A stretch of DNA of 64,000 nt. It comes from Ignavibacteria bacterium. Its GTDB lineage: Bacteria > Bacteroidota > Ignavibacteria > UBA10030 > SZUA-254. How positions within the stretch are numbered: position 1 is the first letter of the stretch; every line of letters starts with the position of its first letter. The position numbers were made by a program, and so were the translations under genes. Shown piece by piece: positions 1 to 64,000 of the stretch. The stretch lies in NCBI GenBank assembly GCA_016178595.1, contig JACOSY010000027.1, positions 1 to 64,000 on the forward strand, read 5' to 3'. The notes beneath the pieces were generated by a model. The model had not been told where the DNA came from. It searched no databases and saw nothing but the letters and a program-made list of their open reading frames with translations.

Positions 1-1
1 A

Positions 2-130
2 AACTTCGACGCTGTCTCCAATGCTGATGTGAAACGTTTAGAACGACGCATGAACAACAGACCAAGAAAAATATTACATTATCAAACACCACGCGAAGTC
101 TTTAACCGACGTGTTGCACTTGCTCATTGA
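2..130 (+). CDS. IS30-family transposase, C-terminal end only (partial)
   Basis: The first 42 codons of the window read without interruption to a TGA at 128-130 and end in a pattern typical of IS30 transposase C-termini, with NNRPRK followed by TPREVF. IS30 enzymes are DDE transposases; only the tail after the catalytic core is visible. The element's right end should lie just after the stop, because in this family the terminal repeat abuts or overlaps the end of the gene. It has landed inside a DUF1801 gene read on the other strand. The frame enters from outside the window, so the state of the full element is unknown. Confidence 0.75.
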   Translation, partial: NFDAVSNADVKRLERRMNNRPRKILHYQTPREVFNRRVALAH

Positions 131-347
131 ATCCAGCATTCCAAAATCCGAAAACACAATGCTGTTTGAACGCTGCCATACTGCAAAATGGCCCTTTGTA
201 ATCGAACGAAGGAAATCCCCATTTGATTGTTTCTTCCGATTCAGGACATCCATGATGAACAAGTTCCCGCAAGTGTTTAAGAATCGGTTTTGCAAAGTCC
301 GCCGACCTGGCGATGTACGCGTCGACGCGCCTGTCCTTCTTGCCCAT
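102..347 (-). pseudogene. DUF1801 protein, 5' part, truncated by the IS element
   Basis: The first ~70 residues match the start of DUF1801 (YdhG-like) proteins: RVDAYI, then ETIKWGFPSFDYKG, then CSMAAFKQHC..FGFW. The family normally continues for about 120 more residues. Here similarity stops after FWNAG, at about base 140, exactly where the IS30-like end begins on the other strand. The remaining codons to the stop at 102 read through element sequence. The gene is therefore an insertion-made fragment. The molecular role of DUF1801 is not settled, so I assign none. Confidence 0.75.
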
Positions 348-452
348 AAGAAATATTTCCAGAGTAATGAGAGGGATTGTGTTCGAATGTCAATATACAG
401 AACGCGGTTTGGACTGTCAAGCCATTGAGTCAGAAGTGCCATCCCTCTTTGG

Positions 453-481
453 TTGCTTCTGAATTTCTTATGGAGTATATT
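453..481 (+). promoter_or_regulatory. Sigma-70-type promoter for the MscL-like/DUF3078 pair
   Basis: TTGCTT at 453-458, a 17-bp spacer and TATATT at 476-481, about 55 bases upstream of the start codon at 537. The same layout recurs before many genes in the window. Confidence 0.6.
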
Positions 482-536
482 TTTCCATTGTTGTGCACGG
501 AGTACATACAGTTCATTACAAACGAAGGGAGTTATC

Positions 537-836
537 ATGATCAAAGAATTCATGGAATTTTTGAAGCAGTACGGTGTCATCGGTCTTGCCATCGCTGTCA
601 TCATTGGCGGCAAGCTGAATGCACTGATCTCCGCTACCGTTGACGGCATCCTCATGCCAATCGTAACGTTTTTCATCCCCGGCGGTGAGTGGCGTACGGC
701 AGTTTTGGATATCGGGCCCTTCCATTTTCTTCTCGGGCCCTTCTTCGGTGCAGTGGTCGACTTTCTCATCGTTGCCTGGATTGTCTTCTACTTCGCCAAG
801 AAGATCCTGAAAGAAGAGAAAGTCGCCAAGCGATGA
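537..836 (+). CDS. mscL: MscL-like mechanosensitive channel (99 aa)
   Basis: Short two-helix membrane protein. The N-terminal stretch FMEFLKQYGVIGLAIAVIIGG lines up with the FxxFxxRGNVxDLAxGVIIGG start of MscL, and VDGILMP with its VDDIIMP. A second hydrophobic helix spans about residues 62-88, followed by a basic tail KKILKEEK. MscL opens under membrane tension to release osmolytes. At 99 residues it is shorter than the usual 130-150, so it could be a reduced homologue. The ATG at 537 has AAGGGAG just upstream. Its stop codon overlaps the next start (ATGA), so the two genes are translationally coupled. Confidence 0.75.
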   Translation: MIKEFMEFLKQYGVIGLAIAVIIGGKLNALISATVDGILMPIVTFFIPGGEWRTAVLDIGPFHFLLGPFFGAVVDFLIVAWIVFYFAKKILKEEKVAKR

Positions 837-1720
837 ACTACGCGAGCCGATTCACCATTGTTCCGGCAGGGATCCGATTGAAGCATTTCCTTCTTTCGCT
901 CTGCGTACTCGTCGCCAGCCACGCGTACGGCCAACAAAAGGACAGCGCCACCTACGGCTGGAAGCATAACATGGTTGCGGGACTCACGCTCACACAGGTT
1001 GCGTTCACCGATTGGGTGCAAGGCGGTGAGAACGCTCTCGCGTATACTTTTTCCGCCGCCGGAAAATCCGTAGACGAAGAAGAACGTATGAACTTGACGT
1101 CGATGTACAAGTTCGCCTTTGGTCAAACACGACTCGGCAATCAGGGTCTTCGGAAAACCGACGACATCATTGATCTCTCGACTGTCTTAACCTACAAGCT
1201 CGGCACGTCTATCAACCCCTATGGTGCTGCAACTCTCAAGACACAGTTCGCCAAAGGGTTTATGTACGATGTGACAGGAAGCGAGACGCAAGTGTCGAAG
1301 TTTTTCGATCCGGCATACCTGACACAGAGTGCAGGAGCCGGATACCAGTCGATCAAGGAATTCCGCACACGGCTTGGCGCTGCGCTTCGTGAAGTGGTTA
1401 CCGATCAGTTCAATCAATATGTCGACGATCCGACGACAACGGAAGTCGAGAAGACCAGCGTCGACGGAGGTTTGGAATCTGTTTCGAATGTCGATTGGCA
1501 GATGGAAGATAATATTCTTTTCACCACACAGCTCGAGCTTTTTGCGCCCTTCAAGCGGTTCGACGAAGTTGTCGTACGCAGTACAACGGCTATCACGGGA
1601 AAGGTGAATAAGTACATTACGGCGATCTTCAATCTCCAGCTCGTGAACGAGAAGCGAATCTCGCCCAGGACGCAGGTCAAGGAAAGTATCGCGCTCGGGT
1701 TGAGCTATACGATTTTTTAA
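833..1720 (+). CDS. DUF3078 family secreted/outer-membrane protein (295 aa)
   Basis: Matches the Bacteroidota DUF3078 pattern: signal peptide (hydrophobic residues ~17-30, cut likely after AYG), then GWKHNMVAGLTLTQVAFTDWVQGGENALAYTF and a C-terminus ending in an aromatic residue after alternating beta-strand-like segments (LGLSYTIF). That end suggests a beta-barrel of the outer membrane, which is inference. The substrate is unknown. The start ATG at 833 overlaps the stop of the MscL-like gene, so both are probably made from one mRNA. Confidence 0.7.
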   Translation: MNYASRFTIVPAGIRLKHFLLSLCVLVASHAYGQQKDSATYGWKHNMVAGLTLTQVAFTDWVQGGENALAYTFSAAGKSVDEEERMNLTSMYKFAFGQTRLGNQGLRKTDDIIDLSTVLTYKLGTSINPYGAATLKTQFAKGFMYDVTGSETQVSKFFDPAYLTQSAGAGYQSIKEFRTRLGAALREVVTDQFNQYVDDPTTTEVEKTSVDGGLESVSNVDWQMEDNILFTTQLELFAPFKRFDEVVVRSTTAITGKVNKYITAIFNLQLVNEKRISPRTQVKESIALGLSYTIF

Positions 1721-1749
1721 TTGCTCCTCTCGAGGATTTTCCGTATATT
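1721..1749 (+). promoter_or_regulatory. Promoter of rpsT
   Basis: TTGCTC at 1721-1726, 17-bp spacer, TATATT at 1744-1749. It begins directly after the DUF3078 stop codon. Confidence 0.65.
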
Positions 1750-1787
1750 GATGCACACGTCAACACTATTTCAAGGAATTAGGCGAA

Positions 1788-2042
1788 ATGGCACAACACT
1801 TATCGGCAGAACGACAGGCACGAAAAGCCCTCAAGCACCGGACACGCAACAAAGCCTATATGTCCAGAATGAAGACCGCAATCAAGCGGGTTCGTGAGGA
1901 AAAGGACAAAGAAAAAGCTTCGACGGCATTGAAGCGGGTAACGAAGCTGCTCGACCAGCTTGCCGCGAAGGGTATCATTCACCGCAACAATGCGGCGAAC
2001 AAAAAATCCAGCCTGACGAAGTACGTCTCCTCGATCAAGTAA
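1788..2042 (+). CDS. rpsT: 30S ribosomal protein S20 (84 aa)
   Basis: Small, highly basic, all-helical protein with the S20 pattern: SAxxQARKALKHRTRNKAYMSRMKTAIKRV near the start and KGIIHRNNAANKKSSLTKYV at the end. S20 binds 16S rRNA in the body of the small subunit and assembles early. Length is typical. It has its own promoter just upstream and a strong terminator just downstream, so it is a single-gene unit. Confidence 0.95.
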   Translation: MAQHLSAERQARKALKHRTRNKAYMSRMKTAIKRVREEKDKEKASTALKRVTKLLDQLAAKGIIHRNNAANKKSSLTKYVSSIK

Positions 2043-2062
2043 GAAAAGTCTTTGATAAGAAT

Positions 2063-2097
2063 GACGAAGCCCCGTTTCATCGGGGCTTCCGTCGTTT
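2063..2097. terminator. Rho-independent terminator, probably bidirectional
   Basis: GAAGCCCCG and CGGGGCTTC form a 9-bp stem around a 6-base loop, followed by GTCGTTTTAT. It sits between convergent rpsT and the minus-strand TPR gene and could stop both. Confidence 0.8.
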
Positions 2098-2099
2098 TA

Positions 2100-2801
2100 T
2101 TACTGAGCCCGTTGCTCTTCAGCGAGCTTCTGCTGTAAGAGCACTTCTAATTCCTGTATGCGCTCATCGAACTCCGCGGTATTCTCCGGTTGGTGGCGCT
2201 TGAGAAGCTGGTAGGTCAAGATCGCTTCTCCGAACTCACGCTGCGACGCATAAATCTCCGCGAGCGTCCTGCTCACAATTCTCTTCTCATCGTCAATGCC
2301 TGTCGGTTGAATTTGTGTGCGTTCTTCAGCCGATAGCTCGGCCAGTGGTACAGTAACAGATGTGGATTCCTTGACGTGAGCCGGCTCGGAATGCCGCAGC
2401 GGGATCTCGTCGAGTGTGGCGACATCGGAACTCGTACTGTTGTCCGTTGGAATTGAACTGTCAGCAGTATGAATGAGATCCGCCGTGGTATAGGTTCGTG
2501 GGGCGGCGACAATGTGCAGCAGGCATTGCTGGTAGAAATTTTCGACGAGGGGGGAATCCGGCCCAAGCGATTTGATATCCTGAATTGCTGAGACCGCCGA
2601 GAGAAAATCTCCTTCTGTAACATAGCACTTTGCAAGGATCAAATGCGCGGTTGCGTAGGAGGGATATCGTGCAAGTCCCGATTGGCAGAGTGTCTTAGCG
2701 TCATCAACGCGTCCGGCGTTGAGGTACTCGTTCGCGAGGTAGGCGAAGAGCGGCGAATCCAGCCGACGGGTGAGTTTTTCTTCGAGCTGTTGAATCGTCA
2801 T
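2100..2801 (-). CDS. TPR-repeat protein (233 aa)
   Basis: The N-terminal ~110 residues carry TPR-type helices (LFAYLANEYLNAGRVDDAKTLC, YATAHLILAKCYVTEGDFLSAV), and a further pair lies near the C-terminus (EIYASQREFGEAILTYQLL). The middle (~115-175) is Ser/Thr/Glu-rich and probably disordered. No signal peptide is seen, so it is likely cytoplasmic. It is the last gene of the minus-strand miaB operon, 6 bases after the glycosyltransferase stop. A scaffold role for neighbouring envelope functions is possible but not shown. Confidence 0.65.
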   Translation of the reverse strand: MTIQQLEEKLTRRLDSPLFAYLANEYLNAGRVDDAKTLCQSGLARYPSYATAHLILAKCYVTEGDFLSAVSAIQDIKSLGPDSPLVENFYQQCLLHIVAAPRTYTTADLIHTADSSIPTDNSTSSDVATLDEIPLRHSEPAHVKESTSVTVPLAELSAEERTQIQPTGIDDEKRIVSRTLAEIYASQREFGEAILTYQLLKRHQPENTAEFDERIQELEVLLQQKLAEEQRAQ

Positions 2802-2807
2802 ATCATG

Positions 2808-4325
2808 TTACTGCGCAACGGCACTGAGAATTTGCTCCTGCGCGATGGCAGGGCGAGAAGCCAAAGCGACTTTCCTTGCTAACCACGCGTGCTTGATCGA
2901 CAGACACGCTACAAGTCCGAAGCCCGTCGAGAACATCAGCTGAAACGGAACGGCGGCAAGCTCGAGATAGTAAATGGATGCCGCGACTCCGAAGAGACAG
3001 TACAGTGCGAGCAGCGACTCGATGATGACAGTATAATTAAACTTCATGAGCACATATTTCTTGTTCATCCAGTCGTCCTTTTTATCGATGACCGAATATT
3101 TCGGTGTGCGGACGAACTCCGATTTCTTCTTGATCAATCCTTCCAGCACTGCCTTCGTGTTATTGACGGCAAATCCCATGCTTCCTGCCATAAAAAGAGG
3201 AAAGAGCAGCATTCGTTGCTGCCAATCGTGGTACACATCCTTCTGGGAATAGAGGTAGAAGAGGAACGATCCCATAAAGGCGAAGACGAACACAGCCATG
3301 ATGGCAAAATATGTTTCATAGCCGCCCTGGTGTTTGATGAAAATGAGCGGAACGTTGAGAATACCCGCGATCAGGATGAACGGGAACACGATATTGTTGG
3401 AGAGATGGAAGGTCGCATGAATTTTCTTCTCCATCGGAAGATTGGATTTCCAGACGCGCGGAAGAATCTTGCGCGCGGTCTCGATCGCGCCTTTTGTCCA
3501 TCGGAACTGCTGCGACTTGAGCGCGTTGATCTCCGACGGCAGCTCCGCCGGTGAAGTGACGTGATTGAGGAACTTGAATTTCCATCCTTTGAGCTGCGCA
3601 CGATAACTCAAATCCAGATCTTCGGTGAGCGTGTCGGATTCCCAGTTGCCGGCGTCGAAGATGCAGCTTTTGCGCCAGATGCCGCCTGTGCCATTGAAAT
3701 TGATGAAAAACCCCGCTTTGTTCCGAACGTTTTGCTCGATGACGAAGTGACCGTCAAGTGCCATTGCCTGTACACGTGTGAGGAAAGAGTAATCGCTGTT
3801 CAGATGTTCCCAACGGGTTTGTACAAGACCGATCTTCTCATCCATAAAAAAATAGGGAAGTGTGTGCTCGAGGAAACCCTTCTGCGGAACGAAGTCGGCA
3901 TCGAAGATGGCAACAAATTCGCCTTTCGCGATGTTCAATCCTTCCTTCAATGCACCGGCTTTGAATCCGGCGCGAGAATCACGTCGGACGTGTTTGATGT
4001 CGAATCCTTGTTGCTGGTACCGTGCGACAATCCCGTCAATGAGATCGGTTGTCTCGTCGGTTGAATCATCCAGCACTTGTATCTCGAATTTGTCTTTGGG
4101 GTAGTCGATTTCGCATGTTGCACGAATGAGTCGCTCCACAACATAGTATTCGTTGTACACCGGCAACTGTATGGTAACCGTTGGATAGTTCTTGAGGGCT
4201 TCCGCAGGCTGCTCTTTTGTGCCTCGGTGCTTCAGATAATAGTAGATCATGACAAAGCCGCTCGATCCGAAGAGGAAGAGTATGGTGAGGGAAATGAAGT
4301 ATGCCCCAATGACAAAGTCTTGCAT
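2808..4325 (-). CDS. Processive family-2 glycosyltransferase, cellulose-synthase-like (505 aa)
   Basis: Integral-membrane GT2 enzyme. All family motifs are present: DDSTDET (from residue 86), the metal-binding FDADF (141-145), the general-base region TEDLDL (from 234) and QQFRW (272-276), which binds the growing chain. One membrane helix precedes the catalytic domain (~8-30) and several follow it (~300-480). Such enzymes extend beta-linked polysaccharide or transfer sugar to lipid at the inner face of the membrane. It resembles CsbB/BcsA-like synthases, but the product cannot be told. It lies just downstream of lptE, consistent with an envelope role. Confidence 0.85.
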   Translation of the reverse strand: MQDFVIGAYFISLTILFLFGSSGFVMIYYYLKHRGTKEQPAEALKNYPTVTIQLPVYNEYYVVERLIRATCEIDYPKDKFEIQVLDDSTDETTDLIDGIVARYQQQGFDIKHVRRDSRAGFKAGALKEGLNIAKGEFVAIFDADFVPQKGFLEHTLPYFFMDEKIGLVQTRWEHLNSDYSFLTRVQAMALDGHFVIEQNVRNKAGFFINFNGTGGIWRKSCIFDAGNWESDTLTEDLDLSYRAQLKGWKFKFLNHVTSPAELPSEINALKSQQFRWTKGAIETARKILPRVWKSNLPMEKKIHATFHLSNNIVFPFILIAGILNVPLIFIKHQGGYETYFAIMAVFVFAFMGSFLFYLYSQKDVYHDWQQRMLLFPLFMAGSMGFAVNNTKAVLEGLIKKKSEFVRTPKYSVIDKKDDWMNKKYVLMKFNYTVIIESLLALYCLFGVAASIYYLELAAVPFQLMFSTGFGLVACLSIKHAWLARKVALASRPAIAQEQILSAVAQ

Positions 4326-4359
4326 GGTCTGCTATCGTTGTAGTGAAAGAATCATTGAC

Positions 4360-4860
4360 TTACCATCCTGATACTGTTTCGTTGAGAATATCTTCCGTAA
4401 CTTTATCGATTGCGACGCCGAGCGCCGTCTGCCGTCCGCTCGCACCGCTGCTGACATCATAATCGCCATAGTTGGAAAACTGCTTGTCGAAAACCTTCCG
4501 TCGTTGCTTTGTATCCTCATAAATAATTTTGGTGGTCACCGTTAAGCGCTGTTTCTGAAGTGTTTCTCCACCCGTGACGACAATTGGAGCGGCGCTAACG
4601 GTCACGATCACACCTTCAAGTATTGAATCTGCATGTGTTCTGTCGGCAACCTGCAGACTGTTGTCCTGCCGGAATCGCTCGATGAGCTTGTTGGTGAATC
4701 GTTCCCGGAGTCCGGGCTCGCCTGCGCCGCTCTGATCGTCGAACAGCGGAATGGCGATCGTCTTCAGGTGCGCCGGAACCGACGAGCCTTTCAACGAGTA
4801 GAAACATCCTTGCATGATCACCAACACCGGAACAAGAACTGTAATAATGCACGCACGCAT
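4360..4860 (-). CDS. lptE: LptE-family lipopolysaccharide assembly lipoprotein (166 aa)
   Basis: Begins with a lipoprotein signal (hydrophobic stretch, then VIMQGC), followed by FYSLKGSSVPAHLKTIAIPLFDDQSG, typical of LptE/LPS-assembly proteins of Bacteroidota and Chlorobi. LptE forms the outer-membrane LPS translocon with LptD. The core contains LVQVADRxxADSILEGV-like strands and a closing helix. I chose the ATG at 4860, immediately after the upstream stop at 4862-4864, with GAAGAA as ribosome site; an in-frame upstream ATG at 4878 would overlap the sigma-54 gene. No lptD is visible here. Confidence 0.8.
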   Translation of the reverse strand: MRACIITVLVPVLVIMQGCFYSLKGSSVPAHLKTIAIPLFDDQSGAGEPGLRERFTNKLIERFRQDNSLQVADRTHADSILEGVIVTVSAAPIVVTGGETLQKQRLTVTTKIIYEDTKQRRKVFDKQFSNYGDYDVSSGASGRQTALGVAIDKVTEDILNETVSGW

Positions 4861-4861
4861 G

Positions 4862-5998
4862 CTATTCTTCAAGTCCAAATTCTTTAATCTTGCGGTACAG
4901 CGTTCGCTCGCTGATCTTGAGTGCCTTTGCAGCGAGCCGGCGATTACCGTTGAACCGATCGAGAGCGCCGACGATCATCCGCCGCTCCATCTCGTCGAGA
5001 GGAAGAAAACGATCTCCTGTTTCGTGGTTCTCCGTGTCGATGTGTGCTTCGACGAATCGCTGGTTCACCGGAATAGAATGACCGTTGTCATGCGATAGGA
5101 GATGCTTGATCTCCATGATGTCGTTCTTCATTTCCAACAAGGCGCGGTAAATCAACTCGCGCTCGACCTGCTCGGCCGATTTGTGCGTATAGACCGGCAG
5201 GTTGCGGTTGCCATCACCCATCTCACGCACGTATTTTCGTACATCGGATGCATCGATGACCTTGCCGCGCTCGATCACGAGCATGCTTTCCACCATATTG
5301 CGAAGCTCACGGACGTTGCCGGGCCAGTGATAATTCTTCAGCAACTCCATCGCCTCGGGCGTCACACCTCCGAACGGGATCTTGTTCTTCTCGCTGATCT
5401 GTCGTGCGAAATCCTGGACGAAGAGCGGAACGTCTTCCCGTCGTTCGCGCAGCAAGGGGATGCGGATATTGATAGAGCGCAGCCGGAAGAACAGGTCACT
5501 GCGGAAATGTCCTTGACGCACCTCGTGCTCGAGATCCTTGTTTGTTGCGGCGATAACGCGCACATCGCACTTTCTGGGCGTTGCCGAGCCGACGCGCATA
5601 TATTCGCCGTTCTCAAGGACACGGAGGAACTTCACTTGTGTCGCCAGCGGCAGCTCACCGATCTCGTCGAGAAAAATTGTCCCACCGTCGGCAAGCTCGA
5701 AGTATCCTTTTCGTGTTTCGCCGGCGCCGGTGAAAGCGCCTTTCTCATGGCCGAAGAGTTCGCTCTCGATGATTCCTTCAGGAATAGCACCTGCGTTCAC
5801 CGAGATCATTTGCTTATGGGAGCGCTTGCTTGTCGCGTGAATCGCTTTGGCGATCACTTCTTTTCCAACACCACTTTCACCCGTGATAAGAACTGTAATA
5901 TCAGTCGGTGCAACCTGTTGGACGATATCGACGATCTCTTTGATTTCGGCCGACGCACCGATAATACCGTACTGCTTTTGGAATTGCTCCCGATCCAT
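4862..5998 (-). CDS. Sigma-54-dependent transcriptional activator (378 aa)
   Basis: Bacterial enhancer-binding protein lacking an N-terminal sensor: it starts almost directly with the AAA+ domain. It has Walker A GESGVGKE (~40-47), the sigma-54-contact loop GAFTGA (87-92), a Walker B-like GGTIFLDEIGE and the arginine-finger region FRSDLFFRLRSINI. A Fis-type helix-turn-helix closes the protein (NRRLAAKALKISERTLYRKI). A linker of ~60 residues separates the domains. Without a receiver it is probably controlled by partners or amount. It overlaps the SPOR gene upstream by one base and abuts lptE, so it belongs to the envelope operon. Confidence 0.9.
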   Translation of the reverse strand: MDREQFQKQYGIIGASAEIKEIVDIVQQVAPTDITVLITGESGVGKEVIAKAIHATSKRSHKQMISVNAGAIPEGIIESELFGHEKGAFTGAGETRKGYFELADGGTIFLDEIGELPLATQVKFLRVLENGEYMRVGSATPRKCDVRVIAATNKDLEHEVRQGHFRSDLFFRLRSINIRIPLLRERREDVPLFVQDFARQISEKNKIPFGGVTPEAMELLKNYHWPGNVRELRNMVESMLVIERGKVIDASDVRKYVREMGDGNRNLPVYTHKSAEQVERELIYRALLEMKNDIMEIKHLLSHDNGHSIPVNQRFVEAHIDTENHETGDRFLPLDEMERRMIVGALDRFNGNRRLAAKALKISERTLYRKIKEFGLEE

Positions 5999-6774
5999 TA
6001 ATATTTCTCCACAACGATAGATTCAATCTTGTACTTCGATTTCATCTCCTTCGCGAAGCGCATTGCCTCATCGGCTGTTTTGAAGTTTCCCACCCAGACG
6101 AGATGCAAGCTGCGGCCGCCGCGCACTTTGTTGGTGATTTCTGCCTGGTAGCCCAAGTCCTCGAAGAAGTCTTTTTGTTTCTCCGCATTCACGATGGTTG
6201 AAAATGCGCCCACCTGCAAGGTGTAATTTTGCGATGAGGCCTGAGCGGGGCCGGGCAGTGTCGATGTCGACGGTGGAGGTGTCGATACAACTTTCGGCGA
6301 GTCGACCACGATCGTGTCCTTCTTCGGCAAGATTACCAAGACTTCTTCCTGGATCGGAAGTTTCACTTCGGACTTTCCGGTGACATGGGAAGAATGTGGA
6401 TACTCTTTCTTGAGTTGCTGGAGTTTCAGCTCCGCAGTCTTGTAAAGGCCGAGCGCATAGTAGTACTGATAAATGCGATAGAGAGCATCGTCCGCCCATT
6501 CACTCTTGGGGAAATTATCCACCACACTCTGGTAGAATTTTACCGCCTCAATCCCATCGGAGGCAATGAGACCCTGAAGGTAGAGCAATCCCGGAGTATT
6601 CTGATACTTGGCGACAAGATCGGGCATTGCCTTCTTCACCTCGTCTACCTGTCCCTGATTTATTTTCCGGATGCAGGAATGGATCTCATCGTTTGCATCT
6701 TGGGCAAAAGTGCTTCCACTGAGAACGATGAGCAGAGAGCAGAGAGCCAAGACTGATTTCGAATTTTGTATCAT
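5998..6774 (-). CDS. SPOR-domain protein with TPR region (258 aa)
   Basis: Signal peptide at the N-terminus (ending near TFAQ), a TPR-like middle (AKYQNTPGLLYLQGLIASDG, ADDALYRIYQYYYALGLYKTAELKLQQL), a proline/threonine-rich linker and a C-terminal SPOR domain beginning YTLQVGAFSTIVNAEKQKDF (~residue 185). SPOR domains bind peptidoglycan stripped of stem peptides, at division sites or septa. The likely location is periplasm or outer membrane. Its ATG overlaps the miaB stop (ATGA), and its last base overlaps the next start. Confidence 0.8.
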   Translation of the reverse strand: MIQNSKSVLALCSLLIVLSGSTFAQDANDEIHSCIRKINQGQVDEVKKAMPDLVAKYQNTPGLLYLQGLIASDGIEAVKFYQSVVDNFPKSEWADDALYRIYQYYYALGLYKTAELKLQQLKKEYPHSSHVTGKSEVKLPIQEEVLVILPKKDTIVVDSPKVVSTPPPSTSTLPGPAQASSQNYTLQVGAFSTIVNAEKQKDFFEDLGYQAEITNKVRGGRSLHLVWVGNFKTADEAMRFAKEMKSKYKIESIVVEKY

Positions 6775-8126
6775 GCTGCCTCCTCAATTACTTCTGGAAC
6801 ATTTGCCACGGAGCCAAACAGTGTCGCAGAATTCGCGCGGTCGATCTGAACGTGGATGTAATCTCCCGGCTGGCAGTTATGTTTCGGAAAGATCGCCGTC
6901 TTGTTGCCGTCCGTGCGGCCCTGCCAATGGCTGGATGACTTCTTGCTTTCACCATCGACGAGCACTTCAAATGTCTCTCCGATATGCTCAAGATTTTTCT
7001 CAAGCGAAATCCGATTCTGCAACGCGACGATCTCGGTGACACGCCGCGATTTGACGCCGGCATTAATATCATCAACCATGATGAATGCAGGAGTGTTCTC
7101 TCGCGGCGAATACGTGAACATGAATGCACCGTCGTAGCGGATTTCCTGCATTAATTCCAGTGTCTGTTTGTGATCATCCTCGGTTTCAGTCGGGAACCCT
7201 GCGATGAAGTCTGTTGACAGGCTGACGTTCGGGATAGACTTTTTGATCGCTTCGATCAACCGTAGATAATGCACACGGTTGTACGTTCGGTTCATCAGGC
7301 CGAGAATTCGATCTGAGCCGGATTGCACGGGCAGGTGAATGAAGTTGCAGATGTTTTCGTGATCTGCGACAGTCTCGATTAATTTATCCGACATGTCTTG
7401 GGGATGCGATGTCGTGAATCGAACACGGATCGAAGAGTCAACGTGGGCGACTGCGCGAAGCAAGTCGGCGAAGTCGTTTCCGTTGTCACGATAGGAATTG
7501 ACATTCTGCCCGAGGAGCGTCACTTCCTTGAAACCACGCGAGGAAAGCACTTCCACTTCGTTCACAATGCTTGTGAGTGACCGGCTTCGCTCGCGGCCTC
7601 GCGTGAACGGAACAACGCAAAAAGTACAAAACTTATCGCAACCGCGCATGATGGAAATCCACGCGCTGATGCCTTCTGTGCGCAGCGGGGTGATGTCGTC
7701 GTATGTCTCCACGCGTGAGAGTTGGACGGCAATTCCTTTCTCTCCTCGCCACGCCTTCTGAATAAGTTCCGGAACCTTTCGGTATTCATCAGGGCCAACG
7801 ATCAAATCAACTGCCTGCCCGACACCCTTGGCTTTTTCGCCCGTCAGTTTGGACCGGAGTCGTTCGGCCATGCAGCCGAGAACGCCGACCACAACTTCGG
7901 GCCTTTCATGCTTCAGCCGTTTGAATTCTCCCAGCCTGCCGTAGACTCGTTGCTCCGCGTTCTCGCGCACGCTGCACGTGTTGACGAGAACGACATCGGC
8001 CTTTTCAAGGCTGTTGGTTATTTCAAATCCCTCCGTTGCGAGGAGACTAAGAACAACCTCGGAATCTGCCACATTCATCTGGCAGCCATAGGTCTCAAGA
8101 TATACACGTTTTTTGCTATTACTCAT
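6771..8126 (-). CDS. miaB: tRNA-2-methylthio-N6-dimethylallyladenosine synthase
   Basis: Radical-SAM methylthiotransferase that adds the methylthio group to i6A37 in tRNA. Visible: the N-terminal UPF0004 domain with YLETYGCQMN and later VLVNTCSVRE and VLGCMAE cysteines for one Fe-S cluster; the SAM cluster motif CDKFCTFC; and a C-terminal TRAM region. The ATG at 8126 gives the usual MSNSKKRVYLETYGC start; an upstream in-frame ATG at 8144 is possible. It is the first gene of the minus-strand operon that continues through SPOR, sigma-54 activator, lptE and glycosyltransferase. Confidence 0.93.
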   Translation of the reverse strand: MSNSKKRVYLETYGCQMNVADSEVVLSLLATEGFEITNSLEKADVVLVNTCSVRENAEQRVYGRLGEFKRLKHERPEVVVGVLGCMAERLRSKLTGEKAKGVGQAVDLIVGPDEYRKVPELIQKAWRGEKGIAVQLSRVETYDDITPLRTEGISAWISIMRGCDKFCTFCVVPFTRGRERSRSLTSIVNEVEVLSSRGFKEVTLLGQNVNSYRDNGNDFADLLRAVAHVDSSIRVRFTTSHPQDMSDKLIETVADHENICNFIHLPVQSGSDRILGLMNRTYNRVHYLRLIEAIKKSIPNVSLSTDFIAGFPTETEDDHKQTLELMQEIRYDGAFMFTYSPRENTPAFIMVDDINAGVKSRRVTEIVALQNRISLEKNLEHIGETFEVLVDGESKKSSSHWQGRTDGNKTAIFPKHNCQPGDYIHVQIDRANSATLFGSVANVPEVIEEAA

Positions 8127-8204
8127 GATGCGATTTCGGTACAAAACCTGCCAAAGGCTTCAGTCAGGCTAATAAGGAATGGTCATAGGCAATTTCAGAG
8201 TATA

Positions 8205-8233
8205 AAGATATTAAAACGCTGACAGAAAGTCAA
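8205..8233 (-). promoter_or_regulatory. Promoter of the miaB-lptE operon
   Basis: On the minus strand, TTGACT (8233-8228), 17-bp spacer and TATCTT (8210-8205), about 80 bases before the miaB start. Confidence 0.55.
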
Positions 8234-8337
8234 CGTGTGCCATTTGGGTTAAAGGAATTTAATCCATACATTTTATTTCCAGTGGATTTTCTCATAGAAA
8301 TCGTTTGACAAGACGGCAGAGCATGAAAGAAAAGTTA

Positions 8338-8366
8338 TTGAGGGCCAAGTTTCTTTTTCATATATT
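8338..8366 (+). promoter_or_regulatory. Promoter of the PLP decarboxylase gene
   Basis: TTGAGG at 8338-8343, 17-bp spacer, TATATT at 8361-8366, about 33 bases before the start codon. The -35 is weak. An upstream TTGACA at about 8305 has no good -10 partner. Confidence 0.5.
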
Positions 8367-8398
8367 CAGCATCCTTTTTACAGCCGAGGATGGACTAC

Positions 8399-9898
8399 AT
8401 GTTGAAGAATGAATCACGCTCTTCTCCCTTAGAAATTGATCCTCAGGAACTTCGGAAGCTGGGTCATCAACTCGTCGATGACATCGCTGGTTTTTTGGAA
8501 TCGCTTCCCCACCGACCGGTGAATCCGGCAGAGTTCCCCGAAGAGGTACAGAAACTCCTCGGCAGCGCACCAGTACCTGCTAACGGTCTCGATATAGGAA
8601 GCTTGCTTCATCGTACCTCCAAACTGCTCTTCGATCATTCACTCTTCAATGGTCATCCGGCGTTCTTCGGTTATATCACCTCCTCCGCTGCGCCGATCGG
8701 TGCGCTTGCTGATATGCTTGCTGCTGCAGTCAATCCGAATCTCGGCTCATTCCAGCTTTCGCCCATCGCAACAGAGATTGAAGCGCAAACCGTACGGTGG
8801 ATTGCTGAGATGATCGGTTACCCGGCAGACTGCGGCGGCATTTTGGTGAGCGGCGGAAACATGGCAAACTTCGTCTGCTTCCTCGCCGGACGCAAAGCGA
8901 ATATGGATTGGAATATCCGGGAGGAAGGATTCGCCGGAGCGAATGGCCGGACAGTTCGCATCTACGCTTCGAAAGAAACACACACATGGATCAAGAAGGC
9001 AGCCGATGTATTTGGCTTCGGAACCAATGCGATCCGATGGATTGATACCGACGATCAACTGCGAATGGATGTGAATGCTCTGGAACGACAAATTAAATCC
9101 GATATGAATGCCGGAGAGAAACCACTCATGGTCGTTGGCACGGCAGGATCGGTAAGCACCGGTGCCGTTGATCCGCTTCGTGCAATATCCGCTCTCTGCA
9201 GGAAGTACGATGTATGGTTCCATGCCGACGGCGCCTACGGCGGATTCGCGGCACTTCTACCCGATGCACCGGAAGAGTTGAAGCACCTTCACCTTGCCGA
9301 CTCCATCGCCGTCGATCCGCACAAGTGGCTCTACGCTCCGCTTGAAGCAGGCTGCGCTCTTGTCAAGAACAAGGAAGCGCTTCGCGATGCATTCAGTTTC
9401 AACGCACCATATTACCGTTTCGAGGGGACAGGGGGAGAGCCTCCGCTCAATTATTTCGAGTACGGTCCGCAGAACTCGCGCGGCTTTCGAGCGCTCAAAG
9501 TTTGGCTCGCCATCCAGCAGGCAGGACTGCAAGGCTATAAGGAAATGATTGCTGATGATTGTACACTTGCGAGAGAACTTTTTGCGGAAGTTCGGAAGTA
9601 TTCGGACTTACAACCGATGACGTACGGCTTGAGCATTGCAACCTTTCGATACATTCCCGAAGACGTCGGGCAGGGTTCCGAAAGTAGCGAGAAGTATTTG
9701 AACGAACTCAACGAAGCAATCCTGAAACGAGTACAGGAAAGTGGTGAAGCGTATCTCTCAAATGCAATCATCAATGGAAAATTTGTGCTGCGAGCATGTG
9801 TTGTAAATTTCCGGACGACACGCAAAGAGATTCGTTCGCTTCCTGCGCTTGTCGTGAAGATCGGGAAGAAACTGCACACGGAGAGGAAAGCAGTCTAA
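8399..9898 (+). CDS. Group II PLP-dependent amino-acid decarboxylase (499 aa)
   Basis: Fold-type I decarboxylase of the aromatic-amino-acid/glutamate decarboxylase group. The cofactor lysine lies in VDPHKWLY (Lys at about 309), with the upstream pyridine-binding Asp/Ala motif HADGAYGG. The N-terminal helical region (NGHPAFFGYITSS, NPNLGSF) is typical of the aromatic-L-amino-acid decarboxylase clan. Substrate (Trp, Tyr, Phe, Glu or other) cannot be decided. I prefer the ATG at 8399 because GAGG lies 8-9 bases upstream; an ATG at 8390 has no spaced ribosome site. It is a single-gene unit. Confidence 0.85.
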   Translation: MLKNESRSSPLEIDPQELRKLGHQLVDDIAGFLESLPHRPVNPAEFPEEVQKLLGSAPVPANGLDIGSLLHRTSKLLFDHSLFNGHPAFFGYITSSAAPIGALADMLAAAVNPNLGSFQLSPIATEIEAQTVRWIAEMIGYPADCGGILVSGGNMANFVCFLAGRKANMDWNIREEGFAGANGRTVRIYASKETHTWIKKAADVFGFGTNAIRWIDTDDQLRMDVNALERQIKSDMNAGEKPLMVVGTAGSVSTGAVDPLRAISALCRKYDVWFHADGAYGGFAALLPDAPEELKHLHLADSIAVDPHKWLYAPLEAGCALVKNKEALRDAFSFNAPYYRFEGTGGEPPLNYFEYGPQNSRGFRALKVWLAIQQAGLQGYKEMIADDCTLARELFAEVRKYSDLQPMTYGLSIATFRYIPEDVGQGSESSEKYLNELNEAILKRVQESGEAYLSNAIINGKFVLRACVVNFRTTRKEIRSLPALVVKIGKKLHTERKAV

Positions 9899-9920
9899 TT
9901 TTGTCTCGGGAACGATCTCA

Positions 9921-10718
9921 TCAGCGCTTCCTGCACATCCACAATGCGCCCGCACTTACGATCCACGGCGAAAAGAGATTGCAGCAAGCCTTCACCGTGC
10001 GTCCCGCAGCGTTCAACTCCCATTTGCGATTCCTATGGCGGAAAAAGGGGTAGTCGACATGGAGGCCGATATTTTTCGGTGGCGTAAAATCATCGGGCAC
10101 ACACTCCACAATATCGAAGCCGGCCCGTCTCAGAAGCGAATCAAATTCCTGGCGCGTGTATCTATACTCCTCGAAAATATATTGAGCGCCCTTGCGCTTC
10201 CGAAGCCATCGCTTCAATTCTTTCAATCGATTCGCAATCAGAAGCCGACTGGTATTCTGGATGGGGACCGTAACAAGAAAAAGGCCGTTATCCTTTAGAA
10301 CTCGCACAGCCTCTTGAAACGCCTTCTGTGGTCCTTCTTCAAAATGTTCGACGACGCCGAGTGAGATGACGGCATCAAAGGTCTTCTCAGGAAAAGTAGT
10401 CTGAAGAATATTGTCGGAGAAAATCGGCGCCGTCGGGTCATACTCTTTCGCGATTCGCACTGCATCAGCAGCAAGATCGATGCCTATAATATCATAGCCA
10501 AGCTTCCGGAGGTAGAACACCCAGCGGCCAAGTCCACAGCCAGCTTCAAGGATTTTTCCGTTCTTCGGGAGATATTTTCGGAAATGTGGTTCGATGAGTT
10601 GGAAGCGACAGAGTTCGATGTTCTCGTCGATACGATCGCCGCGCCACGACTGGCCGTGCGTGTCGAGCGCTTGTACTTCTTCGATGGGGTGGTACATCTT
10701 GTAGGGATGGCGTGCCAT
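9921..10718 (-). CDS. Class I SAM-dependent methyltransferase (265 aa)
   Basis: Contains the Rossmann-type SAM site GKILEAGCGLGRWVFYL (motif I), an acidic residue after beta-2 (YDIIGIDLA) and motif IV FDAVISLGVVEHFEEG. This is the Methyltransf_11 type that often acts on quinones, sugars or small molecules; the substrate is unknown. The ATG at 10718 gives MARHPYKMYHP with GAAGAA before it. The open frame extends further upstream, but that part overlaps another frame and looks random. A short hydrophobic stretch occurs upstream in a different frame, which could mean a lost N-terminal anchor. Confidence 0.8.
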   Translation of the reverse strand: MARHPYKMYHPIEEVQALDTHGQSWRGDRIDENIELCRFQLIEPHFRKYLPKNGKILEAGCGLGRWVFYLRKLGYDIIGIDLAADAVRIAKEYDPTAPIFSDNILQTTFPEKTFDAVISLGVVEHFEEGPQKAFQEAVRVLKDNGLFLVTVPIQNTSRLLIANRLKELKRWLRKRKGAQYIFEEYRYTRQEFDSLLRRAGFDIVECVPDDFTPPKNIGLHVDYPFFRHRNRKWELNAAGRTVKACCNLFSPWIVSAGALWMCRKR

Positions 10719-10812
10719 TTCTTCGAGAGCTCTCTTTTTCTTTTTTGCGAAGGACGAATATACGAAAATCCCAAGAAAGATATGAGAATCCCTATGACCA
10801 CGATTCCAGTCG

Positions 10813-11055
10813 TTACAGCTCAGACCTAAGTTTCTCAATCTGCTGATCAACGAGTATCGCCTGTCGGCTATCCGGTGGGAGAATCCGCCGATACCTCTCG
10901 AGATTATTAAGCATACTCTTCGGATCGTTTCGATAAGCATAGATGATGTTGAGGTTGAGATAAACAGACTCCAACCGGTCGTTTAAGGCAAGCGCTTGCG
11001 CGAGTTCTTCCTTCGCTTCATCTATATCCATCCACTCGAAGTGAAAAGATAGCAA
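10813..11055 (-). CDS. Short TPR-like protein or gene remnant (~80 aa)
   Basis: About 80 codons with one clear TPR-like pair (IDEAKEELAQALALNDRLESVYLNLNIIYAYRND), then a helical tail. There is no good start: the frame opens with TTG, and an ATG follows eight codons later, without a clear ribosome site. It could be the C-terminal remnant of a longer TPR protein. It ends about 95 bases before the methyltransferase start on the same strand. Confidence 0.35.
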   Translation of the reverse strand: MLSFHFEWMDIDEAKEELAQALALNDRLESVYLNLNIIYAYRNDPKSMLNNLERYRRILPPDSRQAILVDQQIEKLRSEL

Positions 11056-11084
11056 GACAAACGATCTAACGCAACAGAAGTTGA

Positions 11085-11113
11085 TTGCTTCTTTCCCTCA
11101 AAATTCCTATATT
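11085..11113 (+). promoter_or_regulatory. Promoter of atpD-atpC
   Basis: TTGCTT at 11085-11090, 17-bp spacer, TATATT at 11108-11113, about 90 bases before atpD. Confidence 0.6.
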
Positions 11114-11178
11114 AGACCGCATTTCAGGTGAAACCTCCCACAGGTTTATAACCGAAATCCGAAGCGTGTGTACGATGA

Positions 11179-12609
<1,431 letters not shown>

Positions 12610-12617
12610 ATCGCGTC

Positions 12618-13028
12618 ATGGCAGAGAAAGTTTTTAAGTTGGAAATCGTAACGCCTCGTCGTGTCGTATTCAGCGGCGATGTGGAAAGTGTCAGTGCGCC
12701 GGGCGTGGCGGGCGGTTTCCAGGTGCTGTACAACCACGCGCCGCTTCTTGCTGCGATCGGCATCGGTGAAGTGAAAATCCGCGATGCAGAAGGAAAGGAA
12801 GCGCGTTATGCAACCAGCGGCGGCTTTGTGGATGTCCTGAAAAATCACATCACCATGCTCGCCGAGACTGCTGAGTGTGCCGATGAGATTGATGTGAAGC
12901 GCGCCGAGTCTGCGAAAGAACGCGCGACAAAACGACTACAGGATCGCATGCCCGAAACCAACGAAGAGCGGGCACGTGTTGCTCTCATGCGGGCGATCAA
13001 CCGGTTGCGAATTGCACAACGCGCATAA
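12618..13028 (+). CDS. atpC: F1F0 ATP synthase subunit epsilon (136 aa)
   Basis: Starts with the epsilon beta-sandwich pattern FKLEIVTPRRVVFSGDVESVSAPGVAGGFQVL and continues NHAPLLAAIGIGEVKI. The C-terminal helical pair (ESAKERATKRLQDR, RARVALMRAINRLRIAQRA) matches the inhibitory two-helix domain. It lies 8 bases after atpD and before a strong terminator. Epsilon links catalysis to rotation and can inhibit ATP hydrolysis. Confidence 0.93.
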   Translation: MAEKVFKLEIVTPRRVVFSGDVESVSAPGVAGGFQVLYNHAPLLAAIGIGEVKIRDAEGKEARYATSGGFVDVLKNHITMLAETAECADEIDVKRAESAKERATKRLQDRMPETNEERARVALMRAINRLRIAQRA

Positions 13029-13041
13029 TTGCCCCATCGGA

Positions 13042-13089
13042 CAAACGTCAAACCCACCCAACATCCGTGTTGGCGTGGGTTTGACGTTT
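13042..13089 (+). terminator. Terminator after atpC
   Basis: A 15-bp perfect stem (AAACGTCAAACCCAC with GTGGGTTTGACGTTT) encloses an inner 5-bp stem CCAAC/GTTGG with a 6-base loop, followed by TTTTG. Its 3' arm overlaps the -35 box of the next promoter. Confidence 0.85.
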
Positions 13090-13116
13090 TGACATTCAAG
13101 ACAAGAAGACGTATAT
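13088..13116 (+). promoter_or_regulatory. Promoter of the alr-manC-rlpA-rpiB-slt operon
   Basis: TTGACA at 13088-13093, 17-bp spacer, TATATT at 13111-13116: the best consensus match in the window. The -35 box sits in the 3' arm and T-run of the atpC terminator, so termination and initiation overlap. Confidence 0.75.
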
Positions 13117-13194
13117 TTTTGCAATTCTTTTGGATGCCGTGTGACACGCATTGAGAAATCAGGCACGGCGTCGATCGAACGGAATGAGTGAAGA

Positions 13195-14316
13195 ATGCGC
13201 CTGACACGAGTTGAAATAAACCTGAATGCATTGCAATTCAATGTATCGGAGATTCGGAAGAGGGTGGGACCCAAAGTCAAGATCATGGGAATCGTAAAAG
13301 CCAATGCATACGGTCATGGCATCGTCGGTGTGGCGCATGCGCTCACACGATTCGGCGTCGATTATCTCGGCGTCGGCTTTTTGGAAGAGGGAGTTCAGCT
13401 TCGCAATCACGGAATCAGCGCGCCTATCCTTGTCCTCGGTGGCGTGGTGGGAAGCCAGATCCATCAATTCCTTTCATACGATCTGGATATTACCGTTGCA
13501 TCGATCGAGATTGCCGAGCTGATCGATACTGAAGCGCTCGTGAACAGCGGAAAACGCGCTCGTGTGCATTTGAAAATTGATACCGGCATGGAACGCATTG
13601 GCGTTCACGCGGAAAATGCCGGACCATTCATCGAGCGCGTTTGTGGATTGAAGAATATCGACGTTGTCGGGATCTACAGCCATCTTGCAACGGCGGACGA
13701 GCACGATAAATCCTTTGCCGAAGAGCAGATGCAGCGTTTCACGACAGTGCTCGATTGTATTCGCCGGAAAGGAATTGCTATTCCGTTTCAGCATATTGCG
13801 AATAGCGGCGCGATACTCGATCTTCCACAATCGTACTACTCGATGGTGCGGCCGGGCATCATGCTCTATGGAATTTATCCCTCGGACACTACGTCGGAGA
13901 GTATTCCGCTCCACCCGGTTTTGACGCTGCGATCGAAGGTTGCTTTCATCAAGGAAGTTCCGGCAGGTGTAAGCATCAGTTACGGCCGGCAGTACACGAC
14001 GACGCGGCGGACGAAAATTGCCACCGTGCCAATCGGATACGGCGACGGATACGGTCGCATGCTCACGAATCAAATTGATGTCCTCATTCGGGGGAATCGT
14101 TATCCCGTCGTGGGTACGATCTGCATGGATCAGATCATGGTTGATCTTGGTCCCGATTCGAACGTGCATGTCGGTGTTGATGTGACGTTGATCGGACGCG
14201 AAGGAAATGAGACCATTACCGCATGGGAGATTTCAAAAAAACTTGGGACGATCCCGTACGAAGTATTGACGAACATTGCCGCACGGGTGCCTCGAGTGAC
14301 CACCGAAGAATCGTAA
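13195..14316 (+). CDS. alr: Alanine racemase (373 aa)
   Basis: Interconverts L- and D-alanine for peptidoglycan. The PLP lysine is Lys35 in MGIVKANAYGHG, and the second catalytic base is the Tyr in GVSISYGRQY. Fold-type III barrel plus C-terminal beta domain (VPIGYGDGYGR, GTICMDQIMVDLG) are both present. It is the first gene of a five-gene cell-wall/sugar cluster; manC follows 8 bases later. Confidence 0.95.
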   Translation: MRLTRVEINLNALQFNVSEIRKRVGPKVKIMGIVKANAYGHGIVGVAHALTRFGVDYLGVGFLEEGVQLRNHGISAPILVLGGVVGSQIHQFLSYDLDITVASIEIAELIDTEALVNSGKRARVHLKIDTGMERIGVHAENAGPFIERVCGLKNIDVVGIYSHLATADEHDKSFAEEQMQRFTTVLDCIRRKGIAIPFQHIANSGAILDLPQSYYSMVRPGIMLYGIYPSDTTSESIPLHPVLTLRSKVAFIKEVPAGVSISYGRQYTTTRRTKIATVPIGYGDGYGRMLTNQIDVLIRGNRYPVVGTICMDQIMVDLGPDSNVHVGVDVTLIGREGNETITAWEISKKLGTIPYEVLTNIAARVPRVTTEES

Positions 14317-14324
14317 GGAAACGC

Positions 14325-15413
14325 ATGCCGAATGTCTATGCAATAATTATGGCTGGAGGTGTTGGATCGAGATTTTGGCCGAGAAGCCGCGAGAAGTCTC
14401 CGAAGCAGCTTCTGGAGATTGCAAGCAAGGGAACGATGATACAGAATACTATGAAGCGGATCGAGTCACTCATCGACCCGAATCATACGCTCGTCGTTAC
14501 GAACAAACTTCAGAAATCCGCGATCGTGAAGCAGCTTCCACAGCTTCCGGCCGGAAATGTTATCGTTGAGCCGCTTGGGCGCAACACTGCGCCTGCCATT
14601 GGACTTGCCGCCACGTTCATTCGTCGGCTCGATCCCGAGGCGGTGATGGTAGTCCTACCCGCTGACCACATCATGCAAGACGAGGAAGAATTCCGTCGCG
14701 TCCTTAATCTTGCCATTTGGGTTGCGTACGAATCGGGGAAACTCATCACGATTGGCATTTATCCTGCACGACCGGAAACCGGCTATGGCTACATCCAAGT
14801 AATTGATGACGACGATCGCGCCAATCCATACCTTTCACGCGGGGTCTTCAGGGTGAAGACCTTTGCCGAGAAGCCAAACCTGGACACAGCGAAGCAATTT
14901 CTTGCCAGCGGCGACTTTCTCTGGAATAGCGGCATGTTCATCTGGCGTGTTGATGCCATCATGCGGGAAATCGGACAACTCCTTCCCGATATGGCGGGTG
15001 AGCTTGCGAAGGTCGACGATGCGATTGACAGCGACAAATATGATCACATTCTTGAAACGGCATATAGGACTATTCGCGCAATCTCTATTGACTATGGTGT
15101 GATGGAAAAAGCGCGCGATGTGTTAGTCATCCGGGGAAACTTTGGATGGAGCGACGTCGGGTCGTGGGATGAGGTGTGCCGGATCTCCGGCAAGGATGAA
15201 AGCGGCAACTCGGTGACGGGAAAAGCGTTCCTGCAAGACACGAAGAACACACTGATCCACGCCGGGGATAAGTTCGTCGCGACGATCGGTGTTGAGGGCT
15301 TAATCGTTATCGCAACAGACGATGCAGTGCTCGTATGTAAGCAAGGTCAATCGCAGGATGTGAAAGAAATCGTAGACTATCTCCGGCGTAAACAGATAAC
15401 GGATTTTCTCTGA
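14325..15413 (+). CDS. manC: Mannose-1-phosphate guanylyltransferase (362 aa)
   Basis: Makes GDP-mannose from GTP and mannose-1-phosphate. The nucleotidyltransferase signature [18 protein letters not shown] lies at residues 10-27, with VLPADH and the substrate motif FAEKPN further on. It has the short form without the C-terminal phosphomannose isomerase cupin. AAGGAA precedes the ATG at 14325, 8 bases after alr; a longer frame inside alr is not a credible start. Its TGA overlaps the ATG of rlpA by one base. Confidence 0.9.
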
Positions 15414-15856
15414 TGCAGCATGTCGTTCTTCGATGTCTTATCGTATGCCTGTCTGCCCATCTCGTCGGCTGCGTGCCGGCTCCGCGTTTCACTATCAAGC
15501 CGGAACGCGAGACACTGACAAGCGGTTATGCCGAAGAAGGAATGGCATCGTACTACGCTGATGAATTTCACGGCCGGCAGACGTCAAACGGCGAAACGTA
15601 CGACATGAATCAAATGACCGCCGCACACAAGACGCTGCCATTTAACACGAAGGTGCGTGTCACGAATAGCGAGACGGGGAAGTCGGTGATTGTACGCATT
15701 AACGACCGTGGCCCATTTAAGGATAACAGGATCATCGATCTCTCACTGGCTGCTGCCAAGGAGTTGGAGATGATCGGGCATGGCACTGCACGTGTACGTC
15801 TCGAAATAATTCAGCTTGGTGACACAACCGGCATTGACCAACACTACGTCCGGTAA
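15413..15856 (+). CDS. rlpA: RlpA-like septal lipoprotein (147 aa)
   Basis: Lipoprotein signal with a lipobox ending LVGC, then a double-psi beta-barrel domain: [56 protein letters not shown]. RlpA proteins are lytic transglycosylases or peptidoglycan-binding proteins at the septum. No SPOR domain is attached here; a separate SPOR protein is encoded at 5998-6774. The gene overlaps manC by one base. Confidence 0.87.
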
Positions 15857-15862
15857 CGAACT

Positions 15863-16534
15863 ATGGCAAAGAAATTATTGTCGGAACAACATATTGTAGA
15901 GGCAGCGCGACGCGGCGAGAAGACGATCGCTATTCCTATGGGGACGATCATCACTGATGCGGCGAAGGATCGAGCGAAACAATTAGGCGTTCGCATGATC
16001 GTTGCCAATGAAGCACCTCGCTCGCAGATGCCATCTGTCCCTTCGACATTTGGCCAATCCGGCAAGAAAGAAATCATTGCGATAGGAAGCGATCACGGTG
16101 GGTTTGCTTTGAAAGAGGTGCTTAAACCTTTCGTCGAAAGTCTCAGCTACAAGGTTGTCGATCTCGGAACGTACAGCGAAGAAGCATGCGACTACCCTGA
16201 TTTTGCATATGCTGTTGCACGCACGGTATCGCTTGGTGAAGCATCAAAAGGAATCATGATTGATGCCGTCGGGCTTGCCTCAGCAATTGTTGCGAACAAG
16301 CTGCTCGGGATCCGCGCAGCCTGTTGCTTTGACGAGTTTTCAGCGCGCAGCAGTCGTGAGCATAACGATGCCAATGTTCTAACACTTGGCGGCCGGGTCC
16401 TGGGTACCGAGCTTGCAAAGGCAATCGTCAAGGCATGGTTGGAAACTTCCTTCGGCGGAGGCAGACATCAAAAGCGGATTGAAAAAATCACGCAAATCGA
16501 GAACCGAGAAATCCACCAAAACCCCGAAAAATGA
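15863..16534 (+). CDS. RpiB/LacAB-family isomerase with N-terminal extension, active Cys replaced (223 aa)
   Basis: The C-terminal part (~70-205) is the ribose-5-phosphate isomerase B fold: AIGSDHGGFALKE, CDYPDFA, SREHNDANVLTLGGRV. In RpiB the catalytic cysteine lies in the segment before the GxxxxxANK loop; here it reads GIMIDAVGLASAIVANK, with Asp134 at the Cys position. Residues 1-50 (LLSEQHIVEAARRGEKTIAIPMGTIITDAA) resemble leader segments on proteins associated with bacterial microcompartments, though no shell gene is in the window. Function may differ from ribose-5-phosphate isomerisation. The stop overlaps the next start. Confidence 0.75.
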   Translation: MAKKLLSEQHIVEAARRGEKTIAIPMGTIITDAAKDRAKQLGVRMIVANEAPRSQMPSVPSTFGQSGKKEIIAIGSDHGGFALKEVLKPFVESLSYKVVDLGTYSEEACDYPDFAYAVARTVSLGEASKGIMIDAVGLASAIVANKLLGIRAACCFDEFSARSSREHNDANVLTLGGRVLGTELAKAIVKAWLETSFGGGRHQKRIEKITQIENREIHQNPEK

Positions 16535-17409
16535 CAACTAATCCGATTCTTACCGTACCTTGTGATCTGGTGCGTTGGATGAGGAACCGTCAAGCCCTAT
16601 ATTACATTGTCCATTCTTGTAGATCGTTATTACCCTTGAACATTTTTAGTGTAAAGCAGCACAGTATCATTGATTCGATTGTGAATACACCATTACAACA
16701 TATCGGAAGAATTGCCACAACTGTTCTTCTGGTCATCATTGTGATCTTCGCTTCATTAGTGCCGGGGAGATCAGAACGAGTCGGGTTTACGATCTCTGAA
16801 GCATCGTGCATTCTCGATCGGCTTGAGCCTTCTGTCGGTAGAAGAGTAAGTGAAGCATCGCGGTGGGAATACTTTTTATTAGTGAAACAGTTTGCACATA
16901 AGTATAATGTCGACTACAGAATGATTCTGGCGATTATTACAAAAGAATCGCAATTCAATCATGAAGCAGTCAGTGAACGTGGTGCACGAGGGTTCATGCA
17001 AATCATGCCGGTTACGAATGCAGAAGTTGCCGAACAACTGAAACTCGACAGCATCGATCTTCCGACGGAAAACCTTCGTGCGGGAATTTATTACTTCTCA
17101 AAGCTCTATGAATTATTTCCGAATGCTGTGCCTGATAACCGCCTCCGCTTGGCCCTCGCTGCATACAATGCCGGTCCTTCTCGGGTGTACGATGCCCAGG
17201 AGCTTACGGCCTATTTTGGTGAGAACCCCAATGCCTGGGAATCAGTTCAACATTTTCTCCCGTTGCTTTCAAAGCGGTACGATTCTTTGCACCAGCTCGT
17301 TTGGAAAGACGGTCGTCCACCAAGTGGATTCTGTGGACGGGCTAGCGAAACGGTCGAATATGTAGGAGAAGTGATGAAAGAATACAAAACCTTCAAAACT
17401 GCGATGTGA
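16531..17409 (+). CDS. Membrane-anchored lytic transglycosylase, SLT domain (292 aa)
   Basis: One transmembrane segment (~58-76), then an SLT/lysozyme-like domain: Glu139 in AIITKESQFNHEA is the catalytic acid, followed by GARGFMQIMP and LALAAYNAGPSRV, the classic family motifs. It cleaves peptidoglycan glycan strands in the periplasm, giving 1,6-anhydromuramic ends. The ATG at 16531 overlaps the stop of the preceding gene; internal starts near the membrane helix are possible because the first ~50 residues are unremarkable. Last gene of the alr operon. Confidence 0.88.
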   Translation: MTTNPILTVPCDLVRWMRNRQALYYIVHSCRSLLPLNIFSVKQHSIIDSIVNTPLQHIGRIATTVLLVIIVIFASLVPGRSERVGFTISEASCILDRLEPSVGRRVSEASRWEYFLLVKQFAHKYNVDYRMILAIITKESQFNHEAVSERGARGFMQIMPVTNAEVAEQLKLDSIDLPTENLRAGIYYFSKLYELFPNAVPDNRLRLALAAYNAGPSRVYDAQELTAYFGENPNAWESVQHFLPLLSKRYDSLHQLVWKDGRPPSGFCGRASETVEYVGEVMKEYKTFKTAM

Positions 17410-17456
17410 CGGCTGGCGGATAGGCAGAATTTTTTTGGCAAGTCGTAAGATTTTAC

Positions 17457-17485
17457 TTGACAATTTCAGATCAATATTATATATT
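17457..17485 (+). promoter_or_regulatory. Strong promoter without a downstream protein gene
   Basis: TTGACA at 17457-17462, 17-bp spacer, TATATT at 17480-17485. No open frame follows on this strand for more than 1 kb, so the transcript is probably non-coding. Confidence 0.65.
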
Positions 17486-17491
17486 CATTCC

Positions 17492-17705
17492 AGTGCGGGG
17501 GCACGTGATCCAGGAGGAGGGCGTTCGACAAAATACCTGTTACCCTGGGTTCTAATCAAATACACGAAGGATCATCTCTTAAAATAATTCCATTCATTCG
17601 AAGGCGCTGACAATTGTATTGAATTGCTCGGGAGGCGGTTCGTACACGTTGGCGCCTTCGATGCTTTTATACCTCTCCAAGATTACCAGGACAGTGCGTC
17701 CGGCT
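17492..17705 (+). ncRNA. Candidate structured non-coding RNA (6S-like layout possible)
   Basis: Starts about 7 bases after a near-perfect promoter and fills the 328-base gap between the transglycosylase and arginine decarboxylase genes. Visible pairings: GGGGCAC near 17497 with GTGCGTCC near 17695 (one bulge) closes the RNA; GATCCAGG with CCTGGGTT (G-U pairs) makes a 5' hairpin; TCGAAGGCGC with GCGCCTTCGA (about 17598/17661) closes a second, 60-base hairpin. A long rod with internal bulges of about 190-215 nt would suit 6S RNA, but I cannot confirm the family. It is not tmRNA or RNase P: no conserved ends are present. Confidence 0.4.
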
Positions 17706-17737
17706 TCGCTTGCCGATTGATTCCTCATGGAAAGAGA

Positions 17738-18283
17738 TTACGGTAAGAGAATTGCACTGGCGATCACCGTTGTCCAGAGACCGTTTTTATCGCCCTCGGC
17801 AGATTGCGTGACGTTGTAGGTCTTAACGATCTTGCCGCTCATCTTGTAAATCTTTTCACGTTCATCCCATCCGGTGTCAGGACTAAACTCAACGCCAAGC
17901 GTTGTCGCGAGCATTGTTGCAGCAAGATCCTCTGCGTACTCTCCCGCTCGCTCATCGGTTTCACCGAACGGATGGTGTTCCGAGAGATAGCCATACTGTG
18001 TGGTGTCTGCCGGCGTTGCCACACCGATCGACGCGGCGATAAGACGGTTTGGCTCGTTGGTAGCACTACGCGCCATGACGGCGAAAGTAATTTGTCCTGG
18101 CTGAAGGAGTTTGAGGCCTTCTTCCGTTGGAATCCTTCTACAGCCTGGCGGATAAATACTCGAAACGGTCACCAGATTACACTTCTCAATCTTTGCGTCG
18201 CGGAGGGCAAGCTCAAAAGACTGCAAGTAGTCTTTATGTCGACCAACGCCTTTCGTGAAAAACATTTTACCGGGGACGTACAC
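17738..18283 (-). CDS. Pyruvoyl-dependent arginine decarboxylase (181 aa)
   Basis: Converts arginine to agmatine, the first step to polyamines. The proenzyme cuts itself between Ser41 and Ser42 in [12 protein letters not shown], and the new N-terminal serine becomes the pyruvoyl group. [25 protein letters not shown] at the start, and [15 protein letters not shown] in the alpha chain, match the archaeal/Chlorobi/chlamydial family. The start is GTG at 18283 with AGGAG 9 bases upstream, which keeps the typical VPxxMFFTKG N-terminus; an ATG at 18265 would lose it. Confidence 0.9.
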
Positions 18284-18356
18284 TGCTTATTTCTCCTCTC
18301 TGTTAAGTGTAAATGGCTATATGAGTTAATGTTTTGGTGTGTGACAATGGAAGATG

Positions 18357-18513
18357 CTGAAATTCGAAATCCTAATATCTAAACCCGAAAACCAATTCGA
18401 ATTCATAAATTCAAAACACCATGCTCTTACTTCCACCGAACCCGAACGAGTTTAGCATTGAGAGGTTTACGCATTAGACTTTGTCTCGGATTTCGAATTT
18501 ACGATTTAGTATT
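18357..18513. repeat. AT-rich dispersed repeat region, family A
   Basis: Two blocks built from AATTCGAAAT, TCCTAA, TCTAAAC and TTTCGAATTTA-like words, one at each end, in opposite sense. The same words occur near 30629-30752 and 42481-42510. No gene is seen in this gap. Confidence 0.5.
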
Positions 18514-18975
18514 TTACCGCGCATAGTCGCGTCGCAGTTGTCGCTCAACGTCCCGTCGTGCGATTGCTTCACGTTTATCGTATATTTTTTTCCCGCGCGC
18601 AAGTCCTATCTCCACTTTCACGATGTTCTTCTTGAAATACAAACGAAGAGGAATTAACGTCGCTCCTTTCTCCGCAATCTTCCCGACCAGCTTTCGGATT
18701 TCCTTCTTGTGGAGGAGGAGCTTCCGATCCCGCTTGGGATCATGATTGTTGATATTTCCCTTTTCAAACGGACTGATGTGCAGGCCGAGTAGCCACACTT
18801 CGCCATTCCGGAGAACAGCGTAGCCATCGTGCAAGTTCGCACCCCCTTGGCGGAGCGATTTCACTTCTGTTCCCTTGAGGGCAATGCCTGCCTCGTACCG
18901 GTCGATGATGAAATACTCGTGCAGTGCTTTGCGGTTGGTAACGATCGTGTGTTCACTGGAGTCGTCGGCAGTCAT
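18514..18975 (-). CDS. smpB: SsrA-binding protein (153 aa)
   Basis: Partner of tmRNA in rescue of stalled ribosomes. Typical SmpB sequence: [41 protein letters not shown], then [16 protein letters not shown] and a basic C-terminal tail. The ATG at 18975 gives the usual length; an in-frame ATG at 19032 would add an unlikely 19 residues. No tmRNA gene was recognised nearby. The integrative element begins just upstream of its start. Confidence 0.93.
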
Positions 18976-19146
18976 CTCATATCTACACCATTGGGTGCGG
19001 ATAATGATACGGAATTCAGAGGGGAATTGCAACTGGGGGAGATCGGAAAGAGAGAGAATGAAAGATCAAAGAAAATAATACGGATTGGGAGGGTTTGGAG
19101 AAAGAGAAAGGATAAGAAAATGGATACTTGCTGATGTTTGCCGATG

Positions 19147-19172
19147 ATCTGTTGCACAGTTGTTGCACGAAA
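19147..19172 (+). repeat. Left copy of inner 26-bp direct repeat (candidate att or integrase site)
   Basis: Contains GTTGCACA and TTGTTGCACGAAA. The other copy is at 23923-23948, with a single G/T difference. It lies 35 bases before the integrase start. Confidence 0.7.
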
Positions 19173-19206
19173 ATTACTTTAATAAGTTGGGAAGGAGCAT
19201 TGGTGT

Positions 19207-20247
19207 ATGAGTGTGAAGCTACGAAAACGAAAACTGCCGAGTGGGAAAGTGCAGTTGTACCTAGACACCTATCGGTACGGGGAACGAAAGACAGAGGCTC
19301 TTCAAATGTTCTTGAATGGGGATAGATTCCACAATCAAGAAACTATGAGAATGGCAGAGATTATCCGGGCACGGAGAGAAATTGATCTGCAAGGAAGGAT
19401 TCATGGGCTTTCGTGTGCGTATAACAGGAGATCGAATTTCATAGCGTACATGAAGTTACAAGGAAAGAAAAAACTATCGAGAGGTACACAGCAGAACTGG
19501 GAATCAGCAATTGCAAAACTTTGTGACTTTGCAGAGGGGGAAATTGTGTTTGGAGATATAACGCGATCATTTGTTGAAAACTTCAAAGATTATCTGATAC
19601 AGAAAGTGAAGGCAAGCACCGCGGAGATTTATCATTCTAAGTTCAGGGCTGCGTTGCGGCAAGCGGTGAAGGACGGTATCATCAATGTGAGTCCGGCAGA
19701 GGGAGTTTTCATTAAGGTCGAGGAGAGCCTACCGGTGTTTCTAAGCCTTGATGAAATCAAGAAACTTGCAACAACGAAGAGCAATCGAAAGAATACAAGC
19801 AACGCATTCCTGTTTGGATGCTTCACGGGGCTTCGATATTCTGACATCAAGAAATTGGAATGGAAAGACATTCGCGATGGATACATCGAGTTCAGGCAAA
19901 TGAAAACTAAAAATGCTGAGAGGTTGCCACTATCATCACAAGCGAAAAAAATATTGGAGGAGCAGAATGGCATATCGGGGAATCGCGAGGGATTAGTATT
20001 CCATTTGCCTCATCGAAATTCTGTGAACACTTGGCTAAGGAATTGGGCCAAGAGGGCAGGGATTGGGAAGAGGATATCATTTCATAAATCACGACACACA
20101 TTTGCGACATTAGCATTAACGGTAGGAGTTGATTTGTACACAACATCAAAATTGCTCGGGCACCGTGACTTGAAAACGACACAGATTTATGCAAAGGTGG
20201 TTGATGAGAAGAAACAACAAGCTGTGGACATGCTTCCGGTGATCTGA
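19207..20247 (+). CDS. Tyrosine recombinase / integrase (346 aa)
   Basis: Site-specific recombinase with all catalytic residues visible: Arg210 in FTGLRYSD, His293 and Arg296 in SFHKSRHTFAT, His319 in LLGHRD and the nucleophile Tyr328 in TTQIYAK. The N-terminal part (~70-160) is a SAM-like core-binding domain. The arrangement resembles integrases of Bacteroidota mobile elements. It lies just inside the left repeat, as expected for an integrase that recombines flanking att sites. Start ATG at 19207; GGAAGGAG lies about 10 bases upstream. Confidence 0.93.
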   Translation: MSVKLRKRKLPSGKVQLYLDTYRYGERKTEALQMFLNGDRFHNQETMRMAEIIRARREIDLQGRIHGLSCAYNRRSNFIAYMKLQGKKKLSRGTQQNWESAIAKLCDFAEGEIVFGDITRSFVENFKDYLIQKVKASTAEIYHSKFRAALRQAVKDGIINVSPAEGVFIKVEESLPVFLSLDEIKKLATTKSNRKNTSNAFLFGCFTGLRYSDIKKLEWKDIRDGYIEFRQMKTKNAERLPLSSQAKKILEEQNGISGNREGLVFHLPHRNSVNTWLRNWAKRAGIGKRISFHKSRHTFATLALTVGVDLYTTSKLLGHRDLKTTQIYAKVVDEKKQQAVDMLPVI

Positions 20248-20578
20248 GGATGTAGCGTATTATCATGGGAGAAAGTTGCAAGTACTGTTTGCATGTCCTA
20301 CAGAAGAGTAGTAGATTGGTGGACGGTGCATGTGAGTAATGTTAGTGTTTTGGGTTTGCTGTTTGTGTTGAGGTGGTTGTTGCCTTCGTGTTATGATGTG
20401 TGAAGTTCGTTGTGTTGAGGGTTCTTACCTCTAGTGCTTTCCAGTGCGTTAATCTGGTTTGTTAGTCTGGTTTATTGATTTGGTTTTTTGAACATCATCT
20501 TGACACATGATGAGACAATTGTGCCTATTCATGCGATGTGAGTCAGGATGACATTCCCATGAAAGGAGATATTTTCCA
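20248..20578 (+). other. Non-coding, G/T-rich intergenic tract of the element
   Basis: No credible gene. On the plus strand, 20300-20480 is strikingly rich in G and T (runs such as GTGTTTTGGGTTTGCTGTTTG). A TTGACA at about 20500 followed 17 bp later by GCCTAT is a weak promoter for the HTH gene. A replication origin or Rep nick site could be here, but no clear hairpin was found. Confidence 0.4.
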
Positions 20579-20857
20579 ATGGGATTATCAAATGAGAATA
20601 TCTTGCAGGCGATTGAGGAGCTTCGCAAGGAGATGTGTGCGTTAATGAACAAGCCTTATTCCCTCAAAACAGCGGCAGAATATTTGGGGGTAACAGTGAA
20701 CTACATGTATAAGCGTAATGATAAGAACGATATTCCCTATTATAAACCTTCTGGTAAGATGGTGTTTTACTTCAAGAGGGATTTGGATGAGTGGGTAAGA
20801 AAAAATCGTGTATCATCACAAGCCGAAATGGAAAGAGGGACGAAAGATGCTGCATGA
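20579..20857 (+). CDS. HTH DNA-binding protein, excisionase/AlpA-like (92 aa)
   Basis: Small protein with a MerR/AlpA-like winged helix: YSLKTAAEYLGVTVNYMYKRNDKNDIPYYKPSGKMVFYFKRDLDEWV. Such proteins following an integrase often act as excisionases or as regulators of element genes; which applies here is unknown. The N-terminal ~25 residues are a charged helix. A good AAAGGAG lies before the ATG. The gene overlaps the next small gene by 11 bases. Confidence 0.75.
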   Translation: MGLSNENILQAIEELRKEMCALMNKPYSLKTAAEYLGVTVNYMYKRNDKNDIPYYKPSGKMVFYFKRDLDEWVRKNRVSSQAEMERGTKDAA

Positions 20858-21047
20858 ACGGAAAAAGGGTATGGAAGTAATAACGGTAATGATACCTTCG
20901 AGCGTTGGCGAGTTTGAGAGAGTACAAATTGCTGGTTCGATCGTGCGTTTGAATGAGGAAATCATTGGTGTAAATGTGGTTGATGAGAATGGTGAGGGCT
21001 CGTACTTCGAGTTTGGAGGTTCTAGTGAAGATGAACAGCAGAATTGA
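20847..21047 (+). CDS. Small acidic protein of unknown function (66 aa)
   Basis: Begins at the ATG at 20847 within the end of the HTH gene, with AGAGGGA 7-13 bases upstream. It has a basic start (MLHERKKGME), then beta-like sequence (VITVMIPSS, VQIAGSIVRLNEEIIGVNVV) and a Glu/Asp/Gln-rich tail. Not recognised. Position between the HTH gene and rep suggests a replication or copy-control accessory, which is inference only. Confidence 0.5.
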   Translation: MLHERKKGMEVITVMIPSSVGEFERVQIAGSIVRLNEEIIGVNVVDENGEGSYFEFGGSSEDEQQN

Positions 21048-21161
21048 ATCCAGGGCAGTTCGCTTGTTTATATTTATCATATCTCATCATGTGTGTAGTG
21101 CATTGGTTAACGGTAGAATACGTGAAACTGCTGGCTGGAGCCGGCCCAATGCGCTACGCCT

Positions 21162-22115
21162 ATGTGTCCTTCGTATGTGGAGGTGAATGAACGTTCCATC
21201 CTGATACGTGTTGAGAATCGGCTGCTGCGGAACATGCATTCGAGGCTATGGAAGCGTGGGGAGGTGAAGCAGTTTTCGAAGAATTCACAGCGGCGGCTGG
21301 CTCGGTTACTTATGAACAATGCGGAGAAATTCAAATTGTTTTTTACGGTAACTTACCGTGTGAATCAGCGGGACTGCAAGCTATCGAAGAAGCATGTAGA
21401 CTACTTTCTTACACGTTTTAGGAAGGCATGTAGTTTTGATATTGGTTATGTGTGGGCGTTAGAATTTCAGAGGCGTGGTGCGGTACATTTTCATTTGTGG
21501 TTTGAGGAATTTCAACCGAAAGAGTTTTCAGAGTGGCTTGGATTAGCTGTGAGAAGACAGATAGGATTGCGGTTTAAGGATTCTGTTTTGAATCTGAATC
21601 GCTTCAAGTTTCTGACGTACCTTTGGCTCAAGATCACGGGTCAACTCAGCGATGAGAAGGCGGTTAGAGCCTCAACGGATTTGAAAGTGATTACGAGCTC
21701 AAACTTTGTGGTATCATACGCGATCAAATACGCTTGGAAAAGGGAGCAGAAGGAATATGGAGGGAGTGTTGTCGAAAATGGGAAGGTGCTGGACGGTTGG
21801 ACTGGAAGGTTCTGGGGTGCGTCGCGCCGGATTAGGAACGAGAAGCTATATGATTCAATGAATGTGAAAGGCATTCGGATAATCAGGAAATGGCTTTCAA
21901 AGCAGATGGGGAAGAAGAAAGTTTCTGGACTTTGGATTCTGTGGGATAAGAATCTTAGAGATCGGTTGCTTATGTTGCTGGGTCACAGTGAGTTTATGAA
22001 ATTAGGGAGAGATGATAGTACGACGGTTAAGCGATTGGAGGAGTTGCGGTACTCGTTGCAAGATGCGTCAAATAGAAATGAGATATTGAAGATACTAAAT
22101 GCAGTGGGCAAATAG
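21162..22115 (+). CDS. HUH-type rolling-circle replication initiator (Rep) (317 aa)
   Basis: Three Rep motifs in order: motif 1 FFTVTY (~60-65), the metal-binding HFH in RGAVHFHLWFEE (109-111), and a tyrosine motif SYAIKYAWK (Tyr186, Tyr190, with Lys189 between). This is the pattern of Rep endonucleases of plasmids and small ssDNA phages, which nick an origin and stay bound to the 5' end. The C-terminal ~120 residues are helical and basic, with no helicase motifs. The start is uncertain: ATG at 21162 is the first in frame. It suggests the element replicates by rolling circle after excision. Confidence 0.75.
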   Translation: MCPSYVEVNERSILIRVENRLLRNMHSRLWKRGEVKQFSKNSQRRLARLLMNNAEKFKLFFTVTYRVNQRDCKLSKKHVDYFLTRFRKACSFDIGYVWALEFQRRGAVHFHLWFEEFQPKEFSEWLGLAVRRQIGLRFKDSVLNLNRFKFLTYLWLKITGQLSDEKAVRASTDLKVITSSNFVVSYAIKYAWKREQKEYGGSVVENGKVLDGWTGRFWGASRRIRNEKLYDSMNVKGIRIIRKWLSKQMGKKKVSGLWILWDKNLRDRLLMLLGHSEFMKLGRDDSTTVKRLEELRYSLQDASNRNEILKILNAVGK

Positions 22116-22275
22116 ACAAGACAATTGAGTGAGGCTTCTGATTTATTTAGGAGGAGAAAGTTCGCTTGACAATCAATCTATAATTTGACTTATTTAACAA
22201 ATAAAAACACAATATTGCTTATTTAGAAGAGTTATACGAAATTGTTTTGCACAGTGCTAGAAAGGAACATGGAGT

Positions 22276-22731
22276 ATGGGATTATCATTGAGCTTCTCAA
22301 CAATCTTCGCCTTACTTGCGATGCAGTTGGCTCTATTCGGCTGGAGGATCAACCGTGAAATCCCGGTAGGCGATCAGGGCCGAAAAACTTGGTTTCCAGT
22401 TTCTGACATCATCAATATTCTTAGCATGTTATCAGTGGTGTTCTTCTGTGTAATCAATCCACTTGCTGCCAAAGCAGCACCAATAAGCGGAAGCATCACT
22501 GCGATTCCCAATAGTGCTAAGATCGTATTTACAGTTGCCATGATCCTACTTGCGTTTCATCCTATTGCGATGATTGGTCATTACCGCCTCTTGAGTAAGC
22601 GCGGACGCTCTATCTACTTAAAACCAGATGGAACTGGAGATTACCCATACTGCACAGGTGCAGAAGTCGCGATTGTAGTAGTCTCCCTTCTCTCCGCTGT
22701 AGCCGGCGGATATTACGTAGCTGTCGCATGA
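22276..22731 (+). CDS. Multi-pass membrane protein of unknown function (151 aa)
   Basis: Four hydrophobic segments: ~5-23, ~45-66 (IINILSMLSVVFFCVINPLAA), ~83-104 (KIVFTVAMILLAFHPIAMIGHY) and ~130-150 (EVAIVVVSLLSAVAGGYYVAV), with short polar loops. No family recognised. GGAG lies close to the ATG. It sits between rep and a region with two 12-bp direct repeats. It could be a structural or immunity protein of the element; there is no direct evidence. Confidence 0.6.
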   Translation: MGLSLSFSTIFALLAMQLALFGWRINREIPVGDQGRKTWFPVSDIINILSMLSVVFFCVINPLAAKAAPISGSITAIPNSAKIVFTVAMILLAFHPIAMIGHYRLLSKRGRSIYLKPDGTGDYPYCTGAEVAIVVVSLLSAVAGGYYVAVA

Positions 22732-22761
22732 TTGTTGAGGACGGGTCTGTTCTGCCTATTT

Positions 22762-22795
22762 ACGCAAAACAACTTTGTATAACACGCAAAACAAC
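22762..22795 (+). repeat. Pair of 12-bp direct repeats (iteron-like)
   Basis: ACGCAAAACAAC at 22762-22773 and again at 22784-22795, 22 bp apart (two helical turns). Spacing suits cooperative protein binding, for example Rep or integrase arm sites. Confidence 0.4.
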
Positions 22796-22846
22796 GACGC
22801 TGGAAGAAAAAGCCAATGGGGTATTTCAATAATGAAAGGAAGTAGT

Positions 22847-22948
22847 ATGCGCGCCACAAAAACACCTCTTTCTTTGTTGGTCGCCTTGGTTTTTCGTTCT
22901 GCTCGAACGAGTCCAAACGCTGGTGAGAGATGTAAGAGCACTAAGTGA
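22847..22948 (+). CDS. Possible 33-aa peptide
   Basis: ATG with GAAAGGAAG a few bases upstream, then 33 codons: a short hydrophobic run (LSLLVALVF) followed by a basic, polar tail ending KSTK. It might be a small membrane peptide or chance. It ends 3 bases before the convergent NYN gene. Confidence 0.25.
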   Translation: MRATKTPLSLLVALVFRSARTSPNAGERCKSTK

Positions 22949-22950
22949 TG

Positions 22951-23574
22951 TTAGTCGTAGTTTTTTCTGAATAGCGACTTAAAATTAGTTTGCGATCCGC
23001 GGTCCTTGGATTTCTCTAATTCGCTAATGTTTAATTGATAATTACAGGCGTTTGACAGTCTCTCGTTGATGAAACTCTTATTATTCCCTTCAGTGTATTC
23101 AAAGTAGACAGTCATAACTCTTACTCCAATTTTCATCAGGGCTCGTGCAAGTGGAACAAAGTCGCCATCTCCGGTGACTATAGTTGCAACATCAATTTTA
23201 TCGTCGAGGGCAATTTGAAGTATATCGAGCGCCATTGCAACGTCGGTGCCTTTCTCGCTTTTGCTTAGAGACATGGGGCTAAATTTGGGTTCAATCCCGG
23301 CATGCATAAGATCGTGGTGTGTATTTCTATCGAACTTTAGTTGATCAAAGGAGGCTTTAGTCGATGTAAACAATCCTTGGTACCAGCCAGAGCAGACAAC
23401 TCTGTAATTACTGTAGCCTTGTTCGCGTTCGTGGAGGAAATTCTCAATCAATTGATGAAGTGGAAAAAAACTTAACCAACCCAATTTGCGATTGTGATAA
23501 TAGTGTTTTTGTGCGAGAGTAAAGTAAGTGCCGTCATAGAACACTCCAATACGAAGTAAAGACTTGTCGGACAT
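22951..23574 (-). CDS. NYN-domain (LabA/DUF88-like) putative RNase (207 aa)
   Basis: PIN-like NYN fold with the acidic residues expected for metal-dependent nuclease action: Asp14 in GVFYDGTYF, Asp111 in KGTDVAMALDIL, and Asp136/Asp138 in VTGDGDFVPLARAL. A basic C-terminal tail follows (~185-207). NYN proteins cleave RNA or act in toxin-like and defence settings. I chose the ATG at 23574 (MSDKSLLRIGVFYDG); the frame extends upstream through a hairpin, which is unlikely to be coding. The transcript leader carries a 113-base imperfect hairpin, suggesting post-transcriptional control. Confidence 0.8.
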   Translation of the reverse strand: MSDKSLLRIGVFYDGTYFTLAQKHYYHNRKLGWLSFFPLHQLIENFLHEREQGYSNYRVVCSGWYQGLFTSTKASFDQLKFDRNTHHDLMHAGIEPKFSPMSLSKSEKGTDVAMALDILQIALDDKIDVATIVTGDGDFVPLARALMKIGVRVMTVYFEYTEGNNKSFINERLSNACNYQLNISELEKSKDRGSQTNFKSLFRKNYD

Positions 23575-23627
23575 GGCTGCAACCTCAATTAAAATGTAAT
23601 AAAAAAGGCGTGAATTAAGTGAACCTC

Positions 23628-23740
23628 TGTCCTGAGGTACTGAGATACCCGCCAACAAAGGAATCACCAACTCACGCCCCATTGAGGGGCGAACAGTTGG
23701 CTTATCCCTGTTGGCTTGAAAGTTCTCAGTTTTCAGGACA
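23628..23740 (-). repeat. 113-base imperfect hairpin in the leader of the NYN gene
   Basis: Five nested complementary blocks: TGTCCTGA/TCAGGACA, ACTGAGA/TCTCAGT, GCCAACA/TGTTGGC, CCAACT/AGTTGG and CGCCCC/GGGGCG, about 34 base pairs, with a 5-base terminal loop and small internal loops. It lies 54 bases upstream of the NYN start, downstream of a candidate minus-strand promoter (TTGCAA, 18 bp, TATGAT). It could act as RNA, or as DNA such as a single-strand origin or packaging signal. Confidence 0.85.
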
Positions 23741-23922
23741 AGGTATGAGCCAAATCTACGCTCACATTTTCCAGAACCATTTGAATGTAATCATACTTAT
23801 TGAAAAATAACAATTGCAAGTTCGTGAATAAAAAATTATATTATCTTAGAACGTAGTGTAAAGAGAATATTAAGATTATTTGCGCGGGAGTAATTCGGCG
23901 ATAGAATAAAGGTTGGAGTAGA

Positions 23923-23948
23923 ATCTGTTGCACATTTGTTGCACGAAA
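23923..23948 (+). repeat. Right copy of inner 26-bp direct repeat
   Basis: 25/26 identical to 19147-19172. Followed at 24013-24031 by the right copy of the outer 19-mer. The remaining space up to lpdA holds only a promoter. Confidence 0.7.
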
Positions 23949-24139
23949 GATTGTTGTCAGTTACTTTTCTCATTATCCTTCCTGTATTAAGCAAGAAATA
24001 AGTGGGTGATGCATTCAGAGGGGAAATGCAATAGATTTTAACGGCAACCCACAGAGAAAATCCCGGAACCCCTTGAACGAAAACAACGTCAAACAAGTTC
24101 ACTCACAAACAGTACACGTTCCCGACGCAAGAGCCTTCA

Positions 24140-24168
24140 TTGACTTTTCTCGCACTATTTCCTATATT
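24140..24168 (+). promoter_or_regulatory. Promoter of the lpdA-lipB-2-oxoacid dehydrogenase cluster
   Basis: TTGACT at 24140-24145, 17-bp spacer, TATATT at 24163-24168, about 70 bases before lpdA. Confidence 0.65.
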
Positions 24169-24238
24169 TTTTCGTCACATGCGTAGAAATTGCTCACATT
24201 CCATACACAGGGTCGTGAAAACCCTTTTTTCATTTTGA

Positions 24239-25639
24239 ATGAGTATGCCAGATCAACAATTTGACGTTGCAATAATCGGAGGCGGACCGGGTGGATACGT
24301 TGCCGCCATTCGCGCAGCACAGCTTGGCTTGAAGACGGCCGTCATTGAGCGCGATAAGCTTGGCGGTGTGTGCCTGAACTGGGGCTGCATTCCCACCAAA
24401 GCTCTTCTCCGCAACGCCGAGATGTATAATCACTTCAAGCACGCCGATGAATGGGGCATCTCGTACAAAGACCTCCGATTCGATTTCAAGAAAATTATCG
24501 AGCGCAGTCGCAAGGTTGCTCAGATCAATTCCAAGGGTATCGAATATCTTTTCAAGAAGAATAAGATCGAGCACATTCCCGGTTTTGGAAAACTTATTGG
24601 AAAAGGGAAGGTCGAGATTAGCAAGGATGGAAAACCGACGGGTTCCGTCTCTGCTCCACATGTTATCATTGCGACTGGAGCGCGGCCTCGAACAATCCCG
24701 AACGTAACAATCGATGGAAAGCAGGTTATCTCCAGCACGGAAGCGATGATCTTACCCGAAGTCCCGAAGTCGATGGCGATCATCGGGGCCGGTGCGATCG
24801 GCGTCGAATTCGCCTACTTCTATAATACGTTCGGCACGAAAGTTATTATCATTGAAATGATGACGAACATCCTTCCAATCGAGGACAAAGAAATCTCCAG
24901 GCTTCTTGAGAGTAACTTCAAGAAAAACGGAATGGAGATCTATACCGAAGCGAAAGTTGAAAGCGTAAAAATATCGAAGGAAGTTACCATTGCCGTTCAG
25001 ACAAAAGAAGGACGGAAAGAATTCAAAGCGGATGTTGCGCTCATGGCAATCGGTATTCAGGGAAACATTGAAAACATCGGACTCGAAACGCTCGGCGTGA
25101 AGACGGAAAAAGGTTGGATTGTCGTCGATGAGTACAGCCGCACGAATGTAGAAGGCATCTATGCTCTCGGAGATGTCGCTGGTCCGCCGTGGCTCGCACA
25201 CGTTGCATCACGAGAAGGAATCGTCTGTGTGGAAACGATTGCCGGAAAAAATCCCCAGCCGATCGATTGGGAAAATATTCCCGGCTGCACCTACTGCCAG
25301 CCGCAGGTAGCGAGTATCGGCATGACCGAAGAGCGGGCGATTGCCGAAGGCTATGAAGTCAAAGTCGGACGCTTCCCATTCAGTGCAAGCGGCAAGGCAC
25401 GAGCGATCGGCGAGACCGATGGATTGGTAAAACTCATCTTCGATGCAAAATATGGCGAGCTTCTCGGCGCGCACATCCTCGGTTCCGAAGCAACGGAAAT
25501 GATCGCGGAGCTTGGCGTTGCGAAATCGCTTGCGACCACGCCGTCAGGACTGTACAACACGATTCACGCGCATCCGACACTCTCCGAAGCGGTCATGGAA
25601 GCCGCCGAGAACGCGTACGGGCACGCGATACATATTTGA
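24239..25639 (+). CDS. lpdA: Dihydrolipoamide dehydrogenase, E3 (466 aa)
   Basis: Flavoprotein that reoxidises dihydrolipoyl groups of E2 with NAD+. FAD-binding GGGPGGYVAA at the start; redox-active disulfide Cys45/Cys50 in GGVCLNWGCIP; NAD-binding GAGAIGVEFA; second FAD motif YALGDVAG; and the active-site His in HAHPTLSE near the C-terminus. Length normal. It leads a cluster holding every subunit of a 2-oxoacid dehydrogenase complex plus the lipoate genes lipB and lipA. Confidence 0.97.
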   Translation: MSMPDQQFDVAIIGGGPGGYVAAIRAAQLGLKTAVIERDKLGGVCLNWGCIPTKALLRNAEMYNHFKHADEWGISYKDLRFDFKKIIERSRKVAQINSKGIEYLFKKNKIEHIPGFGKLIGKGKVEISKDGKPTGSVSAPHVIIATGARPRTIPNVTIDGKQVISSTEAMILPEVPKSMAIIGAGAIGVEFAYFYNTFGTKVIIIEMMTNILPIEDKEISRLLESNFKKNGMEIYTEAKVESVKISKEVTIAVQTKEGRKEFKADVALMAIGIQGNIENIGLETLGVKTEKGWIVVDEYSRTNVEGIYALGDVAGPPWLAHVASREGIVCVETIAGKNPQPIDWENIPGCTYCQPQVASIGMTEERAIAEGYEVKVGRFPFSASGKARAIGETDGLVKLIFDAKYGELLGAHILGSEATEMIAELGVAKSLATTPSGLYNTIHAHPTLSEAVMEAAENAYGHAIHI

Positions 25640-25677
25640 TTTTAGATCTTGGAATTCGGATTTACTAAAGCTTGGCT

Positions 25678-26400
25678 ATGAATAATCAAAAACGAATCGT
25701 CGTTTTGGATTTGGGGCTGACGGAGTACAAATCCACGTGGGATTTGCAACGGCGGCTCTTCGAGCTTCGCGTTGCCGGAAGAATCCCGGACATTCTTTTG
25801 CTGAACGAACATCAACACGTCTATACGTTCGGCAAGAGCAGCGACGACAATCATTTGCTTGCCGACGATACAGAACTCCGTGCGAAAGGCGCAGAGGTGT
25901 TCCATATCGATCGTGGTGGAGATGTTACCTATCATGGTCCCGGTCAGCTTGTCGGATATCCCATTCTCAACCTCAACAATTTTTACAACGATGTTCACCG
26001 CTATTTGCGCGACATCGAAGAAGTCATTATCCGGACACTGACCGGTTATGGAATCACTGCACGGCGAGACAACGACTATACGGGCGTTTGGGTCGGAAGC
26101 GATAAGATTGCCGCAATCGGCGTGAAGGTGAGTCATTGGGTGACGATGCACGGCTTCGCACTGAACGTGAATACCGATCTTTCGTACTTCGATCGCATCA
26201 TTCCGTGTGGAATCTTTCATCGCGGGGTCACCTCGCTTCAGCGTCTCCTCGGGAAAGAAATTTCTCTCTCGGAAGTTTCCGAGCACATTATGTTTCATTT
26301 TGGAAAAGTATTCGGAGTTGAGCCGGTGATGTTCCGTGCCGATGAAGTCAACCAGTTCCTACAACAATCAGCGAGTGAGAACGCGGAATGCCTCCAGTGA
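25678..26400 (+). CDS. lipB: Octanoyl-[acyl-carrier protein] transferase (240 aa)
   Basis: Moves octanoate from ACP to the lipoyl domain of E2; LipA then inserts sulfur. Motifs: DRGGDVTYHGPGQLVGYPI (substrate pocket), KIAAIGVKVSHWVTMHGFALNV with the catalytic Lys, and the catalytic Cys177 in IIPCGI. I use the ATG at 25678; an in-frame TTG lies two codons earlier. The end overlaps the start of the E1 fusion gene by 13 bases. Confidence 0.93.
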   Translation: MNNQKRIVVLDLGLTEYKSTWDLQRRLFELRVAGRIPDILLLNEHQHVYTFGKSSDDNHLLADDTELRAKGAEVFHIDRGGDVTYHGPGQLVGYPILNLNNFYNDVHRYLRDIEEVIIRTLTGYGITARRDNDYTGVWVGSDKIAAIGVKVSHWVTMHGFALNVNTDLSYFDRIIPCGIFHRGVTSLQRLLGKEISLSEVSEHIMFHFGKVFGVEPVMFRADEVNQFLQQSASENAECLQ

Positions 26401-28514
26401 AAAAAACCGGGACCATGACGAAGAATCAGAAAGCTGCGACTACGAGGAAGGCGAGTCGGACAAATGGCAGGGGCGATGCAGTGACCGCGAAGCAATCGGC
26501 GAAATCAGGCCGGCCGCTTTCGAATGAACGCCTGGTCGAGGCCTATCGTATCATGCTGACGTCGCGTCGAACGGACGATAAGATTCTTCTTCTTCTGCGG
26601 CAAGGGAAAGTGTTCTTTCATATCGGTGGATCGGGTCACGAGGCAGCACAAATCGCGACAGCATTCGCGATGAAGCCGGGCTCCGATTGGGCCTACCCCT
26701 ATTACCGCGATCTACCTTTTTCACTTGCATTCGGTTATACCGTCGAAGAAGTTTTTCTTGAAGCGCTCCACCGTGCCGCGGGTCCAAGCAGCAACGGCTT
26801 TGCCATGCCATTCCACTGGGGACACAAGAAATGGCGCATCGTTTCACAGTCGAGTCCAACCGGCACGCAATACCTCGAAGCGGTCGGTACCGCGCTCGGT
26901 GCAGTAAAGGAGGGAGTTGATGAAGTTGTCTACGTCTCATCGGGAGAAGGCTCGACAAGTGAAGGTGAATTTCACGAAGCCGTCAATTGGGCGGCGCGCG
27001 AGAAGCTGCCGGTAATTTTTCTGATCCAGGATAACAAGTACGCGATCTCGGTGACGATCAGTGAGCAGATGGCAGCAAAATCTGTTTATCATCTTACGAG
27101 CGGGTACGAAGGATTGAATCGGTACGAAGTGGACGGATGCGATTTCCTCGCATGCTACGAGACTGCCGTCGATGCCGTTGCGAAGGCTCGTCGAGGTGAA
27201 GGACCAAGCCTGATTCTTGCACATACCGTCCGCCTGCTTCCACATTCTTCTTCCGACGACCAGCGCAAATATCGTTCCGAAGAAGATCTTGCTCGCGATA
27301 GAGGTCGCGATCCGCTTCCACGATTCGAAAAGTATCTTCTTGAGAATAACATTCTCACAGCGACTGAACTAAAGGCGCTCCAGCAAGATGTTCTCGACCG
27401 GATCGACCGCGCAGCAGTCGCTGCTGAGGACGAGCCACAACAAGATCCGGCAACGTTACTGAACTACGTCTACTCGCCCAACATTGTCATTCCGAAGGAT
27501 AGCTTTGTCGAGCCTGCGCACAAAGGCGAGAAGATCGTGTTGGTCGATGCGATCAATCACGCCATGGTCGAAGAGATGGAACGCAATCCGAAGATGCTTA
27601 TCTACGGTGAAGATGTTGCCGGCGATAAAGGCGGCGTGTTCACCGCGACGAAGGGGCTTACGAAAAAATTTGGATGGGAGCGTGTCTTTAACTCGCCGCT
27701 TGCTGAAGCGAGCATTGTCGGGACAGCGCTCGGTTTGGCGGTACGCGGATTCAAACCGTGTGTCGAGATTCAATTCGGCGATTACATCTGGCCCGCGTTC
27801 ATGCAGCTCCGCGATGAAGTAGCGATGCTTCGGTTTCGCTCCAACAACCAATGGTCGTGCCCGATGGTGATTCGTGTTGCCGTTGGCGGATATATTCACG
27901 GAGGATTGTATCACAGCCAGAGCATCGATGGATTCTTCACGCACATTCCCGGCTTGCGTGTCGTGATGCCGTCGAATGCGGCTGATGCGAAAGGCTTGTT
28001 GAAGACGGCGTGTCGTTCAGACGATCCGGTCATCTTCATGGAACATAAAGGATTGTATCGTGCACCCTTTGCTGCGACTCCTGAACCTGATGCAGACTAC
28101 TGCCTGCCATTCGGTCTCGCGAAGACCGTTTGTGAAGGGACGGACATTTCCATTATTACATGGGGGATGATGGTGCAGCGTTCACTCGAAGCTGCACGCA
28201 CACTCGAGGACGAAGGAGTGACTGTCGAAGTGATAGACATTCGGACGCTCAATCCCCTGGATACCGAAGCAATCATGGCGAGTGTTTCCAAAACAGGAAA
28301 GGTTTTGATCGTCCATGAAGATACGCTCACGGGCGGTTTTGGCGGAGAGATCGCAGCAATAATTATGAGCGAAGCCTTCTCACGGCTCGATGCACCGATC
28401 AAGCGCGTCGCTGCAAAAGATGCGCCGGTTCCTTACGGACCGACGCTTGAGAATGCAATGCTGCCGCAGACATCCGATATTTTGACGGCGCTGAAAGAGT
28501 TGACAGCATTCTAA
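26388..28514 (+). CDS. Fused E1 alpha-beta subunit of branched-chain/2-oxoacid dehydrogenase (708 aa)
   Basis: One chain carries both halves of the thiamine-diphosphate E1. The alpha part (~45-360) has HIGGSGHEA, the ThDP site GEGSTSEGEFHEAVNWAA ... QDNKYAIS (GE where GD is usual) and a conserved HSSSDD phosphorylation-loop-like motif. The beta part (~385-708) has GEDVAGDKGGVFTATKGL, EASIVGTALGLA and VHEDTLTGGFGGEIAA. The N-terminal 40 residues are basic and low in complexity. Fused E1 forms are known in Bacteroidota relatives. It most likely acts on branched-chain 2-oxoacids; the split E1 genes follow directly. Confidence 0.9.
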   Translation: MPPVKKTGTMTKNQKAATTRKASRTNGRGDAVTAKQSAKSGRPLSNERLVEAYRIMLTSRRTDDKILLLLRQGKVFFHIGGSGHEAAQIATAFAMKPGSDWAYPYYRDLPFSLAFGYTVEEVFLEALHRAAGPSSNGFAMPFHWGHKKWRIVSQSSPTGTQYLEAVGTALGAVKEGVDEVVYVSSGEGSTSEGEFHEAVNWAAREKLPVIFLIQDNKYAISVTISEQMAAKSVYHLTSGYEGLNRYEVDGCDFLACYETAVDAVAKARRGEGPSLILAHTVRLLPHSSSDDQRKYRSEEDLARDRGRDPLPRFEKYLLENNILTATELKALQQDVLDRIDRAAVAAEDEPQQDPATLLNYVYSPNIVIPKDSFVEPAHKGEKIVLVDAINHAMVEEMERNPKMLIYGEDVAGDKGGVFTATKGLTKKFGWERVFNSPLAEASIVGTALGLAVRGFKPCVEIQFGDYIWPAFMQLRDEVAMLRFRSNNQWSCPMVIRVAVGGYIHGGLYHSQSIDGFFTHIPGLRVVMPSNAADAKGLLKTACRSDDPVIFMEHKGLYRAPFAATPEPDADYCLPFGLAKTVCEGTDISIITWGMMVQRSLEAARTLEDEGVTVEVIDIRTLNPLDTEAIMASVSKTGKVLIVHEDTLTGGFGGEIAAIIMSEAFSRLDAPIKRVAAKDAPVPYGPTLENAMLPQTSDILTALKELTAF

Positions 28515-28524
28515 CAACACCGCA

Positions 28525-28548
28525 GGCGACGTCACGTGACGTCGCCTC
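28525..28548. repeat. 24-bp perfect palindrome between E1 genes
   Basis: Arms AGGCGACGTCAC and GTGACGTCGCCT with no loop, lying in the 50-base gap between the two E1 units. It could be an operator or a processing site. As RNA it lacks a loop and T-run, so a terminator is unlikely. Confidence 0.6.
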
Positions 28549-28564
28549 CGTCGAAAAGACACCG

Positions 28565-29602
28565 ATGCCTTCAACCACCAAGTCCAAACATAAGAAATCA
28601 TCTCCGGCACCGAAGCAGACGGCATTTTCCTCCCTCAATGGTGTGCTGAAGCCGGACGATTACCTGAAGCTGTACCGCTTCATGCTGCTGATGCGCGAGT
28701 TTGAGGAAACTATTCTTAAACTCTATCAGCAAGGGAAGATTGTCGGCGGCGCATATTCGGGGAGAGGAAATGAGGCGACGGCGGTTGGAAGTACTTTTGC
28801 TCTTGAGAAGACCGATTATCTCTTCCCACTGCATCGCGACATTGGCGCGCACTTTGTCAAAGGACAGACTGTTCGCAATATGATGCTGCAGCATCTCGGA
28901 CGTGCCGGCAGTTTGACCAAAGGTCGGGATGGAACGGGACATTACGCCGACCCGAAGCTAAGAATCTACGGGAACATCAGTCATCTCGGTGCGATGGTTC
29001 CGGTTGCGTGCGGTGTAGCACTCGCATCGAAGCTTCGCAAGGAGAAGAATGTCGTCATGACCTACATCGGTGACGGCGGCGCGAGCGTCGGTGAAGTGCA
29101 CGAAGGATTGATGATGGCGTCCACCATGCGCCTGCCGTTTGTTTTGATCATCGAGAACAATCAGTATGCATACTCGACTCCGATTTCAAAACAATTCATC
29201 GTCGAGAAGTTGTCCGACCGGGCAATCGGTTATGGGATTCCGGGAATTACTGTCGATGGAACGGATGTCCTCGAAGTGTACCGCGTCTGCAGGGAAGCCG
29301 TCGAACGAGCGCGGAAGGGAGAAGGACCGACGATCATCGAGTCGGTGACGATGCGAATGGCGGGACATGCCGCGCATGATAACGCATGGTACGTCCCGAA
29401 ACTTCTTCTCGAACAATGGAAGAAGAAAGATCCTATCGGACAATTCGAGAAGCTTTTGATGGATGAAGGAATCCTGACGACACAGAAAAAAGAATCAATG
29501 CTTGCCGAGATGCGATCGGTGCTGGAAGCGGAAGCACAGTACGCGCTCGAACAACCGTATCCGCCAGGAGAACAAGCCTCCGAAGGTGTGTACGCTGAAT
29601 GA
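28565..29602 (+). CDS. pdhA: 2-oxoacid (pyruvate-type) dehydrogenase E1 alpha (345 aa)
   Basis: ThDP-binding alpha subunit of a heterotetrameric E1. Motifs: GGAYSGRGNEATAVG, FPLHRDIGAHFVKG, the ThDP site GDGGASVGEVHEGLMMASTMRLPFVLIIENNQYAYSTP-type segment, and AGHAAHDNAWY. The N-terminal ~25 residues are Lys/Ser/Pro-rich. Pyruvate or branched-chain substrate cannot be told apart with certainty. The partner beta subunit follows 40 bases later. Confidence 0.88.
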   Translation: MPSTTKSKHKKSSPAPKQTAFSSLNGVLKPDDYLKLYRFMLLMREFEETILKLYQQGKIVGGAYSGRGNEATAVGSTFALEKTDYLFPLHRDIGAHFVKGQTVRNMMLQHLGRAGSLTKGRDGTGHYADPKLRIYGNISHLGAMVPVACGVALASKLRKEKNVVMTYIGDGGASVGEVHEGLMMASTMRLPFVLIIENNQYAYSTPISKQFIVEKLSDRAIGYGIPGITVDGTDVLEVYRVCREAVERARKGEGPTIIESVTMRMAGHAAHDNAWYVPKLLLEQWKKKDPIGQFEKLLMDEGILTTQKKESMLAEMRSVLEAEAQYALEQPYPPGEQASEGVYAE

Positions 29603-29642
29603 TGAAGACATCGAATCACGAACCTCAAATCTCGAACCATCA

Positions 29643-30620
29643 ATGCCTAAGATTCTGACCTACATTGAAGCGATCAGCGAAGGTCTACGCGAAGAGATGC
29701 GGCGTGATCCATCTGTCTTTCTGCTTGGCGAAGACATCGGAACGTACGGCGGCGCCTTCAAGGTCACAAAGGGATTCTTCGATGAATTCGGTGAGAATCG
29801 GGTGATCGATACCGTGCTTGCAGAAGCCGCTATCATCGGCGCTGCAACGGGAGCGGCGATTGCAGGGATGCGTCCTGTTGCGGAAATGCAGTTCGCAGAC
29901 TTCGTGACGAACGGCTTCAACCAGATCGTCAACATGACGGCGAAGTATCATTACCGAAATTTTGTTCCAATCCCACTTGTCGTTCGATTGCCATCGGGTG
30001 GTGGAATTCGCGGAGGGCCGTTCCATTCATCGAATCCCGAAGCGTGGTTCGTTCACACTCCGGGTCTCAAAGTCGTAGCGCCATCCACCGCATACGACGC
30101 CAAGGGCTTGATCAAGTCGGCGGTGCGCGATAACAATCCGGTTGTTTACCTCGAACACAAATATCTGTATCGGCACATCAAGGGAGAAGTTCCGGATAAC
30201 GATTACACCGTTCCTATCGGCAAAGCAGACATCAAGCGCGAAGGAAACGATATTTCGGTCATCACCTATCATACGGGCGTGCATTGGGCGCTCGAAGCTG
30301 CGGCAACGTTATCGAACGACGGCATTGAGGTGGAAGTTATCGACCTGCGAACGCTTCTTCCTCTCGACAGAGAAACAATTTTGAATTCCGTGAAGAAGAC
30401 CGGCAAAGTACTCATCGTGCACGAAGCGAGTCTGACGGGTGGCATCGGGGGAGAGATTGCTGCGATCATTTCAGAAAATGCCTTCGAACATCTCGATGCG
30501 CCGATTCGCCGGCTTGCATCGCTCGATACGCTGATCCCATACGCACCGACACTTGAGGATTATTTCTTGCCGAATACACAAAAAGTATCGGATGCACTGA
30601 GAAATTTGGCAAGATACTAG
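29643..30620 (+). CDS. pdhB: 2-oxoacid (pyruvate-type) dehydrogenase E1 beta (325 aa)
   Basis: Beta subunit with YIEAISEGLREEMRRDPSVFLLGEDIGTYGGAFKVTKG, AEAAIIGAATGAAIAGMRPVAEMQF, GGGIRGGPFHSSNPEAWF and VHEASLTGGIGGEIAA, as in PdhB/BkdB proteins. The ATG at 29643 gives the usual length. The open frame extends upstream, but that part overlaps E1 alpha out of frame and is not credible. Confidence 0.9.
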   Translation: MPKILTYIEAISEGLREEMRRDPSVFLLGEDIGTYGGAFKVTKGFFDEFGENRVIDTVLAEAAIIGAATGAAIAGMRPVAEMQFADFVTNGFNQIVNMTAKYHYRNFVPIPLVVRLPSGGGIRGGPFHSSNPEAWFVHTPGLKVVAPSTAYDAKGLIKSAVRDNNPVVYLEHKYLYRHIKGEVPDNDYTVPIGKADIKREGNDISVITYHTGVHWALEAAATLSNDGIEVEVIDLRTLLPLDRETILNSVKKTGKVLIVHEASLTGGIGGEIAAIISENAFEHLDAPIRRLASLDTLIPYAPTLEDYFLPNTQKVSDALRNLARY

Positions 30621-30628
30621 CAAAGCAC

Positions 30629-30752
30629 TAAATTCGAATTTCTAAACCCTACACAAATTCTAATCTCTAAATTCTAAAACGATTATAACAACAATTTTGA
30701 TTTCGAATTTAGGATTTGTTTCGGATTTAGAAATTAGAGTTTAGAATTTAAT
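30629..30752. repeat. AT-rich dispersed repeat region, family A
   Basis: Built of AAATTCGAATTTCTAAA, ATTCTAAAAC and, in opposite sense, TTTCGAATTTAGGATTT and TTTAGAAATTAGAG-like words, so the region is loosely palindromic. It fills most of the gap between E1 beta and E2. Confidence 0.55.
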
Positions 30753-30797
30753 GATAGCACATTAAAAGTTTTCCTCAACAAATTACAAGAGAACGTT

Positions 30798-32162
30798 ATG
30801 TCAAAAGTTGAAGTTGTGATGCCGCAGCTCGGTGAAAGCCTCACCGAGGGAACGATCGTCAAGTGGCACAAGAAGCCGGGCGATAAAGTCAGGAAAGATG
30901 AAACGCTGCTGGAGATCAGCACCGACAAGGTTGACTCCGAAATCCCGTCGCCGGCAAGCGGGGTCGTGACGAAGCTGTTGTTCCCCGAACAGAAGACCGT
31001 TGCCGTTCGCACCGTCATTGCTGAAATCGATACTGATGAAACCGCAGCAGCGTCAGCCGCATCGGCGCCAGCCAAGCCCACAGCCGTAGAAACTGCGCCT
31101 CCGAAAGTCGAACAAAAATCCCCGGTGCAGGAAGTGCGTCCCGTTGCAACTCCTCAGCCATCACTGCAAGCGATGCCCGCTTCCGGACGATTCTACTCTC
31201 CGCTCGTTCTGAACATTACACGAGAGGAAGGAATCTCGATGATGGAACTCGAGCAGATTCCCGGCACGGGAGAAGGGGGACGCGTATCGAAGAAAGACAT
31301 CCTTGCCTATGTCGATGCGAAGAAGAAAGGCATTGCTTTGCCTCAGCGAGCGGCTGCACCGGCGGCAGCTCCCGCAGCGCAGCCTGCAGCGGGACCATCG
31401 GCGCCGCGCATTGAAAGCACGCTCAAGCACGTCGAGAGCGGCGACCTGGTGAAGAAGTATCCCGCGCCACAATACGAAATTCTCCAGATGAGCAATCTCA
31501 TCCAGAAAATGGGCGAGCACATGGTGCGCAGCAAGCAAACGTCTCCGCACGTGTACGAGATACACGAGTGCGATATGACGAAGGTCGATATCGTTCGCCG
31601 GCGGAACCAGGACGGGTTCGAGAAGCGCGAAGGATTCAAGCTTACCTATATGCCGTTCATCTGCGATGCCGTTGTGCAGGCGCTGAAACAATTCCCGCTT
31701 GTCAACTGCCAGATCGATGGCGATAAGATTATCGTGAAGAAGTTCGTGAACCTCGGCATCGCCGTTGCGACGGAGAACGGATTGATCGTTCCGGTCATTA
31801 AGAATGCCGATGAGAAGAATTTTACCGGCCTCGCACGTGCGGTGAACGATCTTGCGACACGCGCCCGGATGAAAAAGCTGGCGCTTCCCGATATCGAAGG
31901 CGGATCGTTTACGATCACCAATTACGGCGGCTTCGGTGCAATGATGGGAACACCCATCATCAACCAGCCGCAGGTTGCCATCATCGGCATCGGCTCGATT
32001 GAAAAGCGGGCGGTTGTTATCAACGATGCGATTGCCATCCGGTCGATTGCGTACTTCACGCTCTCCTTCGATCACCGCATCGTCGACGGTGCGCTTGGCG
32101 GAAGCTTCTTGAGTGCAGTAATTAAGAAGCTTGAAAATGTAGATGAGAACCTGCTTGTGTAA
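30798..32162 (+). CDS. Dihydrolipoamide acyltransferase, E2 (454 aa)
   Basis: Core of the complex. One N-terminal lipoyl domain with the modified Lys44 in ISTDKVDSEIP; an Ala/Pro/Glu-rich linker; a peripheral-subunit-binding domain (FYSPLVLNITREEGISMMELEQIPGTGEGGRVSKKDI); a second Ala/Pro linker; and the trimer-forming catalytic domain with the active-site HRIVDGA near residue 427. The single E2 presumably serves both neighbouring E1 sets. It precedes lipA, which would complete its lipoyl cofactor. Confidence 0.93.
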   Translation: MSKVEVVMPQLGESLTEGTIVKWHKKPGDKVRKDETLLEISTDKVDSEIPSPASGVVTKLLFPEQKTVAVRTVIAEIDTDETAAASAASAPAKPTAVETAPPKVEQKSPVQEVRPVATPQPSLQAMPASGRFYSPLVLNITREEGISMMELEQIPGTGEGGRVSKKDILAYVDAKKKGIALPQRAAAPAAAPAAQPAAGPSAPRIESTLKHVESGDLVKKYPAPQYEILQMSNLIQKMGEHMVRSKQTSPHVYEIHECDMTKVDIVRRRNQDGFEKREGFKLTYMPFICDAVVQALKQFPLVNCQIDGDKIIVKKFVNLGIAVATENGLIVPVIKNADEKNFTGLARAVNDLATRARMKKLALPDIEGGSFTITNYGGFGAMMGTPIINQPQVAIIGIGSIEKRAVVINDAIAIRSIAYFTLSFDHRIVDGALGGSFLSAVIKKLENVDENLLV

Positions 32163-32205
32163 CCACGAAGGCATAAATTTGTGACTTCGTGTCTTTGTGG
32201 TAAGA
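32161..32205. repeat. ACCACGAAG-type short dispersed repeat
   Basis: ACCACGAAGGCATAAA and TGACTTCGTGTCTTTGTGGT are complementary at the ends and form a hairpin in the E2-lipA gap. This word family is common between genes in many genomes. Confidence 0.45.
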
Positions 32206-32218
32206 AGAGAAGACAAAA

Positions 32219-33109
32219 ATGGAATTCGTTATACAAGAGATTGACGTTACGACTTCGGTAACGAAGACGATGCGTCCCCGTCGTCCCGAGTGGCTGAAGG
32301 CGCGGATTCCTTCGGGCGAAAATTATACTCGCCTCAAAGGCATCATCGACACGCACAAGCTGCATACGGTATGCGAGGAAGCGCGCTGTCCGAATATGGG
32401 CGAATGCTGGAATCACGGAACCGCGACGTTCATGATCCTCGGCGACGTCTGCACGCGAAGCTGCGGTTTCTGCGCCGTGAAGACCGGCAAACCGATTGAG
32501 CTCGATGCGGACGAGCCGTATCGCGTTGCCGAAGCGGTGAAACTCATGGGAGTCCGCCATGCCGTTATTACGTCGGTGAACCGCGACGAATTGTACGATG
32601 GCGGTGCGCAGATCTTCGCAGAAACGATCCGGCAGGTACGAGCGCTTAATCCGGATACGAAAGTTGAAGTCCTCATTCCCGACTTTAAGGGAGAAGAATT
32701 CGCTCTCGATATCGTCCTCGATGCTTTTCCCGACGTTCTTAATCATAACACCGAGACAGTTCCTCGACTCTATACTATCGTTCGGCCGCAGGCGAAGTAC
32801 GAGCGCTCATTGGAATTGTTGGATCGAGCGAAGCGCCGCGGTTTTCTCACGAAGACCGGCATGATGCTCGGCATCGGCGAGCGCACGGAAGAAGTCATCG
32901 AAGTCATGCACGATCTCCGGAAAGTCGATTGCGACATTCTTACACTCGGCCAGTATCTCCAGCCGACAAAAGATCACCTGCCTGTCGATCGGTTCGTCCA
33001 TCCTGATGAGTTCAAGATGTTGAAGGAGCTTGGACGTGGAATGGGATTCAGGCACGTCGAGTCCGGGCCCCTCGTGCGAAGCTCGTACCATGCGGAAAGT
33101 CAAACCTGA
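32219..33109 (+). CDS. lipA: Lipoyl synthase (296 aa)
   Basis: Radical-SAM enzyme that inserts two sulfurs into protein-bound octanoate. The auxiliary cluster cysteines are Cys52, Cys57 and Cys63 ([12 protein letters not shown]); the SAM cluster is Cys78, Cys82 and Cys85 (CTRSCGFC). The C-terminal RSSYHA motif, whose Ser ligates the auxiliary cluster, is also present. Last gene of the lpdA cluster, 57 bases after E2. Confidence 0.96.
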
Positions 33110-33170
33110 TTTCGAAGTCGGATGCGTTCATTACGATCCAGACGCCGCCGACTGCGACATTAAAGCCTTT

Positions 33171-33202
33171 GTCTGAACCGCTGATGACGCTGATGAGTAT
33201 GA
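33171..33202 (+). repeat. Left terminal inverted repeat of the GxxExxY cassette
   Basis: GTCTGAACCGCTGAT ... GTATGA. Its reverse complement reappears at 33389-33411 as TCATACC, TATCAGCGGTTCAGAC, lacking a 9-base insert (GACGCTGATGA-like). Confidence 0.75.
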
Positions 33203-33377
33203 TAAAGAACGAATATAAATACTCTGCGATTACAGAGAAGATTATCGGCTGTATTACCTGGAAGCATATAATCTGGAAATAGGATTATTGCTTAACTTCG
33301 GTGCCAGGAAATTAGAGTTTAAGAGACTTACCAACGAGCGAAAACATGCGGCCAAAGCCATGAGGGAATCATCATGA
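33199..33377 (+). pseudogene. GxxExxY (PDDEXK-like) protein, internally deleted
   Basis: The first frame encodes MIKNEYKYSAITEKIIGC, the usual beginning of GxxExxY proteins. The sequence then drops frame and resumes with LEAYNLEIGLLLNFGARKLEFKRL, their usual C-terminus, ending at 33375-33377. The central part with the nuclease-like core, about 70-80 residues, is gone. Terminal inverted repeats flank both ends, so the cassette arrived or moved as a unit and decayed afterwards. Intact family members are ~125 residues and of unclear role. Confidence 0.75.
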
Positions 33378-33388
33378 ACATCATTCAA

Positions 33389-33411
33389 TCATACCTATCA
33401 GCGGTTCAGAC
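33389..33411 (-). repeat. Right terminal inverted repeat of the GxxExxY cassette
   Basis: Reverse complement of the left end (33171-33202) apart from the 9-base gap; about 22 of 23 bases match. The stretch 33412-33725 beyond it holds no gene I can support. Confidence 0.75.
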
Positions 33412-33728
33412 GAATTGATGAAACTCTAATTCTCTTCGATTGTTGCGATCCCAGCGTCATCGAATGGCCCATCATGCCTCCCCTCGACGCATTTCATTCT
33501 CTTCGTTGGCACTTTTTCCCTTTCCGTAAGACCACCAAGCCATTCCAAAGCCCAATTCTCTCGCTCGAATGTTATCTCCATCATACCGGGAAGACATTTC
33601 TTTCATTCCGGAAGATTCCCAAACGGTTGTTGAAGAATTTAAAATCGTTGCGGAAGAGATTGGGACGGTTCAGGAAGATGCGCGGGCGACCCGGGAAGAA
33701 AATATTTTCCTTCCGGAAGATTTTTTAC

Positions 33729-33756
33729 TTGACAATGAATTCCGAATTTTACTAAT
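33729..33756 (+). promoter_or_regulatory. Promoter before the helical protein gene
   Basis: TTGACA at 33729-33734, 16-bp spacer, ACTAAT at 33751-33756; 145 bases upstream of the gene at 33902. Confidence 0.45.
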
Positions 33757-33901
33757 TTCCAAAGATTCAGACGCACGGGAGGCGTTGCCTTTCACTCAGT
33801 TATCCTTTTAAACGCCTGGCACGCCACGTGAAATGATTCCGGACAATGTGTAAGCAATTACAATTAACGTTCGTATCATTCACAACAAAGGAGAAACGAT
33901 C

Positions 33902-34600
33902 ATGCCAACAACAATCGATGCTGTGTTGGAAGACGCGCGAGTGTTGGACGGAGTTGCGCGTAAACATGCCGCCGATCTTGTGAACGCCGGCGTGACGAGC
34001 GACGAGCTTGCGGGGCTCGAAGCGCTTATTAACACCGCGAGCGAGAAAGACACGCAGCAGAAGCAATCGCAGAATACGACCCACGCAAAGACGCAGGCGC
34101 AAAACGACGCGATGGCGCGCTCGGCGGCGTGCATCCGCAAGCTGCAAACCGCTGCGAAAGCCGTGTTCCTCAAAGACAAGAGCAAGCTGAAGGAATTTCA
34201 TATCGGCGCGAAGCCTCCGGCAACCGTGAAGGCGATGAGCACCGAGCTTGCCTACATGAAAGAGATTGGTGAGAAGTACAAGGTCGAGCTTGCGGCGCGC
34301 GGCATCAAGGATGCGGACATCGCGAGCCTCGATACCTGCGCGAACGATCTCACCACGGCGAACGTGGAACAGGAGAACACACGCCGGCTGCAGGTTACAG
34401 CAACGAACGTGCGCGACAAAGCGATCCGGGACCTCAAGGACGCGATGTACCGGCTCCGCAAGAGCGCCGAGATCCAGTTCGGCAGTAACAGCGACGTGCT
34501 GAACGAATTCCGGACGATCATTGTCCAGCGTGCCGCGAAGAAAACAAACGGCGCGCCGGAGCCAACGCAGCCGGTACCGGCAGGCGACAACAAGAAGTAA
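33902..34600 (+). CDS. Helical protein of unknown function (232 aa)
   Basis: No signal peptide or membrane segment. The sequence is almost all predicted helix, rich in Ala, Lys, Glu and Thr, with a break near 55-70 (QQKQSQNTTHAKTQAQ) and a flexible Pro/Gly tail. Two similar halves are visible: helices around 20-50 and 65-90 resemble those around 115-145 and 155-190 (GVTSDELAGLEALI beside GIKDADIASLDTCA). This suggests an internal duplication. GGAG precedes the ATG, and a promoter and terminator bracket it, so it is a monocistronic gene. Confidence 0.65.
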   Translation: MPTTIDAVLEDARVLDGVARKHAADLVNAGVTSDELAGLEALINTASEKDTQQKQSQNTTHAKTQAQNDAMARSAACIRKLQTAAKAVFLKDKSKLKEFHIGAKPPATVKAMSTELAYMKEIGEKYKVELAARGIKDADIASLDTCANDLTTANVEQENTRRLQVTATNVRDKAIRDLKDAMYRLRKSAEIQFGSNSDVLNEFRTIIVQRAAKKTNGAPEPTQPVPAGDNKK

Positions 34601-34636
34601 TGAACTGAGTCCATTGCGCACGGGGCGCGGGCCACG

Positions 34637-34676
34637 ATGCCCGGGAATCGGCAATTTCTCGGGCATTGTTTTTTAT
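34637..34676 (+). terminator. Terminator after the helical protein gene
   Basis: ATGCCCG at 34637 pairs with CGGGCAT at 34660, followed by TGTTTTTTATTT. Confidence 0.75.
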
Positions 34677-34678
34677 TT

Positions 34679-34777
34679 GTCATTCCCGAATGTCCTACCT
34701 GTCATTCCCAAATGCTCTTATTGGGAATCCAGACTCAGCTTGGATATGGATGCCCACCTAAAGCATGTGGGCAAGAC
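34679..34777. repeat. GTCATTCCC-type hairpin repeat, copy 1
   Basis: Starts GTCATTCCCGAATG, includes ATTCCCAAATGCTCTTATTGGGAAT as an inner hairpin, and ends GTGGGCAAGACAA. One of five copies between 34679 and 35980; the ends are complementary. Confidence 0.75.
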
Positions 34778-34865
34778 AAAGAATAATCCGGTTCCGTTTT
34801 GACATACCGCTGTGAAGAAGTTTCACTTCTGGACACCTTTGCCATTTCCTGCGTGTAATTTGTCT

Positions 34866-34894
34866 GTTACTTTCTTTCCGAGAAAGAAAGTAAC
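34866..34894. repeat. 13-bp stem hairpin GTTACTTTCTTTC
   Basis: GTTACTTTCTTTC pairs perfectly with GAAAGAAAGTAAC around a 3-base loop. It opens a gene-less region that continues to the GIY-YIG gene. Confidence 0.65.
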
Positions 34895-34925
34895 CAAAGA
34901 AATCCTGTTGAAATCGTAACGGCAC

Positions 34926-35028
34926 GAATCAATCCCAACCGCACTGCCTGACAATTTCGGTCCGACGAGTGCAATGCAATTTTGAGATGATCTAAGTTAG
35001 ACCGAAATTGAAACGCTTCGATTGATTC
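34926..35028. repeat. Nested inverted repeat
   Basis: Outer arms GAATCAATC (34926-34934) and GATTGATTC (35020-35028); inner arms CAATTTCGGTC (34952-34962) and GACCGAAATTG (35000-35010), with a 37-base central part. It could be a small mobile remnant. The gap 34601-35388 has no gene. Confidence 0.65.
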
Positions 35029-35123
35029 TTTCCTGCCGCACACAGCTGACGATTTCGATCGGCTCAACTCAAGCATGGGTTCTGTCGAAAGATTACACGG
35101 AAATGCAAATAAAGAAAATCATT

Positions 35124-35222
35124 GTCATTCCCGAATGTCCTACCTGTCATTCCCAAATGCTCTTATTGGGAATCCAGAGTCAGCTAGGATCTGGATACCC
35201 GCTTAAGACGTGCGGGTATGAC
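35124..35222. repeat. GTCATTCCC-type hairpin repeat, copy 2
   Basis: Nearly identical to copy 1 in its first half; ends GTGCGGGTATGACAA. Confidence 0.75.
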
Positions 35223-35235
35223 AATAAGAGTGTTG

Positions 35236-35377
35236 TGTCATTCCCGATCACCTTTATGTGGAATCCACCCACCTGTCATTCCCGAGTGTTCCACCTGTCA
35301 TTCCCAAATGCTCTTATTGGGAATCCAGAGTCAGCTAGGATCTGGATGCCCGCTAAAGACGTGCGGGCATGACAAGG
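35236..35377. repeat. GTCATTCCC-type hairpin repeat, copy 3 (composite)
   Basis: Three GTCATTCCC starts in a row, then one shared 3' half ending GTGCGGGCATGACAA. This suggests nested insertion or duplication. It directly abuts the 3' end of the GIY-YIG gene. Confidence 0.7.
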
Positions 35378-35388
35378 CGAGTGTTTTG

Positions 35389-35709
35389 TCATTCTTCATC
35401 TGGTATGCAATCCATTTCACCAAGCTCAAAGTACAAGTCTTTCCATGTGGGGTTCATTTTTTCGATCAGCTTGATCTTCCACGCACGGTTCCATTTCTTC
35501 AAACGCTTTTCTCGTTCGATTGCTGCCCGAACATCAGTTGTTGATTCGTAATAGACGAGGTTGTGTACCCGATACTTCTTTGTAAAGCCCTTGACCAAGC
35601 CCTTCTTATGCTCGTAGACGCGACGAATGAGGTTACACGTGATGCCGATGTACAAAGTGCCGTTCCTTTTGCTGGCAAGAATGTAGACGTAGTAGGTTTT
35701 CTCTCCCAT
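35389..35709 (-). CDS. GIY-YIG nuclease family protein (106 aa)
   Basis: Single GIY-YIG (URI) domain: YYVYILASKRNGTLYIGIT at residues 6-24, the catalytic Arg30 region NLIRRVYEHKKG and Glu in RAAIEREKRLKKW. Stand-alone proteins of this size are widespread and their role is unsettled. Start ATG at 35709 (MGEKTYY); the frame runs further upstream into repeat sequence, which is not credible. The gene lies between copies 3 and 4 of the GTCATTCCC repeat, 12 and ~60 bases away. Confidence 0.85.
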   Translation of the reverse strand: MGEKTYYVYILASKRNGTLYIGITCNLIRRVYEHKKGLVKGFTKKYRVHNLVYYESTTDVRAAIEREKRLKKWNRAWKIKLIEKMNPTWKDLYFELGEMDCIPDEE

Positions 35710-35769
35710 GGATGTCCTCGCGCAGGACAAAGATACGTCTTTGCACGTAATGAAGCAACAACATTGTTC

Positions 35770-35890
35770 TGTCATTCCCGAGTGTTGTAATCGGGAATCC
35801 ATACCCACCTGTCATTCCCAAATGCTCTTATTGGGAATCCAGGCGAAGCAAGGAATTGGATGCCCGCTTAAGACGTGCGGGTATGATAAT
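35770..35890. repeat. GTCATTCCC-type hairpin repeat, copy 4
   Basis: Begins with a GTCATTCCCGAG ... TCGGGAAT hairpin, then a second GTCATTCCC start, and ends GTGCGGGTATGATAA. Confidence 0.7.
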
Positions 35891-35899
35891 GAGAATATT

Positions 35900-35980
35900 G
35901 TGTCATTCCCGAACGTTGTTGTCGGGAATCCAGACATAGCCAGGGTCTGGATGCCCGCTAAAAACATGTGGGCATGACAA
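35900..35980. repeat. GTCATTCCC-type hairpin repeat, copy 5
   Basis: The shortest and simplest copy (~81 bp): GTCATTCCCGAACG ... CGGGAATCCAG at the 5' side and GTGGGCATGACAA at the 3' end. Probably closest to a unit length. Confidence 0.75.
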
Positions 35981-36063
35981 GGAGATTTACACGGAATCCA
36001 GTCGGCTTTAGGCTTTTTACCGTATTCAGCGCAAAGCTTTTTCGCGAAATCCGGAAAAAAGTC

Positions 36064-36092
36064 TTGACAATATGTGTAAGGAATAGTACCTT
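36064..36092 (+). promoter_or_regulatory. Promoter of the ABC transporter island
   Basis: TTGACA at 36064-36069, 17-bp spacer, TACCTT at 36087-36092. The gap 35710-36315 otherwise holds repeats 4 and 5 and the hairpin below. Confidence 0.5.
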
Positions 36093-36148
36093 TACGGTAC
36101 GCTTGGGAGAGATCATTTCGTAAAACTCCCGTCAGTATGAAAATAAGT

Positions 36149-36180
36149 TCTTTTTAGCTTCGGGGGCGAAGCAAAAAAGA
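36149..36180. terminator. Bidirectional terminator-like hairpin in the leader
   Basis: TCTTTTTAGCTTCG and CGAAGCAAAAAAGA are complementary apart from one base, around a 4-base GGGG loop. It lies between the promoter and the first gene, so it could attenuate transcription of the transporter operon. Confidence 0.55.
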
Positions 36181-36315
36181 TTGAGGTAAGAGTTTAATCA
36201 TATAGTAACCGAGTATAACCGTGGCCAAAACATTTGGTAATAATGTTTTTGGTGAACGGGCATTTATTTATGTAATTATAAAATAACGTTCATTCACTAA
36301 CTACAGAGATTCGAG

Positions 36316-37302
36316 ATGAAAAAAGTAAAGATCCGGATAGAAGAATCATTTATCATTCTTATTGCCATCTGTTTCGGATTGTTAATTGGTTGTACTAACA
36401 GTCAAAGAAATACCGCTCAACAGTTGACAGTAGGTATACAGAATTCGCCTTCTAATTCATTGGTAATTGTGGCGAGCAAGAAAGGCTTCTTCGATACTAC
36501 AAAGGTCAAGGTTATAGTGAAAGAATTCAGTGCGGGGAAGTTAGCGTTGCAAGCATTGCTCGGTCAAGCCGGAGACCTTGACGTCGCAGTTTCTGCTGAA
36601 ACACCAATTGCACTTTCCTCGTTGGGCGGTAACAAATTGAAAGTGATAACGCAAATTGTGAACGCTAAAAACGAGTGTCGTGTTGTGGCACGTCAAGATG
36701 GTGATTTGAAGACGCCGGAAAGTTATTTCAACAAACCAAGAAAATTGACAACATCACAGGGCGGTAGCCCCGAATGGTTTACATACAATTTTATCAAGCA
36801 GTTTAAGTTGGACAAAAGCAAGATAGAGGTTATTGCGATGCTGCCGGAAAATATGCCTGTGGCATTATCGAATGGAGCGGTTGATGCAATTTCCATTTTC
36901 GACCCTTATGCAAGATTAGGCGAAAATGAATTACGTGAGAAAGGAGTGACTTTTTACAATACGGGCATTACCAGTTACTATGTAATGAGCGTGAAAGAAA
37001 ATACGCTTTCGCAAAAATCCGAGGCATTGAAGGAACTAATCAAAGGCTTGTTAGGAGCGCAAGAGTTTATCAAGAATAATCCCGATGAAGCTAAGCAGAT
37101 CGTTGCTGTGCAGACTAAGTTAGACATCGCAATTCTAAATCAGACATGGTCGAACTATACTTTTTCTGTGGGATTGGACGCAAACTTAGTTGACTTGTGC
37201 GTAGCAGAAGCGAACTGGGCAATTGAGACAGGCAAGTATCCACAAGGAACTGCAATACCTAACTTCAAAGAAATTATTTACCCGGGAATTCTGAAAGAGT
37301 AG
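36316..37302 (+). CDS. ABC transporter substrate-binding lipoprotein, sulfonate/nitrate (NMT1) type (328 aa)
   Basis: Signal peptide with lipobox LLIGC, then the NMT1/SsuA-like fold: LTVGIQNSPSNSLVIVASKKGFFDTTKVKVIVKEF, ALLGQAGDLDVAVSAETPIALS, TSQGGSPEWFTYNFIKQFKLD and AVDAISIFDPYARL. Family substrates include sulfonates, taurine, nitrate, bicarbonate and thiamine precursors; the ligand here is not evident. First gene of an operon with permease, ATPase, FGE-like protein and NFU. Confidence 0.85.
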   Translation: MKKVKIRIEESFIILIAICFGLLIGCTNSQRNTAQQLTVGIQNSPSNSLVIVASKKGFFDTTKVKVIVKEFSAGKLALQALLGQAGDLDVAVSAETPIALSSLGGNKLKVITQIVNAKNECRVVARQDGDLKTPESYFNKPRKLTTSQGGSPEWFTYNFIKQFKLDKSKIEVIAMLPENMPVALSNGAVDAISIFDPYARLGENELREKGVTFYNTGITSYYVMSVKENTLSQKSEALKELIKGLLGAQEFIKNNPDEAKQIVAVQTKLDIAILNQTWSNYTFSVGLDANLVDLCVAEANWAIETGKYPQGTAIPNFKEIIYPGILKE

Positions 37303-37320
37303 AAGAATCCTTTGCAAAAC

Positions 37321-38088
37321 ATGAGAGATATTAAGAAAGTATCTTATTCTGTTCTGTCAATACTTGCGGTGCTTATCGTGTGGCAAGCATTGTCGGGCTT
37401 TGATTTTGTCAATTCTCATTTGATTCCTCCACCAACAAGAGTGTTTCTTGGAATCGTTGAGTGGGCTAAGAGCGGTGAATTGTTCAATGATTTTTCTACT
37501 TCCATCTGGAGAGGACTGATGGGACTTTTGAGCGGCTCCGCCATAGGGATTCTGCTCGGGCTGTTGACCGGAAGAAATCACACCTTGAATTTGATCTTAA
37601 CCCCGCTCTTAAACGTTTTCAAAGCATTTCCACCTGTTGCAATGCTGCCGGTATTCATAACCTTTTTCGGCATCGGTGACTTTTCAAAAGTATTTTCGAT
37701 TTCTTTTGCCACGATTTTCCCGTTGTGGGTGAATACACATCTTGGCTCCAGTTCTATCCCCATCGAATTCATAAGAAGCGCCAAACTACTTTCAAAGTCA
37801 CGGACGAAAATATTCTTCGAGGTAATCATTCCAGCTTCCATGAATTCAATCATAGCCGGATTTAGGATCAGTATTGCGATCAGCTTTATCATGCTATATG
37901 TTTCAGAATTAGCGGGGGCTTCCAGTGGATTAGGTTATCAAATATCCAGTTCCCACTTGTCCTATCGAATGGATAGAATGTTCGGGGCGTTGATCGTGTT
38001 AGGTTTTACAGCTTCCCTCATTGACCTCACGTTTAATAGAACGGTAAAGCGCTTTTTCCCGTGGGTACAGCTCAATAGGGTGATGTAA
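37321..38088 (+). CDS. ABC transporter permease, SsuC/TauC type (255 aa)
   Basis: About six membrane helices. The EAA-type cytoplasmic loop appears as SAKLLSKSRTKIFFEVIIPASMNSIIAGFRISI, as in SsuC/TauC/NrtB permeases; PPTRVFLGIVEW and KAFPPVAMLPVFITFFGIGDFSK are further family marks. I prefer the ATG at 37321 over an upstream TTG at 37312. The ATPase gene follows after 3 bases. Confidence 0.87.
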   Translation: MRDIKKVSYSVLSILAVLIVWQALSGFDFVNSHLIPPPTRVFLGIVEWAKSGELFNDFSTSIWRGLMGLLSGSAIGILLGLLTGRNHTLNLILTPLLNVFKAFPPVAMLPVFITFFGIGDFSKVFSISFATIFPLWVNTHLGSSSIPIEFIRSAKLLSKSRTKIFFEVIIPASMNSIIAGFRISIAISFIMLYVSELAGASSGLGYQISSSHLSYRMDRMFGALIVLGFTASLIDLTFNRTVKRFFPWVQLNRVM

Positions 38089-38091
38089 ACA

Positions 38092-38811
38092 GTGAGCGAT
38101 ATTTCCATTCTGGTGAAGAATCTTTGTGTGGCGTATAATGATCTGAAAATCTTGGATGATTTGAATTTTGAAGTGCGAAACGGCGAGTTTATTGGAATTA
38201 TTGGAAAGTCCGGTACAGGCAAGACCACGTTGTTGAACACCTTGGCTGGTTTCATCTCATTTCGCGGCGAGATACATATTGAAGGTAACATCGGTTTCTG
38301 CTTTCAGAACCATAGTTTATTTTACTGGATGACTGTTGCTGAAAATATCGGTTTCGGCTTGACAAATGTGAATGGAGCCGAGAAGAAAGCTATTGTCCAT
38401 GACATCCTCAGGAAGATTGACATGGTAGACTATGGCGACAGGTATTCCAAAGAATTGTCTGGTGGTCAAATGCAGCGAGTGGCTTTGGGTAGGGCGATAG
38501 CATATAATCCTAAGGTCTTGTTACTCGACGAACCCTTTTCCAGCCTCGATATCTATACAAGAGATCATATGATGGATTGGGTTCTTAAACTGATTTCGGA
38601 ACTTAATATTACGGTGGTGATGGTAACGCATTATCTGGATGAGGCACTGGTCCTTGCCGACAGGGTTTTTGTGTTGAAAGAAAAAAAAATAGTGCACAAA
38701 GTACAAGTGCCTTTCGTAAAACCGCGAACCCAAGCGATACGTTACACCGATGAGTTTCAGAAAACTAAACAAGAACTTGCGTTACTTCTTAACCAACAAC
38801 AGACCTCATAA
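38092..38811 (+). CDS. ABC transporter ATP-binding protein, SsuB/TauB type (239 aa)
   Basis: ATPase with Walker A GKSGTGKTT (~residue 38), Q-loop FCFQNHSLFYWMTV, signature LSGGQMQRVALGRA, Walker B VLLLDEPF and H-loop VMVTHYLDEA. It pairs with the permease just upstream. The start is GTG at 38092. The C-terminal tail (FQKTKQELALLLNQQQTS) is short, with no extra regulatory domain. Confidence 0.92.
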   Translation: MSDISILVKNLCVAYNDLKILDDLNFEVRNGEFIGIIGKSGTGKTTLLNTLAGFISFRGEIHIEGNIGFCFQNHSLFYWMTVAENIGFGLTNVNGAEKKAIVHDILRKIDMVDYGDRYSKELSGGQMQRVALGRAIAYNPKVLLLDEPFSSLDIYTRDHMMDWVLKLISELNITVVMVTHYLDEALVLADRVFVLKEKKIVHKVQVPFVKPRTQAIRYTDEFQKTKQELALLLNQQQTS

Positions 38812-38826
38812 CAGGAAAGATGTATT

Positions 38827-39624
38827 ATGGAAACGACAACTCTCGCTAAAGCAGTCGAAGGAATGAAGGTGCCTGTTTCATCCATGCGGTTAATTCCTGC
38901 GGGTTCCTTCCAGATGGGTTCTGAGGGATGGGGGGAATACGAAAGCCCCATCCACGAAGTCTTCGTTGACGATTTTTTCATGGATGAAACACCCGTGACT
39001 AACCTGCAGTTTGCGGAGTTTGTCAAGCAAACAGGATATGTGACCACCGCTGAGATCAACGGATTTGCCCACGGATATGAAAAAGGTGCATACAAGAAGA
39101 TCATAGGGCTTCGCTGGAAGAGTTATTTCGCAGCCGGGAGAGAGCGACATCCTGTTATCTTGGTATCGTGGCATGATGCAAATGAATATGCAATGTGGGC
39201 TGGTAAGCGGCTGCCCAGCGAGGCTGAGTGGGAGAAAGCTGCGAGAGGCAGCTTGATACAGAAAATGTACCCATGGGGAGGTAATGAGCCCAACCGAAGT
39301 GATTGCAACTTTGCAAAAGAAACTATCGATATACCTGCGACTACCGAAGTAGGATCGTTCGCACCGAATGAATACGGGTTATTCGATATGGCAGGTAACG
39401 TCTGGAATTGGTGCGCCGATTGGTTTTCGGGAACATACTATTCTGAGAGCGAGAAGAACAATCCACGTGGACCCAAGTCCGGTGAAACAAAGATACGACG
39501 CGGCGCTTCATTCAACATCATTCAAACGTTTCGCCTGCGTTGCTCTAATCGCGGCGCTTATGATCCCAATGGTTACGCAATCAATATCGGTTTCAGGTGC
39601 GTCAAGGGTCTTAAGGATGAATGA
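38827..39624 (+). CDS. Formylglycine-generating-enzyme-like (SUMF1) protein without the active cysteines (265 aa)
   Basis: FGE/SUMF1 fold throughout: MRLIPAGSFQMGSEG, VDDFFMDETPVTNLQFAEFV, HPVILVSWHDANEYAMWAGKRLPSEAEWEKAARG, NEYGLFDMAGNVWNWCADWF and a final NIGFRCVK. In true FGE, two cysteines after the RGGSF motif bind copper and do the chemistry. Here the motif is RGASFNIIQTFRLRC, with Ile and Arg at those positions. So it probably does not convert Cys to formylglycine. No sulfatase gene is near. It overlaps the NFU gene by 8 bases. Confidence 0.82.
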   Translation: METTTLAKAVEGMKVPVSSMRLIPAGSFQMGSEGWGEYESPIHEVFVDDFFMDETPVTNLQFAEFVKQTGYVTTAEINGFAHGYEKGAYKKIIGLRWKSYFAAGRERHPVILVSWHDANEYAMWAGKRLPSEAEWEKAARGSLIQKMYPWGGNEPNRSDCNFAKETIDIPATTEVGSFAPNEYGLFDMAGNVWNWCADWFSGTYYSESEKNNPRGPKSGETKIRRGASFNIIQTFRLRCSNRGAYDPNGYAINIGFRCVKGLKDE

Positions 39625-39862
39625 GCGAGAGTTAGAAGTCAAGCAAGTGATTGATACACTCCGCCCAGCGATGGAAACTGATGGTGGAGGTGTTGATTTG
39701 GTATCTGTCCAAGATGGGATCGTTCATGTGAAGTTTAGAGGTGCTTGTTTGTTGTGCCCAAGTATTGGATTGACACTGAGAATCGGCATTGAAAAGACAT
39801 TAAAAGATAAGTTACGGTGGGTAAGAGAGGTTGTGCAAACCGAGCAATATCCGGATCAATAA
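39617..39862 (+). CDS. NFU-type Fe-S scaffold protein (81 aa)
   Basis: Stand-alone NifU C-terminal domain: VIDTLRPAMETDGGGVDLVSV, then VKFRGACLLCPS with the CxxC that holds a [4Fe-4S] cluster, and GIEKTLKDKLRWVREV. NFU proteins deliver clusters to target enzymes. Start ATG at 39617 inside the end of the FGE-like gene; the longer frame upstream is a shadow of that gene. Presence in a transport operon hints that a product of this island needs an Fe-S cluster, which is inference. Confidence 0.85.
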   Translation: MNERELEVKQVIDTLRPAMETDGGGVDLVSVQDGIVHVKFRGACLLCPSIGLTLRIGIEKTLKDKLRWVREVVQTEQYPDQ

Positions 39863-39874
39863 TCATTGTTCTTT

Positions 39875-41059
39875 ATGGGTCAATCAGTACAAGGGATAAA
39901 CGGTCTGTTTGAGATAATCGTGGGGATTTTTATCTGCATGATGATCTCGGCGCTCTTCATGTGCTGGATTTCTGAACAGTGGCGGAAATATTTCTTTGAT
40001 CTATTTGGCAGTCTACGAAAGGCGCTGTTCGATTCCAATTGGTTGTTTGCGATCTTTGTTGCATTAGGTACGTTCACTGTTCTCTTATTTCTACTTGCCC
40101 ACAACTATCTCTTGACGATAAACGATCCTTCCAACATTCCAGAGTCTCAAAGGCCCTTGAGTTTACCGTATTCCAAGACGGATCTTTTCATAATGTTGTC
40201 CTTCTGTGTGGCTATCATTGGTGCTATCTGGGCGATATTAGCACGCATCGACGCTGAGAAGGCATTCAAGACCTCAGAACAAACCAGGCTTGCGTTTGGT
40301 AATACCTTTGATTTCGATAGAATTCTCAGCAACGATAGGGATAATCCAAAGTTGCCCCATATCATTAATTATATACGTGAACCAGAAACCACAGTATCTC
40401 TCTATATTGGATTTCCCGTGGTTGGATTATTCTACAAAAAGAAGATGGATCAATCATCAGGCAGTCTGGCGCCAATTACTGTTTTTATGGATTTATTGAA
40501 AAAGTTGCAGGAAGTAGTGGATGACCCCAAGACTCCAAATTACAAGCTCTATCTTGGTATTTTTTCTCCTCAAAATATTGAAGAACTTTCTAAGGTGAAG
40601 CTGAATCAGAAAATTAACAATGGGAAAAATGGCAATGCGAAAAATAACAGTGGGAAAAATGACAGTGGGAAAAATGACACTGCGGAAAATGATATGGCAC
40701 TATCCGACAATTACGTCCGACAATTTTGCGACATCATAACTAGACTTAAGGAAAAAAGAAAACTAAATCAAACTTGGGAAAAGAGCATTATCATAATCGA
40801 CGATATTCCCCAAGGGAAGGAAAGATTTAGGTTTGCAAGCGTTGACAGTGACAAATTACGCCTTCACAGAGGATTGATATGGGTGGTACCAGATTTCAGA
40901 CCACATAATAATGTCCAGTTTACGAGCGCTTGCTTTCAGACTCAAGACACCTCGATAATAAAGATCTTGCATAGAGTTTTTGAAGATGCACTAGCTGCTG
41001 AGAGTGCGTCAATGGGCAAAAAGGGAGGTACTCATGTACAAGTTGATGAACCAGCTTAG
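39875..41059 (+). CDS. Membrane protein with large soluble domain, unknown function (394 aa)
   Basis: Three membrane segments: ~9-33, ~56-78 and ~105-125. A cytoplasmic-looking domain follows, with IIIIDDIPQGKERF near residue 310 and a low-complexity insert at ~248-275 made of repeated Gly-Lys-Asn-Asp/Asn units, from 15-bp DNA repeats at 40620-40690. No family recognised. The ATG at 39875 is preferred over the upstream TTG; no strong ribosome site is seen. It follows NFU by 12 bases and precedes another membrane protein by 5, so it is probably co-transcribed. Confidence 0.65.
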   Translation: MGQSVQGINGLFEIIVGIFICMMISALFMCWISEQWRKYFFDLFGSLRKALFDSNWLFAIFVALGTFTVLLFLLAHNYLLTINDPSNIPESQRPLSLPYSKTDLFIMLSFCVAIIGAIWAILARIDAEKAFKTSEQTRLAFGNTFDFDRILSNDRDNPKLPHIINYIREPETTVSLYIGFPVVGLFYKKKMDQSSGSLAPITVFMDLLKKLQEVVDDPKTPNYKLYLGIFSPQNIEELSKVKLNQKINNGKNGNAKNNSGKNDSGKNDTAENDMALSDNYVRQFCDIITRLKEKRKLNQTWEKSIIIIDDIPQGKERFRFASVDSDKLRLHRGLIWVVPDFRPHNNVQFTSACFQTQDTSIIKILHRVFEDALAAESASMGKKGGTHVQVDEPA

Positions 41060-41064
41060 CTCGA

Positions 41065-41688
41065 ATGACGAGATTTGACTTGGAGAGTTCTCCTAATTAT
41101 GATTCATCTCCGAGCGCCTATCCCCTTCCAACCTCTGAAGACCAACGAAAAATGAATGCCGAGGTGAATCAAATCATTAACCAACGATTTGTTATCACCC
41201 TAACCACAATCACTGTATTCGGCGCTGTTGGTGCATGGATGATTCCCAAAATTCCTCCTCAACCATCTTCCGATCTTGGTGGATTTGTTTTCTTCGCTTC
41301 CTCTCTTCTCTTGTCATTGCTCTTTGTCCTTTTCCTCTACAGCCACATTCTTCGGGGTCGCCTCAAAGTCATATCTTCCTATTTGATATTGTCCGGAACT
41401 ACAGTGTGAGAAGTTGTTTTGGCCCAATTCAAATCCAAGTCATATTTTGGCTATTCGAAAGCACACGCAATGATTTTCTTTGTGCTTGGTTTGATAACTG
41501 GAATCTATCCTTTCATAGCTGCAGCGGTCTACTCGGAAAAACTCGAACCACGAACAGGCTTGTTCATTCACGTGCTCTCCGCGTTCACGTACATCCTCGT
41601 CGTTTTTGGCATGGGTTTCCGTGGTTGGTGGGATCTTGAGCGCAAGGCAAATCATAGATGGGAAGAAATAAGAAAGGGGAATGAGTAG
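41065..41688 (+). pseudogene. Four-helix membrane protein split by an in-frame TGA
   Basis: One frame of 207 codons is interrupted only by TGA at 41407-41409. The first half has two membrane helices (~45-60, ~70-95) ending LILSGTTV; the second begins EVVLAQFKSKSYFGYSK and has two more (AMIFFVLGLITGIYPF, FIHVLSAFTYILVVFGMGF). Similar helix layout and continuous frame suggest a single gene with a nonsense mutation; two separate small genes (second from TTG at 41419) are also possible. Function unknown. Confidence 0.55.
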
Positions 41689-41810
41689 CCGCCACGATTG
41701 ACAGTCTCTTCCTCATGATGTGTTACTTTCCCCTTGCCTCTCATCCAAATTTTCACTAAATTATTCCTGCTCTTATTCAAACTCCCCGAAATTTGTCGTT
41801 TTCTAGTTAG

Positions 41811-41854
41811 ATTGGCTTCTTCGTCCCGCTTGCGGCGGGACTCAGAATGACAAA
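41811..41854. repeat. TCCCGC hairpin repeat of intergenic type
   Basis: TCCCGC, TTGC, GGCGGGA hairpin followed by CTCAGAATGACAAA. This word family is often found between genes in related bacteria; it ends about 45 bases before the rplM start. Confidence 0.5.
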
Positions 41855-41900
41855 ATTGGGTGAACAAATAACAATTTTGTCAATATTCAAGGATTATCCT

Positions 41901-42344
41901 GTGGCGTTAGTGCAGAGATTGACTCACTCGTTCAGGCAGGACGAGATAAAACAAAAATGGTTTATCGTCGATGCCAATGGCAAGACGCTTGGCCGCATCG
42001 CAAGCCGCGTCGCGCACGTTCTTCGCGGCAAACATAAGCCCACGTTCACAACGAACATCGATGCCGGCGATTTCGTCATCGTCATCAATGCCGACAAGGT
42101 GAAAGTGCAGGGGCGGCGGCAGGAGCTGAAAACATATTTCAGTCATACCGGCTATCCGGGCGGTGCGACAGTTCGCGAGTTCAAGGAACTGATCAAGACG
42201 AATCCCGAGCGCGTCGTTACACATGCCGTGAAGGGAATGATTCCACACAACCGGCTCGGTGCGCGAGTCATCAAGAAGCTGAAAGTATACAAAGGGACCG
42301 AGCATCCTCATAAGGCGCAGAAGCCGGAAATGCTCAACATCTAA
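41901..42344 (+). CDS. rplM: 50S ribosomal protein L13 (147 aa)
   Basis: Typical L13: QKWFIVDANGKTLGRIASRVAHVLRGKHKPTFTTNIDAGDFVIVINADKVKVQGRR, then YFSHTGYPGG and MIPHNRLGARVIKKLKVYKG. An early 23S rRNA-binding assembly protein. The long frame from 41847 includes repeat sequence; I choose GTG at 41901, with AAGGA 7 bases before it, giving the normal length. It pairs with rpsI downstream, as in most bacteria, though here ~180 bases with a repeat separate them. Confidence 0.93.
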   Translation: MALVQRLTHSFRQDEIKQKWFIVDANGKTLGRIASRVAHVLRGKHKPTFTTNIDAGDFVIVINADKVKVQGRRQELKTYFSHTGYPGGATVREFKELIKTNPERVVTHAVKGMIPHNRLGARVIKKLKVYKGTEHPHKAQKPEMLNI

Positions 42345-42401
42345 GAATCGTTTTATACATCGATCCTCAATTATGGTACTCCAATTTTCTCACCCCACCT
42401 T

Positions 42402-42455
42402 CCGTCCTCCCCTACGAGGGGAGGAAACTTCTCCCTCTGGTAGGGGAAGAATGAA
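42402..42455. repeat. CTCCCC/GAGGGG intergenic hairpin repeat
   Basis: CTCCCCTACGAGGGGAGG then CTTCTCCCTCTGGTAGGGGAAG: two adjoining hairpins in the rplM-rpsI gap. A family-A AT-rich word follows at 42481-42510. Confidence 0.5.
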
Positions 42456-42524
42456 AGAGAGTGTGAGCGAGAAGGATACGTCAATTAGAAATTCGAATTT
42501 AGAACTTTATCATAAGGAATTTTC

Positions 42525-42923
42525 ATGGCTGCACACGTTCATCAAATCATAACCGTCGGGCGCCGCAAGACTTCCATCGCACGCGTTCACTTGAAGCCGG
42601 GTTCGGGCAATGTCACCATCAATAAAAAGAAGCTCGAGCAGTATTTTCCAGTCGATACGATGCGCACTGAAGTCATGTCGCCGTTCGTTGTAACGGAGAC
42701 GTCCGGAAAGTACGACGTCATCGCGAATGTCGATGGCGGCGGGTTGACCGGACAAGCGGGCGCAGTAAAGCTTGGCATCGCCCGTGCGCTTGTGGAAGTC
42801 GATGGCGAGATGAGGGCAAAGCTTCGTGTGAATCGCCTTCTCACGCGCGATCCGCGAATGGTCGAGCGCAAGAAGTACGGGCAGAAGAAAGCGCGCAAGC
42901 GGTTCCAATTTAGTAAGAGATAA
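42525..42923 (+). CDS. rpsI: 30S ribosomal protein S9 (132 aa)
   Basis: S9 pattern: [25 protein letters not shown] at the start and the C-terminal [25 protein letters not shown], whose basic tail reaches the P-site tRNA. Length normal. AAGGA precedes the ATG. Part of the rplM-rpsI-rpsB-tsf ribosomal group. Confidence 0.96.
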
Positions 42924-43095
42924 AACAGGTTTGGGGTTCGAAGTTTGGGGTGTGAGCAGAAAGCTCCAAATCCGAAATCCAAAAATTCATCAATCATACT
43001 CTCCGATTCCGATGGCAGTGTGGCGCCTGTGGCGCCATTCCAAAGGAAGATGACGGGAGTAGAAGACTAACTAACATAGAAGGAGTACTACCTCA

Positions 43096-43848
43096 ATGCC
43101 ACGTGTTGAATTAGCGGACCTGATCAATGCAGGCTCGCACTTCGGTCACCTCACCCGCCGCTGGAATCCCAAGATGAAGCCGTACATTTTCATGGAAAGG
43201 AACGGCATTCACATCGTCGATCTCAAGAAAACCCTTGAGCTGTTGGAAATAGCCTGCAACGCAATTGCCAATGTAGTTGCGGATGGGAAACGCGTGCTTT
43301 TCGTCGGAACAAAAAAGCAAGCGGGACAGGTTATCCAGGACGAAGCGCGACGCTGCGGACAATTCTATGTCGCCGAGCGCTGGCTCGGTGGAATGCTGAC
43401 GAACTTCACGACGATTCGAAAAAGCGTGAAGCGCCTCACGAACATCGAGAAGATGGAGAGTGATGGTACGTACGACAAGATCACGAAGAAGGAAACGCTC
43501 GTCCTCGATCGTGAAAAGGAAAAATTGCACAACGTGCTTTCGGGAGTCGTCGAGATGACACGTACTCCGGGTGCGCTCTACGTTGTCGATATCAAGAAGG
43601 AAGAGATTGCCGTGAAAGAGGCGAAGCGGCTTGGCATTCCGGTCTTTGCAATCGTCGATACGAACTGCGATCCTATGTTGGTCAATTATCCGATTCCGGC
43701 GAATGACGACGCGATCAAATCGATCCAGATGATTACGAAGGTTATTGCCGATGCGATCATCGAGGGATCGCAGCGAACCAATGAAGCGCAGCTTGAAAGA
43801 ATGGATCCTTCCATGCAGCGCGAAGAAAAAACGACGCTTGCAGAATAA
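43096..43848 (+). CDS. rpsB: 30S ribosomal protein S2 (250 aa)
   Basis: S2 signature: [38 protein letters not shown], then [24 protein letters not shown] and [28 protein letters not shown]2 joins the small subunit late. AGAAGGAG lies upstream of the ATG. The gap before it (42924-43095) carries a short direct word repeat but no gene. tsf follows. Confidence 0.96.
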
Positions 43849-43875
43849 CACTGTTTGTCAATCATTGAAGAGAAA

Positions 43876-44478
43876 ATGGAAATTACATCTGAACAAGTAA
43901 AACTGCTGCGCGATCGGACCGGCGCAGGCATGATGGACTGCAAGAAAGCGCTTACAGAATCGGGCGGAAACATGGAGAAGGCGGTGGAGTACCTTCGGAA
44001 GAAGGGAGCGGCAACCGCCGAGAAGCGCGCCGATCGTACGACGAATCAGGGCGTCGTCGAAGCCTACATTCATGCCGGCGGACGCATTGGTGCGATGGTC
44101 GAACTCAACTGCGAGACCGACTTCGTTGCGAAGACGGACGATTTCAAGCTGCTTGCGCGCGACATCGCGATGCAAATTGCCGCGATGAATCCGCACTACA
44201 CTGCACGCGAGGACGTTCCGAAGGAAATAGAGGAAAAAGAGCTCGACATCTACCGCACGCAAGCCCGGAACGAGAAGAAGCCCGAGCTGGTTGTCGATCG
44301 CATCGCTACGGGCAGGTTAGAGAAATTCTTCCAGGATGTCTGCTTGCTCGAACAGACGTTCATCAAAGATTCCGGCAAGACGATCAAGGATATTATACTG
44401 GACACGACGTCAAAAACCGGCGAGAAGATTACGATTCGGCGGTTCGAGCGATTCCATCTTGGCGAGAATCATGCCTGA
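43876..44478 (+). CDS. tsf: Elongation factor Ts (200 aa)
   Basis: Nucleotide exchange factor for EF-Tu. [46 protein letters not shown] is the UBA-like N-terminus; [16 protein letters not shown] and [20 protein letters not shown] are core motifs. Compact form (~200 residues) rather than the ~280 of E. coli. The ATG at 43876 ([13 protein letters not shown]) is chosen over the in-frame TTG at 43855. A strong terminator follows. Confidence 0.94.
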
Positions 44479-44487
44479 TGGCTTGAG

Positions 44488-44516
44488 AAGGTCTCGCACC
44501 GTGTGAGACCTTTTTA
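44488..44516 (+). terminator. Terminator after tsf
   Basis: AAGGTCTCGCA pairs with TGTGAGACCTT around a short loop, followed by TTTATTTATT. Confidence 0.8.
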
Positions 44517-44587
44517 TTTATTCTTAGAAAACACTTCCTTCGTCGGCAGCTATGAGGAGTTAAGCTATTCGGGTATCTTGACCCCTA

Positions 44588-44650
44588 CTGTCCCGCAAAA
44601 GAGGCGGGACATCTCCCCCTTGGCAAGGGGGAGAAAAAAAGAGGGGGTCG
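44588..44650. repeat. Intergenic hairpin repeats (TCCCGC and CTCCCCC types)
   Basis: GTCCCGC, AAAAGA, GGCGGGAC hairpin, then CTCCCCCTTGGCAAGGGGGAG hairpin, in the tsf-pyrH gap. The second resembles 42402-42455. Confidence 0.55.
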
Positions 44651-44702
44651 CGAAAAAGCCACAACGTTTGTCGATAGTAGTTTACTCACGCATCTGAAAC
44701 CT

Positions 44703-45446
44703 ATGCCAATTCGATACAAACGCATACTCTTGAAGGTGAGCGGCGAAGCGCTCATGGGCGAGAGGACCTACGGCATCGATCCGGAAGTACTCAATCGGTT
44801 TTCCGACGAGATCCATCAAATCCACAAGACGGGTGTCGAGGTGGGAATTGTGATCGGCGGAGGGAATATTTATCGCGGCGTCGAGAATTCTTCCGAAGGA
44901 GTCGACAAAGTAACGGGCGACCAGATGGGTATGCTTGCGACGATCATCAACGGTCTCGCGCTCCAGAGCGCGCTCGAGCATCGTGAAGTGTTCACGCGCC
45001 TTCTCAGTCCGATCACGATGGAAGAGATCGCAGAGCCATTCATTCGTCGTCGCGCGATCCGTCACCTGGAGAAAGGACGTGTCGTGATTTTCGGTGCGGG
45101 AACCGGCAATCCTTATTTCACAACCGATACGGCCGCCGCTCTCCGTGCGATCGAGATCGGAGCGAATGTCATCATCAAGGGCACGCGCGTCGATGGAGTG
45201 TACAACTCCGATCCCGAAAAAAATCCCAGGGCGTTCATGTTCAAGGAAATCTCCTACCAGGAAGTGTTGGAAAAAGACTTGAAGGTTATGGACCTGACGG
45301 CTATTACTCTCTGCAAGGAAAATCAGATGCCGATTATTGTCTTCAACATGAATGAAAGCGGGAACTTGAAGAAGATCGTCATGGGCGAAGCTGTGGGAAC
45401 GGTCGTCTCATCGAAACGCTCGCGGCGTGCCGCAAAACGAACGTAA
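44703..45446 (+). CDS. pyrH: UMP kinase (247 aa)
   Basis: Amino-acid-kinase-fold enzyme making UDP from [24 protein letters not shown] at the start, [13 protein letters not shown] for the phosphate site, [19 protein letters not shown] and [16 protein letters not shown] for nucleotide binding. Length normal apart from a basic C-terminal tail. It lies between tsf and frr, the usual order. Confidence 0.96.
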
Positions 45447-45490
45447 GTATTTTGTATCTCATCTTGTCGTAACAATCAAGAAGGAGATCC

Positions 45491-46048
45491 ATGATTAAAG
45501 ACATTCTCAAACAGACAGACGAGAAGATGCACAAGGCGACGGAAGTTGTGCGTCAGGAGCTTGTCAAGATTCGTACAGGCAAGGCGACCACTGCACTTCT
45601 CGATGGCGTCAAAGTGGACTACTATGGCACGCAGACCCCGCTCAATCAAGTCGCGAATGTGAGCGTGTCGGATGTCCATACAATTGCTCTTCAGCCCTGG
45701 GACAAGGGCATGATCCATCCGATCGAGAAAGCGATCCAGGCCGCAAATCTTGGCTTTAATCCTGTTTCTGACGGAACGATGATCCGGGTCCCGATTCCGC
45801 CGCTGAACGAAGAGCGGCGCAAAGAGCTGGTCAAGCTGGTCAAGAAGTTTGCCGAGGATGGCAAGATAGCTGTCCGGAATATTCGGCGCGATGCGATCGA
45901 GCAATTGAAGAAGTCGGAAAAAGCCGAGCATTTCTCCGAGGACGAGCGGAAGCGTGGCGAGACCGAAGTGCAGAAAATGACCGACAAATTTATCAAAGAC
46001 ATCGATAATCTCGTCGTCATGAAAGAAAAAGAAATCATGGAGGTGTAG
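45491..46048 (+). CDS. frr: Ribosome recycling factor (185 aa)
   Basis: Splits post-termination ribosomes with EF-G. Long helical bundle with RTGKATTALLDGVKVDYYGTQTPLNQVANVSV, RVPIPPLNEERRKELVKLVKKFAEDGKIAVRNIRRDA and the C-terminal KDIDNLVVMKEKEIMEV. GAAGGAGAT precedes the ATG. Last of the translation cluster. Confidence 0.96.
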   Translation: MIKDILKQTDEKMHKATEVVRQELVKIRTGKATTALLDGVKVDYYGTQTPLNQVANVSVSDVHTIALQPWDKGMIHPIEKAIQAANLGFNPVSDGTMIRVPIPPLNEERRKELVKLVKKFAEDGKIAVRNIRRDAIEQLKKSEKAEHFSEDERKRGETEVQKMTDKFIKDIDNLVVMKEKEIMEV

Positions 46049-46172
46049 CGTCCGGAAAAGTTGCAGACTTTCTCAGGGGCCGATTCAAACAGCGAATCGG
46101 CTCTTGTGTTTGATGACATGCCGGATAAAATCAACGCAACATTTTCTTGCAGGCATGCGTACATTAGTGTGA

Positions 46173-46904
46173 ATGAAGCCGGAAATGGCAATAGTCATGA
46201 ATGCTGAAACCACAACACAAGTCCATCGCAGGCTGTATAAATCGCGGCGTAACCGCATGATCGACGGCGTGTGCGGCGGTGTTGCCGAGTACTTCGGCAT
46301 CGACCCCACGCTTGTGCGGATTGTGTGGGTATTGATTACGCTGCTCGGCGGCTCGGGCCTCTTTCTGTACATCGCGGCGATGATCATCATGCCTGTCAAT
46401 CCGGAAGATATTGGAGTCCAAGCCGCCGCCGCCCCCCCCGTGTATCGTACCCGATCGGATCAGCGCCGGTTCTGGGGAATTATTCTTGTCCTTATCGGCG
46501 CATTCGTCCTCATGATGAACCTGGGGTGGATCGCTGATATTGGCTGGTGGTCGTTCTCGCACAAGGTCGTCTTTCCACTTCTTCTCATCCTTCTCGGCGG
46601 TGTGCTGCTGTTGACGTACACGCGGCGTGTGCAAGAAGTTCCGCCGCCGGCATCCGGCACTTCGTCGGAAGCCGACTCCCGACCCATTCCGCCAATGCCG
46701 GTAAAAGAATTGCGCCGCTCGATCAAGGACCGGAAACTCTTTGGAGTGTGTGGAGGATTGGGAGAGTACTTCGGACTCGATTCGACCATTGTTAGAATTG
46801 TCTATATCTTTCTCGTGCTCGCTTCCTTCGGCTGGGCCCTGCTGCTGTATATTATTCTTGGCCTTGTGATGCCGGAAGAAAAACCTGTGACAACTTCAAC
46901 GTGA
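46173..46904 (+). CDS. Membrane protein with two PspC domains (243 aa)
   Basis: Two PspC modules frame a central membrane region: RRLYKSRRNRMIDGVCGGVAEYFGIDPTLVRIVWVLITLL (~20-60) and LRRSIKDRKLFGVCGGLGEYFGLDSTIVRIVYIFLVL (~170-215), each followed by a hydrophobic helix. The middle (~95-150) has a LiaI-type two-helix unit (RRFWGIILVLIGAFVLMMNLGW). PspC proteins take part in envelope-stress sensing. The start may be ATG 46173 or 46197. It probably forms an operon with the next gene. Confidence 0.85.
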   Translation: MKPEMAIVMNAETTTQVHRRLYKSRRNRMIDGVCGGVAEYFGIDPTLVRIVWVLITLLGGSGLFLYIAAMIIMPVNPEDIGVQAAAAPPVYRTRSDQRRFWGIILVLIGAFVLMMNLGWIADIGWWSFSHKVVFPLLLILLGGVLLLTYTRRVQEVPPPASGTSSEADSRPIPPMPVKELRRSIKDRKLFGVCGGLGEYFGLDSTIVRIVYIFLVLASFGWALLLYIILGLVMPEEKPVTTST

Positions 46905-46911
46905 GATAACC

Positions 46912-47502
46912 ATGCACATGAATCGAAAGCATTTTCCATGGGTCGGAATCCTCCTGATTATTGCAGGTACGGTTCTCCTCCTCAACAGATTGGATATGAT
47001 CGATGTGAGATTCTCGCAGATCCTCTGGCCGTTCCTTGCACTTCTCGGACTGTTCCAGGTCGGACAAGGTTTCTCGCACAATCGATCCGGCCAGATTTTT
47101 GGCGGGACTGTCTTGTTCCTCTATTCACTCTTCTTCTTTCTTCGAACGACAGACTACGTCGATTTCCACGGCTATATGTTTTTTCCCGCCACATTCATCG
47201 TCATCGGCATTGCGTTCTTCATGGTGTTTCTCAACAACCTTCGAGAATGGCTCTTCCTGATTCCGGCATGTATTCTGATTGGCGTTGGCGCGGTGTTTTT
47301 CTTTTCTGAGATGGGATTTATCGATACCTGGGATGCGTGGCGCGCGGTGCACACATACTGGCCCGTCGCGCTCATCGTGAGTGGCCTCGCCATTATTCTG
47401 CGGCGAAGAAGATCGCAGCAGTCGCCCCCGATGCAACCACCGCCGATGCAACCACCGCCAATGCAACCACCGATTGAACCGGAACAAGCTGCCCAGCAAT
47501 AA
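46912..47502 (+). CDS. LiaI/LiaF-like multi-pass membrane protein (196 aa)
   Basis: Repeated two-helix units of the LiaF-TM type: FPWVGILLIIAGTVLLLNRLDMIDV, ILWPFLALLGLFQVGQGF, and near the end YWPVALIVSGLAIILRRRR. The C-terminal tail is a short repeat of Met-Gln-Pro-Pro-Pro encoded by 12-15-bp tandem DNA units. Likely partner of the PspC protein 8 bases upstream in envelope-stress response; function inferred from family only. Confidence 0.7.
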   Translation: MHMNRKHFPWVGILLIIAGTVLLLNRLDMIDVRFSQILWPFLALLGLFQVGQGFSHNRSGQIFGGTVLFLYSLFFFLRTTDYVDFHGYMFFPATFIVIGIAFFMVFLNNLREWLFLIPACILIGVGAVFFFSEMGFIDTWDAWRAVHTYWPVALIVSGLAIILRRRRSQQSPPMQPPPMQPPPMQPPIEPEQAAQQ

Positions 47503-47514
47503 ACGTTTCGTCGA

Positions 47515-48609
47515 TCAACGTTTCGTCGCAACGATCTCGTCGAGCGCGCGCCGGAGCCGCTGCAATCCTTCCTGAAACACTTCAGTCGACAAACCCAATC
47601 CAATCCGGAAATGCGCGGGCATTTCAAAGAATTTCCCCGGTGCGATCGATGTTTCATATCGCTTCGATAATAGAGAGTACAACGTCCCGACATCTCCGGT
47701 CTTCAGTTTGGGAAAGATGACGGTCCCGTAATCCGGTTTCACGCATTCAATGTCATCCCGAACAGCAAGGAAGCGATTGACGATGCCGTGATTCGCGGTG
47801 AGAAGTGAGCGGGCGGTCGCCGCAATGCGATCAAGATGTTGGAATGCAATCACGCTCAAGCGTTCTGCCGGATGCGCATGATTGACTTCGAACAGATCCT
47901 TCAGCCGCCACATTGCCGTTACCAGCTCCGGCTCTGCGAGCACCCAGCCGCAGCGAAGACCGCTCAATCCGTACACTTTTGTCAGACTGTTCGTGACGAT
48001 GAATTCTTTTCCCAGATGAATTGACGAGCGGGGCGAGAGATCGAATGCTGCGTCGAGATACACCTCATCGACCAAAACATGGGCGCCGACCCGTTGCGCG
48101 ATCCTTCCAATCTCCTTCAATGTCTCTTCATCCGTATGGACGCTGCTCGGGTTGTGAAGATTGGTGAGAACGATAAGGCGGGTGTCCGGAGTGACGAGAG
48201 TGGAAAGCTCCCGCGTGTCGATGCGAAAGCGATTCTCGAACCGACGGTGGAAGCGCCGCACGTTCGCACCGATGTACCGGGCAGTCGAAAGAAGCAGCTC
48301 GTAGGTCGGATGTTCGATGAGTACTTCATCGCCCGGCTCGATGATCGTTGCCATGGCGATGTGATTCGCAAGCGATGTGCCGATCGTTGAAAAGATTTTT
48401 TCCTGGGGAATGCCGTACTTCATACCAATCTCACGCTGGAGCGGCCCGTAGCCATAAAAACCATTTCCTGTGATCTCCAGGTCTTCCAACAAAACCGGCA
48501 GACCCGAAAGCGGATAGTTCGCCAGACCGCTTGAACCCAGATGATATGTTGCGCGTCCTTCCGTCTTTGCCCAGAGCATGAACTCCGAACGTTTCACCCG
48601 CCCGCTCAT
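47515..48609 (-). CDS. PLP-dependent aminotransferase, class I/II (364 aa)
   Basis: Fold-type I aminotransferase: GNGFYGYGPLQREIGMKYGIP, VLIEHPTYELLLSTARYIGANV, NLHNPSSVHTDEETL, VLVDEVYLD and the PLP lysine in TNSLTKVYGLSGLRCGW. Substrate uncertain; similar proteins act on aromatic or branched amino acids or serve as lyases. Start ATG at 48609 overlaps the permease stop (ATGA) and has GGAGGAGGAAAGG before it. The much longer open frame upstream is an artefact inside the permease gene. Coupling suggests use of the imported amino acid. Confidence 0.85.
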   Translation of the reverse strand: MSGRVKRSEFMLWAKTEGRATYHLGSSGLANYPLSGLPVLLEDLEITGNGFYGYGPLQREIGMKYGIPQEKIFSTIGTSLANHIAMATIIEPGDEVLIEHPTYELLLSTARYIGANVRRFHRRFENRFRIDTRELSTLVTPDTRLIVLTNLHNPSSVHTDEETLKEIGRIAQRVGAHVLVDEVYLDAAFDLSPRSSIHLGKEFIVTNSLTKVYGLSGLRCGWVLAEPELVTAMWRLKDLFEVNHAHPAERLSVIAFQHLDRIAATARSLLTANHGIVNRFLAVRDDIECVKPDYGTVIFPKLKTGDVGTLYSLLSKRYETSIAPGKFFEMPAHFRIGLGLSTEVFQEGLQRLRRALDEIVATKR

Positions 48610-49976
48610 CCTTTCCTCCTCCACCAGCGCCAGAAGTAGTAGATGGGAATTCCAGTAATCACAATTCCGATTCCGATCAGAGTGTTGACAGGGTACTTGT
48701 AAATCGTGTTGATGACGATGAAACAGCAGACGGCGATAAAGAGCACTGTAGTTACCGGATGCCCGGGCATGTTGAACCGCTCTTCGTCGGGATTGACGTG
48801 CGACGATCGACGCCGTAAGACAAAAATGCAGCTTGCCGTAAAGCCGAAGAAGATGAAATCGTTCGAGACGACGTAGCTGAGAATTTCCTCGTACGTGCCG
48901 GAAAGCGTAATGGCAATCGCAAGGAGGCCTTGAAGTGCAATCGCAACAACAGGCACGCGCGTTTTTGGATGAAGCCATGCGACGCTCTTGAAGAACAGTC
49001 CGTCCTTTGCCATCGCAAAGTAAACGCGCGGTGCAGTAAGGATCGATTGGCTCAAGAACCCCAGCGTGGAAATCGCGATGCCGACTGCAATGAGAAGCGA
49101 GCCCGTTTTCCCGAACGCCATGTACATGACTTCTGAGGCGGGCGTTTTCGTAACTGCAAGCCCGTCCGCACCGAGCGCCCGGATGCTGACGACGTTCACC
49201 CCGACGTAGAGCGCCACAACGCCGATCACGCCGAACAACAGTCCGCGTGGAAGATTCTTCTGCGGCTCGCGGATTTCTCCTGCAACGAAATTTGCCGTTT
49301 GCCATCCGCCGTAGGCAAACAGCACGGGAACCATCGCAGCGCCGAATGATGTCAGGAGATCGAACGGAGAGTGTGTCTCCGCGACCGGTGCCGACGCGCG
49401 GAATTGGTTATGGTGGATGAAGAAATAGCCGCAGCCGATGAGCGCGAGAACGGCGACGATCTTGATGACCATGAAGATGTTTTGAACGGTGCTTCCCGTT
49501 CTGACGCCGAGACAATTGATAACCGTAAGCATTGTGAGTGCGCCGATTGCGACAACGGTGTCGGAGAGAGGGATGCCGGTCAGTTCGATGAAGTAGCGGC
49601 CGAAGGTGATGGCAACCGCCGCCATGCCGCCGCAGTCGCTCACGAGGAAGAGCGTCCAGCCGAACAGGAACGCGAGGATCGGACTGTACGCTTCCCGGAT
49701 GTAGGCATACTGGCCGCCGACTTCCGGCCTGCGCGCGGCAAGCTCGGCGTAGATGAACGCGCCCAGGAGCGCGATGACTCCGCCGGCAACCCACGCGCCG
49801 AGAATGAGCCACGGCGTGTGCACGTATTGCGCAACGACGTGCGGGTTCATGAAGATGCCGGAGCCGATGATGCCGCCCATAACGATCATCGTCGCATCGA
49901 AGAGGCCGAGCCGGCGGGCAAGCGATACCGGCTGCTGCGTGCCGGATGGAGAAGAGCCGGTGAGTTGTTGTTTCAT
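48606..49976 (-). CDS. APC-superfamily amino-acid permease (456 aa)
   Basis: About 12 membrane helices. The APC signature FDATMIVMGGIIGSGIFMNP starts near residue 25, and the family GGQYAYIREAYSPILAFLFGW and FAYGGWQTANFVAGEIREPQKNLPRG motifs follow. Amino acids are the probable substrate. ATG at 49976 starts MKQQLTG; an upstream ATG would precede the promoter's expected start site. The -10 box ends only about 10 bases before this codon, so the mRNA leader is probably just a few bases. Confidence 0.88.
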   Translation of the reverse strand: MKQQLTGSSPSGTQQPVSLARRLGLFDATMIVMGGIIGSGIFMNPHVVAQYVHTPWLILGAWVAGGVIALLGAFIYAELAARRPEVGGQYAYIREAYSPILAFLFGWTLFLVSDCGGMAAVAITFGRYFIELTGIPLSDTVVAIGALTMLTVINCLGVRTGSTVQNIFMVIKIVAVLALIGCGYFFIHHNQFRASAPVAETHSPFDLLTSFGAAMVPVLFAYGGWQTANFVAGEIREPQKNLPRGLLFGVIGVVALYVGVNVVSIRALGADGLAVTKTPASEVMYMAFGKTGSLLIAVGIAISTLGFLSQSILTAPRVYFAMAKDGLFFKSVAWLHPKTRVPVVAIALQGLLAIAITLSGTYEEILSYVVSNDFIFFGFTASCIFVLRRRSSHVNPDEERFNMPGHPVTTVLFIAVCCFIVINTIYKYPVNTLIGIGIVITGIPIYYFWRWWRRKG

Positions 49977-49986
49977 AACGAATGTG

Positions 49987-50015
49987 AATATAGAGAAAGG
50001 GAGAGGGAAGTGCAA
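49987..50015 (-). promoter_or_regulatory. Promoter of the permease-aminotransferase pair
   Basis: On the minus strand TTGCAC (50015-50010), 17-bp spacer, TATATT (49992-49987). Confidence 0.6.
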
Positions 50016-50072
50016 GAGGGTGGTGTCTCACGGATTTGACCACCCCTGTGGATGCTTGATTAAACAGTTCAC

Positions 50073-50151
50073 GTTCGGTAGGACAGGATTCCTATCCTAT
50101 CCGAACGGTTCTCGAAAACGACGGAGAGTGGACGGGTCGGGAGACCCGTCC
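50073..50151. repeat. Two adjacent hairpins of a GTAGGAC/GACCCGTCC repeat
   Basis: GTTCGGTAGGA with TCCTATCCGAAC (one mismatch) at 50073-50106, and GGACGGGTC with GACCCGTCC around a GGGA loop at 50130-50151. They lie between divergent promoters. Confidence 0.6.
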
Positions 50152-50189
50152 TACCACTTACTAATAGAAAGCGAGACACTGCTTACTTC

Positions 50190-50218
50190 TTGACGTGCGG
50201 TGGAAGGATTCGTACATT
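50190..50218 (+). promoter_or_regulatory. Promoter of a small disrupted gene
   Basis: TTGACG at 50190-50195, 17-bp spacer, TACATT at 50213-50218, followed by GGAGGAA and ATG at 50253. Confidence 0.5.
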
Positions 50219-50252
50219 GGAGCAACTTGATTCTTTGGAGGAACTTATCTGA

Positions 50253-50451
50253 ATGAGAGAATTTCGTTTATCCAACCAACGGTGGACGGATATGCGCATT
50301 GTGTCTATTGACTCAAGTCTGGAAGATAAATGCAGTTGTGTTTCTTGCCAAGGGTGGGTTCAAGTCGAAAGATGCTCCATACGTGGTTCTGGGAGCGACT
50401 GTATCGGGTGGTCTGGCCGGTCTCATCATTGTCAACTATGGATTCCGCTAA
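50253..50451 (+). pseudogene. Small gene with probable frameshift
   Basis: The ATG frame (MREFRLSNQRWTDM) runs to SSLEDK and then becomes Cys/Ser/Gly-rich. From about 50335 another frame reads AVVFLAKGGFKSKDAPYVV and GATVSGGLAGLIIVNYGFR and stops at 50449-50451. This looks like genuine coding with a membrane segment. Removing one T at the join would give a ~65-residue protein. A promoter and ribosome site upstream support a real gene. Not recognised. Confidence 0.35.
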
Positions 50452-50518
50452 GGGATGAAATCAAACAGACGATTTCCCGCTGTAATTTCGAACGAGTATA
50501 TTCCTTTCGTGTATGACG

Positions 50519-51841
50519 TCAATGTGCCGGGAGGAAGATAGTAAACTTCGTTCCATGCCCCGGTTGAGATTCAACAAGGATTTCGCCTCGATGATTCTGT
50601 ATAATTTTCCTGCATATCGGCAGACCAAATCCGTGACCGTTGGGTTTCGTTGTAATCTTCTCGACGAATAACTTTTCCTTAACAACCGGATCAAGCCCCG
50701 GACCATCATCCACAACCAGAATCTTTGCCATGTTGTGAACGAAATCATACTCGGTGGCAATTGTAATCGTCGCGTGATCGCAGGCTTCGATCGCATTATT
50801 TGTAAGATTGAGGAGAACCTGCTGCAATTGATCACTGTTGGCCTCCACAATTGGAAGCTCGTCGTCGCATTTCAAGACGATATTGCCACGGCGATACTTC
50901 GGTAAGTGGTGAATAAACGACACGAATTTTTTCAATTGTTCATTGAGCTGAAGTTCCTGCAATTCGGTTACTGAGCTCCCCGATCGAACAAGAAGATTCT
51001 CAGCAAAACTACCGATTCTCCTGATACTTTCCACGAGGTCATTGAGCAACTTCTCGCTACCGTTCTTGTCATCTCGTTTGAACGCGCGTTGGAAGGATTG
51101 TGCCTGCAAAAGCGAAATGTTCAGGATGTTGTTAAGCTCATGGCTTACCTCTGCAGCCATTTCACCTCTCAGTACCATGCGCTCTGAAGCAATAATATGC
51201 TCATTGGCTTCTTTCAATTCCTCATACGTCCGCTTCAAATCTTCATACAACCGGGCATTGTGGATAGCAATGGCTGCTTGACCGGCAAGTATTTCAAATA
51301 GCCGAAGTATTTCAGCCCGATTGATCGCCTGGATGTAGCGGCTGTCGACATAGATCACTCCGATGGAAGCATCGTGCGTTTTCAACGGTGCACAGAGAAT
51401 CGTTTGCAGTGCAAGATCCACGACACTCCTGCGCTGCTCGAACCGTTCATCGTGAAGAGCATCCTCGACACACATCGATTCGCCCGTTCGAAACACATCT
51501 TCCAAGACGCTGCTACTGATCTGAAAACTCTCCGGATGAATTACCTTCCCTTCCCTATCAAGGCCATTCATATATTGCAGAGCACCTGTTGAGTCCGCAA
51601 GCATAATGAACCCGCGTTCAGCTCGGGTGATCCGGATGGCATGATCGAGCACCAGCGACAGCACATCCGAAAGAACAAGGGAGGTATTGATCTTACGTGT
51701 AATGCTCAATACCATTTCGAGATCCTGAGCGCGGCTACCGTATATTGGGGCTACTGTATCCGCTGACACTCGATGTCCCGAATCGGGTACTTTCTCTATA
51801 TTGACGCTTTGATTCTCGGAGAGTATTTCATTGAGCTTCAT
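50519..51841 (-). CDS. Soluble GAF-domain sensor histidine kinase (440 aa)
   Basis: N-terminal GAF domain (~45-195: DVLSLVLDHAIRITRAERGFIML, APLKTHDASIGVIYVDSR), a coiled coil, then the kinase core. The phospho-acceptor His234 lies in EVSHELNNIL, the N box is NLTNNAIEA, G1 is VVDDGPGLD and G2 HGFGLPIC. No membrane helix, so it senses a cytoplasmic signal. ATG 51841 overlaps the TPR gene's stop. No response regulator gene is adjacent, except that the sigma-54 activator at 53983 has a receiver-like domain and could be its partner. Confidence 0.88.
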   Translation of the reverse strand: MKLNEILSENQSVNIEKVPDSGHRVSADTVAPIYGSRAQDLEMVLSITRKINTSLVLSDVLSLVLDHAIRITRAERGFIMLADSTGALQYMNGLDREGKVIHPESFQISSSVLEDVFRTGESMCVEDALHDERFEQRRSVVDLALQTILCAPLKTHDASIGVIYVDSRYIQAINRAEILRLFEILAGQAAIAIHNARLYEDLKRTYEELKEANEHIIASERMVLRGEMAAEVSHELNNILNISLLQAQSFQRAFKRDDKNGSEKLLNDLVESIRRIGSFAENLLVRSGSSVTELQELQLNEQLKKFVSFIHHLPKYRRGNIVLKCDDELPIVEANSDQLQQVLLNLTNNAIEACDHATITIATEYDFVHNMAKILVVDDGPGLDPVVKEKLFVEKITTKPNGHGFGLPICRKIIQNHRGEILVESQPGHGTKFTIFLPAH

Positions 51842-53106
51842 CAGCTTTCTCCCTTCACGTTTTTCTCCAACAAGTTCAGTTGATGACAAACTTCGTCAAG
51901 TCCTACGAGCACGCCAGCTTTCTCAAAGCACTGTTTTGCCACTCTCAATGCGATGGTTGCGCAAATCCAGCGCTTTCTGTTCTTCTCCATTATCCCAAGT
52001 TCATAATACGTCTCGCCAAGATTTAACAGGCTGTTGTATTCGGTGTTGATCCGAATGCTTGATTGGAAATACGTCGTTGCGGATTCGTACTCCTTCATCT
52101 CGCGGAGGATCATTCCTTTAACTTTGTAGGTATCAGCGATGCTCAACCGATCATCGACAAGCTTAAATTGTCTCAGTGCCTGGTTACAGAGTGCAAGTGC
52201 GAGGGCTAAGTCGTTCTGTTGGAGATATATGTTTGCCTTACCGAGCTGCGCAATTCCTATGAGGCCGGGATTTTTTACAAGCGATGAAAATTCGAGGCTC
52301 CGATCGAACGACCGAAGTGCAGAGAGATAGTTCTTCTTTGACAGATGCGACATTCCAATGTTATGATGTACCTCGGCGATGCGTGTTAATTCACCTGATT
52401 CCTCGAACAATGAGAGCGCGCGTTGGTACAGCGTGAGTGCCTCATTCCAGTTTCCAATAATATTGTGGACAATACCAAGATTCATGAAGATCATTGCCGT
52501 AAGAGGGCGTTGATTCGAACGCTCTGCGCTCCGCAGCGCTTTCGTGAAGGATTCTCTCGCTTCAGTGAGAAATCCTTGTTCGACATAGCTCGTTCCAAGA
52601 ATATTTTCAACCTTCGCGAGAGTTGATACATCACCCGATTTCTCAGAGAGTGCACGACACGTTACTAAATCTCGAGTCGAATCCATCCACTTTCCCTGCC
52701 GACTGTAAATATCCCCACGGTGCAACAATGCTTCGGTAGTAAATCCATCACTCTTGATCTTTTGACCGTACACAATAACTCGACCAAATATCGATTCTGC
52801 ATGATCAAATTCACCATGTGATTTGTAAATACTCCCAATGCCAAGGAGAACCTGAAGATACTCGCTTTCCTTGAGAGTAGATTGACATAGCGTCAGCAAA
52901 TGATCAAGCGATCCGTACTCTTGAGATACAAATTCCTGCTCTGCAGAAACACTTCCGGGCGCACTACCCACAGTCTCAAGAACCCTTCTCTCAGTTCGCT
53001 GTGCATTTTCTTGATCTGCCCGGAATTCCACGATGGCTTTGGGTCCGCAGTACAGTTCAGCGAACTGCAAGATTTCTTTGTAAATCGTTTTATCGTTGCC
53101 GGTCAT
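51841..53106 (-). CDS. TPR-repeat protein (421 aa)
   Basis: At least seven TPR pairs from about residue 80 to 400, for example YLQVLLGIGSIYKSHGEFDHAESIF, AMIFMNLGIVHNIIGNWNEALTLYQRAL, AEVHHNIGMSHLSKKNYLSALRSF and YNSLLNLGETYYELG. The pattern resembles Rap/PlcR-like and LGN-type tandem TPR sensors that bind peptides or partner proteins. No signal peptide. Start-stop overlap with the histidine kinase suggests they work together. The TPR array is similar in style to the C-terminal half of the kinase at 55407. Confidence 0.85.
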   Translation of the reverse strand: MTGNDKTIYKEILQFAELYCGPKAIVEFRADQENAQRTERRVLETVGSAPGSVSAEQEFVSQEYGSLDHLLTLCQSTLKESEYLQVLLGIGSIYKSHGEFDHAESIFGRVIVYGQKIKSDGFTTEALLHRGDIYSRQGKWMDSTRDLVTCRALSEKSGDVSTLAKVENILGTSYVEQGFLTEARESFTKALRSAERSNQRPLTAMIFMNLGIVHNIIGNWNEALTLYQRALSLFEESGELTRIAEVHHNIGMSHLSKKNYLSALRSFDRSLEFSSLVKNPGLIGIAQLGKANIYLQQNDLALALALCNQALRQFKLVDDRLSIADTYKVKGMILREMKEYESATTYFQSSIRINTEYNSLLNLGETYYELGIMEKNRKRWICATIALRVAKQCFEKAGVLVGLDEVCHQLNLLEKNVKGES

Positions 53107-53148
53107 TGTTGCCGAACTGAGAGGTTATAGTCTACGCGTATTGTTTGA

Positions 53149-53757
53149 TCAGCGGCCAAACGCGTATCGAGAAAAGTGCGGAACCTGGCAATTCGTCGCT
53201 GATAAATCTCCCAAGAGCGAGAGTGAGATATTCGCTGGCAACAGCGTGAATACCCCTTCCTCGTTATCGTACCAGAAATTCAAGATCGAGCTTATAAGGG
53301 TAAGATTCGTGGCACTGTACCCCAATACCGCAGATCTTTCAAAGACCAGTCCTTCAGGCTGAAAGCGAACAGCACAGTATGCAGTATCAAGTGTCATGGT
53401 AATCATTTGGTCTCTCGTAAGCGCGTTAGCCGGTATCATCAGACTTGCATTGACATCGACCGTCTTTCCTGCTTGAGAGACGTATGAGAATTTTGCGACT
53501 AATGTTCCGCCGGTATTTGCCGAGACCGACTGAGTCACCGAAACCTGGGGCTTGCTCGTCTTTGCTGCAGGTAAATTTTGTAAGGTAACACCCGAGGTGA
53601 GATTGTCGATGATATTGGATACCATCGCCGGGTGAGTTGCTTTTTGTTGTGTTTCCATCAGTGGCTCGACTACTGAACTATCGTTACATCCACTCAGGAA
53701 ACCTATCCCAACACACAAACAGAGTGTAGAAACAAAGAACAATACTGCTTTTTTCAT
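53149..53757 (-). CDS. Surface/periplasmic lipoprotein, ZU5-like domain (202 aa)
   Basis: Lipoprotein signal ending FLSGC. From about residue 80 the sequence resembles ZU5-type surface domains: NTGGTLVAKFSYVS, DVNASLMIPANALTRDQMITMTLD, VRFQPEGLVFERSAVLGYSATNL and the closing CQVPHFSRYAFG. It lacks catalytic motifs. It heads the lipoprotein-TPR-histidine kinase unit and has a candidate sigma-54 promoter and upstream palindrome. It could be the output or the surface sensor of the system; this is inference. Confidence 0.7.
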   Translation of the reverse strand: MKKAVLFFVSTLCLCVGIGFLSGCNDSSVVEPLMETQQKATHPAMVSNIIDNLTSGVTLQNLPAAKTSKPQVSVTQSVSANTGGTLVAKFSYVSQAGKTVDVNASLMIPANALTRDQMITMTLDTAYCAVRFQPEGLVFERSAVLGYSATNLTLISSILNFWYDNEEGVFTLLPANISLSLLGDLSATNCQVPHFSRYAFGR

Positions 53758-53792
53758 GGCATGTTGCCTTTCGTTTGATTGGTTTTTCTCAT

Positions 53793-53813
53793 GATACATT
53801 GTTTCAATGTATC
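53793..53813. repeat. Hairpin in the lipoprotein leader
   Basis: GATACATTG and CAATGTATC, perfect 9-bp stem with TTT loop, just downstream of the candidate sigma-54 promoter. Confidence 0.5.
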
Positions 53814-53820
53814 TTAGAAG

Positions 53821-53837
53821 TACAAAGGCCATGCCAA
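53821..53837 (-). promoter_or_regulatory. Candidate sigma-54 promoter of the lipoprotein-TPR-HK unit
   Basis: Minus strand TTGGCATGGCCTTTGTA: compared with the consensus TGGCACG-N4-TTGCA it matches except C to T at two places; the -24 GG and -12 TG spacing is right. No good TATATT promoter is seen here. Confidence 0.5.
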
Positions 53838-53943
53838 TCGACCGATGTATCAAATGCATTCGACTATTGCATGTTTTCAGTTGATATTGAAAGTGAGTGA
53901 GTGTAGTCCATCATGATGTGTAACAATTCATACCAACAAAAAT

Positions 53944-53958
53944 GTAACGATACGTTAC
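53944..53958. promoter_or_regulatory. Operator-like palindrome GTAAC-N5-GTTAC
   Basis: GTAAC, GATAC, GTTAC, extended by one base each side (TGTAAC ... GTTACA). Centre about 115 bp upstream of the sigma-54 candidate's -24 box, the usual place of an enhancer. A weaker half-site lies at 53920-53934. Confidence 0.65.
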
Positions 53959-53982
53959 AACTCCGTAGCGAATTAGTACACG

Positions 53983-55410
53983 TTAGTTATTGGCTGTTGC
54001 CAGAATCCGATCCAACCGAGGCCTCGATATTCGCATGATGGCAGCGGCTTTACTCTTATTTCCACCTACATGATTCAAAACATTAAGTGCAAGCCGTAGT
54101 TGAACGTCCTCCAATGCCGCTTCCGCTAAAGAGATTGTAAATGTAAGGGTTGAATCCTTATGTATCGGATGTAGAACATTACCATTCGATCGATTTTCAT
54201 ACTCCACACCGTTTAACATACCACGAGTGTTGAGAAAATCAAAATCTTTTTCGGTGAGCCATTCTTGCTCTTCAAGCAATACGGCACGCTCTATTGTATG
54301 TTTAAGTTCCCGGACATTTCCCTCCCACTCGTGATCCGTGAGGAGATCCAGCGCCTCAGGCGTCGTCCCACAGATGCTCTTACCGTAGATGCCATTGAAT
54401 AATCTGACAAACGAATCGACAAGTGACAATATATCACCTCTTCGCTCTCGAAGAGGTGGAATTTCCAGCGGAATAATCTTCAAACGATGATAGAGATCTT
54501 TTCTAAACTGACCGGATTTCATCTTCGCAGTGAGATCAACGCTTGTCGCCGCAACGATTCTCCCTTTGACGGGAATATCCTTCAATCCACCGAGCCTTCG
54601 CATGGTACGGCTTTCGATAACCTTCAGGAGCTTTGATTGCATGGCAAGTGAAATATCGCCGATCTCATCGAGGAAGATTGTCCCGTCGCCCGCCAGTTCG
54701 AACAGCCCGAGCTTCTTCTCCCGAGCGTCGGTGAATGCACCTTTCTCGAAGCCGAAGAGCTCTGATTCCAGCAGTGTTTCAGGAAGTGCCGAGCACGCAA
54801 TATCAACGAATGGCGAATTGCCGTTCTTGCTGTTGTAGTGAATTGCACGTGCAAGGAGTTCTTTCCCTGTTCCCGTCTCACCGGTAATGAGTACCGTCAT
54901 GAGTGGGTTGTCGATGACTTTCTTTGCACGGTCGAGTACTCCACGAAGGCTCTCTGATTCTCCGATGATCTGGTTGAAATCGTACGCTTTGTGCTGGAGG
55001 TCAATAAACCGTTGTTGCGCTTGCATCGTCTGCCAGTGATCTTCCATTGTATTGACTTGTTCACTCAACTGTCGCGCATCGCCTGGAAGCGCATAGTACT
55101 CGCTCGCTCCGCAACTCATGGCATCAACTGCATCGCGGTGACTCACTGACGATGCAACCATGAATACAGAGACATCATTGAATTGCAGGCGGAACGTCGC
55201 CAACATATCCTGGAGGAGATATTTTTCGAACGAAGCATCGATGAGCACGAGGTGCGGCGCGGTGAAGATCGCGCGGCTCATAAGAAACCGCGGAGAAGAT
55301 GTATACTGAATGTGAATAGTATCGGATTTTGCTACAATCTGTCTGATAATGTCAGCGAACTCCGTTTTGATACAGACGAGGATTTTGAATTTGTTTTGTG
55401 GTATTTTCAT
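53983..55410 (-). CDS. Sigma-54 activator with receiver-like N-terminus (475 aa)
   Basis: NtrC-type layout: receiver-like domain 1-125 with Asp58 in LVLIDASF (the dimer-pocket acidic pair is not evident, so phosphorylation is uncertain); AAA+ domain with Walker A GETGTGKE (177-184), contact loop GAFTDA (224-229; usual GAFTGA) and Walker B-like GTIFLDEIGD; and a Fis-type HTH at the end (HVGGNKSKAAAIMRISRPRLDRIL). The start overlaps the kinase gene's stop (ATGA), so they are translationally coupled. It likely binds the GTAAC-N5-GTTAC palindromes. Confidence 0.88.
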   Translation of the reverse strand: MKIPQNKFKILVCIKTEFADIIRQIVAKSDTIHIQYTSSPRFLMSRAIFTAPHLVLIDASFEKYLLQDMLATFRLQFNDVSVFMVASSVSHRDAVDAMSCGASEYYALPGDARQLSEQVNTMEDHWQTMQAQQRFIDLQHKAYDFNQIIGESESLRGVLDRAKKVIDNPLMTVLITGETGTGKELLARAIHYNSKNGNSPFVDIACSALPETLLESELFGFEKGAFTDAREKKLGLFELAGDGTIFLDEIGDISLAMQSKLLKVIESRTMRRLGGLKDIPVKGRIVAATSVDLTAKMKSGQFRKDLYHRLKIIPLEIPPLRERRGDILSLVDSFVRLFNGIYGKSICGTTPEALDLLTDHEWEGNVRELKHTIERAVLLEEQEWLTEKDFDFLNTRGMLNGVEYENRSNGNVLHPIHKDSTLTFTISLAEAALEDVQLRLALNVLNHVGGNKSKAAAIMRISRPRLDRILATANN

Positions 55411-58400
55411 GGCTTTATTATTCCTTCAGATAACTTCGGGATGCCTGCTTCAAGTGTATGAGCAACTTCAATCCTTTTATCCGATTTGAGATACATTGTG
55501 CCTAATTCTTCAGATGAGAATTTCGATCTGAAGTACTCAATCACCACGTGGGCTGCTTTGTAGTGCTCTCTCGCTTTCTCGCTATTTCCCCGCTGTTCGT
55601 ACTCCTGGCCGAGAGCATACGAAACCTTCCACGTGAGTTCTGTGACATGCTCTTCTTCGAGGAGGTCAAGACTATGTCGAAAATACATGATCGGCTTGTC
55701 TACAATGCCATTCAATTTTCCACGTTTCAATCGTTCCCTCGCAATTCGTCCAAGAATGTAATATAACTCTGCTGCAAGTCGTCGAGAGAGTGTCTGCGCT
55801 GTATCATTGTCGGCATTCAGAATGTTCAGCGATTCATCGAATTTGTGTGATGCAAGGTCTGCTTCGGCTTTTCTGAATGAGATTTCGACAAGCTTCTCAC
55901 TCACAGTTTCGATGCCACCGGTGAACGCTCTATCGTTCGCTTGGTATTGTTTTTCCGACTGCCGGAATGCTTGAAGCGCCTCGTGATAATACTCCAGCGA
56001 AGCGTAGAGTTGACCTTTGAGGTAATGATAGAGTGGCACAAGAGACAAAAGTTGTTGTGCTGCAATCGCTTGATGAGCTTCCTCCAAATAGTCTCGAACC
56101 ACAGAGAATCGACCGATCGTCGTATTTACATGAGCAAGCTCGAGGAGTGTTTGCCCGACACCAAGCGCATCCTGCATTTCTCTGTACATCTCGAGTGCTT
56201 GCACCCACCGAGTGTGGGCACACTCGTATAGTCCTTCTGCATATTCTACCTCGCCATAGTTCGTCAAGGAGAATGCAAGGCCGTTCTTCGCCTTCAATTC
56301 CGAAAATATTCTCTGCGCCTCGTCATAGTTGGATCGCGCTTCGCTGTACTCCTGAAGTTTATAGTGTGCAATTCCGATATTATTATGAAGAAGTCCGCGC
56401 TCATGCTTCATTGGCGATTCCATCGTCAATCGAAGCGCTCGATTCCATGAATCAAGTGCGCTGCGAGCTTCGCCCATTGCGCTGAATACATTACCGATGT
56501 TGTTCAACGCAGTCACCATCTTTTCCTCATACCCATAATCACGGTAAATGTGGAATGCGCGGTTGAACGATTCAATGGAATCCTGAAAGCTCCCCTTGTA
56601 GAACTGGGCGATACCAATATCGGTCTCAACAAGCGCAAGCTGCTGCCTATCGGGAAACGATTGTGCTAGTTCTTTTTGTACCTTTCCCATCATGATCGCT
56701 TCGTCCAGAGAGCCTTCCGTGATCTTCAGCGAAATGAGTTCCTCGCTGATTTCGAATCTATTAGCGGTATCCATCGATAACCGCAAGGCGTCCTCAAGAA
56801 TCCGTATAGCTTCTAAATTTTCGCCCAGCCTGACAAGCACTTTTCCAAGTTCTTTGGCAATGCCCATTTTTTTCGAATCGTCTTCCGGTAAATTGCCGAG
56901 TATTTCCTTATAGATGCGTGCACTATCGGTGTCACCACCACTGGCCGCGTATCCACGAGCAAGCATCACCCGAAGATGAAATATTTTTGCTGTGTCATTG
57001 CCTTGGCAGCGTAATGCATCCGCATAACGTTCACACGCGTCGACATATTTTTTCTCCCCGAACGCACGATCTCCTGATACTTCGTAATACGCACCCGCTT
57101 TCTCCACAGAACCGCCACGTTCACATTGCCTTCCCAGTTCATGGAGATCTTCTCCAGTAGGGTTTTCACTGCTTTCACACCAGCGTTGAGCAATTAATTG
57201 GTGAAGGCTTCGCCGTTCAGCTTCACTCAAGGAAGAATAAAGATTATTTTTAAGGCTAAGGTGCCGAAGGGAATATCTCGTTTCGTCCTCGGAAGATCGT
57301 ACAAATCCGCTTCGCGTGAGCGAGCATAGAAACTCTTCAAGGCGATCCTCATGAAAAGGAACCACGACCTTTAAGAGGTTACGCTCCGGCGCGCAATCGA
57401 AGCAAGAGAGTATCTCAAGGAGAATGCACTTATCACGGCGAAGGTTTTTAATCCGTGCGACGAACAGGCCTACAAGGGTATCAGCGAAAGAGCGTTCAAA
57501 CTCAGCGTTCATATCCATGAACGATGAACGCTCCTTGAGAGTAGACAGCGGAAGCGCATGAATAAGTAATCGAATCGCTTCGTGGACAATGCGCGGATTG
57601 CCACCGTAAACGGCAAAGAATTTTTCCACATACCCTGTTGGAACAATCTCTTGACCAAACGCAAAATCAAAAAGAACGCCGATATCGGCTTGAGACAATT
57701 CATTCAAAAGTACGGTTGTGACAGGCTCATCCGGAGGAAAAGGCAATTCGCAATCGCGATCATCGGACTCGGCGAGAACAAGCATTATTTTTTCACCATT
57801 TTGCCATGCACTGGCGAGCAGCTCAGTAATTTCCCGCCGAACTTCCTGATGAAGAGTCGTCCAGCCGTCTGCAAGGATCAACAGTGGTCGGAGATGTGAT
57901 GGATCGTGTAATCGTCTCAAGCAATCCGTCAATGGCGGATCATCGTGGCTACCAGCAGAAATATGCACGATAAGAAGGCCGTCCACTATTGCATTTTTTG
58001 CAATTTCTCGGAGGAACGCCGTCTTTCCACCCCCTGATGAAGCTTCAACAAGTATTACTTTTCGGTGCGCCTCGGCTGATTCTTTGAAATGGCGAATCTC
58101 TTTCTGAACAATTTCTTTTTCTCTTTCTCTTCCAACAAAAATCCCGCACGATGCTTGCACGAGATATTCCTTGATACGTTCTTCAAGGCCTGATGAAGCA
58201 AACTGCATAAGCACATCGCGTGCCGATTGATACCGCTCGTCTGGATTTTTTTGGCATAGTGTTGCAACAATCTCCGGCAGAGGCGACACGATATTATTTC
58301 GATCCTCGAAGCGAGGAAAAGCGGTCGTAAGAGCATTTTTCATCACTTCTATCGGTGTTTCACCGCGATGCGGAAAACGATTCTCCCACAGATAATAAAA

Positions 58401-59030
58401 GGTCGCACCGAGCGAATACAGGTCCAATCTCCTGTCGGGTGATTTTCCTTGGAGAAGCTCCGGAGCAATGTATTCGACAGTGCCGCGCAAAGACGGAAAT
58501 TCGGCTGATCGTGAGGTTGTAATACTAAAGCCGAAATCCGTCAACTTGACATGGATTGAGGGCAGTGATCCTTCGTGCAATTTAGTTGGCCGAAGGATGA
58601 ATATGTTTTGCGGTTTGATGTCGTAATGGATGATGTCACACCGGTGAATGGAATCGAGTGTGACGAGGACCTGGACGAGCGTCTCTTCCAGCAATCTTAC
58701 CTTCGTTGCATCGTGCGGCATTGCCTGAAAGTACTGCATAGCATCACACCCATCGAGGTATTCCATGGTGTAGTAATATCGATCAAGTAACTGCAAGGTG
58801 TCGCTCGATTCGCTCACTTTCCCAAACTCGAACACGCGCATGAGATTAGGGTGTTCAAACCGTCTGAGGATCTCAAATTCTTTCCGAATATTTACTTCAT
58901 CGACTGATCGGGTGGAATTGAGAATTTTTATCGCGATATTTGAATCGGCGGTTTTATCATGAGCAAGGTACACTTCACCCGAACCACCTTCGCCAAGTTT
59001 CCTGACAATCTCGTACCGACCGTTAATCAT
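55407..59030 (-). CDS. Large Ser/Thr protein kinase with P-loop (STAND-like) region and TPR array (1207 aa)
   Basis: Kinase domain ~1-285: Gly-rich GEGGSGEVYLA, Lys35 in NIAIKIL, catalytic loop IIHYDIKPQN (HYD instead of HRD), DFG in LTDFGFS and YIAPELL. A P-loop ATPase begins FVGREREKEIV with Walker A EASSGGGKTAF (~330) and resembles AAA_16/STAND regulators. From ~640 to 1190, about a dozen TPRs follow (for example VTALNNIGNVFSAMGEARSALDSW). This is the architecture of PknK/MalT-like signal integrators. ATG 59030 with GGAGG before it overlaps the permease stop by 8 bases. The link to a transporter operon is unusual. Confidence 0.88.
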   Translation of the reverse strand: MINGRYEIVRKLGEGGSGEVYLAHDKTADSNIAIKILNSTRSVDEVNIRKEFEILRRFEHPNLMRVFEFGKVSESSDTLQLLDRYYYTMEYLDGCDAMQYFQAMPHDATKVRLLEETLVQVLVTLDSIHRCDIIHYDIKPQNIFILRPTKLHEGSLPSIHVKLTDFGFSITTSRSAEFPSLRGTVEYIAPELLQGKSPDRRLDLYSLGATFYYLWENRFPHRGETPIEVMKNALTTAFPRFEDRNNIVSPLPEIVATLCQKNPDERYQSARDVLMQFASSGLEERIKEYLVQASCGIFVGREREKEIVQKEIRHFKESAEAHRKVILVEASSGGGKTAFLREIAKNAIVDGLLIVHISAGSHDDPPLTDCLRRLHDPSHLRPLLILADGWTTLHQEVRREITELLASAWQNGEKIMLVLAESDDRDCELPFPPDEPVTTVLLNELSQADIGVLFDFAFGQEIVPTGYVEKFFAVYGGNPRIVHEAIRLLIHALPLSTLKERSSFMDMNAEFERSFADTLVGLFVARIKNLRRDKCILLEILSCFDCAPERNLLKVVVPFHEDRLEEFLCSLTRSGFVRSSEDETRYSLRHLSLKNNLYSSLSEAERRSLHQLIAQRWCESSENPTGEDLHELGRQCERGGSVEKAGAYYEVSGDRAFGEKKYVDACERYADALRCQGNDTAKIFHLRVMLARGYAASGGDTDSARIYKEILGNLPEDDSKKMGIAKELGKVLVRLGENLEAIRILEDALRLSMDTANRFEISEELISLKITEGSLDEAIMMGKVQKELAQSFPDRQQLALVETDIGIAQFYKGSFQDSIESFNRAFHIYRDYGYEEKMVTALNNIGNVFSAMGEARSALDSWNRALRLTMESPMKHERGLLHNNIGIAHYKLQEYSEARSNYDEAQRIFSELKAKNGLAFSLTNYGEVEYAEGLYECAHTRWVQALEMYREMQDALGVGQTLLELAHVNTTIGRFSVVRDYLEEAHQAIAAQQLLSLVPLYHYLKGQLYASLEYYHEALQAFRQSEKQYQANDRAFTGGIETVSEKLVEISFRKAEADLASHKFDESLNILNADNDTAQTLSRRLAAELYYILGRIARERLKRGKLNGIVDKPIMYFRHSLDLLEEEHVTELTWKVSYALGQEYEQRGNSEKAREHYKAAHVVIEYFRSKFSSEELGTMYLKSDKRIEVAHTLEAGIPKLSEGIIKP

Positions 59031-60393
59031 TCCCGCCTCCATGATGTCCACCTTGGATTCCATACTGAAGCCGCTCTGCGCAACGGTTCACAGAGAGAAC
59101 AACAAGCGTAAGAGCGATGCCCGGGAACATACTTACCCACCATCCGCGTTCGAGATACGCAAGAGATTCACCGATCATATTTCCCAAGCTCGGTGTCGGG
59201 GGCTGGATACCGAGTCCCAGAAAACTCAACGACGCCTCTGCGAGAATGACGTTACCGAATTGAAGCACGGCGGCAACAACAACTGTTGGGAAAATGTTGG
59301 GAATGATATGGTTCATTGTAATGTGAACGGTTGATCTCCCAAGCATACGTGCCGCAAGAATGAATTCTCTTTCACGGAGCGCGATCACTTCTCCACGGAC
59401 CATCCGAGCGACACTCATCCATCCAGTCGCACCGAGAACAAGGATAAGAAGCAGCGTCGAGTTACCGAAAAAAGCGATAATCGCGATAACCAAGAATAGC
59501 GACGGAACCGCAAGTAATAGATCGACCATTCGCATCAAAACGTGATCGATCCACCTTTTGTTTGAAAATCCCGCAACTATGCCGATCACCGTTCCAATGA
59601 TGAGAGAGAGAACCATTGCACACGATCCTACAAACAACGTGATCCTCATCCCGTAAAGCACACGGCTGAAAACATCTCTTCCAAGATTATCGGTTCCGAA
59701 GAGAAAGGCAACCGACACCATACCACTCTGTGATGAATTGTCTCGAACATCCTGGCCGGCAATTTCAATGCGCTCATTCCCTCGGAAGAGGTTGATATTC
59801 GCTTCATCAAACAAATTTCGAAATTCCGCACTCATTTCATCCGTTCGATCTTCACCTGACGCTGAGCGTTCTGAAGATGCGAAAGCAGAAGATGAAACAT
59901 AGGCTCTCTCCATCGGTTTCAGAAGGCGCATCGTCCGAAGATCACCCTGTGACGATGGATCATAGGGAGCGAACAGGGGTGCTTCCAGCGCTATGATAAC
60001 GTAGGTAACGACAAGCCAGAAATCGGCCTTCATTGCGCTCGATAATTGAGGACGTCGAGCGGGGTAAAAAAATCGATCACGATTTCCATTCTCTCCTCTC
60101 CGATGAGACCCGACCAATATTCTCACGAGCATTCCAACAACAATCATCCAGACAATCGCTGCAACCCAATATTCAACAAGAGCGCTCCAGCGAATCGATG
60201 TTCCCGATTCTCCCATAGAGGTAACGAGAACCGGCACTGCAAGAACAATGGATAGAATGCTCGACCATAAGAATTTCCATCTCCAGCACGAGACGACAAC
60301 GACACAAATTGCAAGAAAAATACATCGCCCGTGGAAGGCGGTGATCAGCGTCTTTTCTGACCTCTGTTCTTCCGTGTATGCGTTCCTATTCAT
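59023..60393 (-). CDS. Peptide-type ABC transporter permease, DppC-like with extra N-terminal region (456 aa)
   Basis: The C-terminal ~270 residues are a standard DppC/OppC permease: FLFGTDNLGRDVFSRVLYGMRITLFVG, then the EAA loop GEVIALREREFILAARMLGRSTVHITMNHIIPNI and ILAEASLSFLGLGIQPPTPSLGNMI. Typical members have ~300 residues. Here ~125 residues with about three additional membrane helices precede, and a polar Ser/Asp/Glu-rich segment of ~75 residues separates the first DppC helix (LAPLFAPYDP) from the core. ATG 60393 overlaps the upstream permease stop. Confidence 0.85.
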   Translation of the reverse strand: MNRNAYTEEQRSEKTLITAFHGRCIFLAICVVVVSCWRWKFLWSSILSIVLAVPVLVTSMGESGTSIRWSALVEYWVAAIVWMIVVGMLVRILVGSHRRGENGNRDRFFYPARRPQLSSAMKADFWLVVTYVIIALEAPLFAPYDPSSQGDLRTMRLLKPMERAYVSSSAFASSERSASGEDRTDEMSAEFRNLFDEANINLFRGNERIEIAGQDVRDNSSQSGMVSVAFLFGTDNLGRDVFSRVLYGMRITLFVGSCAMVLSLIIGTVIGIVAGFSNKRWIDHVLMRMVDLLLAVPSLFLVIAIIAFFGNSTLLLILVLGATGWMSVARMVRGEVIALREREFILAARMLGRSTVHITMNHIIPNIFPTVVVAAVLQFGNVILAEASLSFLGLGIQPPTPSLGNMIGESLAYLERGWWVSMFPGIALTLVVLSVNRCAERLQYGIQGGHHGGGND

Positions 60394-61361
60394 GTCTCCA
60401 CTCTCGGGTCGATCAACATGTACAGTACATCCGCAAGGCAATTCCCCAAAATGACGACCGCCCCCGCAACGACGGTGCAACCCATGATGAGAGGATAATC
60501 CCGGGAGACGATCGCCATCACGGCAAGGCGTCCCATGCCCGGCCACGCATACATGGTTTCTGTGACCAAGGCTCCAGTGAGCAACGTGCCAAGTTCAAGT
60601 CCAAGGAGCGTTACGACGGGTCCAACGGCATTGGGAAGTTCGTACGAAAGGAATACCTTCCGCCGCGGTACACCAAAACTCGTGGCGTAGGTGAGATATT
60701 CTTCATGTTGAAGCTTGATGAGACTCGCACGAAAATACCGGGTCAACGCCGCAGTGCCCGGGATAGCGACCGTTATCGCGGGAAGGATGAGATGCTTGAT
60801 GAAATCAATAGTACGTTCATTGAACGCAAGACGCTCGGCGCCGATAGAAAACATCTGAGATGAGGGCAACAGGCCGAGAGCGTACGAGAAGACTGCGAGC
60901 AATACAATTCCAATCCAAAATGTCGGAAGGGTGAAGAGAACCATACTACCGCTCGAAACACACCGATCGAGAAAGCTTCCTTCATGGCGTGCAGCCATCA
61001 GTCCAATGAACAGTCCAAGGACAAGTTCAATAACTATTGCAACCAGGGCGAGGACGATGGTATTTGGCAAAAACGTTGCAACGAGTTCTCCGACCGGACG
61101 TCCGTGGCTGATAGAAACTCCAAAATTACCGACAAGGCAATTTCTCATCCATTCTGTGAATTGCACATGAAGCGGCTTGTCCAAACCGAAATGCTCTCGC
61201 ACCTCTGCTGCAACCGAAGCGGAAACCCTGGGAGAGAGCGTAGACAGAATAGGATCTCCTGGTGCGGCGTGAGCTATAATAAAAACGAGCGAAAGGAGGC
61301 ATAGCACAAGGAGTACTCCGGTAATCATCCGCTTAATTGTAAAGTACACAATATCGATCAT
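60390..61361 (-). CDS. Peptide-type ABC transporter permease, DppB-like (323 aa)
   Basis: Six membrane helices with DppB marks: HAAPGDPI after the first helix, HFGLDKPLHVQFTEWMRNCLVGNFGVSISHGRPV, the EAA loop YFRASLIKLQHEEYLTYATSFGVPRRKVFLSYELPNAVGPVVTLLGLELGTLLTGALVTE-type segment and a final AVVILGNCLADVLYMLIDPRV. It pairs with the DppC-like permease. ATG at 61361; a GTG 4 codons earlier is possible. It lies 65 bases after the binding-protein gene. Confidence 0.9.
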   Translation of the reverse strand: MIDIVYFTIKRMITGVLLVLCLLSLVFIIAHAAPGDPILSTLSPRVSASVAAEVREHFGLDKPLHVQFTEWMRNCLVGNFGVSISHGRPVGELVATFLPNTIVLALVAIVIELVLGLFIGLMAARHEGSFLDRCVSSGSMVLFTLPTFWIGIVLLAVFSYALGLLPSSQMFSIGAERLAFNERTIDFIKHLILPAITVAIPGTAALTRYFRASLIKLQHEEYLTYATSFGVPRRKVFLSYELPNAVGPVVTLLGLELGTLLTGALVTETMYAWPGMGRLAVMAIVSRDYPLIMGCTVVAGAVVILGNCLADVLYMLIDPRVET

Positions 61362-61426
61362 AGTTCGGTCCACTACAATTGCCGCCCGGACGTCCGGAAA
61401 ATTTTCTCATCGATGATCATACGCAC

Positions 61427-63160
61427 TTACTCAAGGTACCAGTCACCAGCTTGGTACGAAATACCAAGAACGCCGATCTGCGTTCCCTTGACCCGTTTAT
61501 TCACTGCTACAAGATCGTTCATCCAGTACAAGAATGTGCAGGGTTGCTCATTCTGCAAGATGACTTGAAATTCTTTCCATGCATCTGCATTTTCTTTTTC
61601 ATTTTCCACTAACTTTGCTTTCGCCAAAATCTTGGCAACACGTTCATTCTGAAAGCTTGTGAGATTGAAGCGCGACTTTTCCAGATCGCTTCCCCAAAGC
61701 TCGTCGAGTTGCATTTGGAGCGGTACGGTAAATCCGGCGATACAAGCGTCAAAATTTTTTTCCATAATGTCGTTCCAGAACACTGCGCGCTCGATCTGTT
61801 CGATTTTTACATTGATCTTTACCGCTTTGAGTTGATTTTGCACAATAGTGGCGATCTCCGATCGTAACTGACTCCCTGATGGAATTTTAAGCGTAAATGA
61901 AAACAAATGCCCGCCGCGATCCAATATCCCATCGCCATCAGAATCATGCCATCCCTCTTCGGCGAGTAACGCACTTGCCTCGCGAGGGTTGAATGGCAGC
62001 GGCTTCAGTGTATCGTTGTACGCCCAACGAAAGATAGGAGAGATCGGACCAATGGCCTCGCGTCCGTATGCTTTGAGATAGGAATCGACGATTTCCTTGC
62101 GGTTGATAGCCATTGTTAAGGCACGGCGGACTGTGGAATTGCTAAAGAGCAGATGAGGAACTATCTTTTTTCCCTTTGATTTCTTAAAGACATCCGAATC
62201 AATGTTATTCCAGTTGATTGCATCGTAGAAACGCTCGCCCAAGGATTGAACATTGATGTTCGAGTCGTTCTGTGCGAGTTGCAGTGCATCTTCAACATTG
62301 ATGTAGGGGAAAACATCGATCTCACCAGAGGCAAGCTGCATAAGACGAGAATGGTAGTCTGGTATAATGCGGTAGATCAACCCTGAGAGTTTCGCAGGAT
62401 ACGGAAGCACAGACGACTGATTCGCTTCAAGTTCAATTTGCTGCATTGCTTTCCACGATTTAAGCTTAAACGGTCCGGCACTTAACGGCCAATGATTTAG
62501 GGGACTTTCTTTGAGCGATTCCCGATGTAGCGTGCTATCAAACGCATGCGCAGGCAAAATTGGAAGCCCAGCATCAAAGAGCTGGCCTGGATAGGGATGG
62601 TCGAAGTGGAAAAGTACAGTGCTATCATTGATGATTTCGACTGCCTCTGCAATCCGTATTGTTCCGTCCTTCGATTTTCGAAGCCCTTCTACCGACGTCT
62701 GCCGAACGCTCGCAACGTTGGTATCAGCATAGAGCTCGTACGATATCTGTACGTCCCGCGCGGTTAATGTAACACCATCTGACCACCGCAACCCTTGCTT
62801 GATATGAAACCTAATGTCCTTTCCGCCATTTTCAAACTCCCATGATTGCGCAACGAGAGGATGGTATTCTAAAAAGCCTATTGTTTGATTGAAGTTAGAA
62901 CTCGTAAGAGCCGGGTAAAAGAGATCATTTATCTCACCTGCAGTTACATCCTCGGCAAAGAGAGGGCAAAAGCTATCGATATCACCTTCCACTCCAACGA
63001 CAACGTAACCGCCCGCGCTCGTTCCACTTGGATAACTCTTTGCGTCCTTCTTCCGAGAGCAACCGACCAAGAGCATTGTGAGGATCAAGAAACTCAATAC
63101 GATGTTCGGAGGAGCAATGCGACAGTACAACCGCATGATTTTATCGTTGTGTGAATGCAT
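61427..63160 (-). CDS. Peptide/solute-binding lipoprotein, SBP family 5 (577 aa)
   Basis: Lipoprotein signal ending MLLVGC, then the family-5 extracellular solute-binding fold (DppA/OppA type): GLRWSDGVTLTARDVQISYELYAD, LILPAHAF-like segment, YRIIPDYHSRLMQLASGEIDVF, NSTVRRALTMAINRKEIVDSYL and ALLAEEGWHDSDGDGILDRGG. Ligands of this family are peptides, nickel, sugars or signal molecules; none can be named here. ATG 63160 has AAGGAA upstream. First gene of the minus-strand operon into the kinase and sigma-54 activator. Confidence 0.88.
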   Translation of the reverse strand: MHSHNDKIMRLYCRIAPPNIVLSFLILTMLLVGCSRKKDAKSYPSGTSAGGYVVVGVEGDIDSFCPLFAEDVTAGEINDLFYPALTSSNFNQTIGFLEYHPLVAQSWEFENGGKDIRFHIKQGLRWSDGVTLTARDVQISYELYADTNVASVRQTSVEGLRKSKDGTIRIAEAVEIINDSTVLFHFDHPYPGQLFDAGLPILPAHAFDSTLHRESLKESPLNHWPLSAGPFKLKSWKAMQQIELEANQSSVLPYPAKLSGLIYRIIPDYHSRLMQLASGEIDVFPYINVEDALQLAQNDSNINVQSLGERFYDAINWNNIDSDVFKKSKGKKIVPHLLFSNSTVRRALTMAINRKEIVDSYLKAYGREAIGPISPIFRWAYNDTLKPLPFNPREASALLAEEGWHDSDGDGILDRGGHLFSFTLKIPSGSQLRSEIATIVQNQLKAVKINVKIEQIERAVFWNDIMEKNFDACIAGFTVPLQMQLDELWGSDLEKSRFNLTSFQNERVAKILAKAKLVENEKENADAWKEFQVILQNEQPCTFLYWMNDLVAVNKRVKGTQIGVLGISYQAGDWYLE

Positions 63161-63188
63161 TACAATTCCTTTCCAAAAAGTCGCTCTC

Positions 63189-63217
63189 AATCTAAATAAA
63201 TCGGTAGGGTTTGTCAA
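63189..63217 (-). promoter_or_regulatory. Promoter of the transporter-kinase-activator operon
   Basis: Minus strand TTGACA (63217-63212), 17-bp spacer, TAGATT (63194-63189). Expected start about 63182, placing the two palindromes at about -51 and -70. Confidence 0.6.
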
Positions 63218-63225
63218 TGACGACA

Positions 63226-63240
63226 GTAACATTATGTTAC
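63226..63240. promoter_or_regulatory. Operator-like palindrome GTAAC-N5-GTTAC (site 1)
   Basis: GTAAC, ATTAT, GTTAC. Same form as the site at 53944-53958. Confidence 0.7.
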
Positions 63241-63244
63241 ATGT

Positions 63245-63259
63245 GTCACATTCCGTTAC
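63245..63259. promoter_or_regulatory. Operator-like palindrome GTCAC-N5-GTTAC (site 2)
   Basis: GTCAC, ATTCC, GTTAC, one mismatch from the palindrome; 19 bp centre to centre from site 1. Confidence 0.65.
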
Positions 63260-63266
63260 AGCCATA

Positions 63267-63295
63267 TTGATCTTTGCCTCGAATTTGATTACACT
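63267..63295 (+). promoter_or_regulatory. Divergent promoter of the ATPase gene
   Basis: TTGATC at 63267-63272, 17-bp spacer, TACACT at 63290-63295. Expected start about 63302, so the same palindromes lie at about -50 and -69. Confidence 0.55.
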
Positions 63296-63330
63296 GACAG
63301 TACGATGACATCACGGAAAAAGGATGATGT

Positions 63331-64000
63331 GTGAGTTTACTCGAACTTAGAAACGTAAGTGTCAAACGCGTGATCGATCAAAACGCCCGTTTTCTCAACA
63401 AGGGTGTTTCTCTCTCAGTCGATCGAGGCGAAGTTGTCGCAATCGTCGGAGAAAGCGGAAGTGGAAAAACTACTCTCCTTCGCTCGATTCCTCAACTACT
63501 TCCTTTCAACGCAGGAATGGTTACAGAAGGATCCATCGAATTTCAAGGAGAGAATATCCTCCGCATGAGCCAAAAAAGATTACAGATGCTGCGACAAAAT
63601 ACAGTGCGCTCAATTTTCCAAGAGCCGGGCATCGTTTTTAATCCTGTTTCACGAATTTCCACCCAAGTCGGGATCCTGATTGCATCATTTGGTAACAGCG
63701 GTAAACAGGAGTTTTCTGATTGTTTAATAGAATTGGGCATGGATAAACCGGATGAAGTATTGAGATCATATCCTCATCAAATGAGCGTTGGCATGCTGCA
63801 GCGTATCTCGATCGCTCTCGCCGTCGCTTCACATCCTGCACTTATTCTGGCGGACGAACCAACTAGTGCCATCGATGCGATTCACCGGTCGCGTGCCTTG
63901 CGCCTTCTCGCCAATCACAGCAAGATATTTGGAGCGGCGCTCCTTCTCACCACACATGATTTGTGCGTCGCTCGAAAGTATGCTGACGTCGTTATTGTTA
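63331..64000 (+). CDS. Peptide-type ABC transporter ATP-binding protein, DppD/OppD-like (partial)
   Basis: Reads open from GTG at 63331 (AAGGATGAT upstream) to the end of the window, 223 codons. Walker A GESGSGKTTLL (~residue 39); Q-loop IFQEPGIVFNPVSRISTQVG typical of DppD/OppD; signature region YPHQMSVGMLQRISIALAVA, with SVGM where SGGM is usual; Walker B LILADEPTSAIDA; and H-loop LLTTHD. It would energise the two permeases encoded in the opposite direction. A second ATPase (DppF-like) may follow outside the window. Confidence 0.9.
   Translation, partial: MSLLELRNVSVKRVIDQNARFLNKGVSLSVDRGEVVAIVGESGSGKTTLLRSIPQLLPFNAGMVTEGSIEFQGENILRMSQKRLQMLRQNTVRSIFQEPGIVFNPVSRISTQVGILIASFGNSGKQEFSDCLIELGMDKPDEVLRSYPHQMSVGMLQRISIALAVASHPALILADEPTSAIDAIHRSRALRLLANHSKIFGAALLLTTHDLCVARKYADVVIV

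Follow-up and report, generated by a model that had tools for sequence, protein, structure and literature searches.

The window, meaning the whole stretch of 64,000 nt of DNA that was analysed, carries a promoter in the gap between two convergent genes, one for a lytic transglycosylase-like protein and one for a pyruvoyl-dependent arginine decarboxylase (Table 1). The TTGACA-17-TATATT promoter named in the initial annotation lies exactly at 17457-17485 and scores 11/12 against TATAAT and 12/12 against TATATT. Across both strands of the window there are only three promoter sites at 12/12 and seven at 11/12 or better. The stretch behind this promoter is non-coding, as had been claimed: no listed plus-strand open reading frame of at least 60 aa falls within 17486-17737, where the longest open stretch is about 50 codons. 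A long hairpin begins about 110 nt downstream of the promoter and, together with its T-rich tail, occupies 17594-17668.

Table 1. Genes, promoter elements and predicted RNA features at the locus (positions in the window)
Feature	Position	Strand	Basis or remark
Lytic transglycosylase-like gene, flanking, outside the RNA	16531..17409	+	best hits far under the NCBIfam cut-offs
Putative upstream element, TCGTAAGATTTTAC-like	17437..17456	+	abuts the -35 hexamer; similar bases in several relatives; found by eye
-35 hexamer TTGACA	17457..17462	+	TTGAC[AT] in 12/12 copies with enough upstream DNA
-10 hexamer TATATT	17480..17485	+	exact 17-nt spacer in 12/12 copies
Predicted small RNA, ~178 nt	17492..17669	+	predicted start 7 nt past the -10 hexamer; predicted end at the T tract
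Variable 5' region	17492..17593	+	unconserved between genera; nearly missing in the second family
Long hairpin: 14-bp outer helix, inner stem, apical stem-loop	17594..17664	+	fold, model R1, covariation
5' arm of the 10-bp outer stem, UCGAAGGCGC	17598..17607	+	pairs with 17652-17661
Conserved apical core GCUCGGGAGGCGG, loop CGGGA at 17629-17633	17626..17638	+	proposed pairing seed; exact in 7/13 homologues
3' arm of the outer stem, GCGCCUUCGA	17652..17661	+	pairs with 17598-17607
Terminator tail: short T tract behind the stem	17665..17668	+	weaker than in several relatives
Pyruvoyl-dependent arginine decarboxylase gene, flanking, convergent, outside the RNA	17738..18283	-	

The hairpin (17593-17669) has a predicted folding energy of -36.5 kcal/mol, compared with -19.4 +/- 2.9 kcal/mol for shuffled sequences (z -5.86; 0 of 200 as good), and the entire predicted RNA (17492-17669) reaches a z-score of -3.25, again with none of 200 shuffles as good. 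The closing stem that had been proposed for the RNA holds poorly, because the stretch that would include it (17488-17737) has a z-score of only -1.80, with 12 of 200 shuffles as good. The fold signal is lost on this extension, and the RNA probably ends at the hairpin, near 17669, rather than reaching 17737 as first suggested. The arms of the 10-bp stem described in the initial annotation and its count of 44 enclosed bases are exact, but these bases are not an open loop: they hold the inner stem and an apical stem, GAAUUGCU/GGCGGUUC, that closes CGGGA. The T runs of three homologous copies (L093, L094 and L096) are longer than that of the window copy. The antisense strand was considered as the RNA and rejected, since its fold z-score is -1.32 and the covariance model R1 described below prefers the plus strand (67.3 versus 17.8 bits).

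A DNA search matched 4 of 60 relatives, including the genome from which the window comes (G000, the own genome below), and outside that genome the matches covered the apical region only. The arginine decarboxylase loci of relatives share a common order of promoter, variable stretch, hairpin with a conserved tip, T tract and convergent decarboxylase gene. Ten of the hairpins were aligned (alignment A1), and the covariance model R1 was built from this alignment. R1 matches the window at 17595-17668 (67.3 bits, E 5.7e-12) and matched 13 of 100 relatives. The initial annotation had named lack of conservation in relatives as evidence against an RNA; in the search of the order, R1 finds one copy each in 13 of 98 genomes (E 3.5e-4 to 3.9e-14): the window's family has it in 10 of 15 genomes and a second family in 3 of 5, and the 78 others have none. 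Weak copies may be missed in these searches, because strict filters were applied and at most 50 candidates per genome were scored. A promoter of the form TTGAC[AT]-17-TAT[AT]TT stands 74-192 nt upstream of the loop in 12 of the 13 copies; the contig of the remaining copy (L104) ends too early to hold one, so that no copy with sufficient upstream sequence lacks the promoter (12 of 12). The RNA of the second family hardly exceeds the hairpin. In this family a palindrome abuts the -35 hexamer, AATACCTCAAATGAGGTATT in two copies (L102 and L103) and AATACCGCAAATGGGGTATT in a third (L105), and is likely to be the operator of some regulator.

The covariation across relatives that had been suggested as a check is found in the outer stem. 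In the RNAalifold structure of A1, 13 of 20 pairs are changed on both sides, among them 10 of the 11 in the outer stem (10 sequences). Cells of the alignment are paired at 93.3%, compared with 81.8% after shuffling (0 of 500 as high) and 30.9-56.5% when the structure is slid along the alignment, a comparison that favours the structure because it was derived from the same sequences. The hairpins of seven species have fold z-scores of -3.6 to -7.3. The pattern GGG.G.CG is invariant in the 10 aligned sequences, and copies without the exact apical core keep GGG while neighbouring bases vary. Conservation, covariation and a second genomic context thus support the promoter-driven structured RNA that the initial annotation had postulated from the window sequence.

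The second context is that of the L105 copy, which lies between genes for a sigma-54 activator (PF00158) and a glycosyltransferase (PF00535), while the other 12 of the 13 copies adjoin the arginine decarboxylase gene. Because the L105 copy sits beside other genes, the RNA appears to stand alone, and the decarboxylase neighbourhood is no evidence of its function. The locus has its own promoter, an intrinsic terminator (with a short T tract in the window copy) and no coding frame, and we consider it very probable that this is a small RNA gene independent of its neighbours. The gene would have been kept vertically in two related families, with a long intrinsic-terminator hairpin as its 3' end. 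An ordinary, possibly bidirectional, terminator or a 3' UTR hairpin of the flanking convergent genes, with no RNA gene of its own, could also account for a terminator-like stem and T tract between convergent genes. Such a reading gains from L013, where a related hairpin (loop CGGGAG) directly follows the transglycosylase stop codon, no promoter was found and R1 gives no match at E<=1; this hairpin would be a remnant or a 3'-UTR form. It has little chance for the locus as a whole, however, since a promoter precedes all 12 copies that could show one, the apical core is conserved in sequence and the place of the L105 copy excludes a terminator of the same transcript pair. A cis-acting antisense or leader element for the decarboxylase gene, to whose 3' end the 12 adjoining copies point, is very improbable: about 70 nt separate the end of the predicted RNA from the decarboxylase stop codon, the L105 copy is located elsewhere, and 5 of the 15 genomes of the window's family, 4 of them at least 81% complete, have no match.

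The length of about 180 nt, the strong stand-alone promoter and the long hairpin are all features of 6S RNA, which the initial annotation had offered as one possibility. RF00013 has no match in the window at gathering thresholds or on 17400-17800 at E<=10, the RNA differs from 6S RNA in locus, structure and sequence, and its second-family form is hardly more than a hairpin. Furthermore, another RNA occupies the 6S place in the own genome. Sub-threshold RF00013 matches were found in 4 of 16 genomes, the best at 38.3 bits with a cut-off of 46.4. Two of these RNAs (L086 and L087) precede the ribonuclease Y gene (rny), and on the other side of L086 lies a ZapA-like gene (a significant match, under the NCBIfam cut-off). 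The rny gene of the own genome, assigned by alignment with relatives, is on contig C60, and the stretch after a ZapA-like gene and before rny (L090 ~505-768, corresponding to G000:C60 ~53304-53567) aligns over its full length with the RF00013-like RNAs of four relatives, all of them below the cut-off, at 66% mean column identity (five sequences). The C60 RNA itself has no RF00013 match, so that it is called 6S-like for its alignment and its place; since the Rfam model misses it, the 6S RNA of this group seems to be under-detected. That the RNA in the window is instead a divergent 6S RNA is scarcely credible.

The alternative offered alongside 6S, an undescribed RNA, agrees with the Rfam searches. 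No family matched the window at gathering thresholds, only implausible and unrelated families appeared on 17400-17800 at E<=10, and the RNA in the 13 homologous loci returned nothing at E<=5. Chlorobi-1 (RF01696), Chlorobi-RRM (RF01697) and Bacteroidales-1 (RF01693) are uncharacterised RNAs of neighbouring phyla (PMC2864571), but their models match the RNA neither in the window nor in the 13 loci. Literature searches on small RNAs of Ignavibacteria or Chlorobaculum returned no study of the present RNA. In kind it is ordinary, but as a family it is new: none of the catalogues searched lists this conserved small RNA gene. A tmRNA was also considered, and neither ARAGORN nor Rfam finds one in the window although smpB (18514-19032) is nearby. 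Phage origin was rejected as well: the core and its flanks occur in two viral contigs, but in both they are part of a longer open frame and the complete hairpin is missing, and one of these contigs has a weak R1 match (21.2 bits, E 0.0035 in 28 kb) in coding DNA of 74% GC.

Known protein partners of small RNAs were also searched for. Hfq (PF17209) was found in 0 of 30 genomes, including the own genome and its 14 family relatives, with 5 of 14 controls positive, and an Hfq-dependent trans-acting small RNA was rejected on this ground. CsrA (PF02599) was found in 0 of 15 genomes of the window's family, that is neither in the own genome nor in its 14 family relatives, compared with 9 of 40 genomes overall and 3 of 14 controls. 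A CsrA sponge was rejected accordingly; the RNA resembles CsrB- and RsmY-type sponges in having GGA within a conserved loop, but differs from them in that there is essentially one such loop and CsrA was not found in the family.

We propose a trans-acting RNA. The terminator loop, which is G-rich (GCUCGGGAGGCGG), would pair with C-rich sites (CCGCCUCCCGAGC) at mRNA 5' ends and start codons, pairing would block or free ribosome binding, and neither Hfq nor CsrA would be needed. Because the hairpin tip is the most constant part of the RNA, its complement was used as the search motif. Allowing at most one mismatch, CCGCCTCCCGAG yields 20 sites in three genomes, three of which are the RNA genes themselves. 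The motif CTCCCGAG occurs 29 times in G020 and 25 times in G030, compared with 9 and 3 for the reversed motif, and 15 versus 13 times in G015. Among the 66 non-self sites of these three genomes, 12 form at least 12 contiguous pairs with the genome's own RNA; these reduce to 8 independent sites after orthologues are joined, and 3 of the 8 are at starts (from 40 nt upstream to 20 nt downstream of a start codon, sense strand). The chance of this is 0.001-0.002 in a post hoc test that assumes an estimated background of 3-3.5%.

The complementary sites at second-family starts or leaders are 12-15 nt long. One, at AUG+3, belongs to the gene of a 505-aa protein and is present in G015, G020 and G030 (L109, L121 and L155), another is in a 5' leader 36-37 nt upstream of the start in G020 and G030 (L123 and L180), and the third is 23 nt before the dprA start in G015 (L147). 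The 505-aa protein has an apparent signal peptide, judged by eye, and no Pfam family in its first 160 residues. Its site in G015 reads AUG CGC CGC CUC CCG AGC GCU; one codon of the G020 orthologue is CGU, a change that preserves the pair as G-U. At L109/L121 one codon in six differs, compared with 178 of 333 elsewhere, a conservation that is not significant (0.08). The G020/G030 leader site is also complementary to the ribosome-binding site of the same mRNA (CGCCUCC and GGAGGUG, judged by eye), and pairing with the RNA could therefore free that ribosome-binding site. The 15-nt site L113/L185 is antisense to a coding frame, and other long complementary sites are inside genes. Duplexes at nine sites, which were picked for their complementarity, have energies of -27 to -34 kcal/mol, and for each site none of 300 shuffles is as strong. 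Promoters precede sites at the rate expected by chance in G020 (7 observed, 4.2 expected) and G030 (2 observed, 3.8 expected). In a conserved intergenic stretch of G020 and G030, CTCCCGAG also stands beside a terminator-like repeat (L145 and L176).

The own genome contains 24 copies of CCTCCCGAG, compared with 5 of its reverse. Three of the 23 non-self sites (L196, L199 and L214) follow a promoter of 11-12/12 with its -10 hexamer within 60 nt, for which the chance is 6e-5 at the window rate of 0.0033; no promoter-linked sites were found on the other strand. The L196 site is in a leader, 6 nt past the -10 hexamer; the gene behind it encodes a protein of 247 aa with an apparent signal peptide. 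L231, where no promoter was found, is likewise a leader site, roughly 50 nt upstream of the gene for a second protein that apparently has such a peptide (UPF0164). Downstream of L214 stands an inverted motif copy, with which L214 may pair instead. At L199, TTGACA-17-TATATT is followed by CCTCCCGAGC and then, within about 60 nt, by a terminator with seven T, and this may be a separate small RNA. Enrichment of the motif is absent in G015 (15 versus 13), G002 (43 versus 35) and G007 (64 versus 61), and a promoter precedes 0 of 42 sites in G002 and none of the 10 examined among 64 in G007. Over 18 genomes, the pattern of promoter plus site gives 28 hits compared with 5 for the reversed pattern, and the frequencies in genomes without the RNA (6 hits in 5) and with it (22 hits in 13) are hardly different. 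The sites L220, L221 and L222 are nearly the same repeat and are taken as a single site.

Further promoter-driven elements were seen in two relatives. In G008, L274 (G008:C7:689505-689558) has TTGACT-17-TATATT followed by 19 nt that are exactly antisense to the apical region of the window RNA, with two mismatches to the RNA of G008 itself; its minus strand carries AAGUCGAAGC and the apical core and resembles half a copy of the RNA gene. L199 and L274 look like anti-small-RNAs, and a two-RNA circuit in which such antisense mini-transcripts counter the small RNA is conceivable but improbable. If it exists, a lineage without Hfq would control the leaders of secreted-protein genes by loop-loop pairing. 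In G005, L282 and L286 (contigs C50 and C52) carry the complementary motif behind a promoter, in near-identical hairpins with CGCCTCCCAGG and a T tail that are possibly another small RNA family. They were not used as targets because they pair internally, and their agreement with the changed loop of G005 is only suggestive.

The reading we favour, at a probability of about 0.5, is antisense action, with the G-rich terminator loop pairing to mRNA starts. The estimate is no higher because of the unenriched genomes, the promoter search, the insignificant codon conservation and the choice of the duplexes, and the main rival is a protein-binding RNA. In that case the apical stem-loop, with its tandem U-G pairs and GGG loop, would be the site of some protein, the RNA would be abundant and would titrate the protein or be stabilised by it, and the complementary mRNA sites would be incidental. 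The first family conserves the flanking apical stem with its U-G pairs and not the loop only, and the target evidence is uneven between genomes, both of which suit protein binding. The failure to find Hfq and CsrA also leaves room for it, and for the same reason another partner would be needed. Protein binding leaves unexplained the long complementary sites at start codons and leaders, as well as the own-genome sites right behind strong promoters, and we regard it as possible though unlikely.

The closest known system for pairing by the loop is RepG of Helicobacter pylori, described as an intergenic, promoter-driven small RNA whose terminator-hairpin loop is C/U-rich and pairs with a G-repeat in a 5' leader (PMC8295292). 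The present RNA is likewise intergenic and promoter-driven, with the terminator-hairpin loop as the proposed pairing region and 5' leaders among its candidate targets, but here the loop is G-rich and the sites are C-rich; the likeness to RepG as described there is one of layout, and no sequence relation is claimed. The RNA adds a conserved small RNA family to the Ignavibacteria/Ignavibacteriae/Bacteroidetes branch, for which no small-RNA study was found in the literature searched, and the window's family that carries it is one in which Hfq and CsrA were not found. If its loop pairs with mRNA starts, regulation by a terminator loop in the absence of Hfq could be tested directly here, the sites being on dprA and on genes of apparently secreted proteins. 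To our knowledge, H. pylori also lacks Hfq.

Beside smpB, the window holds an integrated element (19207-22112) with an integrase (phrog_1), an excisionase-like protein (20579-20857) and a rolling-circle replication initiator (21162-22115; PF23343, phrog_3419). This element is followed by a NYN-domain gene (22951-23682; PF01936).

Follow-up and report, generated by a model that had tools for sequence, protein, structure and literature searches.

A palindromic motif shared by a predicted sigma54 enhancer and a divergent pair of sigma70-type promoters suggests feedback by an NtrC-type regulator in an Ignavibacteria transporter cluster

Introduction

Bacterial enhancer-binding proteins (EBPs) bind about 100–150 bp upstream of sigma54 promoters (PMC7057263), and some of them also act on sigma70-type promoters of their own. 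Bound at its enhancer sites, PspF exerts negative control over the sigma70 promoter of its own gene (PMC3709507). NtrC of Sinorhizobium meliloti represses its own ntrBC operon as well as another sigma70-type promoter (PMC10746234), and the binding sequence of DVU2106 overlaps the sigma70 promoter of its own gene, forming a negative loop (PMC3897727).

The window analysed here is a 64-kb stretch of a 3.1-Mb Ignavibacteria genome, carrying a transporter gene cluster with an EBP gene. A text search of the literature returned nothing on this Ignavibacteria cluster. The locus resembles the pspF/pspA region of E. coli in that one EBP would combine sigma54 activation with negative control of its own sigma70 promoter. 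In PspF, however, the same enhancer sites do both tasks, while here the divergent sigma70 promoters flank a separate operator pair, 9.3 kb away from the predicted enhancer. With DVU2106 of the Desulfovibrio vulgaris orp operons (PMC3897727, PMC4641369) it shares a GAFTDA-type EBP, palindromic sites and divergent operons, but the divergent operons of DVU2106 are sigma54-driven whereas the divergent promoters here look sigma70-type. NtrC, which likewise represses the operon that encodes it, is comparable to the proposed circuit in this respect but differs in its operator (TGC-N11-GCA) and its classical two-component input. On the sequence evidence, the cluster appears to add a well-supported case to a type of feedback circuit already familiar from bacteria.

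Organization of the gene cluster

The minus-strand operon consists of genes for a solute-binding lipoprotein, two permeases, a kinase/STAND/TPR protein and the EBP, which overlap or are closely spaced (Table 1). The EBP gene is the last of these and is followed, after a gap of 225 bp, by genes for a small lipoprotein, a TPR protein and a GAF-type histidine kinase. The two ATPase genes face the opposite way, and the second lies beyond the end of the window. The genome also contains rpoN.

Table 1. Positions of genes, operators and promoters in the window and on its contig (C23), with the loci of related lipoprotein-like genes
Feature	Position	Strand	Remarks
GAF-HisKA-HATPase histidine kinase	50519-51889		after TPR gene
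TPR protein	51841-53106	-	Pfam TPR
Small lipoprotein, first gene of proposed sigma54 unit	53149-53757	-	Pfam: no match
Lipoprotein-like genes compared	53149-53757 (here); L009 16392-18390; L090 1484-2776; L089 2628-3227		
Sigma54 box TTGGCATGGCCTTTGTA	53821-53837	-	about 128 bp downstream of operator 3
Possible weak second upstream-activating site GTAACAATTCATACC	53920-53934		start 24 bp from operator 3; matrix rank 5
Operator 3, GTAACGATACGTTAC, proposed upstream activating sequence	53944-53958		second exact genome copy
NtrC-type enhancer-binding protein (EBP)	53983-55410	-	Pfam PF00158, E 6.4e-63
Ser/Thr kinase - STAND-like NTPase - TPR protein, 1218 aa	55407-59063	-	Pfam Pkinase, weak nSTAND_NTPase5, TPR
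Permease 2	59023-60546	-	Pfam PF00528; true start probably within ORF
Permease 1	60390-61373	-	Pfam PF00528 + PF19300
Solute-binding lipoprotein, SBP_bac_5	61427-63160	-	Pfam PF00496, E 2.8e-69
Minus-operon sigma70-like promoter	63189-63217	-	TTGACA (63217-63212)-N17-TAGATT (63194-63189)
Operator 1, GTAACATTATGTTAC	63226-63240		perfect 15-bp palindrome GTAACAT-T-ATGTTAC (GTAAC-N5-GTTAC)
Operator 2, GTCACATTCCGTTAC	63245-63259		GTCAC-N5-GTTAC
ATPase-gene sigma70-like promoter	63267-63295	+	TTGATC (63267-63272)-N17-TACACT (63290-63295)
ATPase 1	63331-64000, on to C23:64290	+	Pfam ABC_tran
ATPase 2	C23:64272-65039	+	reading frame; after ATPase 1

The divergent region and its conservation

A preliminary description of this DNA had placed two palindromes symmetrically between divergent transporter promoters, and rereading of the sequence found both exactly where claimed. 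If transcription starts 7 nt past the -10 boxes (at about 63182 on the minus and about 63302 on the plus strand), the centre of operator 1 lies at -51 from the minus and -69 from the plus start, and that of operator 2 at -50 from the plus and -70 from the minus start, in agreement with the distances given earlier. The minus promoter was detected by the promoter scan (10/12), while the plus promoter is weaker (8/12) and falls under the cut-off of that scan. Between operator 1 and the minus -35 box there are 8 bp, and the plus -35 box begins 7 bp past the 34-bp cassette formed by the two operators. No sigma54 box (TGGCAC-N5-TTGCA) was found on either strand of the divergent region in this genome and two relatives, the best fits being 7-8/12.

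Relatives, mostly metagenome assemblies, were recovered by alignment of binding proteins; a scan of genome contigs with a single EBP sequence returned none. The nearest named ones are Ignavibacteria assemblies from groundwater and fen. A search of 15 genomes of family f1 gave close binding-protein orthologues in G004 (64%) and G005 (62%), which represent two other genera of the family and both possess divergent ATPase genes and the cassette. Between this genome (G000) and G004 the cassette is identical at 30 of 34 positions, against 19 of 40 in the adjoining 40-bp right flank. Two sigma70-like promoters with a 17-bp spacer are present in all three genomes: the minus promoter, 7 bp from operator 1 in both relatives, reads TTGACA-N17-TAGATT in G004 and TTGATT-N17-TACATT in G005, and the plus promoter, 7 bp after the cassette, TTGAAA-N17-TACAAT and TTGTAT-N17-TACAAT, respectively. 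Operator 1 is kept in both relatives. Operator 2 is kept in G004 but has decayed in G005, where its right arm is lost and the position of the -35 box is unchanged. An exact search of the 15 family genomes with GTWAY-N5-GTTAC-N4-RTCAC returned the three orthologous loci only; as the pattern was fitted to these loci, this shows rarity and is no independent test. Near-matches to the longer cassette in G006 and on contig C53 of this genome (L029, L041) are mostly intragenic, with no such EBP adjoining, and were set aside.

The preliminary description had looked to conservation at orthologous transporters. Sites, spacing and promoters are indeed retained in the nearest genera, apart from operator 2 of G005, but conservation of the divergent cassette ends with family f1, and it was not found in families f4, f5 and f6. 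Family f5 orthologues have divergent sigma70-like promoters (recognized by eye) without it. In family f4 (G040, L020/L072; G041, L022/L074) the binding-protein gene apparently follows directly on an ATPase gene that is read in the same direction, which leaves no divergent promoter; G040 nevertheless keeps a predicted EBP enhancer after its EBP gene.

A matching site after the EBP gene

A genome-wide scan for GTAAC-N5-GTTAC, which had been proposed as a check, gave only two exact copies, 63226 and 53944, both in the transporter cluster. The latter is absent from the preliminary description, as is the sigma54 box downstream of it; 53944 would be the more typical enhancer site for an EBP. Operator 3 sits between the EBP stop codon and the small lipoprotein gene. 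Read on the minus strand, GTAACGTATCGTTAC is followed by the sigma54 box TTGGCATGGCCTTTGTA, which matches the layout of a palindrome some 100–150 bp upstream of a -24/-12 sigma54 promoter. Boxes that fit better are found at the same place in G004 (CTGGCATACCCATTGCA) and G076 (CTGGCACACGCTTTGCA).

With at most one mismatch the motif occurs 4 times in the window against 0.59 expected, a number reached by none of 100 shuffles. The whole genome has 39 such places against 111 for the reversed control, which is no enrichment. Of 20 other genomic near-matches that were read, 18 lie in long open frames and 2 are possibly intergenic, with no sigma54 box near any of the 20. An exact GTAACGNNNCGTTAC is present at 8 positions across 98 genomes of the order, and 5 of these lie directly after orthologues of this EBP. 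Others (L059, L060, L063) are mostly intragenic and none is beside an EBP of this family.

The region past the EBP stop codon was read in 16 orthologous loci. In other families of the order, palindromes like GTAACGNNNCGTTAC follow this stop codon, often 100–150 bp upstream of a sigma54 box; boxes at about this distance occur in G000, G040, G076 and several f5 genomes. Ahead of its box, G076 carries GTAACGAAACGTTAC, in one orientation or the other, as three strong copies at 23-bp intervals; G040 has GTAACGAATCGTTAC and then TGGCACACCGATTGC, and several f5 genomes have sites like GGAACGTTTTGTTCC followed by boxes like TGGCATAGGAATTGC. Over the 150 bp after the EBP stops of non-f1 genomes, GTAAC/GTTAC arms with a 5-bp spacer give a summed mismatch of 27, whereas other spacers give 43–52 and the lowest of 1000 shuffles reaches 39. 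Of the 16 loci, about half have a weak or unrecognisable site (at least 3 mismatches, or no better than shuffles), and it is degenerate or unrecognisable in G004, G013, G055, G056, G057, G061, G041 and G084.

A matrix was built from ten sites after EBP orthologues of families f4, f5 and f6 only, and applied to the window and the fetched loci, the remaining genome being covered by pattern search. Of all 15-mers in the 64-kb window it ranks 53944 first, 63226 second and 63245 third, a result that is independent of the letters of the window but not of the idea, since the ten sites were chosen by motif. In G004 and G005 a site in the divergent region ranks first. The two operators of the divergent region thus carry the same motif as the predicted EBP enhancer, differing in the inner bases, which are AT..AT at 63226 and CG..CG in the predicted enhancer sites. 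The earlier suggestion that a single regulator serves operators 1 and 2 is probably right. The most likely binder of all three, judged by motif and position, is the EBP itself, which had already been put forward for footprinting and now has strong independent support from the motif found after its orthologues in other families.

Properties of the EBP

The protein has a receiver-like N-terminal domain, an AAA+ sigma54-interaction domain with a GAFTDA loop that is conserved in the orthologues, and a Fis-type HTH; its structure model resembles NtrC1 and NtrX. The GAFTDA variant is listed as compatible with sigma54 activation and is present in DVU2106 (PMC4641369); sigma54 was absent from a pull-down with one GAFTDA protein (PMC10714721). 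The HTH (PF02954, E 3.1e-4) scores 20.8 bits, slightly under the curated cut-off of 22, its helices lie at 433–474 in the model, and the motif SRPRL(D/N/E)RI is conserved in 16 of 16 orthologous loci, unlike in the paralogues inspected. In the model (moderate confidence, mean pLDDT 70) the strands and helices of the N-terminal domain follow one another in a receiver-like order, but the domain has no Pfam receiver match. By eye, it lacks the acidic pair and the conserved lysine, and f4 and f6 orthologues have Glu at the position of the would-be phospho-acceptor Asp. The kinase/STAND/TPR neighbour would be a natural candidate for switching the EBP on.

In G005 the downstream part of the cluster, EBP gene included, was not recovered in searches with the TPR protein and with the EBP; the contig there breaks off within the kinase gene, which fits this result, as loss would equally. 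The EBP match in G013 (L053; L090 3039-4340) has two TGA codons and a late-starting open frame, which suggests that its N-terminal part is disrupted or misassembled. Otherwise G013 possesses the kinase-EBP-lipoprotein-TPR block.

Proposed circuit and alternatives

The explanation we consider fairly probable is that the EBP binds all the operators, as an enhancer at 53944 and in feedback, most likely negative, on the divergent sigma70 promoters. EBP dimers would bind GTAAC-N5-GTTAC. At 53944 they would act as enhancer of a sigma54 promoter driving the lipoprotein gene and probably the TPR gene, and at 63226 and 63245 they would act on both back-to-back sigma70 promoters, setting jointly the operon for binding protein, permeases, kinase and EBP and the divergent ATPase genes. 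What the sequences show directly is the sites, their geometry, their conservation in three genera and the occurrence of the motif beside this EBP in other families; binding, transcription starts and sign of control are inferred. The EBP is encoded in the operon that starts at the divergent region, and binding there would consequently be feedback. The joint control of two transporter units proposed earlier is partly supported, although the minus unit is not a transporter unit alone, as it also carries the kinase/STAND/TPR and EBP genes. Since f5 has a matching enhancer and no operators in the divergent region, the feedback would be peculiar to family f1.

The sign of regulation is less clear-cut. 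The preliminary description called the EBP an activator; its part as regulator is likely, but at promoters that look sigma70-type, in a region without a sigma54 box, autorepression is at least as likely as activation. As EBP feedback is negative in the published cases of PspF, NtrC and DVU2106, repression at the divergent promoters is mildly favoured by analogy, while their mirror symmetry suits an activator equally. As the predicted sites at -51 and -70 are clear of the -35 boxes, repression by straightforward steric hindrance is not evident.

A possible but less probable alternative is that the same EBP directly activates both sigma70 promoters from -51 and -70, as a positive feedback switch; this corresponds to the joint switching of the preliminary description. 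Mirror symmetry would give each promoter an equivalent proximal site, the spacing to the -35 boxes is held at 7–8 bp in three genera, and the -10 boxes TAGATT and TACACT are, by eye, weaker than the TATATT and TATTAT of operator-less f5. On the other hand, the canonical EBP target is the sigma54 polymerase rather than that of sigma70, there is so far no evidence of EBP contact with the alpha C-terminal domain (PMC7057263), and where published cases were found of an EBP acting on the sigma70 promoter of its own gene, the control is negative. Extended to a self-contained, transport-coupled circuit, in which direct activation of two mirror-symmetric sigma70 promoters makes an all-or-none switch of the transporter halves, the activator explanation is doubtful; its parts would be a peptide-type importer, a kinase/STAND/TPR sensor and an EBP whose receiver-like domain may have lost phosphorylation.

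It is distinctly unlikely that a different regulator binds the divergent region, for example a direct-repeat binder, with the likeness to the enhancer coincidental. The plus strand of the cassette does contain four units of the GTNACAT type (GTAACAT, GTTACAT, GTCACAT and GTTACAG) at 10-, 9- and 10-bp steps. However, the foreign EBP-site matrix selects the very positions of the two operators and ranks the shifted position 63236 only 11,476th, for which reason the direct-repeat reading was placed below the dimer reading, and no second DNA-binding protein was identified among the genes scanned from the transporter to the histidine kinase. That the palindromes are chance or non-regulatory is highly improbable: the lack of genome-wide enrichment would suit it, but the fitted cassette pattern is confined to three orthologous loci, identity peaks over the cassette, and the independent matrix selects both sites.

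On comparative grounds, an operator and a very small regulon can be assigned to an uncharacterised EBP family of Ignavibacteria. The proposal makes a clean prediction, namely that a single EBP serves a sigma54 promoter as well as a symmetric sigma70 promoter pair. It also connects a set of small lipoproteins and a kinase/STAND/TPR protein with a peptide-type transporter.

Lipoprotein-like genes also follow the EBP gene in G004, G013 and G076, and the order EBP, lipoprotein, TPR, GAF-type kinase was also seen by eye in G076 (L089). The encoded proteins are not alike in sequence, and their number is one here, two in G013 and three, in tandem, in G004; they nevertheless have a common end like HFSRYGFGR, which probably forms the final strand of an Ig-like domain.
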